From the NCBI RefSeq assembly GCF_001013475.1, contig NZ_JZEF01000004.1, forward strand, positions 310,001 to 374,000: a stretch of 64,000 nt of DNA, in the 5' to 3' direction. This document shows positions 1 to 64,000 of this stretch, one piece after another. This stretch comes from Xanthomonas arboricola pv. juglandis (lineage in GTDB: Bacteria > Pseudomonadota > Gammaproteobacteria > Xanthomonadales > Xanthomonadaceae). A program made the translations under genes and the position numbers. The notes under the pieces are model-generated. The model was not told the origin of the DNA, did not search any database, and saw nothing but the letters and a program-made list of their open reading frames with translations. Position 1 is the first letter of the stretch; each line of letters opens with the position of its first letter.

Positions 1-1
1 C

Positions 2-680
<679 letters not shown>

Positions 681-793
681 TCCAGCGGTAGCAGGATGTG
701 GAGGCAACCGCGTGCGGTTGCGTCCGCGGATGAAGGTCGGAAAGCGTCGCCATGCGGTGGCGCTTTCACCCCTAAACAGCGATTGAGCGACCC

Positions 794-1264
794 ATGGATA
801 TCACCCTTACCATCTTTGCCCAGGCGCTGGCCTTCGCCGGTCTGATCTGGATCGTCGCGACCAAGATCTGGCCGCCGCTGCTGCAGGCGATCGAAGAGCG
901 TCAGCAAAAGATCGCTGAAGGTCTGGCTGCGGCCGATCGCAGTCAGAAGGATCTGGCGCAGGCGCAGGAAAAGGTCAACGAAGCACTGAAGGACGCACGC
1001 ACCAAGGCCAACGAGATCATCGATCAGGCCCATGCGCGCGCCAACCAGATCATCGAAGCGGCCAAGCACGAGGCAATTGCCGAAGCCAACCGTCAGAAGG
1101 ATCTGGCGCAGACCGAGATCGACGCGTCCGCCACGCGTGCCCGCGAGGAACTGCGCAAGCAGGTGTCCGTGCTGGCCGTCAGCGGTGCCGAAAAGCTGCT
1201 CAAGCGCGAAATCGATGCCAACGCCCACAAGGCGCTGCTCGACGAGCTGGCGGCGGAGATTTAA
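794..1264 (+). CDS. atpF: ATP synthase Fo subunit b
   Basis: Encodes the b subunit (156 residues), the peripheral stalk that connects Fo to F1. It has one N-terminal membrane helix (about residues 5-27) followed by a long charged, Ala/Glu/Lys-rich helix typical of the b-dimer coiled coil. It lies 113 bp after atpE and 3 bp before atpH, which indicates co-transcription and probably coupled translation with the delta subunit it binds. Confidence 0.96.
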
Positions 1265-1267
1265 TCG

Positions 1268-1795
1268 ATGAGTCAGGCCCTCACACTTGCCCGTCCGTAC
1301 GGCCGCGCCGCGTTTGCGATCGCGCGTGAGGGCGGCAACTTCGCGCCCTGGTCCGATGCGCTGGCGTTTTCGGCGCAGGTGGCCGGCGACCCGCGCGTGG
1401 CCGCGCTGCTGCTCAACCCGGCCCTGGGCCAGGATCAGGCAGTGACGTTGCTGGCGCCGCCGCAGGCGAGCGAAGACTATCTGCGTTTCCTCGGCCTGCT
1501 GGCCGACGCGCAGCGGCTGTCGCTGCTGCCGGAAGTGGCAGGACTGTACGAACAACTGCGGGCCGAAGCCGAACACGTCGTCAAGGCGACGGTGACCTCG
1601 GCGGCTGCAATGAGCCAGGCGGAACTGGACACGATCGCTGCTGCGCTGAAGAAGCGTTTCGGCCGCGAGGTGGACATCACCACCGCGGTGGATGCTTCGT
1701 TGATCGGCGGCGCGGTGATCGATACCGGCGACGTGGTCATCGACGGCTCGCTGAAGGGCAAGCTTGCGCGTCTGCAAAGCTCGCTCGCCCACTGA
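1268..1795 (+). CDS. atpH: ATP synthase F1 subunit delta
   Basis: Encodes the delta subunit (175 residues), which joins the top of F1 to the b-subunit stalk. The N-terminal helical domain ([14 protein letters not shown]) and the C-terminal signature region ([20 protein letters not shown]) are both present, and the length is normal. It starts 3 bp after the atpF stop codon and is followed 47 bp later by atpA. Confidence 0.95.
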
Positions 1796-1842
1796 ATTCA
1801 CATAAACGCATGGCCCTCGCGGCCGGCACCTAGGACTGAACG

Positions 1843-3390
1843 ATGGCAACCACGCTCAACCCCTCCGAAATCAGCGACCTGATCAAGACCCGCATCGAGG
1901 CGGTCAAGCTGTCCGCAGAGTCGCGCAACGAAGGCTCCGTGACCAGCGTGTCCGACGGCATCGTGCGCATCTTCGGCCTGGCCGACGTGATGCAGGGCGA
2001 AATGATCGAACTGCCGAACAACACCTTCGCGCTCGCACTGAACCTGGAGCGCGATTCGGTCGGCGCCGTGGTGCTGGGCGATTACGAGAACCTGCGCGAA
2101 GGCGACGTGGCCAAGACCACCGGCCGCATCCTGGAAGTGCCGGTCGGTCCGGAACTGCTCGGTCGCGTGGTCAACGCGCTGGGCGAGCCGATCGACGGCA
2201 AGGGCCCGCTGGGCGCCAGCCAGACCGCACCGGTGGAGCGCGTTGCGCCCGGCGTTATCTGGCGCAAGTCGGTCGACCAGCCGGTGCAGACCGGTTACAA
2301 GTCGGTCGATGCGATGATCCCGATCGGCCGCGGCCAGCGCGAGCTGGTCATCGGTGACCGCCAGACCGGCAAGACCGCGCTGGCGATCGATGCGGTGATC
2401 AACCAGAAGGGCACCGGCATCAAGTGCGTGTACGTGGCGATCGGCCAGAAGGCCTCGACCGTTGCCAACATCGTGCGCAAGCTCGAAGAGAACGGCGCGC
2501 TGGCGCACACCGTGGTGGTGGCTGCGACCGCGTCCGAATCGGCCGCGATGCAGTACATCAGCCCGTATGCCGGCTGCACCATGGGCGAGTACTTCATGGA
2601 CCGCGGCGAAGACGCGCTGATCGTGTATGACGATCTGTCCAAGCAGGCCGTGGCCTACCGCCAGATCTCGCTGCTGCTCAAGCGCCCGCCGGGCCGCGAA
2701 GCCTATCCGGGCGACGTGTTCTATCTGCACTCCCGCCTGCTCGAGCGCGCTGCGCGCGTGTCCGAGGAGTACGTGGAGAAGTTCACCAACGGTGCGGTGA
2801 CCGGCAAGACCGGTTCGCTGACCGCGCTGCCGATCATCGAAACGCAGGCCGGCGACGTGTCCGCGTTCGTGCCGACCAACGTGATCTCGATCACCGACGG
2901 CCAGATCTTCCTGGAAACCGACCTGTTCAACGCCGGCATCCGCCCGGCCGTGAATGCCGGTATCTCGGTGTCGCGCGTCGGTGGTGCGGCCCAGACCAAG
3001 ATCATCAAGAAGCTGTCCGGCGGCATCCGTATCTCGCTGGCGCAGTACCGTGAGCTGGCCGCGTTCGCGCAGTTCGCCTCGGACCTGGACGAAGCCACCC
3101 GCAAGCAGCTCGAGCGCGGTCAGCGCGTCACCGAGCTGATGAAGCAGAAGCAGTACGCGCCGATGTCCATCGCCAACCAGGCGCTGTCGATCTATGCCGT
3201 CAACGAGGGCTACCTCGACGAAGTGCCGGTCAACAAGCTGTTGGCGTTCGAAGAAGGCCTGCACGCGCACTTCGCCAACACCCAGGGTGAACTGGTCTCC
3301 AAGATCAACAACACCGGCGGCTGGGACAACGACATCGAAGCTGCCTTCAAGAAGGGCATCGAAGAGTTCAAGACCACGGGCAGCTGGTAA
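1843..3390 (+). CDS. atpA: ATP synthase F1 subunit alpha
   Basis: Encodes the 515-residue alpha subunit of the F1 head, which carries the non-catalytic nucleotide sites. The P-loop GDRQTGKTA is near residue 170, and the family signature [13 protein letters not shown] is in the C-terminal half. The length matches the family. It is separated from atpG by 186 bp that contain one of the GGGATT-type inverted repeats described separately. Confidence 0.98.
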
Positions 3391-3394
3391 CAGC

Positions 3395-3563
3395 GCCGGG
3401 AGTCGGGATTGGGCATTCGGGATTCGTAGGAGCGGTGATCTGAGGGCTTGAACGCCCAGGATCACCACTTCGGATCTCCAGATTCAGGTACTCGGGGTTT
3501 GTGGGTGAGGTGACGTCGGCGGCTTTGGCCAATCCCGAATCACCCATCTCGAATCCCACCATC
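3395..3563 (+). repeat. Intergenic inverted repeat, atpA-atpG gap
   Basis: After the atpA stop codon there is a G-rich run built from GGGATTGGG/ATTCGGGATT units (about 3397-3429). About 100 bp later come the complementary C-rich units CCAATCCCGAATC and CATCTCGAATCCC (about 3529-3560), just before atpG. The arms can pair into a long stem. The same layout recurs in the atpG-atpD and atpD-atpC gaps and between prlC and fabB. The function is not known from the sequence. Confidence 0.75.
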
Positions 3564-3576
3564 GAAGCGAGCGAGT

Positions 3577-4440
3577 ATGGCAGGCGGACGCGAAATCAAA
3601 ACCAAGATCAAGAGCGTGCAGAACACCCGCAAGGTGACGCGCGCGCTCGAAATGGTCTCGGCCTCCAAGATCCGCAAGGCGCAGGACCGTATGAAGACCT
3701 CGCGTCCGTACGCGCAGGCGATGAAGCAGGTGATCGGGCATCTGGCGCAGGCCAGCACCGACTACCAGCATCCGTTCCTGGTCGAGCGCGAGCAGGTCAA
3801 GCGGGTCGGTTACATCGTGATCTCTTCCGATCGCGGCCTGGCCGGCGGCCTGAACAACAACTTGTTCCGCAGGATGCTGGGCGAAGTGCGCCCGTGGCAG
3901 GACAAGGGCGCCGAGATCGACGTGGTGACCATCGGCCAGAAGGCGTCGGCGTTCTTCCGTCGCATCAAGGTCAACATGGTCGGCAGCGTTACCCATCTGG
4001 GTGACAGTCCGCAGATCGAGCAGTTGATCGGTGTGATCAAGGTGATGCTGGATGCCTTCGTCGAGGGCAAGGTGGACCGCGTGTATTTGGTCTACAACCG
4101 CTTCGTTAACACGATGACGCAGAAGGCCAGCTTCGATCAGCTGCTGCCGCTGCCGGCCGCCGAGCACAAGGTGGCCCATCACGATTGGGATTACCTGTAC
4201 GAACCCGATGCCGCGACCGTGCTGGAGCACGTGATGACGCGTTACATCGAGTCGCTGGTGTACCAGGCCGTGCTGGAAAACGTGGCCTCCGAGCATGCTG
4301 CGCGCATGGTGGCGATGAAGGCCGCCAGCGACAACGCCAACAAGATGATCGGCACCTTGCAACTGGTCTACAACAAGGCGCGTCAGGCGGCGATCACCCA
4401 GGAAATTTCGGAAATCGTCAGCGGCGCGGCCGCCGTATAG
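3577..4440 (+). CDS. atpG: ATP synthase F1 subunit gamma
   Basis: Encodes the 287-residue gamma subunit, the central rotor shaft. The N-terminal helix ([17 protein letters not shown]) and the C-terminal helix with the family signature ([21 protein letters not shown]) are both visible, so the protein is complete. It is preceded and followed by gaps carrying the GGGATT-type inverted repeats. Confidence 0.97.
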
Positions 4441-5969
<1,529 letters not shown>

Positions 5970-5970
5970 G

Positions 5971-6095
5971 AGCCGGGATTTGGCATTCGGGATTCGGGAT
6001 TTGGTACGGCGGTAATTGGGACGGTGGATGAGGATGGGAACGACGGTGAACGCCGCTGTTGCCAATCCCCAATCCCCAATCCCCAATCCCCGCCT
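5971..6095 (+). repeat. Intergenic inverted repeat, atpD-atpC gap
   Basis: Right after the atpD stop codon are GGGATTTGGCATTCGGGATTCGGGATTT units (to about 6003). They are mirrored by four tandem CCAATCCC units at 6062-6090, shortly before atpC. This is the third copy of the family within one operon; the tandem CCAATCC units are unusually regular here. Confidence 0.78.
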
Positions 6096-6111
6096 CACAA
6101 CGCGAGGCACC

Positions 6112-6534
6112 ATGAGCACTATCCGTTGCGACATCGTCAGCGCCGAGAAGGAAATCTTCCACGGTGAGGCGACGCTGGTCGTGGCCACCGGCGAGTTGGG
6201 TGAGCTGGGCATCGCGCCCAAGCACGCACCGCTGATCACGCGCCTGAAGCCGGGCAAGGTGGTGGTCACCACCGCCAGCGGCGAACAGCTGGACTTCGCC
6301 ATTTCTGGCGGCATCCTGGAAGTGCAGCCGCAGGTGGTGACCGTGCTGGTCGATACCGCGGTGCGCGCGCAGGACATCGACGAAGCCGCCGTGCGCAAGG
6401 TCAAGGAAGAGGTCGAGCGTCTGCTGGCCAACCGTGGCGACACGGTGGATGTGGCCGATGCGCAGCGTCGGCTCGCCGAGGCGACCGTGCAGCTGCAGGC
6501 ACTGGAACGCCTGCGTCGCAACCTCAAGCACTAA
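6112..6534 (+). CDS. atpC: ATP synthase F1 subunit epsilon
   Basis: Encodes the epsilon subunit (140 residues), which sits on the gamma shaft and inhibits ATP hydrolysis. The N-terminal beta-sandwich contains [17 protein letters not shown], and the C-terminal helical hairpin runs from about residue 90. I start at the ATG at 6112 after CGAGG, because the longer open frame from 6016 would translate the intergenic repeat into a low-complexity PQSPIPNP stretch. It is the last gene of the operon; a terminator follows. Confidence 0.95.
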
Positions 6535-6610
6535 GCACGCGGGCGTGCGCGCATTTGCTAGCGCACGCAGACGTGATACCCGATGCAGCGCCGCACGCAG
6601 GTGTGGAGTG

Positions 6611-6638
6611 AAAATGCCGACCCTAGGGTCGGCGTTTT
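6611..6638 (+). terminator. Intrinsic terminator of the atp operon
   Basis: A perfect 8-bp inverted repeat, GCCGACCC-TA-GGGTCGGC (6616-6633), is followed by GTTTTCGTTT and preceded by AAAA. It lies 80 bp downstream of atpC and before the chorismate mutase gene. The A-run on the other side would allow weak activity in the opposite direction. Confidence 0.85.
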
Positions 6639-6765
6639 CGTTTCTGGAGCTGCGTGTGCGTGGCGCCGCCCCCATGCCTGGGCACAGCAGGCACACTGCC
6701 TGCCTCGCGCTATGCCGCCGGTTGCAGGCGGCGGCCTCTCACTCTCGCACGTCGAGGAACACCCG

Positions 6766-7335
6766 ATGACCCGCACGATCGATGGCTTTCGTAGTTACGC
6801 GCTGAGCGGCCTGCTGGCCGTGGCGATGCTGGGGTGCGCGCTGCCTGCACGCAGCCAGCCGCCGCTGGATCCGCTGCTGGATCGCATCGTGCAACGCAAT
6901 GCCATCGGCGATGCGGTGGCGCTGAGCAAGTGGGACAGCGGCAAGCCGGTGCTGGACCAGACCCGCGAGGCGGCGGTGCTGCAGAGCGTGCGCGAGCAGG
7001 CGCCTGCGCATGGGCTGGAGGCCGACGATGCGGCGCGCTTCTTCGCGGCGCAGATCGAGGCCAACAAGGCGGTGCAATACGCGTTGCTGAACCACTGGCG
7101 CGAACGCGGACGCGCGCCGGACACCGCGCGTCCGGATCTGGCGAGCCTGCGCACGCGTCTGGATCAACTGCAAGGTCAATTGCTCGACGCACTAGCCGAG
7201 GTCGCGCCGGCACGTGCAGCGCCGCAATGCGCGACCAGCACCGCGCGTGCGGCGGCCCATTACGCCGCGCAATGGCAGCTGGACGCGCTGCATCGTGCGG
7301 CGCTGGTACGCAGCCTGGGCGATTTCTGCCACTGA
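6766..7335 (+). CDS. Periplasmic/secreted chorismate mutase (AroQ-gamma type)
   Basis: A 189-residue protein with an N-terminal signal peptide (hydrophobic residues about 12-22, LSGLLAVAML..ALPARSQ) followed by an all-helical domain. PLLDRIVQRNAIGDAVALSKW, KPVLDQTREAAVL and FFAAQIEANKAVQYALL are the pattern of exported AroQ chorismate mutases, which turn chorismate into prephenate. A cysteine near residue 153 and one at residue 188 could form the C-terminal disulfide known in this subclass. The ATG at 6766 is chosen because it yields the signal peptide. The gene stands alone after the atp terminator; a role in export or virulence is inference. Confidence 0.88.
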   Translation: MTRTIDGFRSYALSGLLAVAMLGCALPARSQPPLDPLLDRIVQRNAIGDAVALSKWDSGKPVLDQTREAAVLQSVREQAPAHGLEADDAARFFAAQIEANKAVQYALLNHWRERGRAPDTARPDLASLRTRLDQLQGQLLDALAEVAPARAAPQCATSTARAAAHYAAQWQLDALHRAALVRSLGDFCH

Positions 7336-7377
7336 TATGCGCCGGGTCCGACGCTGCCCGGGCTCAGATACGCTCGC

Positions 7378-7761
7378 TCAGCGATACACCACGTGCCGGC
7401 CCAAGAAAAACGAAACGATCGCCAGGCCGCCTTCCACCAGCGGTTTGGCCAGCCAGGCCTGGCGCAGGCCGACCAGATCCACCGTTGCCGACAACAGCCA
7501 GGTGCTGATGAGCGTCAGCGCCAGCCACATCAGCGCAAAGCGGCGAAAACGCGGCCAACCCAGACGTGCGCCGCCTTCCTGGGCAAAGGTGTAGCGGCCG
7601 TTGAGCCAGAAGCCCAGCACCGCGCCACTGATCCGCCCGAGCAGATTGGCAGGCACGGCGGGCATGCCGGCCGCGGTGGCGGCGATGAAGATGCCGCAAT
7701 CCACCGCCAGCTGCAGGGCACCAATGATCATGAATTGGCTGCCTTGGCGGAACAGACTCAT
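7378..7761 (-). CDS. GtrA-like membrane protein
   Basis: A 127-residue integral membrane protein with four predicted hydrophobic segments: about residues 8-30, 38-55, 72-92 and 103-122. It fits the small GtrA family, whose members sit beside or act with undecaprenyl-linked glycosyl transfer systems. The FLGRHVVYR end and the GFWLNGRYTF segment after helix 2 are typical. No glycosyltransferase partner is adjacent, so the substrate is unknown. It points away from glmU, with the two start regions facing each other. Confidence 0.75.
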   Translation of the reverse strand: MSLFRQGSQFMIIGALQLAVDCGIFIAATAAGMPAVPANLLGRISGAVLGFWLNGRYTFAQEGGARLGWPRFRRFALMWLALTLISTWLLSATVDLVGLRQAWLAKPLVEGGLAIVSFFLGRHVVYR

Positions 7762-7906
7762 ACGGGCCGGGTCATCGTGAAAGGGCGCTCATGCTAACGG
7801 CAGCGGCGCTTGAAAAGTGTCATCGTCGCGCGTGCTGCAGGCAGGACACGACGCACTGCCGGGACAGCGACTAGAATTTGGCTCTCCCATGTTCTGGAAC
7901 GCTTCG

Positions 7907-9271
7907 ATGACTCTGCCCCTGCACGTCGTGATCCTGGCCGCGGGCGAGGGCAAGCGCATGCGCTCGTCCCTGCCCAAGGTGCTGCAGCCGCTGGCGGGCC
8001 AGCCGATGCTGGCACATGTGATCGCCACGGCGCGGCAGCTGCAGCCGGCAGCGATCCATGTGGTGCACGGGCACGGCGGCGAGCAGGTGCAGGCGGCATT
8101 TGCCGCGCAGGGCGATCTGCACTGGGCCGAGCAACGGCAGCAACTGGGTACCGGGCATGCGGTGCAGCAGGCGATGGATGCGATTCCGGATGCGGCCACG
8201 GTGCTGGTGCTGTACGGCGATGTGCCGCTGATCCAGTCGCAGGACCTGCTGCAGCTGCTGCACGCACCCGGGCGCATGGCGGTGCTGGTGGCCGATGTGC
8301 CCAATCCCACCGGCTACGGCCGCATCCTGCGCGATGCCGAGGGCAAGGTCGCCGCGATCGTCGAGCAGAAGGATGCCAACGACGAGCAGCGCCGCATCCG
8401 TACCATCAACACCGGCATCCTCACTGCCGAGTCCACGGCGCTGCGCCGCTGGCTGGCCGGCCTGTCCAACGAGAATGCGCAGGGCGAGTTCTACCTCACC
8501 GACGTGTTTGCCAGCGCCGCCGCCGATTTCACCCCGGCCGACATGGTGCATGTGGCCGACGTGCAGGATGTGGAAGGCGCCAACGACCCCTGGCAACTGG
8601 CGCAGCTGGAACGCGCCTGGCAGCTGCGTGCCGCCCGTGCGCTCTGCCTGCAGGGCGTGCGCATGGCCGACCCGGCGCGCGTGGAGCAGCGCGGCACGGT
8701 GACCGTGGGCAGCGACGTGCAGCTGGATATCGACGTGATCCTGGAAGGCGATGTGACGCTGGGCGATGGCGTGGTGATCGGTCCGTTCGTGCGCCTGCGC
8801 GATGTGACGCTCGGCGCCGGCACGCAGGTGCGCGCTCATTGCGATCTGGAAGGCGTGGTGACGGAAGGGGCGGTGCAGATCGGTCCATTCGCGCGGCTGC
8901 GTCCTGGCACCGTGCTGGCCGATGGCGTGCATATCGGCAACTTCGTCGAGACCAAGAAGGTCACGATGGGCGTGGGCAGCAAGGCCAACCATCTGACCTA
9001 CCTGGGCGATGCGGTGATCGGCAGCAAGGTCAACATCGGCGCCGGCACCATCACCTGCAACTACGATGGGGTGAACAAGTCGCAGACCAGCATCGGCGAT
9101 GGCGCCTTTGTCGGTTCCAACAGCGCACTGGTGGCACCGATCGAGATCGGTGCCATGGCCACCATCGGCGCGGGCTCGGTGATCACCCGCGATGCGCCTG
9201 CCGGGCAGCTCAGCGTCACGCGTGCGCGTCAAACCGTGGTCGAAGGCTGGGAACGCCCGACCAAGAAGTAG
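7907..9271 (+). CDS. glmU: Bifunctional GlmU: glucosamine-1-P acetyltransferase / UDP-GlcNAc pyrophosphorylase
   Basis: Makes UDP-GlcNAc for peptidoglycan and LPS in the cytoplasm. The N-terminal uridylyltransferase domain carries LAAGEGKRM at residues 9-17, then [11 protein letters not shown]. From about residue 250 a left-handed beta-helix of hexapeptide repeats forms the acetyltransferase domain, including [11 protein letters not shown] and [10 protein letters not shown]. The predicted 454 residues match the family. The ATG at 7907 gives the normal N-terminus; an in-frame ATG at 7889 is possible. A TAGAAT -10-like box lies at 7872. glmS, the first step of the same pathway, is in this window at 18371. 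Confidence 0.97.
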
Positions 9272-9380
9272 CTTGCCTGCAGGCGTGCGGCCTGGCTGCA
9301 CGTCGCTGCAGCGCGCACAGCTGCTGTAAAGCGATGCCATGCATAGGCTACGCCCGTCACGATGGTTCAAGAGGTGCACG

Positions 9381-10352
9381 ATGCGAACGCCACGTTGCGT
9401 GTTGCTGGTGACATGGCTGCTGCTATTGGCGGCAGTGCTGCCAGCTGCGGCCCATGCGCAGACCTACCGGCTGTATCTGGCGCCGGACGGCAACGATGCG
9501 GCGGCAGGCACCAGCGCAACGACCGCGTTGCGGAGTCTGGCGGCCGCCCAGCAGCGGCTGCTGGAGCAGCGGCCCAGCGGCGCGGTGGACGTGGTGATCG
9601 CCGCCGGCACGTATCTGCGGCAGTCGGTGCAATGGACGTTCACCAACGGGGCGCCCATTCGCTTTATCGCCGCGTCCGACGCTGCCGCGCCACCGTGGTT
9701 CGACGGGCGCGGTGGCGCGACCTGGTTCACGCTGAAGGGCGGCAGCGATGCTGCCACCCGGCTGACCTTCACCGGGTTGAAGGTCAGCAATTACTGGATG
9801 GCGATGGACCTGGGCAGCAGCAAGCGCAGCGCGGACGGCAACAGCGGCAACATCATCCGCAACATGACTTTCGAGCGGGTCGGTGGTGTCCATGGCAGCA
9901 GCAGTGAGGCCGCCTATTCGTTCGCGGCGATCCGCCTGCAGAACTCGCGCGACAACCGAATCGAACACAATCGCTTCGTGTCGATCGAAAACGACACCCG
10001 GACTTCGGGTTTCGTGCACGCGATCTACCTGGCGCGCCACTCGTCCGGCAACCGCATCGAAGGCAATACCTTCACCGACGTCAACGGCGATGCCGTGCGT
10101 ACCCGCGATGCCTCCGACAACACCTACGTGGCGGCCAACCGTTTCGTCCGGGCTGGCAAGTACGCGGCGTTCTCGGACTGGATCAAGCCCGATGGCGAAT
10201 GTCCGTCGCAAGGCGGGCAGTTTGTCGACAACACCGTTGGAACCGGCTATTACGGCACGATCGCCGCCACCCGCACCAGCGGTGCCGACGATGCCTGCGG
10301 TGCGTTGAAACAAGCGCGGATTGAAGAACGCGGAACGATGCGCGGCAACTAG
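9381..10352 (+). CDS. Secreted right-handed beta-helix repeat protein
   Basis: A 323-residue protein with a clear signal peptide (hydrophobic residues about 7-20, ending AAAHAQ) and then parallel beta-helix repeats such as NIIRNMTFERV, NRIEHNRFVSI, NRIEGNTFTDV and NTYVAANRFV. The N-terminal part (YLAPDGNDAAAGTSATTALRS) is the entry seen in secreted polysaccharide-binding or -cleaving beta-helix proteins. A GAGGTG ribosome site sits just ahead of the ATG at 9381. The catalytic function is not determined: no pectate-lyase calcium motif was recognised. It stands alone between glmU and the convergent kinase gene, whose end overlaps it by 4 bp. Confidence 0.72.
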   Translation: MRTPRCVLLVTWLLLLAAVLPAAAHAQTYRLYLAPDGNDAAAGTSATTALRSLAAAQQRLLEQRPSGAVDVVIAAGTYLRQSVQWTFTNGAPIRFIAASDAAAPPWFDGRGGATWFTLKGGSDAATRLTFTGLKVSNYWMAMDLGSSKRSADGNSGNIIRNMTFERVGGVHGSSSEAAYSFAAIRLQNSRDNRIEHNRFVSIENDTRTSGFVHAIYLARHSSGNRIEGNTFTDVNGDAVRTRDASDNTYVAANRFVRAGKYAAFSDWIKPDGECPSQGGQFVDNTVGTGYYGTIAATRTSGADDACGALKQARIEERGTMRGN

Positions 10353-11709
10353 CCGGCTGCCGCCGCCGGCAGCAGCAAGGTGACGCACAACCCGCCGTGT
10401 TCGCGGTTATGCAGCGAGATGCGCCCGCCGTGCGCTTCGGCGATCTCGCGGGTGAGCGCAAGCCCGAGCCCTGTGCCATTGCGCTTGGTCGAGTAGAACG
10501 GCATCAGTGCGTTATGCAGCACGGCCTCGTTCATGCCGTTGCCGCGGTCCAGCACTTCGATCCGTAGCCATTGCGGCACGCGCGTGACGCGCACGGCGAC
10601 ATCGCTGTTGGGCGGCTGCGCTTCGCTGCAGGCTTCGTGCGCGTTCTTGAGCAGGTTGAGCAGCGCCTGCTCGATCTGCGCGGCATCGATGCGGCTGGAG
10701 ACATCGCTCAGTGCGCCCTGCAGCTGAAACGGAATCTGCTGCCGCAAACGCTCCAGGAACGGTGCCCATTCGATGGTCTGCAACTGCGGCTGCGGCAACT
10801 TGGCAAAGCGGGCGTAGCCGCGGATGAAGCCTTCCAGATGACGTGCGCGTTCTTCGATGGTCTCGAACACCGTGCCGAGCCGGTCGGTGCGTTCGCGGCG
10901 CAGCAACTCGGCGCCGGAATGTGCCAGCGATGCGATCGGTGCGAGCGAATTGTTCAATTCATGGCTGATCACGCGGATGACCTTCTTCCAGGTCTGCACT
11001 TCCTGGCGCCGCAGTTCGGTGGTGAGGGTGCGGATCAGCAGCAGCTCGTGACCGCGTCCGTTGAGATGGAAACTGCGGCGTGACAGGTGATAGATCTGCT
11101 CGTCGTCTTCGTCATCGCCGTCCTCGCGGACCGCAAACAGGCAATCGCCGCCGCGGGCCAGCGCATCGCGCAGTTCGCCGGGCATGCGCGCCAGCACGTC
11201 GTCCAGGTGCTGGCCTTCGAGCTTGCGGCCATCGTGCAGCAGCTTGCGTGCGGCGTTGTTGGAAAAACCGATGCGGCGCACGCCATCGCCACCGGCCACC
11301 ACCAGCAGCATCGCCACCGGGGTGTTCTGCAGCATGGTGTCGAGCATCAGTTCGCGCTGCACCAGGTTGCGCCGTTGCGCGCGCAGCACCTCGCCCAGTT
11401 CCGCGTGCGCCTGCACCAGCTGCGCCAGCTCGTCGTTGCCGCGCCAGTACACGCCGAAGTTGTATTCGCCATCGCGGTAGCTGCTGGTGGTGCCGGCCAG
11501 GGCACGGAACAGCGAGCGCATCGGCGCAGTGGCGCGGCTGAGGCTGAACCACATCGCCGACAGCAGCACCACCACCGACACCGCAGCCACTTGCCAGCCA
11601 CGGTCCATCCAGTACGCCATGAACCAGGGCAGCGCGGCGGCCAGCGCCAGCACCGGCAACAGCCGCAAGAACAGCGAGAACGTGAAGGAACGTTGCCACA
11701 TGTCGGGAA

Positions 11710-11713
<4 letters not shown>
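10349..11713 (-). CDS. Membrane sensor histidine kinase (NtrY-like)
   Basis: A 454-residue kinase. Two membrane helices lie at about residues 12-33 and 42-58, with almost no periplasmic loop between them, so it probably senses in or at the membrane. A PAS-like region spans about 115-230, the H-box has His251 in VISHELNNS, and the ATPase domain shows NLLKNAHEAC, DRGNGM and GTGLGLA. Its ATG overlaps the stop codon of the sigma54 regulator (ATGA), so the two are translated together and form a cognate pair. An acidic insertion (EDGDDEDDE) near residue 200 is unusual. The signal is unknown; the adjacent exporter suggests an envelope or export-related stimulus. Confidence 0.9.
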
Positions 11714-13053
<1,340 letters not shown>

Positions 13054-13470
13054 CGCGGTGCTCGGTGAAAGGCGCGGGAGGGAATGGCTATCAGAACAGG
13101 ATTCGGCGCGTGGCGGAACTGTGCGAGCAATAGGAAGGGTAGGTGCCTGACTGGCCTTTGCCAGACCGAGCTGATTGCGGCACTGCAGTGATCGCCTGAT
13201 CGGTGCGATGAGGTTGGCAGCGGACATGCGTCGATGCCGAGCTCAAGTGCAGATCCAGGCGCAACGCTGGATATCAGCACGGGGCAGGCGCCTGCGACAC
13301 AGGCGCCTTGGTAGACAGGGCGGTGGTGACAAAATCGGCATTGCCCAGGCGGCCGACGGCCAAGTCACTTGTGGCGATGCTGCCATCGCGCAGGATCTAA
13401 GCAACATCACTGTGTGCTGTGTGCTGCGCGTCAGTGGGTCGACAGCGACCGCTGACGCGCAGCGTGCGCA
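13054..13470. other. Gap between exporter permease and regulator genes
   Basis: 417 bp without a supported gene. Open frames here lack any domain or good start. A perfect hairpin, GGCGCCTG-CGACA-CAGGCGCC (13287-13307), lies in the middle but has no T-run on the minus strand. I found no clear -24/-12 element, so whether regulator and kinase are read through from the exporter operon or have their own promoter cannot be decided. Confidence 0.6.
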
Positions 13471-14703
13471 TCACGCGCTGCGTGTGGCCACCGCCGGCGG
13501 CACCATCGCGGCACGCCGTGCGGGCCAGTACACGGCGATCTGGCCCAGCGCCCAGAGCAACAGTGCGCCGATCGGCAGATACAGCACCGGCAGGCGCGGC
13601 AATTCGTAGCGGGCCATCAGCCAGACATTGATCGAGTACGCCAGCAACATGCCGAGCACGATACCGACCGAGGCGAGCAGAAAATTCTCGATCTGGAAGT
13701 AGCGCAGGATCTGGCCGCGTGTGGCACCCAGTGCACGACGAATGCCAATCTGCTTGGTGCGTTGCTGCACCCAGAAGCTGGCCAGGCCGACGATGCCCAG
13801 CGCGGTGACGATCAGCAGCGCGATGCAGACCGCACCAAGCAGCCAGACCATGGCGCGGTCGTTCTGGAAGTATTCCTCGCGGATCTCGCTATAGGTCTGT
13901 TGCTTCAGCACCAGCCGGCTGTTGTCCAGCTTCATCAATGCGGCGACCGCAGATTGCAACACCTCTGCGCGACGCGTCTGATCGGTCACACGGATCATGT
14001 ACTGGCCTGAGGTGTAATCGATGCGGATTGGCAGCAGCATCGAGTAATTGCTCTGGTTGACGCCATTGGAATTGCTGTTGTTGGGGCGTGCCAGTGTCTG
14101 CACGATGCCGATTATGTGTAACGCCGTCTCGCCCGCGTAAATTGTCTTGCCCAACGCAGGTTGGGTCGGGAACAGTTTGTCGGCCATGGTCTGCGCGATG
14201 ATCACCGAAATGCCTTTTTTATCGAGAGACCTGTCGTTATTCGCCTGCTCCATATCAATGATTTCGTTTGCAGTGAAATCCCTGCCTGCCACCAGTTGCA
14301 GGCCAAGCGTGCTCACAGCACTTTCGCCCGACATGTATTGCGCAGCATTGAGCGTCTGACGCTCCTGCTCTCGGGTCAGGGAGATGCTGCTGTTCCAGGA
14401 ATAATTGACGAAGGGAATCTGATTGATTGCTGTCGCCCCGCGTACACCGGGCAGGCTGCGCAGTGCTGCCAGATCCTCACGCGTGCGCGCTTCTGCATTG
14501 ACCTGGGTGCCGATGCCTCCCAATTGGATGCTGACCAGTTCCGATTCGGCGATGCCGCTGGGCTGCTGCAGCGTTTCAATGCGGTTGCCGATCAGAAACA
14601 TGGCATTGCAGATGATCGCGCAGGCCAGTGCGATCTCGAGCACGATCAGCGCTGCTGCTGTCTTGTGACGGCGCAACGTGGAAATGATGGGGCGGATGTC
14701 CAT
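13471..14703 (-). CDS. FtsX/MacB-like ABC exporter permease (second)
   Basis: A 410-residue permease with the MacB/FtsX layout: one N-terminal helix (about 17-40), a large periplasmic domain, and three C-terminal helices (about 285-310, 335-360, 375-395). The cytoplasmic motif QIGIRRALGATRGQILRYF, which contacts the ATPase, is intact. It is the last exporter gene, 54 bp downstream of the first permease. Two different permeases of similar size suggest a heterodimer. The substrate is unknown. Confidence 0.87.
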   Translation of the reverse strand: MDIRPIISTLRRHKTAAALIVLEIALACAIICNAMFLIGNRIETLQQPSGIAESELVSIQLGGIGTQVNAEARTREDLAALRSLPGVRGATAINQIPFVNYSWNSSISLTREQERQTLNAAQYMSGESAVSTLGLQLVAGRDFTANEIIDMEQANNDRSLDKKGISVIIAQTMADKLFPTQPALGKTIYAGETALHIIGIVQTLARPNNSNSNGVNQSNYSMLLPIRIDYTSGQYMIRVTDQTRRAEVLQSAVAALMKLDNSRLVLKQQTYSEIREEYFQNDRAMVWLLGAVCIALLIVTALGIVGLASFWVQQRTKQIGIRRALGATRGQILRYFQIENFLLASVGIVLGMLLAYSINVWLMARYELPRLPVLYLPIGALLLWALGQIAVYWPARRAAMVPPAVATRSA

Positions 14704-14757
14704 GGGTGGTACCTTCGATGAGAGGCCGTGCCCGCCGCAGCGCGGCGGGCGTGGTGG

Positions 14758-16059
14758 TCAGGACGCCTTGAGCTGCAGTGCGGGTGCAACCTGGATGGCG
14801 CGCCAGGACGGCAGCAAGCCGGCCAATAGGCTGGCAACCAGCGCCAATGCGAAGGTGAGCAACAGCATCTTCGGATCCAGGTGCGCAAGCTTGGCGTAGT
14901 CGACAGGTTGTTGGCGCACCACCCACAAGCCCAACCATGCCAGCCCAAGCCCTGTAATACCGCCCGCAAGTCCGATGGTTCCGGCTTCGACCAGACACTG
15001 CGCAAAGATGGCGCCGCGTGAGGCGCCCAGGGCACGACGCACACCGATCTCTCCACTGCGGCGCAGGAACTTGGCTAGCAACAGGCCAACAGTATTGAGC
15101 AGGCACACCAGTAGAAAGCCCATCGCCAGCCACAGCTGCAGGCGAACGTCGCCAGGAACCACTTCCTTATAATCCAGCCACTCCATCACGTTACGCAGGC
15201 GGGTATTGTTCGGACGTTCGAAACGCCCTGCAGCGCGCTGCTGATCGGAGTAGTTATCCAGATAGGCTTTGTAGTCGCCAGCCTGCGCTGGGCTATCCAG
15301 CTCCACCCAATACTGCATCCAGGTGCAGGACGCGTTGAGCGCGGTTTGATCACTGTTGTCGCTCTTGCCGTAGCAATTCATACCACCGTAGTGATCCATC
15401 TTCAGATCTATCGCCACTGAAAACGGCAGATACACTTGCTCGTCTGAGCCATAGCTATTGCTGAGATCGTAGAAGCGCGGATTGGCCTTCCAGTCAGCGA
15501 GAACGCCAACGATGCGGAAGGTGTTCTTGTCCATGCGCAAATCGCGGCCGATGCTGTTGCCGCCGTCGAACAGCTTGTCGTTGAGTTCCTGGGTGATTAC
15601 CGCAACGCGCTCGTGCGCCTCGTCGCTACTTGCTGACCAGCCTTGGCCATACAGGAAAGGCGTTTCGAACATCGGGAAGAAATCGGCCGAGGTAAAGCGA
15701 ACTTCTGATTTGAAGGCGGTCATGCCGCTCTTGTCTGGCTCGATCGCCACTCTTCCGCCGGTCATCAGCGCCTGGCGTTTTGCGTGCTTTTCACGCAGCA
15801 GCGCTTCGGCATCGAAGCGAGTGACCTGGTCGCCAGGCTCTTCTCCCGGCTGGTATCCGGCCTTGGGGTATGGATCCACCAGGACGCTAAACAGCCGGTC
15901 GCTCTTCTGCGGGATCGGATCGCCGGACAGCACATAGAACACCGTCAGGGTGGTCATGCTGGCGCCGATGCCGAGTGCGATGGCCAGCACCATCAGCGCG
16001 GTGAGCACCTTGTTGCGGCGGAAGCTGCGTAAGGCAAGATTGAAGTAGTAGCCGAACAT
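14758..16059 (-). CDS. FtsX/MacB-like ABC exporter permease (first)
   Basis: A 433-residue permease with an N-terminal helix (about 17-40), a long periplasmic domain and three C-terminal helices. The coupling motif GEIGVRRALGASRGAIFAQ is present. The periplasmic domain differs clearly from that of the neighbouring permease. It lies 12 bp downstream of the ATPase gene, so it belongs to one transcript running adaptor, ATPase, permease, permease. Confidence 0.88.
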   Translation of the reverse strand: MFGYYFNLALRSFRRNKVLTALMVLAIALGIGASMTTLTVFYVLSGDPIPQKSDRLFSVLVDPYPKAGYQPGEEPGDQVTRFDAEALLREKHAKRQALMTGGRVAIEPDKSGMTAFKSEVRFTSADFFPMFETPFLYGQGWSASSDEAHERVAVITQELNDKLFDGGNSIGRDLRMDKNTFRIVGVLADWKANPRFYDLSNSYGSDEQVYLPFSVAIDLKMDHYGGMNCYGKSDNSDQTALNASCTWMQYWVELDSPAQAGDYKAYLDNYSDQQRAAGRFERPNNTRLRNVMEWLDYKEVVPGDVRLQLWLAMGFLLVCLLNTVGLLLAKFLRRSGEIGVRRALGASRGAIFAQCLVEAGTIGLAGGITGLGLAWLGLWVVRQQPVDYAKLAHLDPKMLLLTFALALVASLLAGLLPSWRAIQVAPALQLKAS

Positions 16060-16071
16060 GGGATGTGCCTC

Positions 16072-16791
<720 letters not shown>

Positions 16792-16894
16792 TGCCGATTC
16801 CTTTACGAAGAAGGTGTGTGCGAAAGAGGTTGAGAGTGGCTGACAAACCGTGGCGAGCAGCCTGATGGCTGCGCAGCAGGTGTGCTGGCCGCCT

Positions 16895-18166
16895 TTAGTG
16901 AACGGTGACGCGCGGCGCATCCCCGAAGTTGTCTGCGCCGGAGACCACCACGCGGTCGCCGACCTGCAGCCCGGACAGCACCTGCACCTCGCCCAGGCTG
17001 CTGACACCCATGCGCACCGGCCGGCGCACCGCGGTGTTGCCATCCATCACGTAGGCGTAGCTGCCGCCGGATTGTTCGACGAACGGGCCGCGCTCGACCT
17101 TGAGCACGTTGCGGCGCGTGTCCATCACCACGCGTGCGCTCATGCGCTGGCTCTGGCGCAGGCCTGGCGGCTGCTTGTCGGCAAAGCGGATGCGTGCGGT
17201 GACTTCGCCATTGACCACTTCCGGCGACACCGCCGAGATCGCGCCGGGGAACGGCTCGCCGCTGCCGCTGGTGAGCTGCGCCGGCATGCCGATTGCCAGA
17301 TCGCGCGCAAAGCTCTCCGGCACCTTGATCTCCACTTCGAACTTGGACAGATCCACCACGCCCAGGATCGGCGCGTTTGCCGCGACCTGGGTGTGCTGCA
17401 CCGCCTGCACCTGGCCGACCTGGCCATCGAACGGCGACAGCAGCGTGAGCGCATCGACCTGGCGCTGCACCTCGGCCACCACCGCGCGCTGGCGGTCGGC
17501 GAGCAGGCGCTTGTTGCGCGAATCCAGGTCTGCACCCTGGCTCTTCAGCGACGCATCCCGCTCGGCGTGCTGCAGATCGATGTCGGTCTTCTTCAAGGTG
17601 TCCTGCGCCTTGGCCAGCTCCACCTGCGGCACCGCGCCGCCATCGTAGCCGCGCTGGTAGCGCTCCAGGTCGCGCGCGGCGGCCTGCTTGTCGATCTTGG
17701 CCTGATCGGTGAGCTTGCTGGCCGTGGCGCGGGCCAGGGTGGCGTCCAGGGCGGCGCGGCTGGACTCGGCTTCCAGCCCTGCCAGCGTGGCCTGCTCCTG
17801 GGCCAGCTTGCTGCGCAGCTCCGGGCTGTCGATGCGGGCCAGCTCCTGGCCCTGCTTGACCACGTCGCCGGCCACCACGCTCAGCGTCACCGTGCCGGCC
17901 GAGATGGCGTACAGCACGGGGCTGTTGGCGGCGATGACGCGCCCGTCGGCGGCGATGTCGCGCACCAGGTCGCCCTGGCTGACCGTGGCGATCCGCACCC
18001 GGCTGGCATCGAACGAGCGGCTGCCGGCGCTCCACGCGGTGACCGCCCAGCCGATGCCGGCCAACACGGCGACCACCGCAATGCCGGGCCATAGCCAACG
18101 GCGCCAGGGCGCGCTCTGGGCGGGTGTACGGAGAACCTGGTCCTGGGCGGAAGTATCGCGAATCAT
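16895..18166 (-). CDS. MacA/HlyD-like periplasmic adaptor subunit
   Basis: A 423-residue membrane-fusion protein. It has an N-terminal anchor helix at about residues 21-42 and a biotinyl-lipoyl half-motif ([20 protein letters not shown]). A long helical hairpin rich in Ala/Gln/Lys spans about 100-210, and beta-barrel domains follow ([10 protein letters not shown] onward). It should link the inner-membrane ABC unit to an outer-membrane channel; no TolC-like gene is nearby. I place the start at 18166: the upstream ATG at 18208 lies inside the sigma54 promoter, so it would be outside the transcript. Confidence 0.88.
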
Positions 18167-18196
18167 GGTCGGCTGGCTCGGTGGCGTCACTGCGAT

Positions 18197-18217
18197 AAAG
18201 CAGGACATGTGCCAACC
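18197..18217 (-). promoter_or_regulatory. Sigma54 (-24/-12) promoter of the exporter operon
   Basis: On the minus strand the sequence reads TTGGCACATGTCCTGCTTTA. The GG of the -24 element (18213-18212) and the GC of the -12 element (18201-18200) are separated by exactly 10 bp, as sigma54 requires. Agreement with TGGCACG-N4-TTGC is strong, with two mismatches. Transcription would start near 18188, 22 bp before the adaptor start codon. The NtrC-type activator in the same cluster is the obvious partner. Confidence 0.82.
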
Positions 18218-18260
18218 TACAAGTCATTGAATATATTGGATTTTAGATGTTTGCGGCCAG

Positions 18261-18333
18261 TGTCCGCAGTGTCCGCGGACACTGCTGCGGACACGCTGTC
18301 CGGGCATGGTCATGCAGCGGACAAGAGCGGACA
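18261..18333. promoter_or_regulatory. Array of TGTCCGC/GCGGACA operator repeats
   Basis: Six exact copies of the heptamer lie within 73 bp: TGTCCGC at 18261 and 18270; GCGGACA at 18275, 18287, 18317 and 18327. A degenerate TGTCCGG is at 18297. Two overlap to make the perfect 18-bp palindrome CAGTGTCCGCGGACACTG. The array lies about 70-145 bp upstream of the predicted sigma54 start, the usual place for activator sites of NtrC-type regulators. It also reaches to within 40 bp of glmS. Confidence 0.75.
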
Positions 18334-18370
18334 CGCTAAAATGCCCGGCTTCGTCATCAAGGGTTGTCCT

Positions 18371-20200
<1,830 letters not shown>

Positions 20201-20468
20201 CGGCACAAGCCCGGCATCGTGCTTGGTCGGAGATGACGATCGGTAACTGGAGAGTCATTCGTCCAACTGGCGCTGACGGGTGATGGGCGTGTAGGTACCG
20301 ATTCGTCCAACATGAAAAATGCAGAAGGGCGGGGTGCGTCATTGCTCCCGTCCTTTCGCGTTTCCACAGCGCGACTCGCGGCGTGTCACCCACAGACTGG
20401 ATGGCGCATGCTGGTTATGCGAGGGGGCTTGGCCTGACCATTGAGGCGCGACTCGGCATCCAGGGGCG

Positions 20469-21104
20469 CTAGTCGCGCTCTCGTTCCCCTGCGAGGATCG
20501 CTGCCAGAGCGTCCGCGTTCAGCACATTGACCTTGCCGTAGCCAACGTCGATCAAGCCTTGGGCTTTCCAGGCCTTCAAGAGCCGGTTCACGGTAGGACG
20601 GGAGACGCCCAGCCTATCGGCAAGAGCACTCTGTGGCATGCGGATGCTGGGTTGGGCAGTGAGAAGCTGGGCCGCCAGCCGGCGTTCGAGCGAACGTGCC
20701 TGATTGGCTTCAATCCAGTTCAGGGTCTGCCGATAGCGTGAGCACACCAGGCGGGTGATGGCCAGCAGCGCCGCCGGGTTGGATGCGATCACCCGGTTGA
20801 AGGCGACAGTCGAGACGACGGCGATCTTGCTACGTCCGTGGGCCACCGCGCTGAACGTCCGTGCCCGCGCATCCAGTAGTGGAACTTCCCCAAACCACTG
20901 GCCTGGTCCAAGCACCAGCGACAGCCTCTCGCTGAGCTGCATCGGCTCCAGCGAGACCCGGACCGCGCCGCTGAGAATGCCGAACATGCAGGCAGGGGTG
21001 GAGCCCAGATCAAAGATCCGCTGGCCCGCAACAAACGTTCGAGCCGACGCCTGGGAGAGAAAAATCTCTGCAATCTCTGGACTCAGGGTGCCATCGTCGG
21101 GCAT
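20469..21104 (-). CDS. Crp/Fnr family transcriptional regulator
   Basis: A 211-residue regulator with an N-terminal cyclic-nucleotide-binding-like beta-roll (about residues 20-115, including LGPGQWFGEVPLLD) and a C-terminal winged helix with MPQSALADRLGVSRPTVNRL near residues 155-175. No Fnr-type cysteine cluster is present. The canonical cAMP phosphate-binding RS motif is not obvious (ARARTFSAVA), so the ligand is uncertain. It is divergent from the membrane protein gene at 21194 across 89 bp and may control it. Confidence 0.88.
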   Translation of the reverse strand: MPDDGTLSPEIAEIFLSQASARTFVAGQRIFDLGSTPACMFGILSGAVRVSLEPMQLSERLSLVLGPGQWFGEVPLLDARARTFSAVAHGRSKIAVVSTVAFNRVIASNPAALLAITRLVCSRYRQTLNWIEANQARSLERRLAAQLLTAQPSIRMPQSALADRLGVSRPTVNRLLKAWKAQGLIDVGYGKVNVLNADALAAILAGERERD

Positions 21105-21193
21105 GGCCGGGACCGTGGTCGAACTGTTCTGATTTTACAGTCTGGCGGGTTCAACGGGGGCACCATGCAGGCCTAATCCTTGGAGCACCAGCC

Positions 21194-21877
21194 ATGTATG
21201 TGGGTCACTTTGCGATCGGACTGGCCTTGAAAGCGCGCTTTCCGAGTACCCCGACGCTTCCTCTCCTGCTGGGCGTCGGCTTCCTCGACATCCTGGACGG
21301 CATATTCATCATGCTTGGCTGGGATCTGGTAACGCCCAACCTCGCTGCAGGCCCCTATCTGTTCTTCGACCTGACATTCATCGACTGGGATCATTCGCTG
21401 TTGGCGGCGGTCGTGTGGTCGGTTGTCTGGGCCGGTTTCTTCTGGAAAGACAGGCGCGTTGCCGTCCTGGCGTTCATCGCGTCCTTCTCTCACTTCTTCG
21501 CCGACTGGCCGATGCACAACAATGACCTGGCGCTTTTGCCGCATTCACAGACACACCTTGGCCTGGGACTGTGGGGACGGCTGGGAACTGCCTCGTGGGT
21601 GATCGAAGGAATCTTTGTTGCGGTGCTGGCCGCCTACGCCTGGCAGTCGGCGCGCAAGCGGGGGGTGAATTGGAACTGGCCGCTTGTCGTCTTGACGGTC
21701 GCGTTCTTCAATCTCTCCCCGTGGCTGTCTCCGATGAAGCACATCGCCGTGCTGGACGAGCCGACGGCACATATGCTGCACGGTTTGCTCGTAACGCTGG
21801 GGTTTCTTGTGCCGGGTGCATTGCTCACGTGGCTCGTGGATCGTGAAGCGCGAAAGACACTGGTGTTGCGTCCCTGA
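21194..21877 (+). CDS. Multi-pass membrane protein, DUF457/YdjM-like metal-dependent hydrolase type
   Basis: A 227-residue membrane protein with roughly six hydrophobic segments. Conserved-looking polar residues sit inside them: GHFAIGLALK at residues 4-13, FIDWDHSLL near 63-71, and HFFADWPMH near 100-108. His and Asp residues spaced this way resemble the membrane metal-dependent hydrolase (YdjM/DUF457) group. The exact family and substrate are not certain. It faces the Crp/Fnr gene, sharing its promoter region. Confidence 0.6.
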   Translation: MYVGHFAIGLALKARFPSTPTLPLLLGVGFLDILDGIFIMLGWDLVTPNLAAGPYLFFDLTFIDWDHSLLAAVVWSVVWAGFFWKDRRVAVLAFIASFSHFFADWPMHNNDLALLPHSQTHLGLGLWGRLGTASWVIEGIFVAVLAAYAWQSARKRGVNWNWPLVVLTVAFFNLSPWLSPMKHIAVLDEPTAHMLHGLLVTLGFLVPGALLTWLVDREARKTLVLRP

Positions 21878-22073
21878 TGACGTGCCCGGCAGCGGCAGTG
21901 GGCTCGGTTGCGGGTAGCGGTTGACCGGCGCCGTGCAAGGCGCTGCTCAGTGGGCAACCCATTGTGCGATCCCACTGCGGTGGATGATTGGCAGACGACG
22001 GGCCCGGCTGCCAACGCGATGGCCCAGGTTATGCATACGCTTCCTGCGAGGGTCCCATCACGCAGGAGGACGT

Positions 22074-22547
22074 ATGCACGAGTCTTTCAAACAGGGCGCG
22101 CCGGCGGAATTGTGGCAGGCGTTGGTACGTGAGGCAGGGCAGCGGATTGCACAGCCGCTGGACGAATCGCGCGAGCATTATCTGGTTTTCGTGTTGCTGC
22201 GCCTGCAGCGCGATGCGCAACTGTTTTCGCGCACTCAGGCCCTGGCCTGGTTGCACGCGCAGGACCAGATCGGCAGTCTGCGGGCGGATGCATTACGCGA
22301 CATCGGAGATCAATGCCTGCTGATTGCAGGCCTGTTTCCCGGCATTGCACAGCGCCGGCGGCTCAGCGTCGACTATTTCATCGAGTTGGGCCGCGGCGCA
22401 TATTTCGAAGTGGCCGACACGCGTTACAGCGATGCAGGTCTGTTCGCGCAGTTGGCCGCCACCTATCGCGAGTTGGTCCGCACGCTTGCGGCGCTGCGCC
22501 CGCCGCGCGAGTGGCAGCGCAGTGATGGCGGGCTGCTGCATGCGTAG
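22074..22547 (+). CDS. Hypothetical protein, mostly helical
   Basis: A 157-residue protein of unknown function. The start is well supported by the perfect AGGAGG at 22064 ahead of the ATG. It has no signal peptide or membrane segment and looks alpha-helical (LVFVLLRLQRDAQLF, LRDIGDQCLLIAGLFPG, QLAATYRELVRTLAAL). The short motif SVDYFIELGRGAYFEVA is the most distinctive part. A strong hairpin without a T-run follows at 22562-22595. I do not recognise the family. Confidence 0.68.
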   Translation: MHESFKQGAPAELWQALVREAGQRIAQPLDESREHYLVFVLLRLQRDAQLFSRTQALAWLHAQDQIGSLRADALRDIGDQCLLIAGLFPGIAQRRRLSVDYFIELGRGAYFEVADTRYSDAGLFAQLAATYRELVRTLAALRPPREWQRSDGGLLHA

Positions 22548-22561
22548 ATAAGCGCCACCTC

Positions 22562-22595
22562 CGGGGCGGTCCCTACAGCTGTGGGGACCGCCCCG
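22562..22595 (+). repeat. Strong hairpin, terminator- or REP-like
   Basis: A perfect 12-bp stem, CGGGGCGGTCCC paired with GGGACCGCCCCG, around the 10-nt loop TACAGCTGTG, lies 14 bp after the preceding stop codon. No T-run follows on either strand, so it may act as an mRNA 3'-end stabiliser or a Rho-assisted terminator rather than a classical intrinsic terminator. Confidence 0.6.
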
Positions 22596-22775
22596 ACTGC
22601 CAATTGCGCATGATGCGCTCACACTAAGTTCGCAACTGAGCGTTCTAGCCGACTGCGGACCGTTGTCTGATGGACCAAAGCACTGTGTCGTTGATCGCTG
22701 TCCGCGCGATCTGACAGTGCCATGTCGCATTGCGTGGGGGACACGCAATGCGACGCTCTCCAGGGGAAGGAATTC

Positions 22776-23924
22776 ATGAAAGCATTAATTGCAGTGGCGA
22801 TCTCGGCGCTGAGCGGAGCCGCAATGGCCAGCGACGTCCCGCCCGGTTATGCGGGCGTGGGCGGCATGACCTTGCAGGACATCGACCCGGCCATCTATGC
22901 CTATCACTACGACCACGGCTTCGTCGGCGAAGACGCGATGGGGTGGGATCCGGCGCTGCAGTTCGCCTGGTCGCGCATCGCTGCGGCCAAGGTCTGCGGC
23001 CAGCAGCCTGTCGAGCAGGACGCCATCGTTGCCAGGCTGGTTGCGCAGTACGGTCAGGATGCGGCCGTGCATCAAGTCAACGGCATCGCATTTCATGAAG
23101 TGCAGATGCGTGCCTCCAGCACGTTCTGTACCGCCACCCGTGGCGCCGAGGCGGTGGCAGTATTGCCCGCATTTGCCAACGGCGATTTTTCGACGGCAAC
23201 GACCTATGCCGCGGCTGCAGTTGCCGGCACGCTGTCGGTCGCCGAGACACAGCAACAGCCCTCCGCACAAACGCAGGGCGATGCCGACGCAGTCATTGCA
23301 CCATCGGCGGATTGGGCGTTGCAGCTGCCGTTGCATGCCAGCATGCGTGTGGGGTCCAACGGCCAGCCCAACGGCGACGAAATGTTGCGCGTGGTGCGGC
23401 GCGGGCACACCGGGGCAGTGGTGGGCCTGCAGATCGCCACCAGCCTGTTCACACGCGGCGTCGCAGTGTCGGCCTTCGGCAAGGGGCAGCTGAAAGGCGA
23501 AAAGATGGAAGGCGTGGGCAATCCCGGTTATCAACTGCAGCGTGATGCGGTCAATGCGCGTCTGAAGAGCTACTTCACCGGGCATCCGGCAGCACTGCCG
23601 GCAGAACCGTTCCCGCTGCAGGTCCTGATGTCCGATTGGCTGCTCGTCTACTAGAGCCTGGCCGATACCAAGTCGCCCTACGAGTTGCGCTACGCGGTGA
23701 CGATTGGCGGTGAGCGCTCCGGACTGTTGAAGCGCAAGGCGAGTCCGGTCAATCTGGACTGCGCGCCCACACCGCGCACCGCATCGCTTGAGGAGTGGGA
23801 GGCAAACGACTACGCGCTGGTCAAGCAGGCCGCACAGGCCTACAGCGAGGAATGCGCCGCAAAATTTGCCGAGCAGTTACCGCAGTGGTTCCCGGATAGA
23901 GAGACAGTTGCCACCTCCAACTGA
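22776..23924 (+). pseudogene. Secreted protein of unknown function, interrupted by an in-frame amber codon
   Basis: The frame starts with a good GGGAAGG site and a signal peptide (MKALIAVAISALSGAAMAS). It continues for 292 codons to a TAG at 23652-23654, after MSDWLLVY. The same frame then resumes with SLADTKSPYELRYAVTIGGE and runs to a TGA at 23922, giving about 382 codons in all. The continuation keeps the same protein character, so the TAG most likely replaces a sense codon (CAG or GAG is one base away). The first part alone would be a 292-residue protein. I do not recognise the family; four cysteines may form disulfides. Confidence 0.72.
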
Positions 23925-24231
23925 GGCAACACGTCATGCTGCAGGATGGAGCCTGCATCTAAGAGTGGCTACAAAACTACTGCGCCGCCGTCAGGCGGGC
24001 GCGGCCGGTGCTCGGAATTCTCATGCACCACTCTCAACATCGCGGGTCTGAGCGCGCCGTCCGCACTCACCTGATGATCGCACGCTACGTTGCGTTAGCC
24101 GCTGGAAGTGCGCTGCACGCATCCAGCTGTGTGGGCGTTCTCTGCCTACATACCCTGCTCGAAAGCGAAGCACCGACAGCGCATGTGCCTGAAACAAGAA
24201 TGCCCGGGAACCCCGGGCATTTTGTTATGGA
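23925..24231. other. Non-coding gap before gloA terminator
   Basis: 307 bp with no credible gene. An open frame from 24008 of 87 codons has no ribosome site, no domain, and runs through the gloA terminator into the gloA end, so I reject it. Apart from the terminator hairpin at 24199-24223 I see nothing recognisable. Confidence 0.6.
24190..24223 (-). terminator. Intrinsic terminator of gloA
   Basis: The stem TGCCCGGG / CCCGGGCA (24201-24208 with 24212-24219) has a 3-nt loop. On the minus strand it is followed by TTCTTGTTTC and on the plus strand by TTTTG, so it could work in both directions. It lies 8 bp beyond the gloA stop codon. Confidence 0.82.
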
Positions 24232-24756
24232 TTACGCCAGCGGCGTATTGGAAATGATCTCAACCCAGTAGCCGTCCGGGTCCTTGATGAAGGCCAGGTG
24301 CTTCATGCGGCCGTCTTCCAGGCGTTTCTGGTACGGCACGTTGAGGCTATCGAAACGTGCGCAGGCGGCGTGGATGTCGGGCACCGAGATGCAGATGTGG
24401 CCGAAGCCGCGCGGCTCGCTGTTGCCGTCGTGGTAGACCGGGCCGTCCTGGGTTTCGGTGCCGTGGTTGTGGGTGAGTTCGAGCACGCCGGGGATGCCGG
24501 CCATCCACAGCCGACGCGCGGCATCGTCGTCGGGGATTGCGGTGTCGTCGGGCAGCAGGGCCAGGAAGTACAGGCTGAACTGCGCATCGGGAAAATCGCG
24601 TGCGTCCAGCAAGCGGAAGCCCAGTACGCGCGTGTAGAAATCCAGCGAACGCTGCGCATCCTTGACGCGCAGCATGGTGTGGTTGAACACGAAACCGGCG
24701 GTGTCGGCAGGCGCGGCGCTGGCGCCGGGGACGTGTTGCAGGTCGGTCAAAGGCAT
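24232..24756 (-). CDS. gloA: Lactoylglutathione lyase (glyoxalase I)
   Basis: Detoxifies methylglyoxal by isomerising its glutathione hemithioacetal. The predicted 174 residues carry the glyoxalase fold, with metal-ligand motifs FNHTMLRVKD, GVLELTHNHGTE, GFGHICISVPD and PDGYWVEIIS. This is the longer, eukaryotic-like Zn-type form with an N-terminal extension. The ATG at 24756 is preceded by GAGGAG. A terminator follows directly, so it is probably a single-gene transcript. Confidence 0.95.
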   Translation of the reverse strand: MPLTDLQHVPGASAAPADTAGFVFNHTMLRVKDAQRSLDFYTRVLGFRLLDARDFPDAQFSLYFLALLPDDTAIPDDDAARRLWMAGIPGVLELTHNHGTETQDGPVYHDGNSEPRGFGHICISVPDIHAACARFDSLNVPYQKRLEDGRMKHLAFIKDPDGYWVEIISNTPLA

Positions 24757-24977
24757 TGCGGTCTCCTCGATGGAATGCGGGGGCAGGTCAGGCTGCACTG
24801 GACGTGGATGTTAGCGGGGCAATGGTTGTCGGTATGTCTGCACCTTGCATGTCGGCGGTCTGGCCGCGCCGCTATCTGATTGATCGCGCGCGGCGGCACG
24901 AACTGTGCTGTTCAAAGGCCGTGGCATGGGCCTGCACCCGAATACGAGCGGTCAGGCCCATGCGCACAGACGTTGTC

Positions 24978-26291
24978 TCAGAACCAGATGCGCAAGCCGG
25001 CAACAAACCGGCTGTCGCGTACAGGCTCATCGTCGATCGCGGCGCGGCGTGCGGTGTCACCGAAACTGCGGCTGTGCACCCAGCCGATATAGGGCGCGAA
25101 GCGGCGGGTGATTTCGTAGCGCAGCCGCAGGCCCACCTCGACCTGCTCCAGCCCGCTGCCAACGCGGCGCCGGTCATCGTCGGTGAGGGCGATATCGGCT
25201 TCCACGCGCGGCTGCAGGATCAGCCGGTTGGTAAGCAGCACCTCGTATTCGCCCTCCAGTCGCAACGCGGCACGGCTGCCGCTGCCGACATAGAGCGTGG
25301 CTTCGGTCTCGAACTTGTAGGGCGCCAGGCCCTGCACGCCGAAGGCGGCCCAGCTGCGCTGCTCACCCGCTCCGATGTCCTGACGTGCGCCGACCAGCAG
25401 GTCCCACCACGGCGAGATGGCGTGGCCATAGAACGCTTCCACCGATGCGGCCTGCGTGCGCCCGTCCTGCCGCTCGCCTTCGCTGCGCAACCAGAGCCGG
25501 TCGATATCGCCGCCGATCCAGGCGCGCGCTTCCCAGTCCTGGCCACTGCGGCGCGTGGTGTCGAAGGCTTCCAGTCGATCGAGCAACACGTAGTGATTGA
25601 TGCCTGGCGCGTGCATCGCATGGTGCTGCAAGGGGGCGAATGCCGCCGCGATCTCCTCGGCAGTGGGCTCGGGGATCGGCGTACGTGGCAGTGCGCCGGT
25701 GCCGGGCGATGCCGGCGTTTGCGTCACCGCTTCGGCATGCGGCGCGTGCTCCATGTCGGAGTGATCCATCGCCCCATGCTGTTGCCCGTGCTGCATCGAC
25801 GCATGATCCATCGATGCGTGCTCCATTGCATCGTGGTCGCTGTCTGCCTGTGATTGCCGGGCGTGGTCCAGTTGTGGATTCGCAGAGGTCTGGTGTGCGG
25901 CATGCTGGACATCGGCGTGCTGCATGCCTGCGTGGTGCATCGATGCCGGCGTTGCCGAAGCTTCGGACTGTAGCGGGCGTTGCGCGGGCATGCTGTCAGC
26001 AGCCTTTGTCGATGCTGATGCTGATGCAGTGCTGGAGTGCTGCGCGTGCTGCATCTGCGCATGCTCCATCTGCATCGCCTCTGCGCTCTGCTGCGCCGAT
26101 GGTGGCGATGCCTCCGTTGCGATGGATGTCTGCGGCTGGGCAGCCGTTGCCTGGTCGGCCATCTGCATTGCATGTGCGCCGTCGGCATGCGCGGACGACT
26201 CCATCGCTACATGCTGATGCTCCTGTGCAGTGGCCGATGCGCTCAGCAGCAGTGCGAGCAGCGTCCTGTATTGCGTCCGTAGCGTACTCAT
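24978..26291 (-). CDS. copB: Copper resistance outer-membrane protein CopB
   Basis: A 437-residue outer-membrane protein. A signal peptide (residues 1-22) is followed by a very Met/His/Gln-rich segment, about residues 24-195, with many MEHA/MQHA/MDHA units that can bind copper. A C-terminal beta-barrel of the CopB family follows, from about 225, ending in the Phe-terminated GLRIWF. Its ATG overlaps the copA stop codon (ATGA), showing coupled translation. The low-complexity region makes long shadow frames on the other strand. Confidence 0.93.
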   Translation of the reverse strand: MSTLRTQYRTLLALLLSASATAQEHQHVAMESSAHADGAHAMQMADQATAAQPQTSIATEASPPSAQQSAEAMQMEHAQMQHAQHSSTASASASTKAADSMPAQRPLQSEASATPASMHHAGMQHADVQHAAHQTSANPQLDHARQSQADSDHDAMEHASMDHASMQHGQQHGAMDHSDMEHAPHAEAVTQTPASPGTGALPRTPIPEPTAEEIAAAFAPLQHHAMHAPGINHYVLLDRLEAFDTTRRSGQDWEARAWIGGDIDRLWLRSEGERQDGRTQAASVEAFYGHAISPWWDLLVGARQDIGAGEQRSWAAFGVQGLAPYKFETEATLYVGSGSRAALRLEGEYEVLLTNRLILQPRVEADIALTDDDRRRVGSGLEQVEVGLRLRYEITRRFAPYIGWVHSRSFGDTARRAAIDDEPVRDSRFVAGLRIWF

Positions 26292-28102
26292 GCCTCCACC
26301 CGCACTTCGCGCATCATGCCCGCTTCCATGTGGTACAGCAGATGGCAATGGTAGGCCCAGCGGCCCAGCGCATCGGCGCGGACGCGATAGCTGCGGCGTG
26401 TGCCGGGCGGCATGTCGATGGTGTGCTTGCGCACCTGGAAATTGCCATCGGCGTCTTCCAGATCGCTCCACATGCCGTGCAGATGGATGGGGTGCTGCAT
26501 CATGGTGTCGTTGACCAGTACGATGCGCAGCCGCTCGCCGTACTGCAGCCGTAAGGGCTCTGCCGAGGCGAAGCCGATGCCGTCGAACGACCAGGCGAAT
26601 TTTTCCATATGCCCGGTCAGATGCAGTTCGATCTCGCGCCCGGGTTCGCGCCCATCCGGATCCTCGAACAGGCTGTGCAGGTCGGCGTAGCGCAGCACAC
26701 GGCGGCCGTTATCGCGCAGGCCAACCCCGGGATCGTCCAGGCGCGGTGAAGTGGCATTGCTGCGCATGTCGATCAGCGGGTTGCCGTCTTCGCTGGCAGG
26801 GTGGTGCGGCGTCTTGCGCTGCGCATCGCCGCTTGCATGCCCGTGCGTCTGCGCGGCCTGCATCGGCATTGCCATCGCGTGTGCCGCATGCGGGTCGCTG
26901 TGCGTCGTGTCGGCGCCGTGCATGGCGTGACCCGCATGCGCCATGCCATCGCCGTGCCCCATGTCCTGCATGCTGAGGATCGCGCGTGGGTCCAGCGCGG
27001 GAATCGGTGCCTGCAGCCCATGCCGCACCGCCAGCGTGCCGCAGGCGAATCCGGTACGGCCTATGTCCTGCGCGAACAAGGTAAACGCGTCCTGGCCGAT
27101 GGGCTCGACAAGCACGTCGAAGGTCTCGGCCGCCGCAATGCGCAGCTCGTCCACGCTGACCGGATGCACGTACTGGCCGTCGGCGGCCACCACGGTCATG
27201 CGCAGGCCGGGGATGCGGATGTCGAAGTAGGTCATCGACGAGCCGTTGATGAAACGCAGCAGTACCTTCTCGCCTGGCTTGAACAGCCCGGTCCAGTTGC
27301 CGGCCGGGGCGACGCCGTTGAGCAGGTAGGTGTAGGTGTTGGCGTTGACATCGGACAGGTCGGTCGGTGTCATGCGCATGCGCCCCCACATGCCGCGGTC
27401 GGCCAGCGTTGCGCGCAGGCCTTCGTCGCGCGCATCGCGCAGGAAATCGCCCACCGTGCGCTGCGCGTAATTGTCGTGGCTGGGCATCTGCTTGAGCCGC
27501 CGGAACAGCGCGGCCGGGTCCAGGTCGGTCCAGTCCGAGAGCAGCAGCACATGCTCGCGATCGTGCCGGTACGGCGGCGGTGTCAGCGGGTCGATGACGA
27601 TCGCGCCGTACAGGCCGGCCTGTTCCTGAAACATCGAATGGCTGTGATACCAGTAGGTGCCGGACTGGCGCAGCGCGAAGCGGTAGTGGTACTCCTGGCC
27701 CGGCGCGATGCCGTCGAAACTCATCCCCGGCACGCCATCCATGTTGGCCGGCAGCAACAGGCCGTGCCAGTGCACCGAGGTGGGTTGGTCGGCCAGCGCG
27801 TTGCGCACGCGCACGCTGACCGTGTCGCCTTCGCGCCAGCGCAGCGTGGGGGCCGGCAGGCTCTGGTTGACGGTGATGGCGGGGCGGGGGCGCCCGGTGA
27901 GGTTGACCGGCATGCGGCCGATCTGCAGCGTCTGGCTGCTGCCGCGCAGGACCGGCGTGCTCACCGGATTGGACGCACGCGCATCGCTGCGCCACAGGCC
28001 GCCGGCGGCGGCAACGCCGCCCAGGGCAAGGCCTTGCACGAAGCGGCGTCGACTCAGGCCGCCACAGGAAGGGGGATCGAAAGAATTCGGATCGAAAGAC
28101 AT
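26288..28102 (-). CDS. copA: Periplasmic multicopper oxidase CopA
   Basis: A 604-residue copper oxidase that confers copper tolerance in the periplasm. A twin-arginine signal ([12 protein letters not shown], residues 17-28) indicates folded export. Three cupredoxin domains carry the copper sites: [23 protein letters not shown], and [13 protein letters not shown] at the C-terminus. A Met/His-rich insert at about residues 385-445 ([20 protein letters not shown]) probably binds extra copper. It lies 102 bp after copL and overlaps copB by 4 bp. Expression is probably copper-responsive through the copL leader. Confidence 0.95.
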
Positions 28103-28183
28103 GACATCTCCACTGCGCCCCACCACCGAAGGCGGACGCATCACATCGCTTAGAAACCCCGCGCAGCAAGCGCACGGGCCCGA

Positions 28184-28200
28184 TGACGGCGCAGCCGTCA
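28184..28200 (-). promoter_or_regulatory. Hairpin in the copL-copA leader
   Basis: A perfect inverted repeat, TGACGGC-loop-GCCGTCA, begins 4 nt after the copL stop codon on the minus strand. Its arm contains CTGCGCC, complementary to GGCGCAG, which lies 11-17 nt ahead of the copA start and directly before its GGAGA ribosome site. Two alternative foldings are therefore possible, one of which would mask the copA ribosome site. Confidence 0.55.
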
Positions 28201-28204
28201 GCGC

Positions 28205-28606
28205 TCAGGCGATGGGAGGTCGAACCGGTTGTTCGGGCACCGGGCTGCCGCGCCCTTCGTCCAGGGTGGCAGGCAGGGTGGCGCGGCCAGGCAGGCCGGC
28301 GGGCACCGTAGGTAGGGTCAGCAAGGCGAGGCTGCAGTGCTGCAGGCAGTCGCAGCTGCCCAGCTTGCAGCAGTCGGCCGCGTGCGCGTGCTGGGTTTTA
28401 TCGGGGGGATGCGTCGCAGCGGGCGGCGGCATGTCGGCATGGCACGGCATCGCGGCCGGCATGGGCGCGTGCGCCATCGACGCGGTCGCAACCGTCCCGG
28501 CCGACGCCATCTCCGGCATCGCCATGCCCACCGACGCCCACGCGCCGGTGGCCGTATTGGCAACCAGGCACAGGCACAGCAGCAGGCGGAGCAGGCAACG
28601 CAGCAC
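28205..28606 (-). CDS. copL: Copper-responsive leader protein CopL
   Basis: A 133-residue protein with a GTG start, an N-terminal signal-like hydrophobic segment (about residues 4-24), several Met/His clusters and a compact cysteine cluster (Cys79, 80, 85, 87, 91). It ends in a proline-rich tail ([10 protein letters not shown], residues 122-131). Genetic work in Xanthomonas named this gene copL and found it needed for copper-induced copAB expression. It resembles the small DUF2946-type leader proteins in composition. The first gene of the copLAB operon, it is divergent from the PLP enzyme at 28740. Confidence 0.85.
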
Positions 28607-28739
28607 GGGCAGTCAGGGCGGGCAGTCAGGTGCGACGAGCATAGCACCGGCTCCCAGCTGTCCGCCCGATGACCCGCCCGCCGTGGCCGCGCGCCCGGCA
28701 GCGGTAGAATTGGCGCTTCCTTCGCCGCACAGTCCTGCC

Positions 28740-29843
28740 ATGTCGCAGCGCCAGTGGGTGGCCGCCGCCATCCAGAAGATCGAGGCCGATTTCAACCGTT
28801 CGGCCGACACCCATCTGATTCCGATGGACCTGCCGGGCTTTCCGGGCATCGACCTGTATTTCAAGGACGAGTCCAGCCACCCGACCGGCAGCCTCAAGCA
28901 CCGGCTGGCGCGCTCGCTGTTCCTGTACGCGCTGACCAACGGCTGGCTGCGTGCCGGGCGGCCGGTGATCGAGGCTTCCAGTGGCTCGACCGCCATCTCC
29001 GAGGCCTATTTCGCGCGGCTGCTGGGGGTGCCCTTCATCGCGGTGATGCCGGCTTCGACCTCGCCGGAAAAGATCGCCGCGATTCAATTCCAGGGCGGCC
29101 GCTGCCATCTGGTCGAGCGTGCCTGCGATCTGGACAGCGCCTCGCACCAGCTCGCGCGCGAGACCGGCGGCCATTTCATGGACCAGTTCACCTACGCCGA
29201 ACGCGCCACCGACTGGCGCGCCAACAACAACATCGCCGAATCGATCTTCAAGCAGCTGGCCGAGGAGCCGCATCCGATTCCCGACTGGATCGTCTGCAGC
29301 CCCGGCACCGGCGGCACCAGCGCCACGCTCGGCCGCTATGTGCGCTATCGGCGCCATGCCACCCGCATCCTCTGCGCCGACCCGGAAGTGTCGGTGTTCT
29401 TCGACGGCTATTGCCGCGCGGTGGACGGGCAGTGCCCCAAGGAGCTGGCCATCACCGGCGGCTCGCGCATCGAAGGCATCGGCCGCCCGCGGGTGGAGTC
29501 CAGCTTCATCGCCAGCTGCGTGGACGTGATGATCAAGGTGCCCGACGCCCTGAGCCTGGCCGCCATGCGCCATGTCAGCGCCACGCTCGGCCGCCGCGTC
29601 GGTGGCTCCACCGGCACCAACTTCGTCGGCGTGCTGCAGGCCGCCCAGCGCATGCGCCAGGCCGGCCGCAGCGGCTCCATCGTCACTATCCTGTGCGATG
29701 CCGGCGAGCGCTATGCGCACAGCTATTACGACCCGGCCTGGTACGTGGCGCGCGACATCGACGTCACCGACAGCGATGCGGCCATTGCCATCGCCGTCAA
29801 CGGCGGCGACCTGCCTGCGCTGCCTTGTGCGGCGCTGGAATGA
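28740..29843 (+). CDS. PLP-dependent cysteine synthase-family enzyme (Cds1-like)
   Basis: A 367-residue fold-type II PLP enzyme of the cysteine synthase superfamily. The Schiff-base lysine is Lys53 in GSLKHRL, the substrate loop is EASSGSTA, and the phosphate loop is [12 protein letters not shown]. The length, the NNNIAESIF segment and the C-terminal [14 protein letters not shown] fit the group that includes L-cysteine desulfhydrase Cds1. Whether it makes or breaks down cysteine cannot be told from the sequence. A TAGAAT -10-like box is at 28706. The long open frame upstream to 27708 is a shadow of copA. Confidence 0.85.
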
Positions 29844-29942
29844 TCGCCATATCCGATCAGCTGCTGGCAAAACCGCCGCGTCTGGCGGCGTATGCCAGCC
29901 CCTCGCCCTGATTCCTGATCCAGTCCACCGCCGGAGCGCCCC

Positions 29943-31967
29943 ATGACCAACCCGCTGCTCGACCTGTCCGGACTGCCGTCCTTCGATGCGATCCGCCCCG
30001 AACACGTGGGCCCGGCAATCGACCAACTGCTGGCCGAGGCCGAGGCCGCGGTGAAAGCGGCCGAGCAGGTCAGCCCGGTCAGCTGGGACAGCTTCGTGGT
30101 GCCGCTGGACGATGCCACCGAGCGGCTGTGGCGCGCCTGGGGCCAGGTCGGCCATCTGCAGGCGGTGGTCAACACGCCGGAACTGCGCGAGGCCTACAAC
30201 AGCAATCTGCCCAAGCTCAGCCGCTTCGGCAGTGCGCTGGCGCAGAACCTGGCGCTGTATGCGCAGTACAAGGCGCTGGCCGAAGCGCCGGAAGCGGCGC
30301 ACTACGACGCCGCGCGGCGCAAGGTGCTGGAGAACGCGCTGCGCGATTTCCGCCTCGGCGGTGCCGAGCTGGATGACGCGTCCAAGGCGCGGTTTGCGCA
30401 GGTCCAGGAAGAACTGTCCGCACTGGCCGCCAAGTTTTCGCAGAACGTGCTCGATGCCACCGATGCATGGTCGTACGTGAGCGAGGACGCAACCGAGCTG
30501 TCTGGCCTGCCGGCCGAGGTGGTCGCCGCTGCACGCGCGGCCGCGGAAAAGGACGGCGTGCCGGGCTGGAAGCTGACCTTGCAGATGCCGTGCTATCTGC
30601 CGGTGCAGACCGATGCGGACAATCGCGAGTTGCGCGCGCGGCTGTATCGCGCCAACGCCGAGCGCGCCTCCGAGTTCGGCGATGCCGCGCTGGACAACAG
30701 CGCCAATATCGATCGTATCCTGGCCTTGCGCGCCGAGCTGGCGCAGCTGCTCGGGTTTGCCAGTTACGCGGAGTATTCGGTCGCCACCAAGATGGCGCAA
30801 AGCCCGGATGAAGTGATGGGCTTCCTGCGCGATCTGGCGGTGCGCGCCAAGCCGTATGCGCAACGCGACCGTGCCGAGCTCGAAGCCTTTGCCCGCGACG
30901 AACTTGGCCTGGACGAATTGCAGGCCTGGGATCTGGCCTACGCCTCCGAGAAACTCAAGCAGGCGCGCTACAGCTTCTCCGAGCAGGAGGTGAAGCAGTA
31001 CTTCACCGAGCCCAAGGTGCTGGCCGGTCTGTTCGATGTGATCCACAGCCTGTATGGCCTGACCGTCAAGCCCGATCGCGCGCCGGTCTGGCATGCGGAT
31101 GTGCGCTTCTATCGCCTGGAAGATGCGCAGGGCGAGCTGGTCGGCCAGTTCTATCTGGACCTGTACGCGCGCGAAGGCAAGCGTGGCGGCGCGTGGATGG
31201 ACGATTGCCGCAACCGCCGCGACACCGCCAACGGCGTGCAGACGCCGCTGGTGTATCTGGTGTGCAACTTCGGCCGTGGCAGTGGCGATATGCCGGCCAC
31301 GTTCCGGCATGGCGAAGTCACCACGCTGTTCCATGAAATGGGCCACGGCCTGCATCAGTTGCTGACGCGCATCGGCGAGTTGGGCGTGGCCGGTATCAAC
31401 GGCGTGGAATGGGACGCGGTGGAATTGCCGAGCCAGTTCATGGAGAACTTCTGCTGGGAATGGGAGCGCGTGCAGGTGATGACCGCGCACGTGCAGACCG
31501 GCGAGCCGCTGCCGCGCAACCTGTTCGACCGGTTGCTGGCTGCACGCAATTTCCAGAGCGGCATGTTCACCGTGCGCCAGCTGGAGTTCGCGTTGTTCGA
31601 CATGCAGCTGCACAGCAGCTTCGACCCGACCCAGGACAACGTGCTGCAGCTGATCGAACGGGTGCGCGACGAAGTGGCGGTCAACCGCCCGCCGGCATGG
31701 AATCGCTTCCCGCATCAGTTCAGCCATATCTTCGCCGGCGGTTACGCGGCCGGTTACTACAGCTACAAGTGGGCCGAAGTGCTCAGCGCCGATGCCTACG
31801 CCGCCTTCGAAGAAGCGCCCGAGCAGGTGGCCGACACCGGCGCGCGCTTCCGCCATGAAGTGCTGTCGCGTGGCGGCAGCCGCAGCGCGGCCGACAACTT
31901 CCGCGCCTTCCGGGGGCGCGCGCCGAGCATCGATGCGCTGTTGCGGCACAACGGCATGGCTGGCTGA
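29943..31967 (+). CDS. prlC: Oligopeptidase A (M3 metallopeptidase)
   Basis: A 674-residue cytoplasmic zinc oligopeptidase that degrades short peptides, including cleaved signal peptides. The zinc motif HEMGH is at residues 464-468, with the downstream glutamate in the GVEWDAVELPSQ segment. The C-terminal FPHQFSHIFAGGYAAGYYSY is typical of the PrlC/Dcp branch. The length is normal. It is followed by one of the GGGATT-type inverted repeats. Confidence 0.95.
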   Translation: MTNPLLDLSGLPSFDAIRPEHVGPAIDQLLAEAEAAVKAAEQVSPVSWDSFVVPLDDATERLWRAWGQVGHLQAVVNTPELREAYNSNLPKLSRFGSALAQNLALYAQYKALAEAPEAAHYDAARRKVLENALRDFRLGGAELDDASKARFAQVQEELSALAAKFSQNVLDATDAWSYVSEDATELSGLPAEVVAAARAAAEKDGVPGWKLTLQMPCYLPVQTDADNRELRARLYRANAERASEFGDAALDNSANIDRILALRAELAQLLGFASYAEYSVATKMAQSPDEVMGFLRDLAVRAKPYAQRDRAELEAFARDELGLDELQAWDLAYASEKLKQARYSFSEQEVKQYFTEPKVLAGLFDVIHSLYGLTVKPDRAPVWHADVRFYRLEDAQGELVGQFYLDLYAREGKRGGAWMDDCRNRRDTANGVQTPLVYLVCNFGRGSGDMPATFRHGEVTTLFHEMGHGLHQLLTRIGELGVAGINGVEWDAVELPSQFMENFCWEWERVQVMTAHVQTGEPLPRNLFDRLLAARNFQSGMFTVRQLEFALFDMQLHSSFDPTQDNVLQLIERVRDEVAVNRPPAWNRFPHQFSHIFAGGYAAGYYSYKWAEVLSADAYAAFEEAPEQVADTGARFRHEVLSRGGSRSAADNFRAFRGRAPSIDALLRHNGMAG

Positions 31968-31970
31968 ACC

Positions 31971-32042
31971 GGGAGTGGGGAATCGGGATTGGGGAGTGGC
32001 AAGAGCGATCTCTCCGCACATCGATCCCCAATTCCCAATTCC
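31971..32042. repeat. Intergenic inverted repeat between prlC and fabB
   Basis: The gap between these convergent genes holds a G-rich arm GGGAGTGGGGAATCGGGATT (31971-31990) plus GGGGAGTGG. The C-rich complement ATCCCCAATTCCCAATTCC lies at 32023-32042. It is the fourth copy of the family seen in the atp operon, here at a 3'-3' junction where it could act as a bidirectional transcript end. Confidence 0.72.
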
Positions 32043-32065
32043 GCGCGGCGCCCGGCGCCGCGCCG

Positions 32066-33274
32066 TCACACCCGGCCGAACACCAGCGCCGCGTTGGTGC
32101 CGCCGAAGCCGAAGCTGTTGGACATCACCGTGTTCAACGTGGCGTCCTGGGTCTGTCGCAGGATCGGGAAGCCGTCGGCGCGCGGGTCGAGTTCGTCGAT
32201 ATGCGCCGAGCCGGCCATGAAGCCGTCGCGCAGCATCAACAGGCTGTAGATCGCCTCGTGCACGCTGGCCGCGCCCAAGGAATGGCCGGACAGCGCCTTG
32301 GTCGAGGACAGCGGCGGGACGTTGTCGCCGAACACTTCGCGCACCGCGCCCAGCTCGGTCACATCGCCCAACGGCGTGGAAGTGCCATGCGTGTTGAGGT
32401 AGTCGACCGGCTGCGTCAGGCCCTGCATGGCCATGTGCATGCAGCGCACCGCGCCTTCGCCGCTGGGCGCGACCATGTCGGCGCCATCGGAGGTCACGCC
32501 ATAACCGAGCAGTTCGGCATGGATGCGCGCGCCGCGCGCGACGGCGTGGTCGTAGTCTTCCAGCACCAGCATGCCGCCGCCGCTGCCGATGACAAAGCCG
32601 TCGCGCTGCGCATCGTAGGGGCGCGATGCCACCGCAGGGCGATCGTTGAAGCCGGTGGACAACGCGCCCATCGCATCGAACATCACGCTCATGGTCCAGT
32701 GCAGTTCTTCGCCGCCGCCGGCGAACATCACATCCTGCGCGCCGTGCCGGATCAGGTCTGCGGCCGCGCCGATGCAATGCGCCGAGGTCGCACACGCGGC
32801 CGACAGCGAATAGCTCAGGCCACGGATCTTGAACGCGGTTACCAACGAAGCGGAGACCGACGAACACATCGTGCGCGGCACCATGTACGGGCCGACCTTG
32901 CGCACGCCACGGTTGCGCAGCAGATCGGCGGTTTCCACCTGCCACTGGCTGGACCCGCCACCGGAGCCGGCAATCAGGCCGGTGCGCAGGTCGCTGACCT
33001 GCTCGGCATCCAGTCCGGCATCGGCGATCGCATCGCGCATGGCCAGATAGGCATAGGCCGAGGCATCGCCCATGAAGCGCTTGAGCTTGCGGTCGATCAG
33101 GTTGTCCAGATCCAGCGCCACCGCACCGCCGACCTGGCTGCGCAGGCCGGCGTCGGCATGATCGGGCAATGCGGTGATGCCCGAGCGGCTCTCGCGCAAG
33201 GCGCTGGAGACGGTGTCCAGATCATTGCCCAGGCAGGAAGTGATGCCCATTCCGGTGACGACGACGCGACGCAT
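32066..33274 (-). CDS. fabB: Beta-ketoacyl-ACP synthase I
   Basis: Condensing enzyme of fatty acid elongation, needed for the unsaturated branch. The 402-residue product has the catalytic Cys161 (AACATSAH) and the two active-site histidines in NTHGTST and GHSLGAA. The start at 33274 overlaps the fabA stop codon as TGATG, showing translational coupling. The longer open frame to 33859 is a shadow of fabA. Confidence 0.97.
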
Positions 33275-33789
33275 CAGAAATTCTCCGTTGAAGTGAACAT
33301 GCCCACGCGCAGATCGTTGGCCGTGTAGATTTCGCGCCCGTCCACCAGCATGCGTGCATCGGACTGGGCCATCACCAGCTTGCGGTTGATCACGCGGCTG
33401 ATATCGATTTCGTAACTGACCAATTTCGCGCTCGGCAACACCTGGCCGGTGAACTTGACCTCGCCGCAGCCCAGCGCGCGGCCGCGGCCTGCTGCGCCGA
33501 TCCAGGTGAGGAAGAAGCCGGTCAGCTGCCACATCGCGTCCAGGCCCAGGCAGCCGGGCATCACCGGGTCGTCGATGAAGTGGCAGCCGAAGAACCACAG
33601 GTCCGGGCGCACGTCGAGTTCTGCGCGGATCACGCCCTTGCCATGCGCGCCGCCGCTGTCGTTGATCTCGGTGATGCGGTCGAACATCAGCATCGGGTCG
33701 TTGGGCAGGCGGGCACTGTCGGCTCCGAACAATTCCCCGCGCGCGCTGGCCAGCAATTGGTCGCGCGAGTACGCACTTTGACGAGTCAT
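33274..33789 (-). CDS. fabA: 3-hydroxydecanoyl-ACP dehydratase/isomerase
   Basis: Introduces the cis double bond in unsaturated fatty acid synthesis. The product has the exact family length of 171 residues with catalytic His70 (FGCHF) and Asp84 (GLDAMWQL). The ATG at 33789 follows an AGGAAACG ribosome site; the frame open to 33855 has no support. It is the first gene of the fabA-fabB operon. Confidence 0.97.
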
Positions 33790-34132
33790 GACGAACGTTT
33801 CCTGCAAGAAGCGAAAGGCGAGGCCGGCAAGGGTGCATGAGGGCGCGCGGTTCAATCAAACGTTTTATCCGTACGCATGCGTGCTGTTTTCAGCCGGTTG
33901 CGCAGTGTGGCAAGCATGTGTTGCAGACAGGATCCAGAGCAGATGACAGCATTCAGCGGGACGCGGTCAGGCATGCCTGCTCGGCGTGGATCGGCACATA
34001 AACAGACGCAGCAGAGCGTCCCGCCAGCGCTTGCGTCCGTTCGCGCCCGGGCATGGGTGATGGCGCGCGGCGCAAGACGTGAGACGCGGCTGATTTATCA
34101 TGGTCCGACGCTTTCGGAGAGATGCCAGCTTG
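33790..34132. other. Divergent gap between fabA and dinB
   Basis: 343 bp without a supported gene. It must hold the fabA-fabB promoter (minus) and the dinB promoter (plus). A perfect palindrome ACGCATGCGT lies at 33873-33882, 84 bp upstream of fabA, next to TAAAAC on the minus strand, and could be an operator. No recognisable LexA-type palindrome was found ahead of dinB. Confidence 0.5.
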
Positions 34133-35212
34133 ATGCGCAAGATCGTGCACGTGGACATGGATGCGTTCTACGCGTCCGTGGAGCAACGTGACGATCCATC
34201 GCTGCGCGGCAAGCCGGTGGTGGTGGCCTGGCGCGGTGCGCGCTCGGTGGTGTGCGCGGCCTCGTACGAGGCGCGCACCTATGGCATCCGTTCGGCCATG
34301 CCGGCGCTGCGTGCCGAGCGCCTGTGTCCGGATGCGGTGTTCGTGCCGCCGGATTTTGCGCGCTACAAGGCGGTGTCGCGGCAGGTACGCGAGATCTTCC
34401 ATCGCCACACCGATCTGGTCGAGCCGCTGTCCCTGGACGAGGCCTATCTGGATGTCACGCAAGCCAAGACCGGCATGCAGCTGGCCACCGAAATCGCGCA
34501 ACTGATCCGCAGCCAGATCCGCGAAGAAACCCAGCTCACCGCATCGGCCGGCATCGCACCGAACAAGTTCCTGGCCAAGATCGCCTCGGACTGGCGCAAG
34601 CCCGACGGGCAGTTCGTCATCGCGCCCAGTCGTGTCGATGCGTTCCTGCTGCCGCTGCCGGTCAACCGCATTCCCGGCGTGGGCAAGGTGATGGATGGCA
34701 AGTTGGCGGCGTTGGGGATCGTCACCGTCAGCGATCTGCGGCTGCGCCCCCTGGAAGAATTGCAGGCGCATTTCGGCAGCTTCGGGCAGAGCCTGTACCG
34801 CCGCGCACGTGGCATCGACGAGCGCCCGGTCGAGCCGGATCAGGAGGTGCAATCGGTGTCCTCGGAAGATACCTTCAGCGAGGACATCGCGCTGGAGGCA
34901 CTGGATCCGCACATCCTGCGCCTGGCCGAAAAGACCTGGCTGGCCACGCGCCGCACCGAGCGTATCGGGCGCACCGTGGTTCTCAAGTTGAAGACCTCCA
35001 ACTTCCGCATCCTGACCCGCTCGTACACGCCAGATCAGCCGCCGGCCTCGCTGGAGGCATTGGCGGAGATCGCGCTGGCGCTGACCCGGCGCGTGGAGTT
35101 GCCCGACGACACGCGCTATCGCCTGGTCGGGGTGGGATTGAGCGGTTTCAGTGACGCGGAAGAGGGCGCAGTGCAGGGCGAGTTGTTCGGCGACATGCCG
35201 CCGGCGCAGTGA
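34133..35212 (+). CDS. dinB: DNA polymerase IV (Y-family)
   Basis: Error-prone lesion-bypass polymerase. The 359-residue product has catalytic carboxylates in HVDMDAFYASVE and SLDEAYLDV, and the HhH-like NRIPGVGKVMDGKLAALGI segment. It ends QGELFGDM, a plausible beta-clamp contact. The ATG at 34133 gives the family N-terminus (MRKIVHVDMD); another ATG 33 bp upstream is in frame and cannot be excluded. Confidence 0.95.
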   Translation: MRKIVHVDMDAFYASVEQRDDPSLRGKPVVVAWRGARSVVCAASYEARTYGIRSAMPALRAERLCPDAVFVPPDFARYKAVSRQVREIFHRHTDLVEPLSLDEAYLDVTQAKTGMQLATEIAQLIRSQIREETQLTASAGIAPNKFLAKIASDWRKPDGQFVIAPSRVDAFLLPLPVNRIPGVGKVMDGKLAALGIVTVSDLRLRPLEELQAHFGSFGQSLYRRARGIDERPVEPDQEVQSVSSEDTFSEDIALEALDPHILRLAEKTWLATRRTERIGRTVVLKLKTSNFRILTRSYTPDQPPASLEALAEIALALTRRVELPDDTRYRLVGVGLSGFSDAEEGAVQGELFGDMPPAQ

Positions 35213-35394
35213 GTGCGATGCATCATGCCTGCGTTGCGGCGGCGGTGGCGTGTTGCGTGCAGCGATGACTGCAGCCGCCTGCGTATCAGCACCTGCATCG
35301 ACGCTCGCATCGGAAAGCCGCATCGCGCCACGGCGACATGTCCTGAATCCGGCAGCTCGTAAACTGCAGTCCGCTCCCCAACGAGGCCGTGTGC

Positions 35395-36045
35395 ATGTTT
35401 CCGTATCCGCTGGTGATCTTCGACCTGGATGGCACGCTGGTGGACAGCGCACCCAATATCGCCGAAGCGCTCAACGCCACCTTGCAAGAACTTGGGCTGC
35501 AGCAGTTCAGCGAGGCGACGATCCGCAGCTGGATCGGTGAAGGCGTGCACGTACTGCTTGCCACCGCCTTGCGCGAAGCCGGCGGCACCCACGATGCCGA
35601 TACCGAGATGCCGGTGATGATGCGTCACTACCAAGCCTGCCTGCTGCACAACCCGCAGCTGTATCCCGGTGTTGCCGAGGCATTGGCAGGCCTGCGCGAG
35701 GCCGGCGCCACGCTGGCGCTGTGCACCAACAAGCCCGCGCGCTTCATCGCGCCGCTGCTGGAGCATCTGGGCATCGCCGCACATTTCAGCAGCGTGCTCG
35801 GTGGCGATTCGCTGCCGCAGCGCAAGCCCGATGCGGCGCCGCTGCTGCACCTGGCCAGGCAGTTCCGGCACACCCCGCAGCGGTGTCTGATGGTCGGCGA
35901 TTCGGCCACCGATGCGGCCGCTGCAAACGCCGCCGCAATGCCGCTGGCGATGGTGCGTTACGGTTATCTGCGCGGCTTCGATGTGCAGAGCGCCGGCGCG
36001 GTGGCCATTGTCGATGACATGCGGCAATTGCTTGTGTTGGAGTGA
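35395..36045 (+). CDS. gph: Phosphoglycolate phosphatase (HAD family)
   Basis: A 216-residue HAD phosphatase that removes 2-phosphoglycolate. Motif I is FDLDGTLVDS (nucleophile Asp10), motif II CTNKP, motif III lysine in QRKPDAAP, and motif IV MVGDSATDAAAA. GAGG at 35383 supports the ATG at 35395; an in-frame GTG lies 6 bp upstream. It may act on other sugar phosphates, as substrate range varies in this family. Confidence 0.9.
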   Translation: MFPYPLVIFDLDGTLVDSAPNIAEALNATLQELGLQQFSEATIRSWIGEGVHVLLATALREAGGTHDADTEMPVMMRHYQACLLHNPQLYPGVAEALAGLREAGATLALCTNKPARFIAPLLEHLGIAAHFSSVLGGDSLPQRKPDAAPLLHLARQFRHTPQRCLMVGDSATDAAAANAAAMPLAMVRYGYLRGFDVQSAGAVAIVDDMRQLLVLE

Positions 36046-36423
36046 GGCGCGCGGTGGTACCGGAGGTGCAGGCGTCGTCCACAAGGCTGTGCAGCAACCA
36101 GCATCGCCGTCCGCTGGCGGCATTTGCCGCCTTGAATGAAGGTCTTTCGCGCGCCGGCCGCATTGTCGGCCAGCTGCCGCGCACCGCCTCCGGTCCGTGC
36201 GCGTCATCGGTGAGGCATGCGCCACCCGAAGCTGCAGCGCCCACCCGCGGCCATGCCGGCGCAGTTCTTCGATTTGAGAATGAATCGCATCTGTGTAGAA
36301 TGCGCGGACAAGCTTGACTGCGTCAGCACCGCGCACGTACGTGCTACGCCTGCTGCATGCATCACCCCACCGTGTCACCTCAAGCCTTCGCCAGAGGTCC
36401 GTCTCCTGTCGAGAGGTTTGAGA
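36046..36423 (+). other. Upstream region of the siderophore receptor gene
   Basis: 378 bp without a supported gene; the 91-codon frame at 36042 has no domain or ribosome site. It contains a possible iron-repressor site near 36274 and must hold the promoter of the downstream receptor gene. The rest shows nothing recognisable. Confidence 0.55.
36272..36290 (+). promoter_or_regulatory. Possible Fur box
   Basis: The sequence TTTGAGAATGAATCGCATC resembles the 7-1-7 Fur pattern TGATAAT-n-ATTATCA (left half TGAGAAT good, right half AATCGCA poor). It lies about 135 bp ahead of the start of a siderophore-type receptor, where iron control is expected. The match is partial. Confidence 0.35.
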
Positions 36424-38691
36424 ATGTCCGCATCACGCCCGTCATGGATGTCTGCGCCTGCACGTCGTCCAGTGTTGTCCCGCCGTCAGCTGGTGCTGGC
36501 CATTGCGGTCGGTTGCGGCAGCTGCATTTGCAGCGCATCTGCCGAAGACGCTGCAACCGAGCCGCAGTCGCTGGACACCGTGCACGTCACCGCCGCGCAG
36601 ATCGCACGCCAGGCCCTGGGTTCATCGGTGATCACCGCCGAAGACATCGAACGGCGTCCTCCGGTCAACGATCTGTCGCAGTTGCTGCGTACCATGCCGG
36701 GCGTCAATCTCACCGGCAACAGCGCCTCCGGCCAGTACGGTAACAATCGCCAGATCGATCTGCGCGGCATGGGCCCGGAAAACACGCTGATTCTGGTCGA
36801 TGGCAAGCCGGTGGGATCGCGTGATGCGGTGCGCATGGGCCGTAGCGGCGAGCGCAATACGCGCGGCGACACCAACTGGGTGCCCGCCGAGGCGGTGGAG
36901 CGCATCGAGGTGCTGCGTGGCCCGGCCGCGGCACGTTACGGCTCCGGTGCCTCCGGCGGCGTGGTCAACATCATCACCAAGAAGCCGACCGGTGATCTGA
37001 CCGGCTCGATGAGCGTGTTCGGTCTGGTGCCGCAGCACGGCGCCGAAGGCGGCGGCCAGCGTGCGGGCTTCCAGCTCAGCGGGCCGTTGACCGATACGTT
37101 CTCGTTCCGTCTCTACGGCAATCTCAACAAGACCGATCCGGATTCGCTGGATCTCAATCGCCGCTTTGCCAGCAGTGCCGCGGCGGTGCCACCGGCCGGG
37201 CGCGAGGGCGTGCGCAACAAGGACATCAACGGCCTGCTGCGCTGGGATCCGACGCAAGGCCAGGTGATCGAACTCGATGCCGGCTTCAGCCGTCAGGGCA
37301 ACCTGTATGCCGGCGATCGCGCCGTCAGCGCCGATGGCCTGGCCGGTGCGGATCTGGGCGCATTGTTCGGCAGCGAAACCAACACCATGATCCGCCGCAC
37401 CGCCTCGCTGACCCATCGCGGTACCTGGGCGCTCGGCACCTCGCGCCTCACAGCCGCCTATGAAGGCACCGACAATACCCGTCTCAACGAAGGCCTGGCC
37501 GGCGGGCCGGAAGGCTCCATTGCCGCCAGCCTGCTCGATTCCACTGCCACGCTCGACAATCTCAATATCGACGGCGAGTTCAACATGCCGCTGCAGGCCT
37601 GGGCCGAGCAGGTGCTGACGGTGGGCTTCGAGCGTCGCCAGAGCCGCCTCAGCGATGCGTATTCGGTGTCGCAGACGGTAAGCGCCGGCGGTGGCTTTCC
37701 CGGTCTTGCCGACGGTACGCGCAGTCCGCGCAGCGAGGCCACGCTCAGCGCGGTGTATCTGGAAGACAACATCTACGCCAGCGAGCGGCTGACGCTGACG
37801 CCAGGTGTGCGACTGGATCACCACAGCCAGTTCGGCAACAACTTCAGTCCCAGTCTCAACGTGCAGTACAAACTCAGCGAAGACTGGTTGCTCAAGGGCG
37901 GTATCGCGCGCGCCTTCAAGGCGCCCAACCTGTACCAGTCCAACGCCAATTATCTGTATTACACGCGCGGCAATGGCTGCCCGGTGCTGTTTCCCAGTCT
38001 CGGCTCGGGCTGCTACATCCAGGGCAACGACGATCTCGATCCGGAGACCAGCATCAACAAGGAGATCGGCATCGAGTGGGCACCGCAAACCGGTCACCAC
38101 GCCTCGCTGACGTACTTCCATAACGCCTACGACAACAAGATCGTCGCCGGCATGACGCCGGTCGGTATCACCGCCGACCGGCGTGGGCAGGTATTCCAGT
38201 GGACCAATGCATCGCAAGCGATCGTGCAGGGTGTGGAAGGCAATCTCACGTTGCCGCTGCTGGGCGAGCAGGGCCGCGAGCTGAAGTGGAACACCAATGT
38301 CACCTACATGATCGAGAACAAGAACACCGCGACCGATCAGCCGCTGTCGGTGATCCCGGAATATACGGTCAACACCACGCTGGATTGGCAACCGACCCAG
38401 GCCCTGTCGCTGCTGTTCACCGGTACCTTCTACGGCAAGCAGGAATCGGCCACGCAATCGAGCACCAGCGGCGGCGCCATCGCCCCCGACTCGCGCGACC
38501 CCTATGACCTGTGGGGCGTCAGTGCGCGTTATCGCATCACCCGCAAGGTCAGCGTGGGCGTCGGTGTGGACAATCTGTTCGACACCCGTCTGTTCCGCGA
38601 AGGCACCAACAACACCGGCGGCGCGGCGGGTGCAGCCACCTACAACGAACCCGGTCGTGCGTACTGGGCGAGCTTGAGCTTCGGTTTCTGA
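36424..38691 (+). CDS. TonB-dependent siderophore receptor (FepA/PirA/BfeA type)
   Basis: A 755-residue outer-membrane receptor for ferric catecholate-type siderophores. It has a signal region with SRRQLVLAIAVG (about 31-50) and a TonB-box-like LDTVHVTA. The plug domain contains LRTMPGVNL, LRGMGPENTLILVDGK and GVVNIITKK, and a 22-strand barrel ends in Phe (YWASLSFGF). Similarity to FepA/IroN is supported by the RNTRGDTNWVPAEAVERIEV stretch and by the esterase gene that follows. The start at 36424 follows GAGAGG; the open frame upstream is not supported. Confidence 0.88.
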   Translation: MSASRPSWMSAPARRPVLSRRQLVLAIAVGCGSCICSASAEDAATEPQSLDTVHVTAAQIARQALGSSVITAEDIERRPPVNDLSQLLRTMPGVNLTGNSASGQYGNNRQIDLRGMGPENTLILVDGKPVGSRDAVRMGRSGERNTRGDTNWVPAEAVERIEVLRGPAAARYGSGASGGVVNIITKKPTGDLTGSMSVFGLVPQHGAEGGGQRAGFQLSGPLTDTFSFRLYGNLNKTDPDSLDLNRRFASSAAAVPPAGREGVRNKDINGLLRWDPTQGQVIELDAGFSRQGNLYAGDRAVSADGLAGADLGALFGSETNTMIRRTASLTHRGTWALGTSRLTAAYEGTDNTRLNEGLAGGPEGSIAASLLDSTATLDNLNIDGEFNMPLQAWAEQVLTVGFERRQSRLSDAYSVSQTVSAGGGFPGLADGTRSPRSEATLSAVYLEDNIYASERLTLTPGVRLDHHSQFGNNFSPSLNVQYKLSEDWLLKGGIARAFKAPNLYQSNANYLYYTRGNGCPVLFPSLGSGCYIQGNDDLDPETSINKEIGIEWAPQTGHHASLTYFHNAYDNKIVAGMTPVGITADRRGQVFQWTNASQAIVQGVEGNLTLPLLGEQGRELKWNTNVTYMIENKNTATDQPLSVIPEYTVNTTLDWQPTQALSLLFTGTFYGKQESATQSSTSGGAIAPDSRDPYDLWGVSARYRITRKVSVGVGVDNLFDTRLFREGTNNTGGAAGAATYNEPGRAYWASLSFGF

Positions 38692-38743
38692 CCGCGATGC
38701 GGCGCCGCGTGCAAACGCGTGCGGAGGATGAGGAGGGTATGCA

Positions 38744-39697
38744 GTGACGCGATACTATGCTTGGTGGCGTGCGTGTGCCGGTGTGCTGATGTGGATCGTC
38801 GGTACTGTGCCCGCGATCGCACAGCCGGATCTGAGCCGCACGATCGGCAGCACCGTCGCCGATCGTCCCAGTACCTCGTATGTCTTCAGCGCGTTGCGCC
38901 TGGACTCGGCCGATGGCCAACGCCATTACCGCGTGCGGATTGCCAGGCCCAAGGCCGGGCCGCCGGCTGCGGGGTATCCGGTGGTGTATCTGCTGGATGG
39001 CAATGCGGCATTGATGGACCTGGATGAGCGCCTGCTGGACAGCCTGTCCACGCACGGCGATGCGCCGGTGCTGGTGTTCATCGCCGACGACAGTGCGCTG
39101 CGCATCGATGCGGTGGGACGCAGCCTGGATTTCACGCCTGCGCGCTTCGGCGACGGTCGGGTAGAAACCGATCCGCTCGATCCGCAGCGCATAACCGGCG
39201 GTGCGGCGGCGTTCGCGCAGCTGATCGCAACAGCCATTCGCCCACAGGTGGAAGCGCGCGTGGCGGTGGATCGTCAGCGGCAGACGCTCTGGGGCCATTC
39301 GTATGGCGGGCTGTTCGTGCTGCAGGTGTTATTGACGCAGCCGCAGCTGTTCCAGCACTACGTCGCAGTCGATCCGTCGCTGTGGTGGGGCGATGGATTT
39401 CTCGTCCAGCAGGCGCGGCGTGTGGTCGACCATGCCCAGGAGGTTTCGGCAGACACGCCGCAATCCGAGCGTCGCCTGACGCTGATGGCGGGCGAGGGCG
39501 GACCAACGGCGAACAATGCAAAACCGCATCGTCCGGGGCGGCCGCGTGCAGATCCACATGCCGCACAACACCTCGTTGCACTGCTGTCGTCGTTACCCGG
39601 CCTTACCGCCGAATACCGACTGCTGCCAGGCCTCAGCCATGGCCAGACGTTGGGCGCATCGCTCGCGCCGACGTTGCGAGATGCAGCGACGCGTTGA
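38744..39697 (+). CDS. Periplasmic alpha/beta-hydrolase, IroE/Fes-like siderophore esterase
   Basis: A 317-residue exported hydrolase (N-terminal hydrophobic segment about 5-25, ending AIAQ). The nucleophile serine lies in GHSYGG near residue 186, the fold is the Fes/IroE esterase type (YPVVYLLDGNAAL, VAVDPSLWW), and the catalytic histidine is probably in GLSHG. Such enzymes linearise catecholate trilactones. It is 52 bp after the receptor gene, so uptake and hydrolysis of one siderophore are likely coupled. Confidence 0.83.
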   Translation: MTRYYAWWRACAGVLMWIVGTVPAIAQPDLSRTIGSTVADRPSTSYVFSALRLDSADGQRHYRVRIARPKAGPPAAGYPVVYLLDGNAALMDLDERLLDSLSTHGDAPVLVFIADDSALRIDAVGRSLDFTPARFGDGRVETDPLDPQRITGGAAAFAQLIATAIRPQVEARVAVDRQRQTLWGHSYGGLFVLQVLLTQPQLFQHYVAVDPSLWWGDGFLVQQARRVVDHAQEVSADTPQSERRLTLMAGEGGPTANNAKPHRPGRPRADPHAAQHLVALLSSLPGLTAEYRLLPGLSHGQTLGASLAPTLRDAATR

Positions 39698-39815
39698 TGA
39701 CGCTCCATCAAACCAGCGATCGAAGACAAACCGCTCTGGACATCAACCATCGCGCCGTTACTGATCGCAGCGCTATCGCCGCGCGCATGCAGCGACGGCA
39801 ACTCGGCGCAGGCGC

Positions 39816-40208
39816 TCAATCGTCGCGCGTCTCGCTCAGGTCCGCCGCGTCGTCGGCAGCCTCGATCATGTCGCCATGCGTGTCGTCGTTGTCGGCGCGT
39901 GCGTAGTGCACGGTTTCCACCGGCCCGACGACCGCGCGGCCGCGCACCGGCAACAGCGCACTGACCGCTTCGTATTCGGCCAGCAAGGCATGCCGGCGCG
40001 CTTCCGGTACGTCCTGCCAATGGCAGTCGGTCAACGCGCCTTCCAGCGAATACAGCAGGTTGAGGCTGGGCTTGAAGCCGGCACGGCGCACTTTGACGAA
40101 TGCGCCCACCGCGCCCACCGCCTGCAGGTCCTGCTGCGTGCGCAAGCCGACCTGGCGCAGCCACGCCGCACTTTTCGGGCCGATGTTGCGCAGCCGTTCG
40201 GTGGTCAC
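39816..40208 (-). CDS. TfoX C-terminal domain protein
   Basis: A 130-residue protein with the helix-hairpin-helix-like TfoX-C domain (LRNIGPKSAAWLRQVGLRT, then FVKVRRAGFKPSLNLLYSLEGAL near residues 37-60) and an acidic tail (about 108-130). The N-terminal TfoX domain is missing, so it is a stand-alone TfoX-C protein; a DNA-uptake role is not established. Its start overlaps the stop codon of the upstream methionine sulfoxide reductase gene by 4 bp. Confidence 0.82.
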   Translation of the reverse strand: MTTERLRNIGPKSAAWLRQVGLRTQQDLQAVGAVGAFVKVRRAGFKPSLNLLYSLEGALTDCHWQDVPEARRHALLAEYEAVSALLPVRGRAVVGPVETVHYARADNDDTHGDMIEAADDAADLSETRDD

Positions 40209-40687
40209 GTCAACGCGCCGACGAAAACCTGCGCAATGGCTTCCAGGCCGCGTTGATCGTCGGCGTCGAAGCGATCCAGCTCCGGGCTGTCCAGATCCAG
40301 CACGCCGATCAGCGCATCGCCCTTGACCAGCGGGATTACCAGCTCCGAGCGCGACGCCGAATCGCAGGCGATATGCCCGGGGAAGGCGTCCACGTCGGCA
40401 ATGCGCTGACTATGCCGGGTGCTGGCGGCCGCGCCGCACACACCCTTGTCCAGCGGAATGCGCACGCAGGCCGGCAGGCCCTGGAACGGCCCTACCACCA
40501 GCTCGCGGCCGTCGTAGAAATAGAAGCCAGCCCAGTTGAGCGACGGTAGCGAATTGAAGATCAGCGCAGCCAGGTTGGCGGCATTGGCGATCCGATCCGG
40601 CTCCCCGTGCACCAATGCCTGGGCCTGGGCGGTGAGCTGGGCGTATTGTTCCGGCTTGCTGCCGGTCAGCGAAGAGGTGGCGAACAT
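40205..40687 (-). CDS. msrC: Free methionine-(R)-sulfoxide reductase (GAF domain)
   Basis: A 160-residue single GAF-domain enzyme that reduces free Met-R-sulfoxide. The three cysteines of the family are present, in PACVRI, GVCGAAA and HIACDSAS. The length and the LNWAGFYFYD/ELVVGPFQG segments match fRMsr. It is the first gene of a two-gene overlapping unit with the TfoX-C protein and is divergent from bioD. Confidence 0.93.
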   Translation of the reverse strand: MFATSSLTGSKPEQYAQLTAQAQALVHGEPDRIANAANLAALIFNSLPSLNWAGFYFYDGRELVVGPFQGLPACVRIPLDKGVCGAAASTRHSQRIADVDAFPGHIACDSASRSELVIPLVKGDALIGVLDLDSPELDRFDADDQRGLEAIAQVFVGALT

Positions 40688-40804
40688 GGCCGGAGTTTAG
40701 CAGCGGCCATCCGCAGCGGCATGGCGACTCAGCCGCGCGTCCGGATCCGCACGCTATGCTGCGCGCCCTTACGGCAACCGCGGCGCGGCCGCAGGAACAC
40801 ACGC

Positions 40805-41479
40805 ATGCAGCTCCCGGCGTTGTATGTCACCGGCACCGACACCGGCATCGGCAAGACCATGGCCAGTACCGCGCTGCTGCACGCACTACGCGCGCAAGGC
40901 CACACGGCGGTGGGCATGAAGCCGGTGGCCAGCGGCTGCGAACGCACCCCGCAGGGCTGGCGCAACGAGGACGCGCTGGCGCTGCAGACCGCCAGTGCCC
41001 CGCAACCCGATTACGCCACCCTCAATCCCTATGCCTTGCCGGCACCGCTGGCGCCGGAACTGGCCGCCGCCGAGGTCGGGGTGACCCTGTCGCTGGAGCC
41101 GATCGCCTCGGCCTTCGCGCAGTTGCGCGCGCAGGCCGAGGTGGTGGTGGTGGAAGGGGTCGGCGGCTGGGCCGCGCCATTGAGCGCCGACCTGGACCAG
41201 GCCGATCTGGTCCGCGCACTCGCGCTGCCCGTCGTGCTGGTGGTCGGCATCCGGCTGGGCTGCATCAATCACGCTCGCCTGACCGCCGCGGCGATCGCCG
41301 CCGACGGGCTGGACTGCATCGGCTGGATTGCCAATGAGGTGGACCCGCAGATGGAGCGCATCGAGGAGAACATCGGCATGCTGCGCCAGCGCTTGGCGAT
41401 GCCGTGCTGGGGCCGCATCGCCTGGCGGCCGGGCGCCGATGCCGCAGCGCAGTCGCTGGGCCTGCACGTGCCGGTCTGA
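40805..41479 (+). CDS. bioD: Dethiobiotin synthetase
   Basis: ATP-dependent ring closure of DAPA to dethiobiotin in biotin synthesis. The 224-residue product has the P-loop TGTDTGIGKT (residues 9-18), the substrate lysine in GMKPVASG, the EGVGGWAAPL loop and NEVDP. The ATG at 40805 gives the family N-terminus. No other bio gene is adjacent. Other open frames at 40607 and 40756 are extension and shadow. Confidence 0.96.
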   Translation: MQLPALYVTGTDTGIGKTMASTALLHALRAQGHTAVGMKPVASGCERTPQGWRNEDALALQTASAPQPDYATLNPYALPAPLAPELAAAEVGVTLSLEPIASAFAQLRAQAEVVVVEGVGGWAAPLSADLDQADLVRALALPVVLVVGIRLGCINHARLTAAAIAADGLDCIGWIANEVDPQMERIEENIGMLRQRLAMPCWGRIAWRPGADAAAQSLGLHVPV

Positions 41480-41667
41480 ATGACATGGGACATCTGGCGA
41501 CCGCGTAACTGCTGCGCGATGCGCTCGGCTACCAGGATCCCCAGACGCTGTTCGAAGCTTGCGCGCAGTGCGGCACTCGCACTGCGTCCCGGCGTTTTCC
41601 AGGGCATGCCTGCGCAACGCCGCCATACCGCCGGTCGAATTGGCAGCACGCGCAATGCGCAGACAAT

Positions 41668-41701
41668 AAAAAAGCCCGACAGAGGGAGGGATCTGTCGGG
41701 C
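41668..41701 (-). terminator. Intrinsic terminator of the phasin gene
   Basis: A perfect 10-bp stem (TCTGTCGGGC with GCCCGACAGA, 41692-41701 and 41674-41683) with an 8-nt loop is followed on the minus strand by TTTTTTATTG. It lies 55 bp downstream of the phasin stop codon. Confidence 0.9.
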
Positions 41702-41755
41702 CGGATTGCATGGGGGGAGGGACCCATGCAAAGACGCTGAATTTTTTGTTGGCGG

Positions 41756-42118
41756 TTACGTGCGCCGGGTCTTGCCTTTGGCGGCCTGCTCGTTGTTGGC
41801 CTCGAACTGCTGCTTGGCCAGTTGGCCGAGCGCATCGGATGCCTTCAATCCCAGTCCGACCATTTCGTGATTCACCGAGGCCAGACGTTCCAGGTTGTCG
41901 CGGGCCAGTTGCAACCCCTTCGGCCAGAGCGTCTGGTAGGCGCCCAGGTCGCGGGCCTGGGCAAATTCACCGAAGAAGCTGGTGGTCGCACTGACGTTGC
42001 GTTCGAGCGTCTTCAGCTGCAGGCCAAACGCGTTTTCAGCGTGTTCCATCGCCAACTGGTTGGCGCGTGCCGCTGCGGAAGCGAAGCTGTTGAAGCCGTT
42101 TTCGAACTGCGCCGACAT
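41756..42118 (-). CDS. Phasin family protein
   Basis: A 120-residue, mostly helical protein of the granule-binding phasin type. It has FNSFASAAARANQLAMEHAENAFGLQ-like amphipathic helices at residues 8-45 and ends with a basic Ala/Lys/Arg tail (KGKTRRT). It has no signal peptide. The start at 42118 has an AAGGGG ribosome site. Phasins normally coat polyhydroxyalkanoate granules; no PHA synthase gene is present in this window, so the role here is inferred from the family. Confidence 0.83.
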   Translation of the reverse strand: MSAQFENGFNSFASAAARANQLAMEHAENAFGLQLKTLERNVSATTSFFGEFAQARDLGAYQTLWPKGLQLARDNLERLASVNHEMVGLGLKASDALGQLAKQQFEANNEQAAKGKTRRT

Positions 42119-42261
42119 TGCGAACCCCTTGGGGAAGGCTGTGACCGTTGTTGCGTTGCAGCATACGCGGATATTGCTGCGATGCAACACGTTTGCTGAA
42201 AGTTTCCAAAACCGTCTGCAAAGCCTTTTGAAATCAATCCATTATCCATGCCGCAGAAATG

Positions 42262-42288
42262 GCAAGGCCGCCCTGGCGGCGGCCTTGC
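42262..42288 (-). terminator. Terminator hairpin of queD
   Basis: An 11-bp perfect stem (GCAAGGCCGCC with GGCGGCCTTGC) and 5-nt loop, 23 bp downstream of the queD stop codon. On the minus strand it is followed by CATTTCTG, a weak T-run. Confidence 0.75.
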
Positions 42289-42310
42289 GTCACATGACTG
42301 CGCTGCGCGA

Positions 42311-42673
42311 TCAGCCGCGATAGCGGCAGCCGGAGGTGCAGGTTTCGTGCACCACGATCTCGCTTAGCTGCGGCAGCGCCGGCTTGAGCTGGTTCCAGAT
42401 CCAGATCGCCAGCCGCTCGCTGGTCGGGTTTTCCAGTCCCTCGATATCGTTGAGGTAATGGTGGTCCAGGCGGTCGTAGATCGGTTGGAAGGCGGCCTTG
42501 ATGTCGCCGAAATCCATGATCCAGCCGGTCTGCGCGCCGGGTTCGCCGCTGACATGCAGCTCGACCCGGAACGAATGGCCGTGCAGGCGGGCGCACTTGT
42601 GGCCGGGCGGCACATTGGGAAGCCGATGCGCGGCTTCGAGCGTAAAGACTTTGAAGATATCCATACGCGACAT
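42311..42673 (-). CDS. queD: 6-carboxytetrahydropterin synthase QueD
   Basis: Second step of queuosine/7-deazaguanine synthesis. The 120-residue product has the zinc ligands His16 (AAHRL), His31 and His33 (LHGHSF), the catalytic Cys27 and the WIMDFGDIK and LDHHYLN segments. The start at 42673 could also be the ATG 9 bp downstream (MDIFKVF). It is a single gene with its own terminator. Confidence 0.94.
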
Positions 42674-42917
42674 TGTAAGTGCGCCGATGCCTGCCGGGCT
42701 GACCTGTCGCGGCGGCCCAGCGCATCTGGGTCCTCGCGTGGCACCACGGCATGCGAGGGCCGCGTCGCGCTGGAGCGCCGCCTGGCCGCACGCGGTCCGA
42801 TGCGCGTCCTACCGCGTCCGGCCAGCGACGTGTGTCACCGCGCGTCATATCTCTATGCAGATCTGTAATTTTTGTTAATCGATTGCGCATGGCCCACTGC
42901 AAAACCCCCATTCATGG

Positions 42918-45560
42918 ATGCCGTGCGTGAAGCGCCCGATGCCTTATCTGCTGTCTGCTGCCGTTCTGTCGGCGCTGATTCCCCTTGCCCATGCCGACGA
43001 CGCGACACCCGACACGGGCAAGACCCTGGCCACCGTCAGCGTCACCGGCTCCAATATCAAGCGCACCGACAGCGAAGGCCCGAACCCGGTGCAGGTGATC
43101 GACCGCCAGCAGCTGGAGCAGTCCGGCAAGGTCACCGTGGCCGACGCGCTACGCTCGATCTCGGCCAACACCGGCAACGCCACCAACGAAACCACCAACA
43201 ACGGCTGGGCGTCCGGCTCGGCGGGCATCGGCCTGCGCGGGCTGTCGCAGAAGAACACCCTGGTGCTGCTCAACGGACGCCGCCTGGCCAACTACGGCTT
43301 TCCCGCCAATGGCCTGGGCGACACCTTCGTCAACCTCAATGCACTGCCGCTGGTGGCGGTGGAACGCATCGAAGTGCTCAAGGACGGCGCCTCTGCCGTG
43401 TACGGCTCCGACGCGGTGGCCGGGGTGGTCAACATCATCACCCGCCAGGATTTCCAGGGCGCCGAGCTGGGCTTGAGCGGCGGCACCTCCGATCAGGGCG
43501 GCATGGATACCCAGCGCGCCAAGTTCATCGGCGGCATCGGCGACCTGGACCGCGACGGCTACAACATCCTTTTCAGTTTCGACGCCTACAACCGCGACCG
43601 GCTGGATCAGGACCAGCGCGCGCTGACCCGCTCGGGCATCTACACCGACCTGCCCGGCGGGCGCTGGAACGGCTGGTCGGCCAAGGGCGCGCGCTACCTG
43701 GTCGGTGGCCGCTCGGTGCCGATGCTGGATGCGCAAGGCAACTGCCCCACCGGCACTGTACTCACCGCCAGCGCGCCGATCGACGGCCTGGCCGGCGACA
43801 CCTGCGGCTTCAACCAGGCCCCGTTCACTACGCTGATTCCCTCGACCAAGCGCTATCAGGCCTACACCAACGCCACCTTCCGGCTCAGCGACAATGTCGA
43901 AGCGTTCGGCGAGGCGCTCTACAGCGAGGTCAAGGGCGTGTCGATCTTCGGCTCCAGCCCTTACTTCACTCTGGAAGGCGGCCGCTTCGCCTTGAACGCC
44001 AGCAGCGGGCTGGCCGAGCCGGTGTCCAACCTGCTGCCGGCCTCCAGCCCATACAACCCGTACGGCGCCGCGGTGCCGATCGAATACACCTTCTTCGACC
44101 TGGGCCAGACGGTCAAAACCAATCGCTCGCAGTCCTACCGCTTTCTCGGCGGTGTGCGCGGCAAGACCGAACGCTGGGATTGGGAGGCGGCTGCGTTCGC
44201 CGCACGCAGCACCGAGCACGAAACCGTGTCCGGTGGCTTCGCCAACCGCTTCACGCTGGCGCAGGCGCTGGCTGACGGCAGCTACAACCTGCTCAACCCG
44301 TCCGCCACGCCGCAGTCGGTGATCGACGGCATCAACCTCAGCACGCTGCGCCCGGCGCAATCGACGCTGCGCGGCGTCGACGCCAAGGTGTCCGGCAACC
44401 TGTTCGAGCTGCCGGCCGGCAGCGTCGGGTTCGCTGCCGGCGCCGAGTGGCGGCAGGAGGAACTGGTCTCGCGCAATCCCTGGCAGATCGACCAGGGCCT
44501 GCAGATCCGCCCCGCGATTGCCGCGGTGGATGGCGAGCGCAGGGTGTCGGCGCTGTATGCCGAGGTCAACCTGCCGCTGCTGCGATCGCTGGAACTGCAA
44601 CTGGCCGGGCGCGGCGATCACTACAGCGATTTCGGCGAGGCGTTTTCGCCCAAGGCCAGCCTGCGCTGGCAGCCGCTGGACGCCGTGCTGGTGCGCGCGG
44701 CCGCCTCGCGCGGCTTTCGCGCACCGTCGTTGTCGGAGAATGCGGCCAGCACCAATATCTCCTACGGCTCGGTGGTCGACCCGTTCGATCCGGACGTGCC
44801 GGGCTCGCGCCAGAACCCGACCTTCTTCACCGTCGGCAATACCGCGCTCGAACCCGAGCGCACGCGCAGCTACAACCTGGGCGTGGTGCTGTCGCCGTGG
44901 GCCGACACCAGCCTGAGCGTGGACTGGTACAAGATCGAACTGGAGAACCTGGTCGGCACCGGCAACAACGCCACCATCGTGCAGAACAACGACCCGGCCG
45001 ACGTGATCCGCAACGAGCGCGGCACGCTGGTGGCGGTGTACAACCGCTACCAGAACCTCAGCGAGCTGACGACCTCGGGGATCGATGTCGAACTGCGTCA
45101 GCGCTGGCGCACCGAGGCGGCCGGCAACTTCGGCCTCAATACCGCCTATACCCATGTGCGCGATTACCGCCGCCCCACCGTGGTCGGTGGCCCGTTGCAG
45201 GATTACGCCGGCAGCAATCTCGGCCCGTCGCTGCCACGCAACAAGGCCACCACCACGCTGGACTGGAACCTAGGCACCGTCAACGCCGCACTGACCTGGT
45301 ACTACACCGGCGGCTACGACCAGAAGGCCAGCACCGCGGCCACTGCCGTGCAGTCGCGCGTGGGCGATTACAACCAGTTCGACCTGTATCTGGGTTACAC
45401 CGGCATCGACAAGCTGACCCTGTACGCCAAGATCGAGAACCTGGCCGACAAGCAGCCGCCGGTCGATGCCTCGTTCCCGGGCATTCGTGCGCCTTACGAC
45501 TTCACCCAGTACGACCTGCGCGGGCGTTATTTCACCGTGGGCCTGGACTATCGATTCTGA
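42918..45560 (+). CDS. TonB-dependent receptor
   Basis: An 880-residue outer-membrane receptor. It has a signal peptide (about residues 5-26, ending AHA), a plug with VSVTGSNIKRTDSEGPNPV, LRGLSQKNTLVLLNGRRLA and GVVNIIT, and a long barrel. The C-terminal YFTVGLDYRF ends in the Phe needed for barrel insertion. The substrate is not evident; the M28 peptidase gene 111 bp downstream suggests peptides or peptide-linked compounds. A GTG at 42927 (VKRPMPYLL) is an equally good start for the signal peptide. Confidence 0.87.
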   Translation: MPCVKRPMPYLLSAAVLSALIPLAHADDATPDTGKTLATVSVTGSNIKRTDSEGPNPVQVIDRQQLEQSGKVTVADALRSISANTGNATNETTNNGWASGSAGIGLRGLSQKNTLVLLNGRRLANYGFPANGLGDTFVNLNALPLVAVERIEVLKDGASAVYGSDAVAGVVNIITRQDFQGAELGLSGGTSDQGGMDTQRAKFIGGIGDLDRDGYNILFSFDAYNRDRLDQDQRALTRSGIYTDLPGGRWNGWSAKGARYLVGGRSVPMLDAQGNCPTGTVLTASAPIDGLAGDTCGFNQAPFTTLIPSTKRYQAYTNATFRLSDNVEAFGEALYSEVKGVSIFGSSPYFTLEGGRFALNASSGLAEPVSNLLPASSPYNPYGAAVPIEYTFFDLGQTVKTNRSQSYRFLGGVRGKTERWDWEAAAFAARSTEHETVSGGFANRFTLAQALADGSYNLLNPSATPQSVIDGINLSTLRPAQSTLRGVDAKVSGNLFELPAGSVGFAAGAEWRQEELVSRNPWQIDQGLQIRPAIAAVDGERRVSALYAEVNLPLLRSLELQLAGRGDHYSDFGEAFSPKASLRWQPLDAVLVRAAASRGFRAPSLSENAASTNISYGSVVDPFDPDVPGSRQNPTFFTVGNTALEPERTRSYNLGVVLSPWADTSLSVDWYKIELENLVGTGNNATIVQNNDPADVIRNERGTLVAVYNRYQNLSELTTSGIDVELRQRWRTEAAGNFGLNTAYTHVRDYRRPTVVGGPLQDYAGSNLGPSLPRNKATTTLDWNLGTVNAALTWYYTGGYDQKASTAATAVQSRVGDYNQFDLYLGYTGIDKLTLYAKIENLADKQPPVDASFPGIRAPYDFTQYDLRGRYFTVGLDYRF

Positions 45561-45671
45561 TCGGAATACGCACGGCCCATGCACGCCCGTGCGATGGTGG
45601 CTGTGTGCTCGCCAGCGTCGTGCATCAACCCAATCGCGGTTTACCCCGGACACTTTATTCAAGGAACTACG

Positions 45672-47957
45672 ATGACCTCTTCGCAGCACGCCTGGCTACT
45701 CGCCCTGGCATTCGTCGCGCCTGCCCTGGTTGCACAACCTGCGGCACAACCCGCTGCGCTGCCCGGTTACGACGCCGATGCCGCACAGGCGCAACGCGCG
45801 CTGGAAGCGCGTTTCGATAGCGGCCTGAAGGACGCCGATTATCGCGGCTGGTTGAAGCAATGGTCGTCGGCGCCCAATCACGTTGGCGCGCCGCATAACC
45901 TGGAGAACGCGCGCGATCTGCAAACGCGCTTGCGCGGCTACGGTTGGGATGCGCGCATCGAAACCTTCGAGGTGCTGTGGCCCTCGCCCAGGAGCTCGCA
46001 GCTGGAATTGCTCGGCCCCAAGCCGTATGTCGCGCGTCTGAAGGAGCCGCCGCTGCCGGGCGACAGCACCTCCACCCAGACCGAGAACGTGCTGCCGCCG
46101 TATGTGATCTACGGCGGCAACGGCGATGTCACCGGCGATCTGGTCTACGTCAATTACGGCATCGCCGAAGACTACGAAGCGCTGGCGCGCAACGGCGTGG
46201 ATGTGCGCGGCAAGATCGTCATCGCCCGCTACGGCAAGGGCTGGCGCGGGCTCAAGCCGCGCTTGGCGCAGGAGCATGGCGCCATCGGCGCGATCATCTA
46301 TTCCGACCCGCGCGACGACGGCTATTTCCAGGATCGGGCGTATCCGGATGGCCCGGCGCGCAACCAGTGGAGCGTGCAACGCGGCTCGGTTGCCAATTTC
46401 GCGATCTATCCCGGCGATCCGCTGACTCCGGGCGTCGGCGCCAGCAAGGGCGCCAAACGCCTGAAGATCGACCAGGCCGGCAGCGTGTTGAAGATTCCGA
46501 CCCTGCCGATCAGTTGGGGCGACGCGCAGCCCTTGCTGGCCGCGCTGGGCGGGCCGGTGGCACCGGAGGACTGGCGCGGCGCGCTGCCGATCACCTACCG
46601 CATCGGCGGCGACGACACCGCGCGCGTGCATCTCAAGGTGGATGCGGAGTGGGGTAGCAAGACCATCTACAACGTCATCGCCACCCTGCGCGGCAGCGAG
46701 TATCCGGACCAGTGGGTGGTGCGCGGCAATCACCGCGACGGCTGGGTGTTTGGTGCGGCCGATCCGCTCTCGGGTACCACCGCCTTGCTGGCCGAAGCCA
46801 AGGCGATCGGCGAGCTGGCCAGGCAGGGGCAGCGCCCCAAGCGCACGCTCGTCTACGCCAGTTGGGACGGCGAGGAGGCCGGCCTGCTCGGCTCCACCGA
46901 ATGGGCCGAACAGCACGCCGGCGAGCTGCGCCGCAAGGCGGTGCTGTACGTCAACACCGACGGCAACGGGCGAGGCTTTCTCACTGCCGGCGGCAGCCAT
47001 GCGCTGCAACGCCTGGTCAACGGCGTGGCGGCAGATCTGCGCGACCCCGACAGCGGCGTGAGCGTGCTCGAACGGCAACGCGCCCGTGCCCGCATCGACG
47101 CGCTGGCACCCACCGCCAAGCCGGCGCAGAAGGACATCGCCAAGCAGCTCGCGGCCGGCGGCGACGTGCCGCTGAAGGCACTCGGCTCGGGCAGCGACTA
47201 CAGCCCATTCCTGCAGCATCTGGGGCTGACCACGCTGGATCTGGGCTATGGCGGGCAGGGCGGCGGCAGCGGTGTCTATCACTCGCTGTACGACTCCTAC
47301 GATTATTTCGCGCGCTACATCGACCCGGACTTCAGCTATCTGCCGCTGTTGTCGCAGACGGTCGGCCGCACGGTGCTGCGCGTCGCCAACGCGCCGGTGT
47401 TGCCGCAACGCTTCGGCGACTTCGCCGACGCGGTGGCCGGCTACGCGCAGGAGCTCAAGCAGCAGGCCGACAGCGACCGCACTGCCGCCCGCACCCAGGC
47501 CGCGTTGTTGCAGGCCGGTGCCTATGCCGCGGTCGATAACCCGAACCGGCCGCAACGCGCCCCCGAGCCGAAAGCTGCGGTGCCGCAGATCGACTTTGCC
47601 GCACTGGATCAGGCCATTACCCGCCTGCAAACCAGCGCCAGACGTTATGACGATGCACTGGCATCGCGCGGCGGCGGGTTGGATGCACGTGTGCGCGGCA
47701 CGCTCAATGCTTCGCTGCAGCGCATCGACCAGACCCTGCTGGCCGAAGGCGGTCTGCCGGGACGGCCGTGGTACCGGAACCTGATCTACGCGCCCGGCCT
47801 GGCCACCGGATACGAGGTCAAGACCTTGCCCGGCATCCGCGAAGCGCTGGAGGACCGGCGCTGGGAGGATCTGAGCGCCTACATCGTGCAGACCGCCGCG
47901 GTGCTGGATCGGTATCGCGAGGCGATCGATCGCAATACGGCGTTGATCGAAGGCTAG
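45672..47957 (+). CDS. M28 metallopeptidase, glutamate carboxypeptidase II-like
   Basis: A 761-residue exported peptidase of the PSMA/transferrin-receptor-like M28B group. It has a signal peptide (about 1-21), a protease-associated (PA) domain around 140-330 (VRGKIVIARYGKGWRG), and the zinc-binding catalytic domain with VVRGNHRDGWVFGAADPLSG, SWDGEEAGLLGSTEWA and VNTDGNG. GVYHSLYDSYDYF then supplies the last histidine, and a C-terminal helical dimerisation domain follows. AAGGAA precedes the ATG at 45672. It probably acts in the periplasm or outside the cell on small acidic peptides. It follows the TonB receptor and a bidirectional terminator lies after it. Confidence 0.9.
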   Translation: MTSSQHAWLLALAFVAPALVAQPAAQPAALPGYDADAAQAQRALEARFDSGLKDADYRGWLKQWSSAPNHVGAPHNLENARDLQTRLRGYGWDARIETFEVLWPSPRSSQLELLGPKPYVARLKEPPLPGDSTSTQTENVLPPYVIYGGNGDVTGDLVYVNYGIAEDYEALARNGVDVRGKIVIARYGKGWRGLKPRLAQEHGAIGAIIYSDPRDDGYFQDRAYPDGPARNQWSVQRGSVANFAIYPGDPLTPGVGASKGAKRLKIDQAGSVLKIPTLPISWGDAQPLLAALGGPVAPEDWRGALPITYRIGGDDTARVHLKVDAEWGSKTIYNVIATLRGSEYPDQWVVRGNHRDGWVFGAADPLSGTTALLAEAKAIGELARQGQRPKRTLVYASWDGEEAGLLGSTEWAEQHAGELRRKAVLYVNTDGNGRGFLTAGGSHALQRLVNGVAADLRDPDSGVSVLERQRARARIDALAPTAKPAQKDIAKQLAAGGDVPLKALGSGSDYSPFLQHLGLTTLDLGYGGQGGGSGVYHSLYDSYDYFARYIDPDFSYLPLLSQTVGRTVLRVANAPVLPQRFGDFADAVAGYAQELKQQADSDRTAARTQAALLQAGAYAAVDNPNRPQRAPEPKAAVPQIDFAALDQAITRLQTSARRYDDALASRGGGLDARVRGTLNASLQRIDQTLLAEGGLPGRPWYRNLIYAPGLATGYEVKTLPGIREALEDRRWEDLSAYIVQTAAVLDRYREAIDRNTALIEG

Positions 47958-48036
47958 GGATGTGACGGGCTGCGTTGGGAGGCTACGCGCAGTCCTGTTC
48001 GCACCGCATCGCCCGCATCGTCTGCGCCACGCCCAC

Positions 48037-48065
48037 AAAAAAGCCGCCCCGAAGGGCGGCTTTTT
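48037..48065. terminator. Bidirectional terminator between the M28 peptidase and rhlE
   Basis: AAAAAAGCCGCCC-CGAA-GGGCGGCTTTTTC: a 7-bp GC stem with a tetraloop, an A-run on one side and a T-run on the other (stem 48043-48060). It serves both convergent genes. Confidence 0.9.
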
Positions 48066-48114
48066 CTTTCAGTTCAACGCAGACCTGGGCGCCGGTCGCA
48101 CCGGCGCACAGGAG

Positions 48115-49503
<1,389 letters not shown>

Positions 49504-49880
49504 CAGGAAGCTCCAAGTAAAGCGTCGCCGCCAGGCCAGGCCCGGAGCGCAAACGCATTGCAGATGCAAAAAAGTGAGGCTCGGAGCGTTCCCGTGAACC
49601 GCGCTGCGAGATGGTGGAACAACCCAATCAAGAAGCGATGGGTTTGTCGGCACCACGAAAGGCGTCGGGTGGGGCGGGCGAGCGGATCGATCGATCCTGG
49701 CCTCGCCGGCTGTCCCTAAGGGAAACGGACGGCCGCATGCAGACCGGGCCAGTGTACGCGCGTTTGGCGCGCTGCACAAAAGGCGAGTTCATCGGTTGGG
49801 CTACGGGTCAGTTGTTTCAGTTGCAACCACTGTTGCGGCAGGCCGTACAATCGACCGATCAGCCACAGCACAGGACGGTC

Positions 49881-50870
49881 ATGAAGCTAGGTTCCCTGAA
49901 GGAAGGCGGCCGCGATGGCAGCCTGATCGTGGTCGCGCGCGACCTGCGCACCGCGGTCCGCGCCACCGGTATCGCGCCCACGCTGCAGCGCGCGCTGGAA
50001 GACTGGAGCAATGTCGCGCCGCGCCTGAATGCCTTGTCGGCCTCGCTCAACGAGGGCAGCGCCGATGGCGTGTTCGATCTGGATCTGCAGGCGCTGGCCG
50101 CACCGTTGCCGCGCGCCTACGAGTTCGTCGACGGCAGCGCCTACCTGCCGCACGTCGAGCGCGTGCGCCGTGCGCGCAATGCCGAGGTGCCGGAAAGCTT
50201 CTACACCGACCCGCTGATGTACCAGGCCACCAGCGCCGGGTTCTACGGCCCGCGCGATGCGATCAAGGTGATCAGCGAAGACCACGGCATCGATCTGGAA
50301 GCCGAGCTGGTGGTGATCACCGACGATGTGCCGATGGGCGCCTCGCCCGAGCAGGCCGCCGCGCATATCCAGCTGGTCGGCCTGGTCAACGACGTGTCGC
50401 TGCGCAACCTGATCCCGGCCGAGCTCGCCAAGGGCTTCGGCTTCGTGCAATCCAAACCGCGCTCGGCGCTGTCGCCGGTGTTCGTCACCGTGGATGAACT
50501 GGACGAGGCCTGGCGCGACAACAAGGTGCACCTGCCGCTGGTCACCCACGTCAATGGCGCCTGGTTCGGCGCGCCGGAAGCCGGCAACGACATGCAGTTC
50601 GACTTCGCCCAGCTGATCGCCCACGCCGCCAGGACGCGGCCGCTCTCGGCCGGCACCATCGTCGGCTCCGGCACCATCGCCAACCAGGACACCACGCTGG
50701 GCGCCTCGTGCTTTGCCGAGCAGCGCGTGGTGGAAACCCTGCGCGACGGCACCCCGAGCACGCCGTTCCTGTCCTTCGGCGACGTGGTGCGGATCGAGAT
50801 GTTCGCTGCCGATGGCGCCAGCATCTTCGGTGCGATCGAACAGCGGGTCGAACGTCAGCCGCTGCCATGA
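49881..50870 (+). CDS. fahA: Fumarylacetoacetate hydrolase family protein
   Basis: A 329-residue enzyme expected to cleave fumarylacetoacetate to fumarate and acetoacetate, the last step of tyrosine/homogentisate catabolism. Metal and catalytic segments visible include SEDHGIDLEAELVVITDDV, LVNDVSLRNLI and GSGTIANQDTTLGASC. It is the bacterial length, shorter than the eukaryotic enzyme. It is directly followed by maleylacetoacetate isomerase, which supplies its substrate, so the assignment to this pathway is well supported. Confidence 0.9.
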   Translation: MKLGSLKEGGRDGSLIVVARDLRTAVRATGIAPTLQRALEDWSNVAPRLNALSASLNEGSADGVFDLDLQALAAPLPRAYEFVDGSAYLPHVERVRRARNAEVPESFYTDPLMYQATSAGFYGPRDAIKVISEDHGIDLEAELVVITDDVPMGASPEQAAAHIQLVGLVNDVSLRNLIPAELAKGFGFVQSKPRSALSPVFVTVDELDEAWRDNKVHLPLVTHVNGAWFGAPEAGNDMQFDFAQLIAHAARTRPLSAGTIVGSGTIANQDTTLGASCFAEQRVVETLRDGTPSTPFLSFGDVVRIEMFAADGASIFGAIEQRVERQPLP

Positions 50871-50913
50871 CATCGGCAAGGGCGCCTGCACAACACTGCA
50901 TGCGAGGCCGGGC

Positions 50914-51579
50914 ATGAGCGCGCCACTGGAATTGTTCTCGTACTGGCGCTCCAGCGCCGCGTATCGCGTGCGCATCGGCCTGCACCTGAAGGCGCTGGCC
51001 TACCTCGCGCATCCGGTGCATCTGGTGCGCGACGGCGGCGAGCAGCATGCACCCGCCTACGCGCAGCTCAACCCGCAGGAACTGGTGCCCACGTTGCGGC
51101 ACGGCGCGGTGGTGATTCCGCAGTCGCTGGCGATCCTGGAGTATCTGGAAGACGCGTTCCCGGACAGCACGCGGCTGCTGCCCGCAGCGCCGGCCGCGCG
51201 CGCCCGCGTGCGCGCCCTGGCGCAGGTGATCGCCTGCGACGTGTATCCGCTCAACAACCTGCGCGTCACCCAGTTTTTCGAGCGCGAATGGCAGCTGGAT
51301 GCCGCGCAGCGCCAGCAGTGGACACGGCACTGGATGGAGCGCGGTTTTGCGGCGCTGGAAGCGCAGTTGGCCGGTGATCCGCATACCGGCACGTTCTGCC
51401 ACGGCGACACGCCGGGCCTGGCCGATTGCCTGCTGATCCCGCAGCTCTACAATGCGCGCCGTTTCGACGTCGATCTGGTGGCGTATCCGATCCTGCAGCG
51501 TATCGAACAGGCCTGCCTGGCATTGCCGGCATTCGCTGCGGCGCGGCCGGAAATGCAGGCCGACGCGGTGCCGGCCTGA
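50914..51579 (+). CDS. maiA: Maleylacetoacetate isomerase (zeta-class GST)
   Basis: A 221-residue glutathione transferase-type isomerase converting maleylacetoacetate to fumarylacetoacetate. The N-terminal thioredoxin fold has SYWRSSAAYRVRIGL, where the usual Cys after the Ser pair is replaced by Ala, and NPQELVPTL and IPQSLAILEYLED bind glutathione. The helical C-domain has GDTPGLADCLLIPQLYNARRF. It lies 43 bp after fahA with GAGG ahead of its start; the two form an operon. Confidence 0.92.
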   Translation: MSAPLELFSYWRSSAAYRVRIGLHLKALAYLAHPVHLVRDGGEQHAPAYAQLNPQELVPTLRHGAVVIPQSLAILEYLEDAFPDSTRLLPAAPAARARVRALAQVIACDVYPLNNLRVTQFFEREWQLDAAQRQQWTRHWMERGFAALEAQLAGDPHTGTFCHGDTPGLADCLLIPQLYNARRFDVDLVAYPILQRIEQACLALPAFAAARPEMQADAVPA

Positions 51580-51862
51580 TCGGCGACAGGCGTTTGCCTG
51601 GTGCGGGGGCGCATCCGCGTTGAATCGCAGCCCGGGCAGCGCAGGTACCGGTAGCGAGCGGTTGTCGGCTGGCTGGGCGGCACGCAGGCGGGCGAGCCGT
51701 CTCCGTGCGCCGAGCATCGGCCGCGCTCGGCGGCACTCATGGGTTGATCAAAGCTAGCCGCTGCGCTGTCCCAACCGTGCGCACCGCTCGTGCGCCGGCA
51801 ACGGCCCTGCGCGATCCGCTGCTCCGGGCAAATGCGCGGCAACCGCGCGCACTTGCCGACGA

Positions 51863-52996
51863 TCAGATAAAGCCGTGGCTGATCTTCGGCGCTGCTGCCG
51901 TTTCGTAATCTGCGTACGGGTCGTGCTCGCCGGAACCGCCCTCGGACAGGCGGAACTTCAGCGCCAGGCCATCGCGCGAGTCGGCCGCGCGCAGCGCTTC
52001 CTCCTGCTCGATTTCGCCGGACTTGACCATGCGGAACAGGCACTGGTCGAAGGTCTGCATGCCTTCTTCCAGCGATTCCTCCATCGCCTGCTTGACCTCG
52101 TGCACCTGGCCACGGCGCAGCAGGTCGCGGATCATCGGCGTGTTGAGCAGCACTTCGGTCGCCGGCCGGCGGCGTCCGTCCACACCCTTGACCAGGCGCA
52201 ACGACACCACGGCGCGCAGGTTCAGCGCCAGGTTCATCAGCACGTTCTTGTGCGCGCTTTCGGGGAAGAAATTGAGGATGCGCTCGATGGTCTGGTCGGC
52301 ATTGTTGGAGTGCAGCGTCGCCAGGCACAGGTGGCCGGTCTCGGCGAAGGCGATCGCCGCCTCCATCGTCTCGGCATCCAGGATCTCGCCGATCAGGATC
52401 ACGTCCGGCGCCTCGCGCATCGCGTTTTTCAGCGCGCTTTGGAAGGCGTGCGTGTCCAGGCCCACCTCGCGCTGGTTCACGATCGACATCTTGTGCTTGT
52501 GCAGATATTCGATCGGGTCCTCGATGGTGAGGATGTGTCCGGTGGTGGTGCTGTTGCGGTGGTCGATCATCGAGGCCAGCGAGGTCGACTTGCCAGAGCC
52601 GGTCGAGCCGACCACAAGCACCAGCCCGCGCGGGGTCATGATGACGTCCTTGAGCACCTGCGGCAGGTTGAGCTCTTCGATGCTGGGGATCCGGCTGCGG
52701 ATGGCGCGGATCACCATGCCCACCTCGCCGCGCTGCTTGAACACGTTCACGCGGAAGCGCCCGGCGTCGGACAGGGCAATGGCCATGTTGAGCTCCAGCT
52801 CGCGCTCGAACTGCGGTACCTGGCCTTCGTCCATCAATGAATAAGCGATTTTCTTGACCATTCCCGGCGGCAACCCCGTATTGCCGAGCGGGTAGAGCTT
52901 GCCTTCGATCTTGATGTACACCGGTGCGCCGGTGGTCAAGAACATGTCCGAGGCATTCTTTTCGGTCATCAGCTTCAGGAAGTAGCCGATATCCAT
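51863..52996 (-). CDS. pilU: Type IV pilus retraction ATPase, PilU type
   Basis: A 377-residue hexameric ATPase related to PilT/PilU. Walker A GSTGSGKST is at residues 130-138, the His box region is ETGHLCLATLHSNN, and the Walker B region is ILIGEILDAETME (203-207 GEILD). PilT and PilU normally have GE[IM]R, so the usual arginine is replaced by Leu206. No pilT is beside it, so this may be an extra PilU paralogue. The ATG at 52996 is preferred over an in-frame TTG at 53002. It is divergent from the envelope genes at 53095. Confidence 0.85.
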   Translation of the reverse strand: MDIGYFLKLMTEKNASDMFLTTGAPVYIKIEGKLYPLGNTGLPPGMVKKIAYSLMDEGQVPQFERELELNMAIALSDAGRFRVNVFKQRGEVGMVIRAIRSRIPSIEELNLPQVLKDVIMTPRGLVLVVGSTGSGKSTSLASMIDHRNSTTTGHILTIEDPIEYLHKHKMSIVNQREVGLDTHAFQSALKNAMREAPDVILIGEILDAETMEAAIAFAETGHLCLATLHSNNADQTIERILNFFPESAHKNVLMNLALNLRAVVSLRLVKGVDGRRRPATEVLLNTPMIRDLLRRGQVHEVKQAMEESLEEGMQTFDQCLFRMVKSGEIEQEEALRAADSRDGLALKFRLSEGGSGEHDPYADYETAAAPKISHGFI

Positions 52997-53094
52997 GCGC
53001 AATGGTTCCCCAACAAACAGCAGCGTCTCGTTGCAAGTCCGCCGCAGGCTTCCGACAATGGCCGTGCTCGAGACTTCTCGCTACGGCTCCCCTA

Positions 53095-53478
53095 ATGACG
53101 GCTAGCTTCGCATACTTGCGGCGATCCCTGTATGGCATCGCCTGTTTCATGGTTCTTTCCTCTCCGGCTGCCGCCCAGGTGGCACCGGAGCTCACCGCCG
53201 CCGAACAGGCCGTGCAACGCGCCACCCAGGCCGATGCCGACCAGTACGCCCCTGATCTGGTCAATCTGGCCCGCCAGGAACTGATGCAGGCCCAGCAGGC
53301 TCAACTGGACAAGCGCCAGCGTAAGCAGGTGCCACAGATCGCCTTGCGCGCAGCGGCTGACGCCGATCTGGCCAAGGCGCGCAGCGAAGAGGCGGTGGTC
53401 ACCGCCCAGCTGGAACAGCGGCGCAAGGAAGTGGCGCAACTGCAGAACAGCCTCAACACCGGGGAGGCCGGCCGATGA
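53095..53478 (+). CDS. DUF4398-like exported coiled-coil protein
   Basis: A 127-residue protein with a signal peptide (about 1-28, ending PAAAQ) and then a single alpha-helical, Ala/Gln-rich coiled-coil region (LTAAEQAVQRATQADADQYA, LARQELMQAQ, EAVVTAQLEQRRKEVAQL). The pattern matches the small DUF4398 family of exported proteins often paired with OmpA-like proteins. Its stop codon overlaps the start of the next gene (ATGA), so both are made together. No lipobox cysteine was seen. Confidence 0.78.
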   Translation: MTASFAYLRRSLYGIACFMVLSSPAAAQVAPELTAAEQAVQRATQADADQYAPDLVNLARQELMQAQQAQLDKRQRKQVPQIALRAAADADLAKARSEEAVVTAQLEQRRKEVAQLQNSLNTGEAGR

Positions 53479-54365
53479 AACTGCGCCCGCTTCTTTATCT
53501 CGGTGTGCTGAGCCTGGGCACCCTGCCGTCGCTGGCAATGGCGGCCAAGGACGACCCGCAGGCCGACGCGCTCAACCGGCGCCTGGCCGCGCTGCAGAAC
53601 GACCCGCAGACCAATGAACTGGCCCGCTTCGAGCGGCTGCAGGCGCAGCAGAGCGTGGCGGCGCTGGCCGAGGCCAAGCGGCGCGACCGCGACGAGCTGG
53701 TGTTTCTGGCCGACCGCCGGGTCGAAATCGCCGAACTCACCGCCCGCACCGCACTGGCGCGGCGCGAGCTGGATCGGCTGGAAGGCACTCGCAACGACCT
53801 GCTGATCGAAGCCAGCCGCCGTGACGCCTCGCGCGCGCGCCAGGAAGCCGAGCGTCTGCGCGTGCAGGCGCAGATCCAGGCCGAGGAGGCCGAGCGCATG
53901 CGGCAGGCGGCCGAACAGGAGACCCTGGCCCGCCAGGACGCCGAGCTGGCGCTGACCAGCGTGGCCGGCAAGCAGACCGCCAAGCTCAATGCGGCCCAGC
54001 AAAAAGCGGTGCAGCTGGCGCATGAAGAAGCCGAGTTGGTGGCCGGAGCCAAGTTGCCGTCCGCCAAGTTCGACAGCCGCGGCGAAGTGTTTTCGCTGGG
54101 CAGTGGCGCCTTCGGTGGCAAGGCCGCGCTGTCCGGCGATGCCGCGGGGCAGGCCAAGGCGCTGGCCGAGTATCTGAACATCGGCAAGAAAGGCCGGGTC
54201 AGCATCGTCGGCTACGACAGCGATGCGGCCACCGCCAAGAAGCGGGCCGAAGCGTTACGCGATGCCCTGGTGGCTGCAGGCGTTGCCAGCGCACGGCTGC
54301 AGGTCAATGGCACCAAGGCCGCCGCCAGCAAGACGCGCGCTGCCGAGGTGGTTGTCTCGCCGTAG
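53475..54365 (+). CDS. Exported coiled-coil protein with degenerate OmpA-like C-terminal domain
   Basis: A 296-residue protein: signal peptide (residues 1-23), a long Arg/Glu/Ala-rich coiled coil (about 30-190, for example RREAERLRVQAQIQAEEAE-type heptads), then a globular C-terminal domain from about 205. In that domain LAEYLNIGKKGRVSIVGYDSD and KKRAEALRDALVAAGV follow the OmpA/MotB pattern. The usual GHTD is GYDSD here, so peptidoglycan binding may be altered. It forms an overlapping pair with the DUF4398 gene. Confidence 0.78.
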   Translation: MKLRPLLYLGVLSLGTLPSLAMAAKDDPQADALNRRLAALQNDPQTNELARFERLQAQQSVAALAEAKRRDRDELVFLADRRVEIAELTARTALARRELDRLEGTRNDLLIEASRRDASRARQEAERLRVQAQIQAEEAERMRQAAEQETLARQDAELALTSVAGKQTAKLNAAQQKAVQLAHEEAELVAGAKLPSAKFDSRGEVFSLGSGAFGGKAALSGDAAGQAKALAEYLNIGKKGRVSIVGYDSDAATAKKRAEALRDALVAAGVASARLQVNGTKAAASKTRAAEVVVSP

Positions 54366-54385
54366 TGCAAGTGGTTGGAAGTTAA

Positions 54386-54685
54386 GGTCTTTTAACCCGG
54401 GCATGACGCCCGGTTGAACCGCGGTCACTGATTGAGGCAGGGAACGGCAAAAGCAGCCGTTCTGGCCTTGAACCCCCTCCGCGACCGGCGTAGGGTCGTA
54501 CTCCCGGGCAGCACTCCGCTGCCTGGAAGTACGGAGGGCCGGGCCAGTGACGCAAGGGCACGTATCAACGCAGTTCGGTGGACAGCTTTTTGGTTCCGCC
54601 AGTGCGCTTGCCATTGTGATCCGCGAGTCTTCCATCCCCAAGCAGCGCCCCGTGCCGCCCGCGGCCGGGGCGTTCTTGTTTTAAG
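54386..54685 (+). ncRNA. Candidate structured non-coding RNA or structured 3' region with terminator
   Basis: This stretch between the OmpA-like gene and the small protein at 54711 has many paired segments. These include GTCACTG (54424-54430) with CAGTGAC (54545-54551), GAACGGC/GCCGTTC (54442-54462), CCCTCC with GGAGGG (54533-54538), and CGTACT/AGTACG (54497-54533) enclosing GGCAGC/GCTGCC. It ends in a strong terminator at 54646-54682. Coding potential is poor. It could be a small RNA gene or the 3' end of the upstream transcript; no known RNA family was recognised. Confidence 0.5.
54646..54682 (+). terminator. Strong intrinsic terminator
   Basis: CGCCCCG (54646-54652) pairs with CGGGGCG (54666-54672), enclosing GCCG-CCCG-CGGC, followed by TTCTTGTTTT. 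It lies 28 bp before the small protein gene at 54711, so that gene needs a promoter inside or downstream of this element or depends on read-through. Confidence 0.85.
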
Positions 54686-54710
54686 TGTTTCAAGTGAAGG
54701 AGGTAACGCC

Positions 54711-54929
54711 ATGTTCGAAGGGCAACCGCAGACCGAAATCGACGCATTGGTCAAGTCCGATCCCGAGTTCAAGCAGCTGTACCAACGCCACAAGCTCTTG
54801 AACAAGAAATGCATGGATGCCGAACTCGGGGTGCTCCCCATCGACGACGTAACCTTGGGCCAGATGAAGCGCGAGAAGTTGCAGGCGAAAGAAAAGCTCA
54901 CCCGGATGTACGACCAGCTCACCCACTGA
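54711..54929 (+). CDS. Small DUF465/YdcH-like protein
   Basis: A 72-residue acidic/basic helical protein (ALVKSDPEFKQLYQRHKLLN, then REKLQAKEKLTRMYDQL) with the DUF465/YdcH helical-hairpin pattern. The start is decided by the near-perfect AAGGAGGT at 54698 ahead of the ATG. The frame stays open upstream to 54432, but that part covers the structured region and terminator. The function of the family is poorly known. Confidence 0.85.
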   Translation: MFEGQPQTEIDALVKSDPEFKQLYQRHKLLNKKCMDAELGVLPIDDVTLGQMKREKLQAKEKLTRMYDQLTH

Positions 54930-55216
54930 TCCTTCCCCACCGCTAGAACAAGTTCACCGCCGCGGGCGGTGGCGGCCTCCTCGTCGGCTTGCCACCGTCC
55001 GCGTCTTTATTTGCGCCACCCCGTGCCACGCGCCTGGCGGCAGGGCGCGATGCCCGTCTGGCGGCCGCGCAGTCAGGCCGATGGTAGTGGCGCAGCGCTG
55101 GTTGAGCCTGCCCGTTCACAGGCCGGCGCGATCGGTTCCAGTCTGAATGAGCATTCGCCAGCCGTTCGTCGGATAATGGGCGGCCAAGCCCCGCGCGACG
55201 CAGTGACGATATTCCG

Positions 55217-56587
55217 ATGGCGATCCATTCCTCCGTACTCGAACTGATCGGCAACACGCCGATCGTCAAGGCACAGCACCTGGACACCGGCGTCTGCGAG
55301 CTGTTCCTCAAGCTGGAGGCGGCCAACCCCGGTGGATCGATCAAGGACCGCATCGGCCTGTCGATGATCGAGGCGGCCGAACAGCGCGGCGACCTCGCCC
55401 CGGGCGCGACCTTGGTCGAAGGCACTGCCGGCAACACCGGCCTGGGTCTGGCACTGGTCGCCCAGCAGAAGGGCTACCAGTTGATCCTGGTGGTGCCGGA
55501 CAAGATGAGCCGCGAGAAGATCTTCAACCTCAAGGCCATGGGCGCCCAAGTGGTGCTGACCCGTTCGGACGTGGCCAAGGGCCACCCGGAGTACTACCAG
55601 GACCTGGCCGCCAAGATCGCCGCCGAGACCCCGGGCGCCTACTTCATCAACCAGTTCGGCAACCCGGATAACCCGGCTGCGCACGAATTCGGCACCGGCC
55701 CGGAGATCCTGGCGCAGATGGACAACGATCTGGATGCGATCGTGTTCGGCTGCGGCAGCTCCGGCACCATGACCGGCCTGTCGCGCGCCTTCGCCACCGC
55801 CTCGCCGCACACCGAACTGGTGCTGGCCGACCCGGTCGGCTCGATCCTGACCCAGTACATCGAAGAGGGCACGGTCAGCGAGAAGTCCGGCAGCTGGCTG
55901 GTCGAAGGCATCGGCGAGGACTTCCTGCCGGACATCTCCGATTTTTCGCGGGTCAAGAAGGCCTATTCGATCACCGACGCGGAAAGCTTCCACACCGCGC
56001 GCGAGCTGCTGGCCAAGGAGGGCATCCTCGGCGGCTCGTCCACCGGTACCCTGCTGGCCGCCGCGCTGAAGTATTGCCGCGAGCAGACCACGCCCAAGCG
56101 CGTGCTGGTGTTTGTCTGCGATACCGGCAACAAGTACCTGTCCAAGATGTACAACGACTACTGGATGCTGGACAACGGCTTCCTGGAGCGCCCGCAGCAC
56201 GGCGACCTGCGCGACCTGATCCTGCGCCCGTACAACAAGCGCGACACCGTGGTGGTCGGGCCGAAGGACCTGCTGACCACCGCCTACCAGCGCATGAAGC
56301 TGTACGACGTCTCGCAGCTGCCGGTCATCGATGACGGCGAGCTGGTCGGCATCGTCGACGAGAGCGACGTGCTGCTGCATGTGTACGGCGACGAGGCACG
56401 CTTCCGCGACCCGATCTCCACCGCCATGGTCAGCAAGCTCGATCGCCTGGATGTCGCCTCGCCGATCGAAGCGCTGCTGCCGGTGTTCGACCGCGGCCAG
56501 GTCGCCATCGTCATGGACGGCAACCAGTTCCTGGGCCTGATCACCCGCATCGACCTGCTCAACTACCTGCGCCGCCGCGTGCAGTGA
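55217..56587 (+). CDS. cbs: Cystathionine beta-synthase with C-terminal CBS pair
   Basis: A 456-residue PLP enzyme joining serine and homocysteine into cystathionine (reverse transsulfuration), or making cysteine. Lys43 in GGSIKDR binds PLP, EGTAGNTGLG is the substrate loop, and GCGSSGTMTGL the phosphate loop. Two CBS domains follow (about residues 335-395 and 400-456), which may sense adenosyl ligands. It is followed by a cystathionine gamma-lyase/synthase gene, so the two form a transsulfuration unit. Confidence 0.92.
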   Translation: MAIHSSVLELIGNTPIVKAQHLDTGVCELFLKLEAANPGGSIKDRIGLSMIEAAEQRGDLAPGATLVEGTAGNTGLGLALVAQQKGYQLILVVPDKMSREKIFNLKAMGAQVVLTRSDVAKGHPEYYQDLAAKIAAETPGAYFINQFGNPDNPAAHEFGTGPEILAQMDNDLDAIVFGCGSSGTMTGLSRAFATASPHTELVLADPVGSILTQYIEEGTVSEKSGSWLVEGIGEDFLPDISDFSRVKKAYSITDAESFHTARELLAKEGILGGSSTGTLLAAALKYCREQTTPKRVLVFVCDTGNKYLSKMYNDYWMLDNGFLERPQHGDLRDLILRPYNKRDTVVVGPKDLLTTAYQRMKLYDVSQLPVIDDGELVGIVDESDVLLHVYGDEARFRDPISTAMVSKLDRLDVASPIEALLPVFDRGQVAIVMDGNQFLGLITRIDLLNYLRRRVQ

Positions 56588-56676
56588 TCGCAGCTGGCCG
56601 CGCGCCCGGATGGGACGCGCGGCACCGGCCATTCAGACCTGCTTGCTACAATCCGCCACTTTTTCCGGGAACCTCC

Positions 56677-57873
56677 ATGTCCAATCGCACCACACCCAGC
56701 CACGATGGCGAGCGCGAACTCTCGCTCGCCACGTTGGCGATCCATGGAGGGCAGTCGCCGGACCCCAGCACCGGGGCGGTGATGCCGCCGATCTACGCGA
56801 CGTCCACCTATGCGCAGTCCAGCCCGGGCGAGCATCAGGGCTTCGAGTATTCGCGTACCCACAACCCCACGCGCTTTGCCTATGAGCGCTGCGTCGCGTC
56901 GCTGGAAGGCGGCACGCGTGCGTTCGCGTTCGCCTCCGGCATGGCCGCCACCTCCACGGTGATGGAGCTGCTGGACGCCGGCAGCCACGTGGTGGCGATG
57001 GACGACCTGTATGGCGGCACCTTCCGCCTGTTCGAGCGGGTGCGTCGCCGCACCGCCGGCCTGGATTTCAGCTTCGTCGACCTGACCGATGCGGCCGCCT
57101 TCGAAGCCGCGATCCGCGCCGACACCAAGATGGTGTGGATCGAGACCCCGACCAACCCGATGCTCAAGCTGGTCGATATCGCCGCCATCGCCGCGATCGC
57201 GCGCAAGCATGGCCTGCTGATCGTGGTCGACAACACCTTTGCCTCGCCGATGCTGCAACGCCCGCTCGGCCTGGGCGCCGACATCGTCGTGCACTCGGCC
57301 ACCAAGTACCTCAACGGTCACTCGGACATGGTCGGCGGCATCGCGGTGGTCGGCGACAACGCCGAACTGGCTGAGCAACTGGCCTTCCTGCAGAACTCCA
57401 TCGGCGGCGTGCAAGGCCCGTTCGACAGCTTCCTCGCGCTGCGCGGCCTCAAGACCTTGCCGCTGCGCATGCGCGCGCATTGCGAGAACGCGCTGGCGCT
57501 GGCGCAATGGCTGGAAACCCACCCCGCGATCGAGAAGGTGATCTACCCCGGGCTGGCCTCGCACCCGCAGCACGCACTCGCCCAGCGCCAGATGTCCGGC
57601 TTCGGCGGCATCGTCTCGATCGTGCTCAAGGGCGGCTTCGAGGCGGCCAAGCGTTTTTGCGAGAAGACCGAACTGTTCACCCTGGCCGAATCACTCGGCG
57701 GCGTGGAAAGCCTGGTCAACCATCCCGCGGTCATGACCCACGCCTCGATTCCCGTGGCTCGCCGCGACCAGCTTGGCATCAGCGATGCGCTGGTGCGGCT
57801 GAGCGTGGGGGTTGAGGATGTGGGGGATTTGCGAGGGGATTTGGAAATCGCCTTACAAGAGGGAAGTTTTTGA
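56677..57873 (+). CDS. metB: Cystathionine gamma-synthase/gamma-lyase
   Basis: A 398-residue PLP enzyme of the Cys/Met metabolism family. The Schiff-base lysine is Lys210 in HSATKYLNGHSD, with EYSRTHNPTR, ASGMAATST and VVDNTFASP near the N-terminal half. It is annotated metB in Xanthomonas; synthase and lyase cannot be separated by sequence alone, and pairing with cbs favours a lyase role in reverse transsulfuration. TACAAT at 56646 is a plausible -10. Its stop codon overlaps the wzm start (TGATG). It is the conserved left flank of the O-antigen locus. Confidence 0.93.
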   Translation: MSNRTTPSHDGERELSLATLAIHGGQSPDPSTGAVMPPIYATSTYAQSSPGEHQGFEYSRTHNPTRFAYERCVASLEGGTRAFAFASGMAATSTVMELLDAGSHVVAMDDLYGGTFRLFERVRRRTAGLDFSFVDLTDAAAFEAAIRADTKMVWIETPTNPMLKLVDIAAIAAIARKHGLLIVVDNTFASPMLQRPLGLGADIVVHSATKYLNGHSDMVGGIAVVGDNAELAEQLAFLQNSIGGVQGPFDSFLALRGLKTLPLRMRAHCENALALAQWLETHPAIEKVIYPGLASHPQHALAQRQMSGFGGIVSIVLKGGFEAAKRFCEKTELFTLAESLGGVESLVNHPAVMTHASIPVARRDQLGISDALVRLSVGVEDVGDLRGDLEIALQEGSF

Positions 57874-58712
57874 TGATCCGGACTTTACTCAGTCGAGGGC
57901 GTCTAACAAGGTTAGTACTTGGCCCTTTCGATGCACTCAGAGAGCGTCGGGACCTGACATTGGAATTATCCAAGCGTGAAGTATTGGGCCGCTATCGTGG
58001 AGCCAGCTTTGGCCTGTTATGGTCGCTGATAAGCCCGTTTTTGCTGTTGATCGTCTACACGATTGCGTTTGGCTCAATTATGAAAAGCCGTTGGCCGCAA
58101 GTTGCCGAAGGCCAAGCGCACTTTTCATTGGTACTGTTCGTTGGCTTGATCGTGCATGGCTTTTTTGCTGAATGTTTAAGCCGTTCACCATACTTGATTA
58201 TGGGTAACCCGAATTTCGTCAAACGGGTCATATTTCCACTCGAAATTCTGCCCTGGCCGATGGTCGCGTCTGCGCTTTTCCATGTGCTAATGAACACAGT
58301 CGTGTTTGCGCTGCTTCGGTTAGCTATGGATGGGCAGATATCTTGGACCATCGTACTGCTTCCGGTTGTATTGCTGCCATTGGTAGTGCTAGGGCTGGGA
58401 GTGTCCTGGTTCCTAGCCTCACTTGGAGTGTACTTCCGAGATATCACCCAGGTTACCGGTGTGCTTTCTACTGCGCTGTTGTTTCTGTCTTCGGCCATGA
58501 TCCCGGAGCAGGCAATACCTGAGAACTTTGAACTGGTATTCAAGTTGAATCCGCTAACTTTCATCATTGACCAGGCGCGCGAAGTAGCACTCTGGGGGAA
58601 CTTGCCAAATTTTACTGGCCTGGGGATTTACATGTGCATCGCGATAATCGTGTTCTATGCAGGCTTTGCATGGTTCAAGGCGACCCGTAGAGGATTCGCA
58701 GATGTCATCTGA
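57873..58712 (+). CDS. wzm: O-antigen/LPS ABC transporter permease Wzm
   Basis: A 279-residue membrane permease with about six helices, matching the ABC-2 Wzm type that flips undecaprenyl-linked O-antigen. The N-terminal cytoplasmic segment has LELSKREVLGRYRGASFGLLW, and FLASLGVYFRDITQ plus FKLNPLTFIIDQAREVALWG are family landmarks. The ATG at 57873 overlaps the metB stop codon. G+C drops clearly here compared with metB, marking the start of the variable LPS cluster. It overlaps wzt by 11 bp. Confidence 0.93.
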   Translation: MIRTLLSRGRLTRLVLGPFDALRERRDLTLELSKREVLGRYRGASFGLLWSLISPFLLLIVYTIAFGSIMKSRWPQVAEGQAHFSLVLFVGLIVHGFFAECLSRSPYLIMGNPNFVKRVIFPLEILPWPMVASALFHVLMNTVVFALLRLAMDGQISWTIVLLPVVLLPLVVLGLGVSWFLASLGVYFRDITQVTGVLSTALLFLSSAMIPEQAIPENFELVFKLNPLTFIIDQAREVALWGNLPNFTGLGIYMCIAIIVFYAGFAWFKATRRGFADVI

Positions 58713-60039
58713 GTCGATTATCCAAGTTCATAATATTGGCAAGGTGTTTCCTGTTTACCAGAAATCGCATCATCGATTGATGCAAATGCTGAGTCCGAAT
58801 GAACGCAAGGCTCAGTGGTTCCGTGAGTTTCATGCGCTTGACGCGGTTAGCTTTAACGTGGGGAGGGGGGAGAGCGTAGGTATTGTCGGGCGTAACGGTT
58901 CCGGTAAATCTACCCTTTTGCAGATTATCTGCGGCACATTGGCACCCACGACGGGCACTGCGGTTGTAAATGGGCGGGTCGCCGCTCTGTTGGAACTTGG
59001 AGCGGGCTTCAATCCGGAGTTCACCGGGCGAGAGAATGTCTTCGTTTACGGCGCAGTCCTTGGCCTTTCGCGCAGAGAGATCGAAGAGCGTTTCCAGCAA
59101 ATCACGGAGTTCGCCGACATCGGTGAGTTCATCGATCAACCCGTAAAAACCTATTCCAGCGGTATGTTTGTCCGCCTTGCGTTCGCCGTTGCGATCAATG
59201 TCACCCCAGACGTCTTGGTTGTGGACGAGGCGCTTGCAGTGGGCGACGCAAAGTTCCAGTCGAAGTGCTTTGCGCGGTTGCGCGAGTTACGTGACCAAGG
59301 CACGTCCATCTTGTTTGTGTCTCATTCCACCGAGCAAATCGTTACACATTGCGATCGCGCAGTACTTTTAGATGGAGGTCGTCTGTTGATGGATGGTGCG
59401 CCAAAGCAAGTAGTGCACCACTATATGGACCTGCTCTTCGGAAAAAGTCGTCCGTTGCAGACCTCGGTAAAAATTGAAGGCGGCGGCGAGGTAGAAAGCC
59501 AGCCTGGATTTTTGGCGGTGCCGCCCGCAGGGGTCGATCCATTTTCTAGTCATCCGAATTACAACCCCCATGAATATCGCTGGGGGGATCGAGCGGCCGT
59601 CCTGCAAGATTTTTATCTGCAAGTTGGCGCCCAGCCGTTTCCCCAGATCGTTTCCAGCGGCGAGGCCGGCTGTCTAAGTCTTGCCGTTCGTTTCGAACGA
59701 GAAGTAGTGCGGCCGGTACTTGGTCTTACTATCAAGAATACCGAGGGTGTCACTGTTTATGCGACCAACACCGAGATGCAAGAGATTGTCGAGATGGCGC
59801 GACTAGGCGCCGCGGGAAGTGTTATACGAATTGATGTCGACTTTGAATGCAGGCTGGGGAGTGGCGATTACTTTATCTCCGTTGGTGTCGCTAGCCGACA
59901 GGGGGATGACGTGACTCCTCACGATAGGCGCTACGATTCGATCCACTTCCAGGTCGTCTCGGAAGGATTTGTCGGGTTCAGTGACGTTGGAGCTGTGATT
60001 CGTCCTAAATTGGCCGCTCAACAAGGATTGGCAAGTTAA
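58702..60039 (+). CDS. wzt: O-antigen ABC transporter ATPase Wzt with C-terminal carbohydrate-binding extension
   Basis: A 445-residue ATPase. The nucleotide domain has Walker A GRNGSGKST (residues 63-71), signature YSSGMFVRLAFA, and Walker B DVLVVDEALAVGD. From about residue 290 a C-terminal beta-domain follows (LQDFYLQVGA, VRPVLGLTIKNTEGVTVYATN, ECRLGSGDYFISVGVAS). Such domains in Wzt recognise the finished, end-modified O-polysaccharide. It overlaps wzm by 11 bp and its TAA overlaps the ATG of the next gene by 1 bp, so the three are translationally coupled. Confidence 0.93.
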   Translation: MSSESIIQVHNIGKVFPVYQKSHHRLMQMLSPNERKAQWFREFHALDAVSFNVGRGESVGIVGRNGSGKSTLLQIICGTLAPTTGTAVVNGRVAALLELGAGFNPEFTGRENVFVYGAVLGLSRREIEERFQQITEFADIGEFIDQPVKTYSSGMFVRLAFAVAINVTPDVLVVDEALAVGDAKFQSKCFARLRELRDQGTSILFVSHSTEQIVTHCDRAVLLDGGRLLMDGAPKQVVHHYMDLLFGKSRPLQTSVKIEGGGEVESQPGFLAVPPAGVDPFSSHPNYNPHEYRWGDRAAVLQDFYLQVGAQPFPQIVSSGEAGCLSLAVRFEREVVRPVLGLTIKNTEGVTVYATNTEMQEIVEMARLGAAGSVIRIDVDFECRLGSGDYFISVGVASRQGDDVTPHDRRYDSIHFQVVSEGFVGFSDVGAVIRPKLAAQQGLAS

Positions 60040-63000
60040 TGTCTAACCCATATGTGGGAATAGCAAACACATATATGCTGTCTGAAGGAGTTTGGCTGCC
60101 TAAGGATCAGGCGGAAGAGTTCGGCTACAGTGATGGTGACGAAGCTGAGCAGCGAGTAGCTGCTGCAATAGCTGGTTGTGACGACGTATCACTGTTTTCG
60201 CGCTCATTATCTGAGCATCAGATCGACTGGCCATCGCGCTATCACCTCAGTGCCAGTCGCGCGAATCTTCTACGCCCTGTGGCAGATGTGCTAGGGGGAC
60301 GTGTTCTGGAGGTCGGCTCAGGCTGCGGTGCTATTTCCCGCTACTTGGGTGAGCTCGGAACTAAGTTGGTCGCATTGGAAGGCAGCCAACGCCGCGCGCG
60401 AATGACGGCGTCACGCTGTCGCGATTTGTCGAATGTGCAGGTGGTAAACGACGTCCTGGAGAACTTTTCCGCTGAAGATGAGTTTGACGCAGTGACGCTC
60501 ATCGGCGTGCTTGAGTACGCGAGGATCTATGGCAAGGCTGCAGATCCCGCAGCTGCGTGGCTGCGTAAAGCGCACTCATTGCTGGCTGACGACGGTGTGC
60601 TAGTTGTCGCGATTGAAAATCAGTTGGGTCTTAAGTATCTGGCTGGTATGCCGGAAGACCATGTCGGTAAGGCCATGTACGGCATTTCAGATAACTACGG
60701 CAAAAAAACCGTAGCTACTTTCGGTCGGCTTGAGCTGACGAGGATGCTTCAGGACGCAGGTTTCGAGCATGCCGAATTTCTGTTGCCATTTCCTGACTAC
60801 AAATTTCCTGGCGCGGTGGTTCTTCCCGCCGGTTACGATGGTTCCTATCCGCAGTTCGATCCAAGTTCTCTCGCCAGCCAGAGCGCATCGAGCGACCCAC
60901 AGCTCCCTTACGCCCCGTTATTTGCATTGGAGCGGGCTTGGACGGTGATCGGTCGCAATGGTTTGTTGGCAGATATGTCCAATTCATTCTTGGTGGTTGC
61001 CCGCAAACGGGCTGTTCCAGTTGCCAAGAGTGGATCTGTGCCGCTGGCACTGCACTTTGCAAGCGAACGCGTTCCGGTGTTTTGCAAGCAGGTTCAGTTT
61101 CAATCGAGAGTAGGTAGCAAAGAAATAGAAGTCGTCCGCAGTCGCCTTGCGGAAGATGACAATGTCGAGCGCTCGCGACCCATCAGCATGCGGTTGCTAC
61201 CGGAGCCATTTCTACACGGGCGGATACACAGTCAGGCGCTGGAAGCCATAGTAACTCGCGATAGTTGGACAGCTGCTGAAGTGGCCGAATGGTTGGGGCA
61301 ATGGAAGGATGCCCTGTTACACGAGGTCGAAGTGGCAGGTGATTCCACGGGGGCTGGCATGCTCCCAGGCTGGGCCTTGGATGCGTTGCCGCGTAATCTG
61401 ATGCAAATGGAAGATGGCAATTACCAGTTTATCGATTTGGAATGGGTTTGGCATGGAGAGCTTGAGCTGCCCTATTTGATTTATCGGGCCATCATTGGCT
61501 CATTTACATCGTTGGTTGCAGTAGGCGCGCCTGAAGATATTTCTCATCTTCATCTCCCGACGCTGCTTCGACTACTGATGGAAATGATGGGCGCACCAGT
61601 TGGAGAGGGCGACATCGAGCGTTTCATCGATCTAGATGGCATGGTCACACGTCTGGTCTATGGGCGAGATAGTGGGCTAGGTCTGAAGAGTTTTTCAAAT
61701 TTCAATTTACGATCGCTTCCTGATGTGGGAAGGATGTCAAGGGATTGGAATTCCTTGATGTCCGATACTGCGCAGCGAATTAGCGATATCAGTCGCCACT
61801 TTCAGGAAGGAATCAAGGACGGCCAAGAAGATGGGGACGCGCTTCGTAAAAGGCAAGCGCAACTTTTGGCCGAGCTGGCAATCAATGCTGAGAAGGAGCA
61901 GCTCAAGGACGCGGAGATTCGGCAGCATAAGGCAGCCACGGAAGATGCAGAAAAACGTAGGGAAATGGAAGTGGAAGCGTTACGTGAATCGTTAACCGAA
62001 AAGCTTCGCCTCAAGGAACTGGAGATTCAGGCTCTATTAGCGGCGAGTGCCGCACGTGAGCGGTTGAAGGATGCAGAAATACAGGCTCTTGCGGGCAATG
62101 ATCAACTCAAGGATGCTGAAATTCAGTCGTTGATGGAGGCGCGTGCTGAACGTAATCGTGCGCTGGAAAGAAACAACACAATTCTAGAGAGAATGTTTCA
62201 GCTTGCTGAGCAAGCTCGAGAAACCGAAGTCAGGTTAGGGCGCGATTTGATTGAAACCAAGGATGCGCTTGGAATATATGAGCAATCGCTTCGCCTGGCG
62301 TCAGAGCGTGCAGCTGAACTGGATCGGCTGCTGGCATCAACTAGTTGGCGGATTACCATGCCATTGCGAGTGCTCAGGAATATGCTTCGCCCACAATTCG
62401 TTAGGCAATCGGTTGGACGTAGCCTGCGCCGCCTTTATCGCGCGCTTCCTGTGTCGGAGGCGACGCGTCAGTCAATCAAATCCGCATCCTTCCGGCTCAT
62501 GCCTAGTGTATTTGGAAGGACCAATGCTTACAGGAACTGGTTGGCCGCCCGCCAGCCTGATCAGCCACAAGAGATTGTGTTGTCTCCTGCGCCGGAGTCT
62601 GTAGAGGACGGCGGCGATTCTTTCTTGCGTCGTTACACGCAAGCCATCCTGCAGCTGCCCAAACCGTCTGAAAGTGAGTATGTCGGTATTGCAGCTGGGA
62701 TTGATCCCCGCGCAAACGCGGCGCGTGTCATTGCCTTCTACCTCCCGCAGTTTCATCCCTTTCCCGAGAATGACGCATGGTGGGGGCGCGGCTTCACCGA
62801 GTGGACGAATGTCAGCAAAGCAGTTCCACAGTTCGTGGGGCATTACCAGCCCCATTTACCGGGTGAACTTGGCTTCTACGATTTGCGTCTGATCGATGTT
62901 ATGCGCCGTCAGGCGGAGCTGGCAAAGTTGTATGGCATTGAAGGCTTTTGCTTCCATTATTATTGGTTTGCTGGTAAGCGGCTTATGGAGCGCCCGCTCG

Positions 63001-64000
63001 ATCAGCTACTCGCTTCTGATGTCGACTTGCCTTTCTGTATTTGCTGGGCGAACGAAAATTGGACTCGCCGCTGGGATGGCCTTGAGAACGATGTGCTCAT
63101 CGCTCAAGATTACAGTGCTGAAGACGACCGTGCCTTTATCACAGAATTGGAGCCTCTGCTAAGGGATTCACGCTATATCCGTGTTGATGGGCGCCCGTTA
63201 GTCATTCTTTATCGACCCTCGTTGCTGCCTGATGCTGGCGCAACGTTGGAACGTTGGCGGCAGCATTGCCGCGAAGTGGGAATCGGTGAGCTGTTCATCT
63301 GTATGGTGCAGTTTGACAAGCTTGATCCGCGTGAATACGGCTTTGACGCCGCGGTTGAATTTCCACCTCACAAAGTCGCGGCAGGTTTGTCTTCGATTAA
63401 TCACGAGTTGGAGATCGTGAATCCTGGCTACCAGGGTAATGTCGTCGATTATGCCGATGTTGTTAGCAGCGCCTTTGCCGAGGCAAAGCCGGAATATGAC
63501 CTGATCCGAGGCGTTTTCCCTGGCTGGGATAATGACGCGCGCAAGCCGGGTAAGGGCTATACAGTCGCCCGTTCCACTCCGGAACGCTATCGCACTTGGC
63601 TAAGAGGAGCAATTGACTATGCCCGTCAGCACCCGGTGCGGGGCGATTCCCTAGTGTTTGTTAATGCATGGAACGAGTGGGCTGAGGGCGCGCATCTGGA
63701 GCCGGATCGTCGCTACGGATATGCATATCTGGAAGCGACTCGGCAGGCACTACGTCGTGTACCTACGCCGCGCACGCCGGAGCGGGTAGTGGTGATTATC
63801 CACGCCTTCTATCCAGAACTTCTTCCTGAGATGTTGGCGTCACTATCCGCGTGGACCGTGCCATACCGTCTTGTAATCTCTACAGTCTCTCGCAATGTGC
63901 AGGATGTGAAGGCGCGACTTGCCGATGCGGGGATGGACGCGGATGTGCAAGTTTACGAGAACCACGGCCGTGACATTCTGCCTTTTCTGGAAACCCTAAA
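60039..64000 (+). CDS. Giant multidomain O-antigen protein: methyltransferase - coiled coil - WbsX/GH99-like - RgpF-like (open at window end)
   Basis: An open frame of 1320 codons runs without a stop to the window end; the start ATG overlaps the wzt stop codon. Domains in order: a class I SAM methyltransferase (VLEVGSGCGAISRYLG near residues 90-105); a helical region with LKDAEIQ-type repeats (about 565-765); and a WbsX/GH99-like domain (about 897-1240; VIAFYLPQFHPFPENDAWW, ENWTRRWDG, NAWNEWAEGAHLEPD). An RgpF/rhamnan-synthesis-F-like beginning follows (about 1250 onward; IHAFYPELLPEML, ENHGRDILPFL). It probably builds and terminally methylates the O-antigen next to Wzm/Wzt. Fused activities are inference from the domains. 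Confidence 0.88.
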   Translation, partial: MSNPYVGIANTYMLSEGVWLPKDQAEEFGYSDGDEAEQRVAAAIAGCDDVSLFSRSLSEHQIDWPSRYHLSASRANLLRPVADVLGGRVLEVGSGCGAISRYLGELGTKLVALEGSQRRARMTASRCRDLSNVQVVNDVLENFSAEDEFDAVTLIGVLEYARIYGKAADPAAAWLRKAHSLLADDGVLVVAIENQLGLKYLAGMPEDHVGKAMYGISDNYGKKTVATFGRLELTRMLQDAGFEHAEFLLPFPDYKFPGAVVLPAGYDGSYPQFDPSSLASQSASSDPQLPYAPLFALERAWTVIGRNGLLADMSNSFLVVARKRAVPVAKSGSVPLALHFASERVPVFCKQVQFQSRVGSKEIEVVRSRLAEDDNVERSRPISMRLLPEPFLHGRIHSQALEAIVTRDSWTAAEVAEWLGQWKDALLHEVEVAGDSTGAGMLPGWALDALPRNLMQMEDGNYQFIDLEWVWHGELELPYLIYRAIIGSFTSLVAVGAPEDISHLHLPTLLRLLMEMMGAPVGEGDIERFIDLDGMVTRLVYGRDSGLGLKSFSNFNLRSLPDVGRMSRDWNSLMSDTAQRISDISRHFQEGIKDGQEDGDALRKRQAQLLAELAINAEKEQLKDAEIRQHKAATEDAEKRREMEVEALRESLTEKLRLKELEIQALLAASAARERLKDAEIQALAGNDQLKDAEIQSLMEARAERNRALERNNTILERMFQLAEQARETEVRLGRDLIETKDALGIYEQSLRLASERAAELDRLLASTSWRITMPLRVLRNMLRPQFVRQSVGRSLRRLYRALPVSEATRQSIKSASFRLMPSVFGRTNAYRNWLAARQPDQPQEIVLSPAPESVEDGGDSFLRRYTQAILQLPKPSESEYVGIAAGIDPRANAARVIAFYLPQFHPFPENDAWWGRGFTEWTNVSKAVPQFVGHYQPHLPGELGFYDLRLIDVMRRQAELAKLYGIEGFCFHYYWFAGKRLMERPLDQLLASDVDLPFCICWANENWTRRWDGLENDVLIAQDYSAEDDRAFITELEPLLRDSRYIRVDGRPLVILYRPSLLPDAGATLERWRQHCREVGIGELFICMVQFDKLDPREYGFDAAVEFPPHKVAAGLSSINHELEIVNPGYQGNVVDYADVVSSAFAEAKPEYDLIRGVFPGWDNDARKPGKGYTVARSTPERYRTWLRGAIDYARQHPVRGDSLVFVNAWNEWAEGAHLEPDRRYGYAYLEATRQALRRVPTPRTPERVVVIIHAFYPELLPEMLASLSAWTVPYRLVISTVSRNVQDVKARLADAGMDADVQVYENHGRDILPFLETL

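Follow-up and report, generated by a model that had tools for sequence, protein, structure and literature searches.

A conserved half-site array and putative sigma54 promoter ahead of a MacA-like exporter cluster with its own NtrC-type regulator and kinase in Xanthomonas arboricola

The 64,000-nt stretch of Xanthomonas arboricola pv. juglandis DNA analysed here (the window) carries a minus-strand cluster of exporter and two-component genes. Its macA gene (16895-18166) encodes a MacA/HlyD-type periplasmic adaptor, which passes the TIGR01730 model (131.6 bits, cut-off 94.9), matches PF13437 and PF16576, and falls below the MacA equivalog model NF008606 (70.1 of 342 bits). It is followed by a MacB/LolD-type ABC ATPase encoded as a separate subunit (16072-16791; PF00005), whose best NCBIfam model is DarD, the darobactin exporter ATPase (264.3 bits, under the cut-off of 375). 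Profile matches then identify two FtsX/MacB_PCD permeases, permease 1 at 14758-16059 and permease 2 at 13471-14703, each with a periplasmic part that varies between species. With ATPase and permeases on separate genes, the arrangement is not that of a single-chain MacB. Among solved relatives of permease 1, MacB ranked first, followed by another ABC permease, LolC and FtsX. A mechanical count in the window and 72 other loci (among the best 80 of 507) found 2, 3, 4 and 6 permease genes in 55, 10, 6 and 2 of the 73 clusters, respectively.

The divergent neighbour on the macA side is glmS, for glucosamine-6-phosphate synthase (18371-20200, plus strand; TIGR01135, 863.6 bits), which is not assigned to the module; glmU is situated past the opposite end of the exporter cluster, and a plus-strand gene between glmU and the kinase end (9339-10352) shows a weak NosD/beta-helix match (PF05048, 24.9 bits, cut-off 23.6). 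No outer-membrane factor was found in the cluster or the window, and 25 OEP-domain matches occur elsewhere in the genome. The genome has one RpoN (sigma54) match, on a different contig from the window.

The regulator gene (11710-13053, minus strand) encodes, according to profile matches, an NtrC-type response regulator consisting of a receiver, a sigma54-activating AAA+ domain with a GAYTGA loop (PF00158, 220.1 bits) and a Fis-type helix-turn-helix, LSRQALYRRMDRYG. The initial annotation had described an NtrC-type activator with an intact sigma54-contact loop, and GAYTGA was indeed present in 81 of 81 regulators from the window and the best 80 of 507 loci. In a distant set from other families and orders, 8 of 12 regulators had GAYTGA and one had GAFTGA. 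Changed loops were seen in three distant regulators, GAYTGL in L181 and L188 and GAFTSA in L186; L181 and L188 retain the array and promoter-like sequence described below despite this change. The recognition helix read SRQA(L/F)YRR in all 16 first-set regulators whose C-termini were inspected and also in the inspected distant C-termini, but TRQALYRR in L188, in keeping with a single operator half-site across the compared range. Among the best 80 of 507 loci, the eight nearest Xanthomonas records encode regulators with 93-97% identity to the window's, as compared to 78-85% for other Xanthomonas records. At E 1e-120 it was matched in 102 of 119 family genomes (96 of 108 among those of good quality), and at E 1e-140 in 19 of 398 genomes of a phylum sample, 7 of the 19 belonging to the family.

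Beside the regulator lies a paired histidine kinase gene (10349-11701, minus strand; PF02518, with PF00512 below its cut-off), which bears out the claim that the cluster has its own kinase. Its product has two N-terminal hydrophobic helices separated by a short loop. Topology was read from hydrophobicity windows only, and on that basis the loop measured 4-13 residues in 76 of 81 kinases (window and best 80 of 507 loci), the other five not being parsed by the pattern; the kinase thus appears to have hardly any sensor part outside the membrane. The 417-bp gap between permease 2 and the regulator contains one half-site and no sigma54-like element in the window, and it is therefore possible that regulator and kinase have a promoter of their own. 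A decayed permease pair was considered as the origin of this gap and discarded: in a blastn comparison with 10 loci, the only matches came from L011, L017, L014 and L012 and lay just before the regulator.

Array and promoter both lie within the 204-bp macA-glmS intergenic region. A sigma54-type -24/-12 element, TGGCACATGTCCTGCT, with GG-10-GC spacing lies on the minus strand at 18199-18214, just ahead of macA. Upstream of it, at 18220-18232 on the same strand, ATTCAATGACTTG is an IHF-like site with one mismatch to WATCAANNNNTTR, which we take to be the IHF consensus. An open reading frame in the macA frame uses an ATG at 18208. This codon falls within the -24/-12 element, so that macA must start downstream of it if the promoter is real, and macA homologues align from 18166 onward. 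The start at 18208 was therefore rejected, and macA most likely begins at 18166. An Rfam search of 10000-20500 gave no match, and a simple sigma70/terminator scan of 12900-18450 returned one site of each kind, against 0.6 and 3.4 expected.

The array core (18261-18293, minus strand) comprises four exact TGTCCGC/GCGGACA half-sites, among them the 18-bp palindrome CAGTGTCCGCGGACACTG at 18267-18284, which has no second match with up to three mismatches in the 64-kb window. Distal half-sites extend the array to 18333 (18297-18333, minus strand, by sequence match): TGTCCGG at 18297-18303 and GCGGACA at 18317-18323 and 18327-18333. The six exact 7-mers, at 18261, 18270, 18275, 18287, 18317 and 18327, are those counted in the initial annotation, two of them forming the palindrome, and array, palindrome and GG-10-GC element all lie where it had placed them; TGTCCGG is a seventh half-site. 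The array is about 47-119 bp from the -24 element. Its distance to the expected transcription start, which we infer to be near 18188, is about 73-145 bp, close to the 70-145 bp previously estimated. Of the eight near Xanthomonas loci (L011-L018), six retain both outermost half-sites and two retain one of them.

The window as a whole contains 17 copies of the 7-mer, as compared to a chance mean of 18.04. As this total matches chance, only the clustering is unusual: six copies are packed into 73 bp, whereas no more than 2 per 80 bp occurred in 200 first-order Markov simulations of a 64-kb window. The exact 12-base operator core TGTCCGCGGACA is unique in the genome (5.08 Mb in 8 contigs). Copies with one mismatch were scattered over 19 other places (11 matches in the reversed control), and TGTCCG-N(0-14)-CGGACA pairs were not enriched, with 9 genome-wide as compared to 16 in the reversed control. 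The genome-wide search for the operator that the initial annotation had proposed as a way to define a regulon thus revealed no large one.

We compared the region ahead of macA in three sets of loci, whose rows are related sequences and not independent events, the Xanthomonas rows being especially repetitive. The first set came from a search with the regulator and comprised 71 regions, the window and 70 of the best 80 of 507 loci, 10 of the 80 being left out because the macA start was not in the fetched DNA. These regions contained 439 GTCCG/CGGAC half-sites, as compared to 55.0 in shuffled sequences, and at least three half-sites were present in 71 of 71 (4.05 expected). A sigma54 element was found in 70 of the 71, as compared to 1.2 in shuffles, the exception by pattern being L081. 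The exact core GTCCGCGGAC occurred in 43 of 71 (0.035 in shuffles), in 42 of these 43 at 62-66 nt from the TGG, and an IHF-like match to the presumed consensus, with 0-1 mismatch, lay just upstream of the -24 element in 44 of 70 regions (1.0 in shuffles). TGTCCGCGGACA occurred 38 times in the 1,620,808 nt of the 80 loci (best of 507), each time upstream of macA. One first-set record, L066, is titled Bacillus subtilis, but its cluster, accompanied by glmU and glmS, is Stenotrophomonas-like; the record is probably mislabelled or contaminated.

A family set consisted of 16 usable stretches out of 20 chosen from further family genomes (L163, L165, L167 and L171 were left out). It contained 78 half-sites, as compared to 15.2 in shuffles, with at least three in 16 of 16 regions and a sigma54 element in 15 of 16 (absent by pattern in L166); the exact core GTCCGCGGAC was present in only 2 of 16. 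The distant set, with 11 usable of 12 stretches (L179 was left out), contained 54 half-sites, as compared to 7.0 in shuffles, with at least three in 10 of 11 and a sigma54 element in 10 of 11. The exact core GTCCGCGGAC was found in 6 of these 11 regions, 65-67 nt from the TGG in 6 of 6. In L182, L184, L185 and L187, the 160 nt preceding the promoter contain 3-5 half-sites, as compared to 0.0-0.2 expected; in L186, the 330 nt counted contain fewer than three, and two more lie just upstream. Half-site geometry differs between lineages, and the recurring order is a CGGAC half-site array, an IHF-like site, a -24/-12 element and a MacA-like gene followed by the same exporter/two-component cluster. 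This conservation in three sets of loci bears out the proposal of a sigma54 promoter with an upstream activator array ahead of the exporter, as far as comparison of sequences can.

The array also lies 38-110 bp upstream of glmS, a neighbour missing from the initial annotation, and a TAAAAT hexamer (18338-18343), possibly part of a glmS promoter, directly adjoins its distal half-sites. It could thus be a glmS control element, acting through the NtrC-type regulator or another factor, with the exporter as a bystander; in the first set, 59 of 71 regions (from the best 80 of 507 loci) have a glmS match within the locus. However, no glmS match was found in the loci of the other 12, which come from Massilia, Undibacterium and others; each of these regions nonetheless carries 3-10 half-sites, and the array stays with macA in the distant loci too. 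We also examined glmS in 17 family genomes lacking a regulator match, where 15 upstream regions of 18 loci were readable (L145, L151 and L152 were left out as having no start). Seven glmS loci with glmU and no cluster gene had 0, 2, 0, 0, 1, 1 and 0 half-sites, a sum of 4 as compared to about 5.6 expected, and three with macA or a kinase in the locus had 6, 4 and 4. Four remaining regions had 1, 0, 3 and 0, and L137 had 5 upstream of glmS with no cluster gene in the locus; the 15 together had 27, as compared to 11.5. L137 can be counted in favour of glmS, although its half-sites, accompanied by neither a cluster gene nor a sigma54 element, are perhaps the relic of a lost cluster. Because the array is kept without glmS, and half-sites at the seven glmS loci with glmU and no cluster gene are at background numbers, we rejected glmS as owner of the array and consider this explanation improbable. 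An additional effect of the array on glmS is possible, since its distal sites in the window lie beside the TAAAAT hexamer. Cluster-adjacent glmS itself varies in similarity to the window's, being 54-57% identical in L080 and L084 and 76-80% identical in Lysobacter, Thermomonas and Lysobacteraceae loci.

The half-sites are not exclusive to the macA region. The genome contains 24 TGGCACNNNNNYTGCW sites (15 in the reversed control), 3 of which have at least three half-sites in the 180 bp upstream, namely the macA promoter with 7 and two others with 3 and 5; each of the remaining 21 has one or none. The two others (C2:435078 and C2:439298) are near a second NtrC-type pair, whose regulator is at C2:433360-434697 and beside which small exported-looking proteins without a Pfam match are encoded. 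In L134 this second system occupies 1937-4704, with promoters near 5079 (plus strand) and 9299-9314 (minus strand). Its regulator has the recognition helix HRQLLYRK, which resembles that of the window regulator, and since the nearby promoters share the same half-sites, the second regulator might be the main protein bound to the array. This we regard as very improbable: among 10 relatives tested at E 1e-110 only 5 have the second regulator, whereas all 10 have the window regulator, and array and window regulator co-occur in other orders as well. Furthermore, one second-system promoter has TGTCYGC-N3-GCGGACA in L134, L189 and L193, a spacing that differs from that of the window array; in L190, L191 and L192 no sigma54-like site with at least two half-sites was found at the second system. 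It may be that half-site and recognition helix are coupled and that only the spacing varies. With half-sites also beside the second system, the pairing of the window regulator with the array rests on conservation and proximity. A third alternative, that the half-sites play no part in regulation and are a fortuitous cluster or a repeat dispersed in the genome, would agree with the unremarkable 7-mer total, the excess of pairs in the control and the few, scattered one-mismatch 12-mers, but its probability is negligible in view of clustering unseen in 200 simulations, a 12-mer unique in the genome, and conservation across families that includes the four distant loci with almost no half-sites expected; it was rejected on these grounds.

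The region is very probably the enhancer and sigma54 promoter of an exporter operon switched by its own regulator/kinase pair, because the array tracks the cluster and not glmS and every copy of TGTCCGCGGACA in the 80 loci (best of 507) is upstream of macA. Sites, order, spacing, linkage and regulator motifs were all read directly from the sequences and their comparison. In the mechanism that we envisage, the kinase would phosphorylate the NtrC-type regulator encoded at the operon end, and the phosphorylated regulator would bind the TGTCCGC/GCGGACA array, which would serve as enhancer. With the stretch between array and promoter bent by IHF, the GAYTGA loop would contact RNA polymerase-sigma54 at TGGCACATGTCCTGC, upon which RpoN-dependent transcription would start. 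The transcript would cover the adaptor, the ATPase, the two permeases and perhaps the regulator and kinase genes, which would imply autoregulation. The pump, together with an outer-membrane channel from elsewhere, would then act on an envelope-active compound, and the kinase, with almost nothing outside the membrane, would probably sense its signal through the membrane or the permeases.

Export or detoxification of envelope-active compounds, perceived either across the membrane or by way of the permeases, is accordingly the likeliest function, as suggested by the short-loop kinase, the best model for the ATPase (DarD, under its cut-off) and the solved relatives of permease 1. Of the overall interpretation in the initial annotation, the sigma54 promoter, the activator array, the NtrC-type regulator and the paired kinase held up under comparison. 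Its description as self-contained, with everything needed present, did not, as RpoN is encoded on another contig and the cluster has no outer-membrane factor; nor did the implied exclusivity of the half-sites. For an exporter, the locus offers a defined circuit of regulator, operator and promoter that lends itself to testing, and its regulator is present in 102 of the 119 sampled family genomes.

The locus resembles several known systems in part. NtrC, ZraR, AtoC and PilR have the same receiver-AAA+-Fis regulator with a GAFTGA-type loop, upstream sites, a -24/-12 element and an IHF-like site between them, and PilR sites are TGTC-type; the TGTCCGC half-site and the multi-site array are what differ. 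The window regulator was below the curated cut-off of all 25 NCBIfam models listed of 89 matched, the best being NtrC (340.9 of 558.6 bits). MacAB-TolC shares the MacA/HlyD adaptor, the MacB-like ATPase and FtsX/MacB_PCD permeases. In contrast to MacAB-TolC, the present cluster has separate ATPase and permease genes, two permeases (2-6 elsewhere among the best 80 of 507 loci), scores below the MacA and MacB equivalog cut-offs and no outer-membrane factor of its own. In the Bce modules of Firmicutes, short-loop two-helix kinases work with FtsX-superfamily transporters in antimicrobial-peptide sensing. Here, too, a kinase with two membrane helices and a very short loop is encoded with an FtsX-superfamily ABC transporter; however, the regulator is a sigma54 NtrC-type and not an OmpR-type protein, and there are two FtsX permeases and a periplasmic adaptor instead of one BceB-type permease.

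MacABCsm, SmaAB and SmaCDEF of Stenotrophomonas maltophilia, a related genus, are also ABC-type efflux pumps. In the accessible portions of the two sources, macABC is smlt1539 (PMC12189255), although PMC11356428 prints Smlt2642-3, and smaAB and smaCDEF are Smlt2642-3 and Smlt1651-4 (PMC12189255, PMC11356428). S. maltophilia relatives of the exporter cluster adjoin glmS, which an excerpt of PMC4411124 gives as smlt4099. On these tags the three pumps are other loci, and we rejected them as the same system. An open-access search on Smlt4099-4104 yielded literature on Smlt4099 only, a weak negative, and such an exporter does not appear in the accessible portions of PMC3162934 or PMC7280030. According to the available text of a 2025 paper (PMC12316311), predicted sigma54 promoters are enriched ahead of COG0577 FtsX-type permeases in Gammaproteobacteria, Opitutia and Bacteroidia, with COG1136 ATPases likewise enriched in Opitutia, and the sigma54-permease link is called first evidence; in contrast to the present locus, that text names no operator, regulator or cluster. 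In the open-access literature the operator core TGTCCGCGGACA appeared in no relevant paper and in one unrelated human-gene paper, an absence that weighs little. The earlier statement that no described system with this operator was known stands for the core as far as that literature goes, and is tempered by the published sigma54-permease link and by the half-sites at the second NtrC-type system. The module appears to be widespread and, within the reach of our open-access search, undescribed.

The permeases vary in a manner distinct from the rest of the cluster. Between the window and L014, identity is 97-99% in the adaptor, ATPase and regulator, whereas in 40-residue bins it is 28-65% in the periplasmic parts of the permeases and 72-100% at the permease ends. 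Along the DNA, identity starts at about 95%, drops to 48-74% from about 16020 to 13820 and then recovers to 91%. With codon bias uncorrected, dS was 3.15 (saturated) and 1.35 in the variable parts of the permeases, as compared to 0.20-0.24 in four flanking genes, a contrast better explained by allele replacement than by fast protein change alone. The pattern was reversed between L015 and L018, with dS of 0.18-0.26 in the permeases and 0.33-0.68 in other genes (codon bias likewise uncorrected). Thus, within 13820-16020, periplasmic allele classes appear to be exchanged between Xanthomonas species while the flanking genes remain 95-99% identical (window as compared to L011 and L014). A tentative idea, which we hold to be possible and no stronger, is that paired FtsX permeases read by a near-buried kinase form a sigma54-driven equivalent of Bce modules in Gram-negative bacteria, in which periplasmic domains are exchanged to follow competitors' antimicrobials while sensor, enhancer and promoter stay constant. 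If the variation reflects cargo, the locus offers a natural allele series for finding the substrate, and the alleles would also help to ask how a kinase with no obvious sensor domain detects it. Within the variable periplasmic part of permease 1, C229 and C245 are invariant in 39 of 39 aligned sequences and could form a disulfide.
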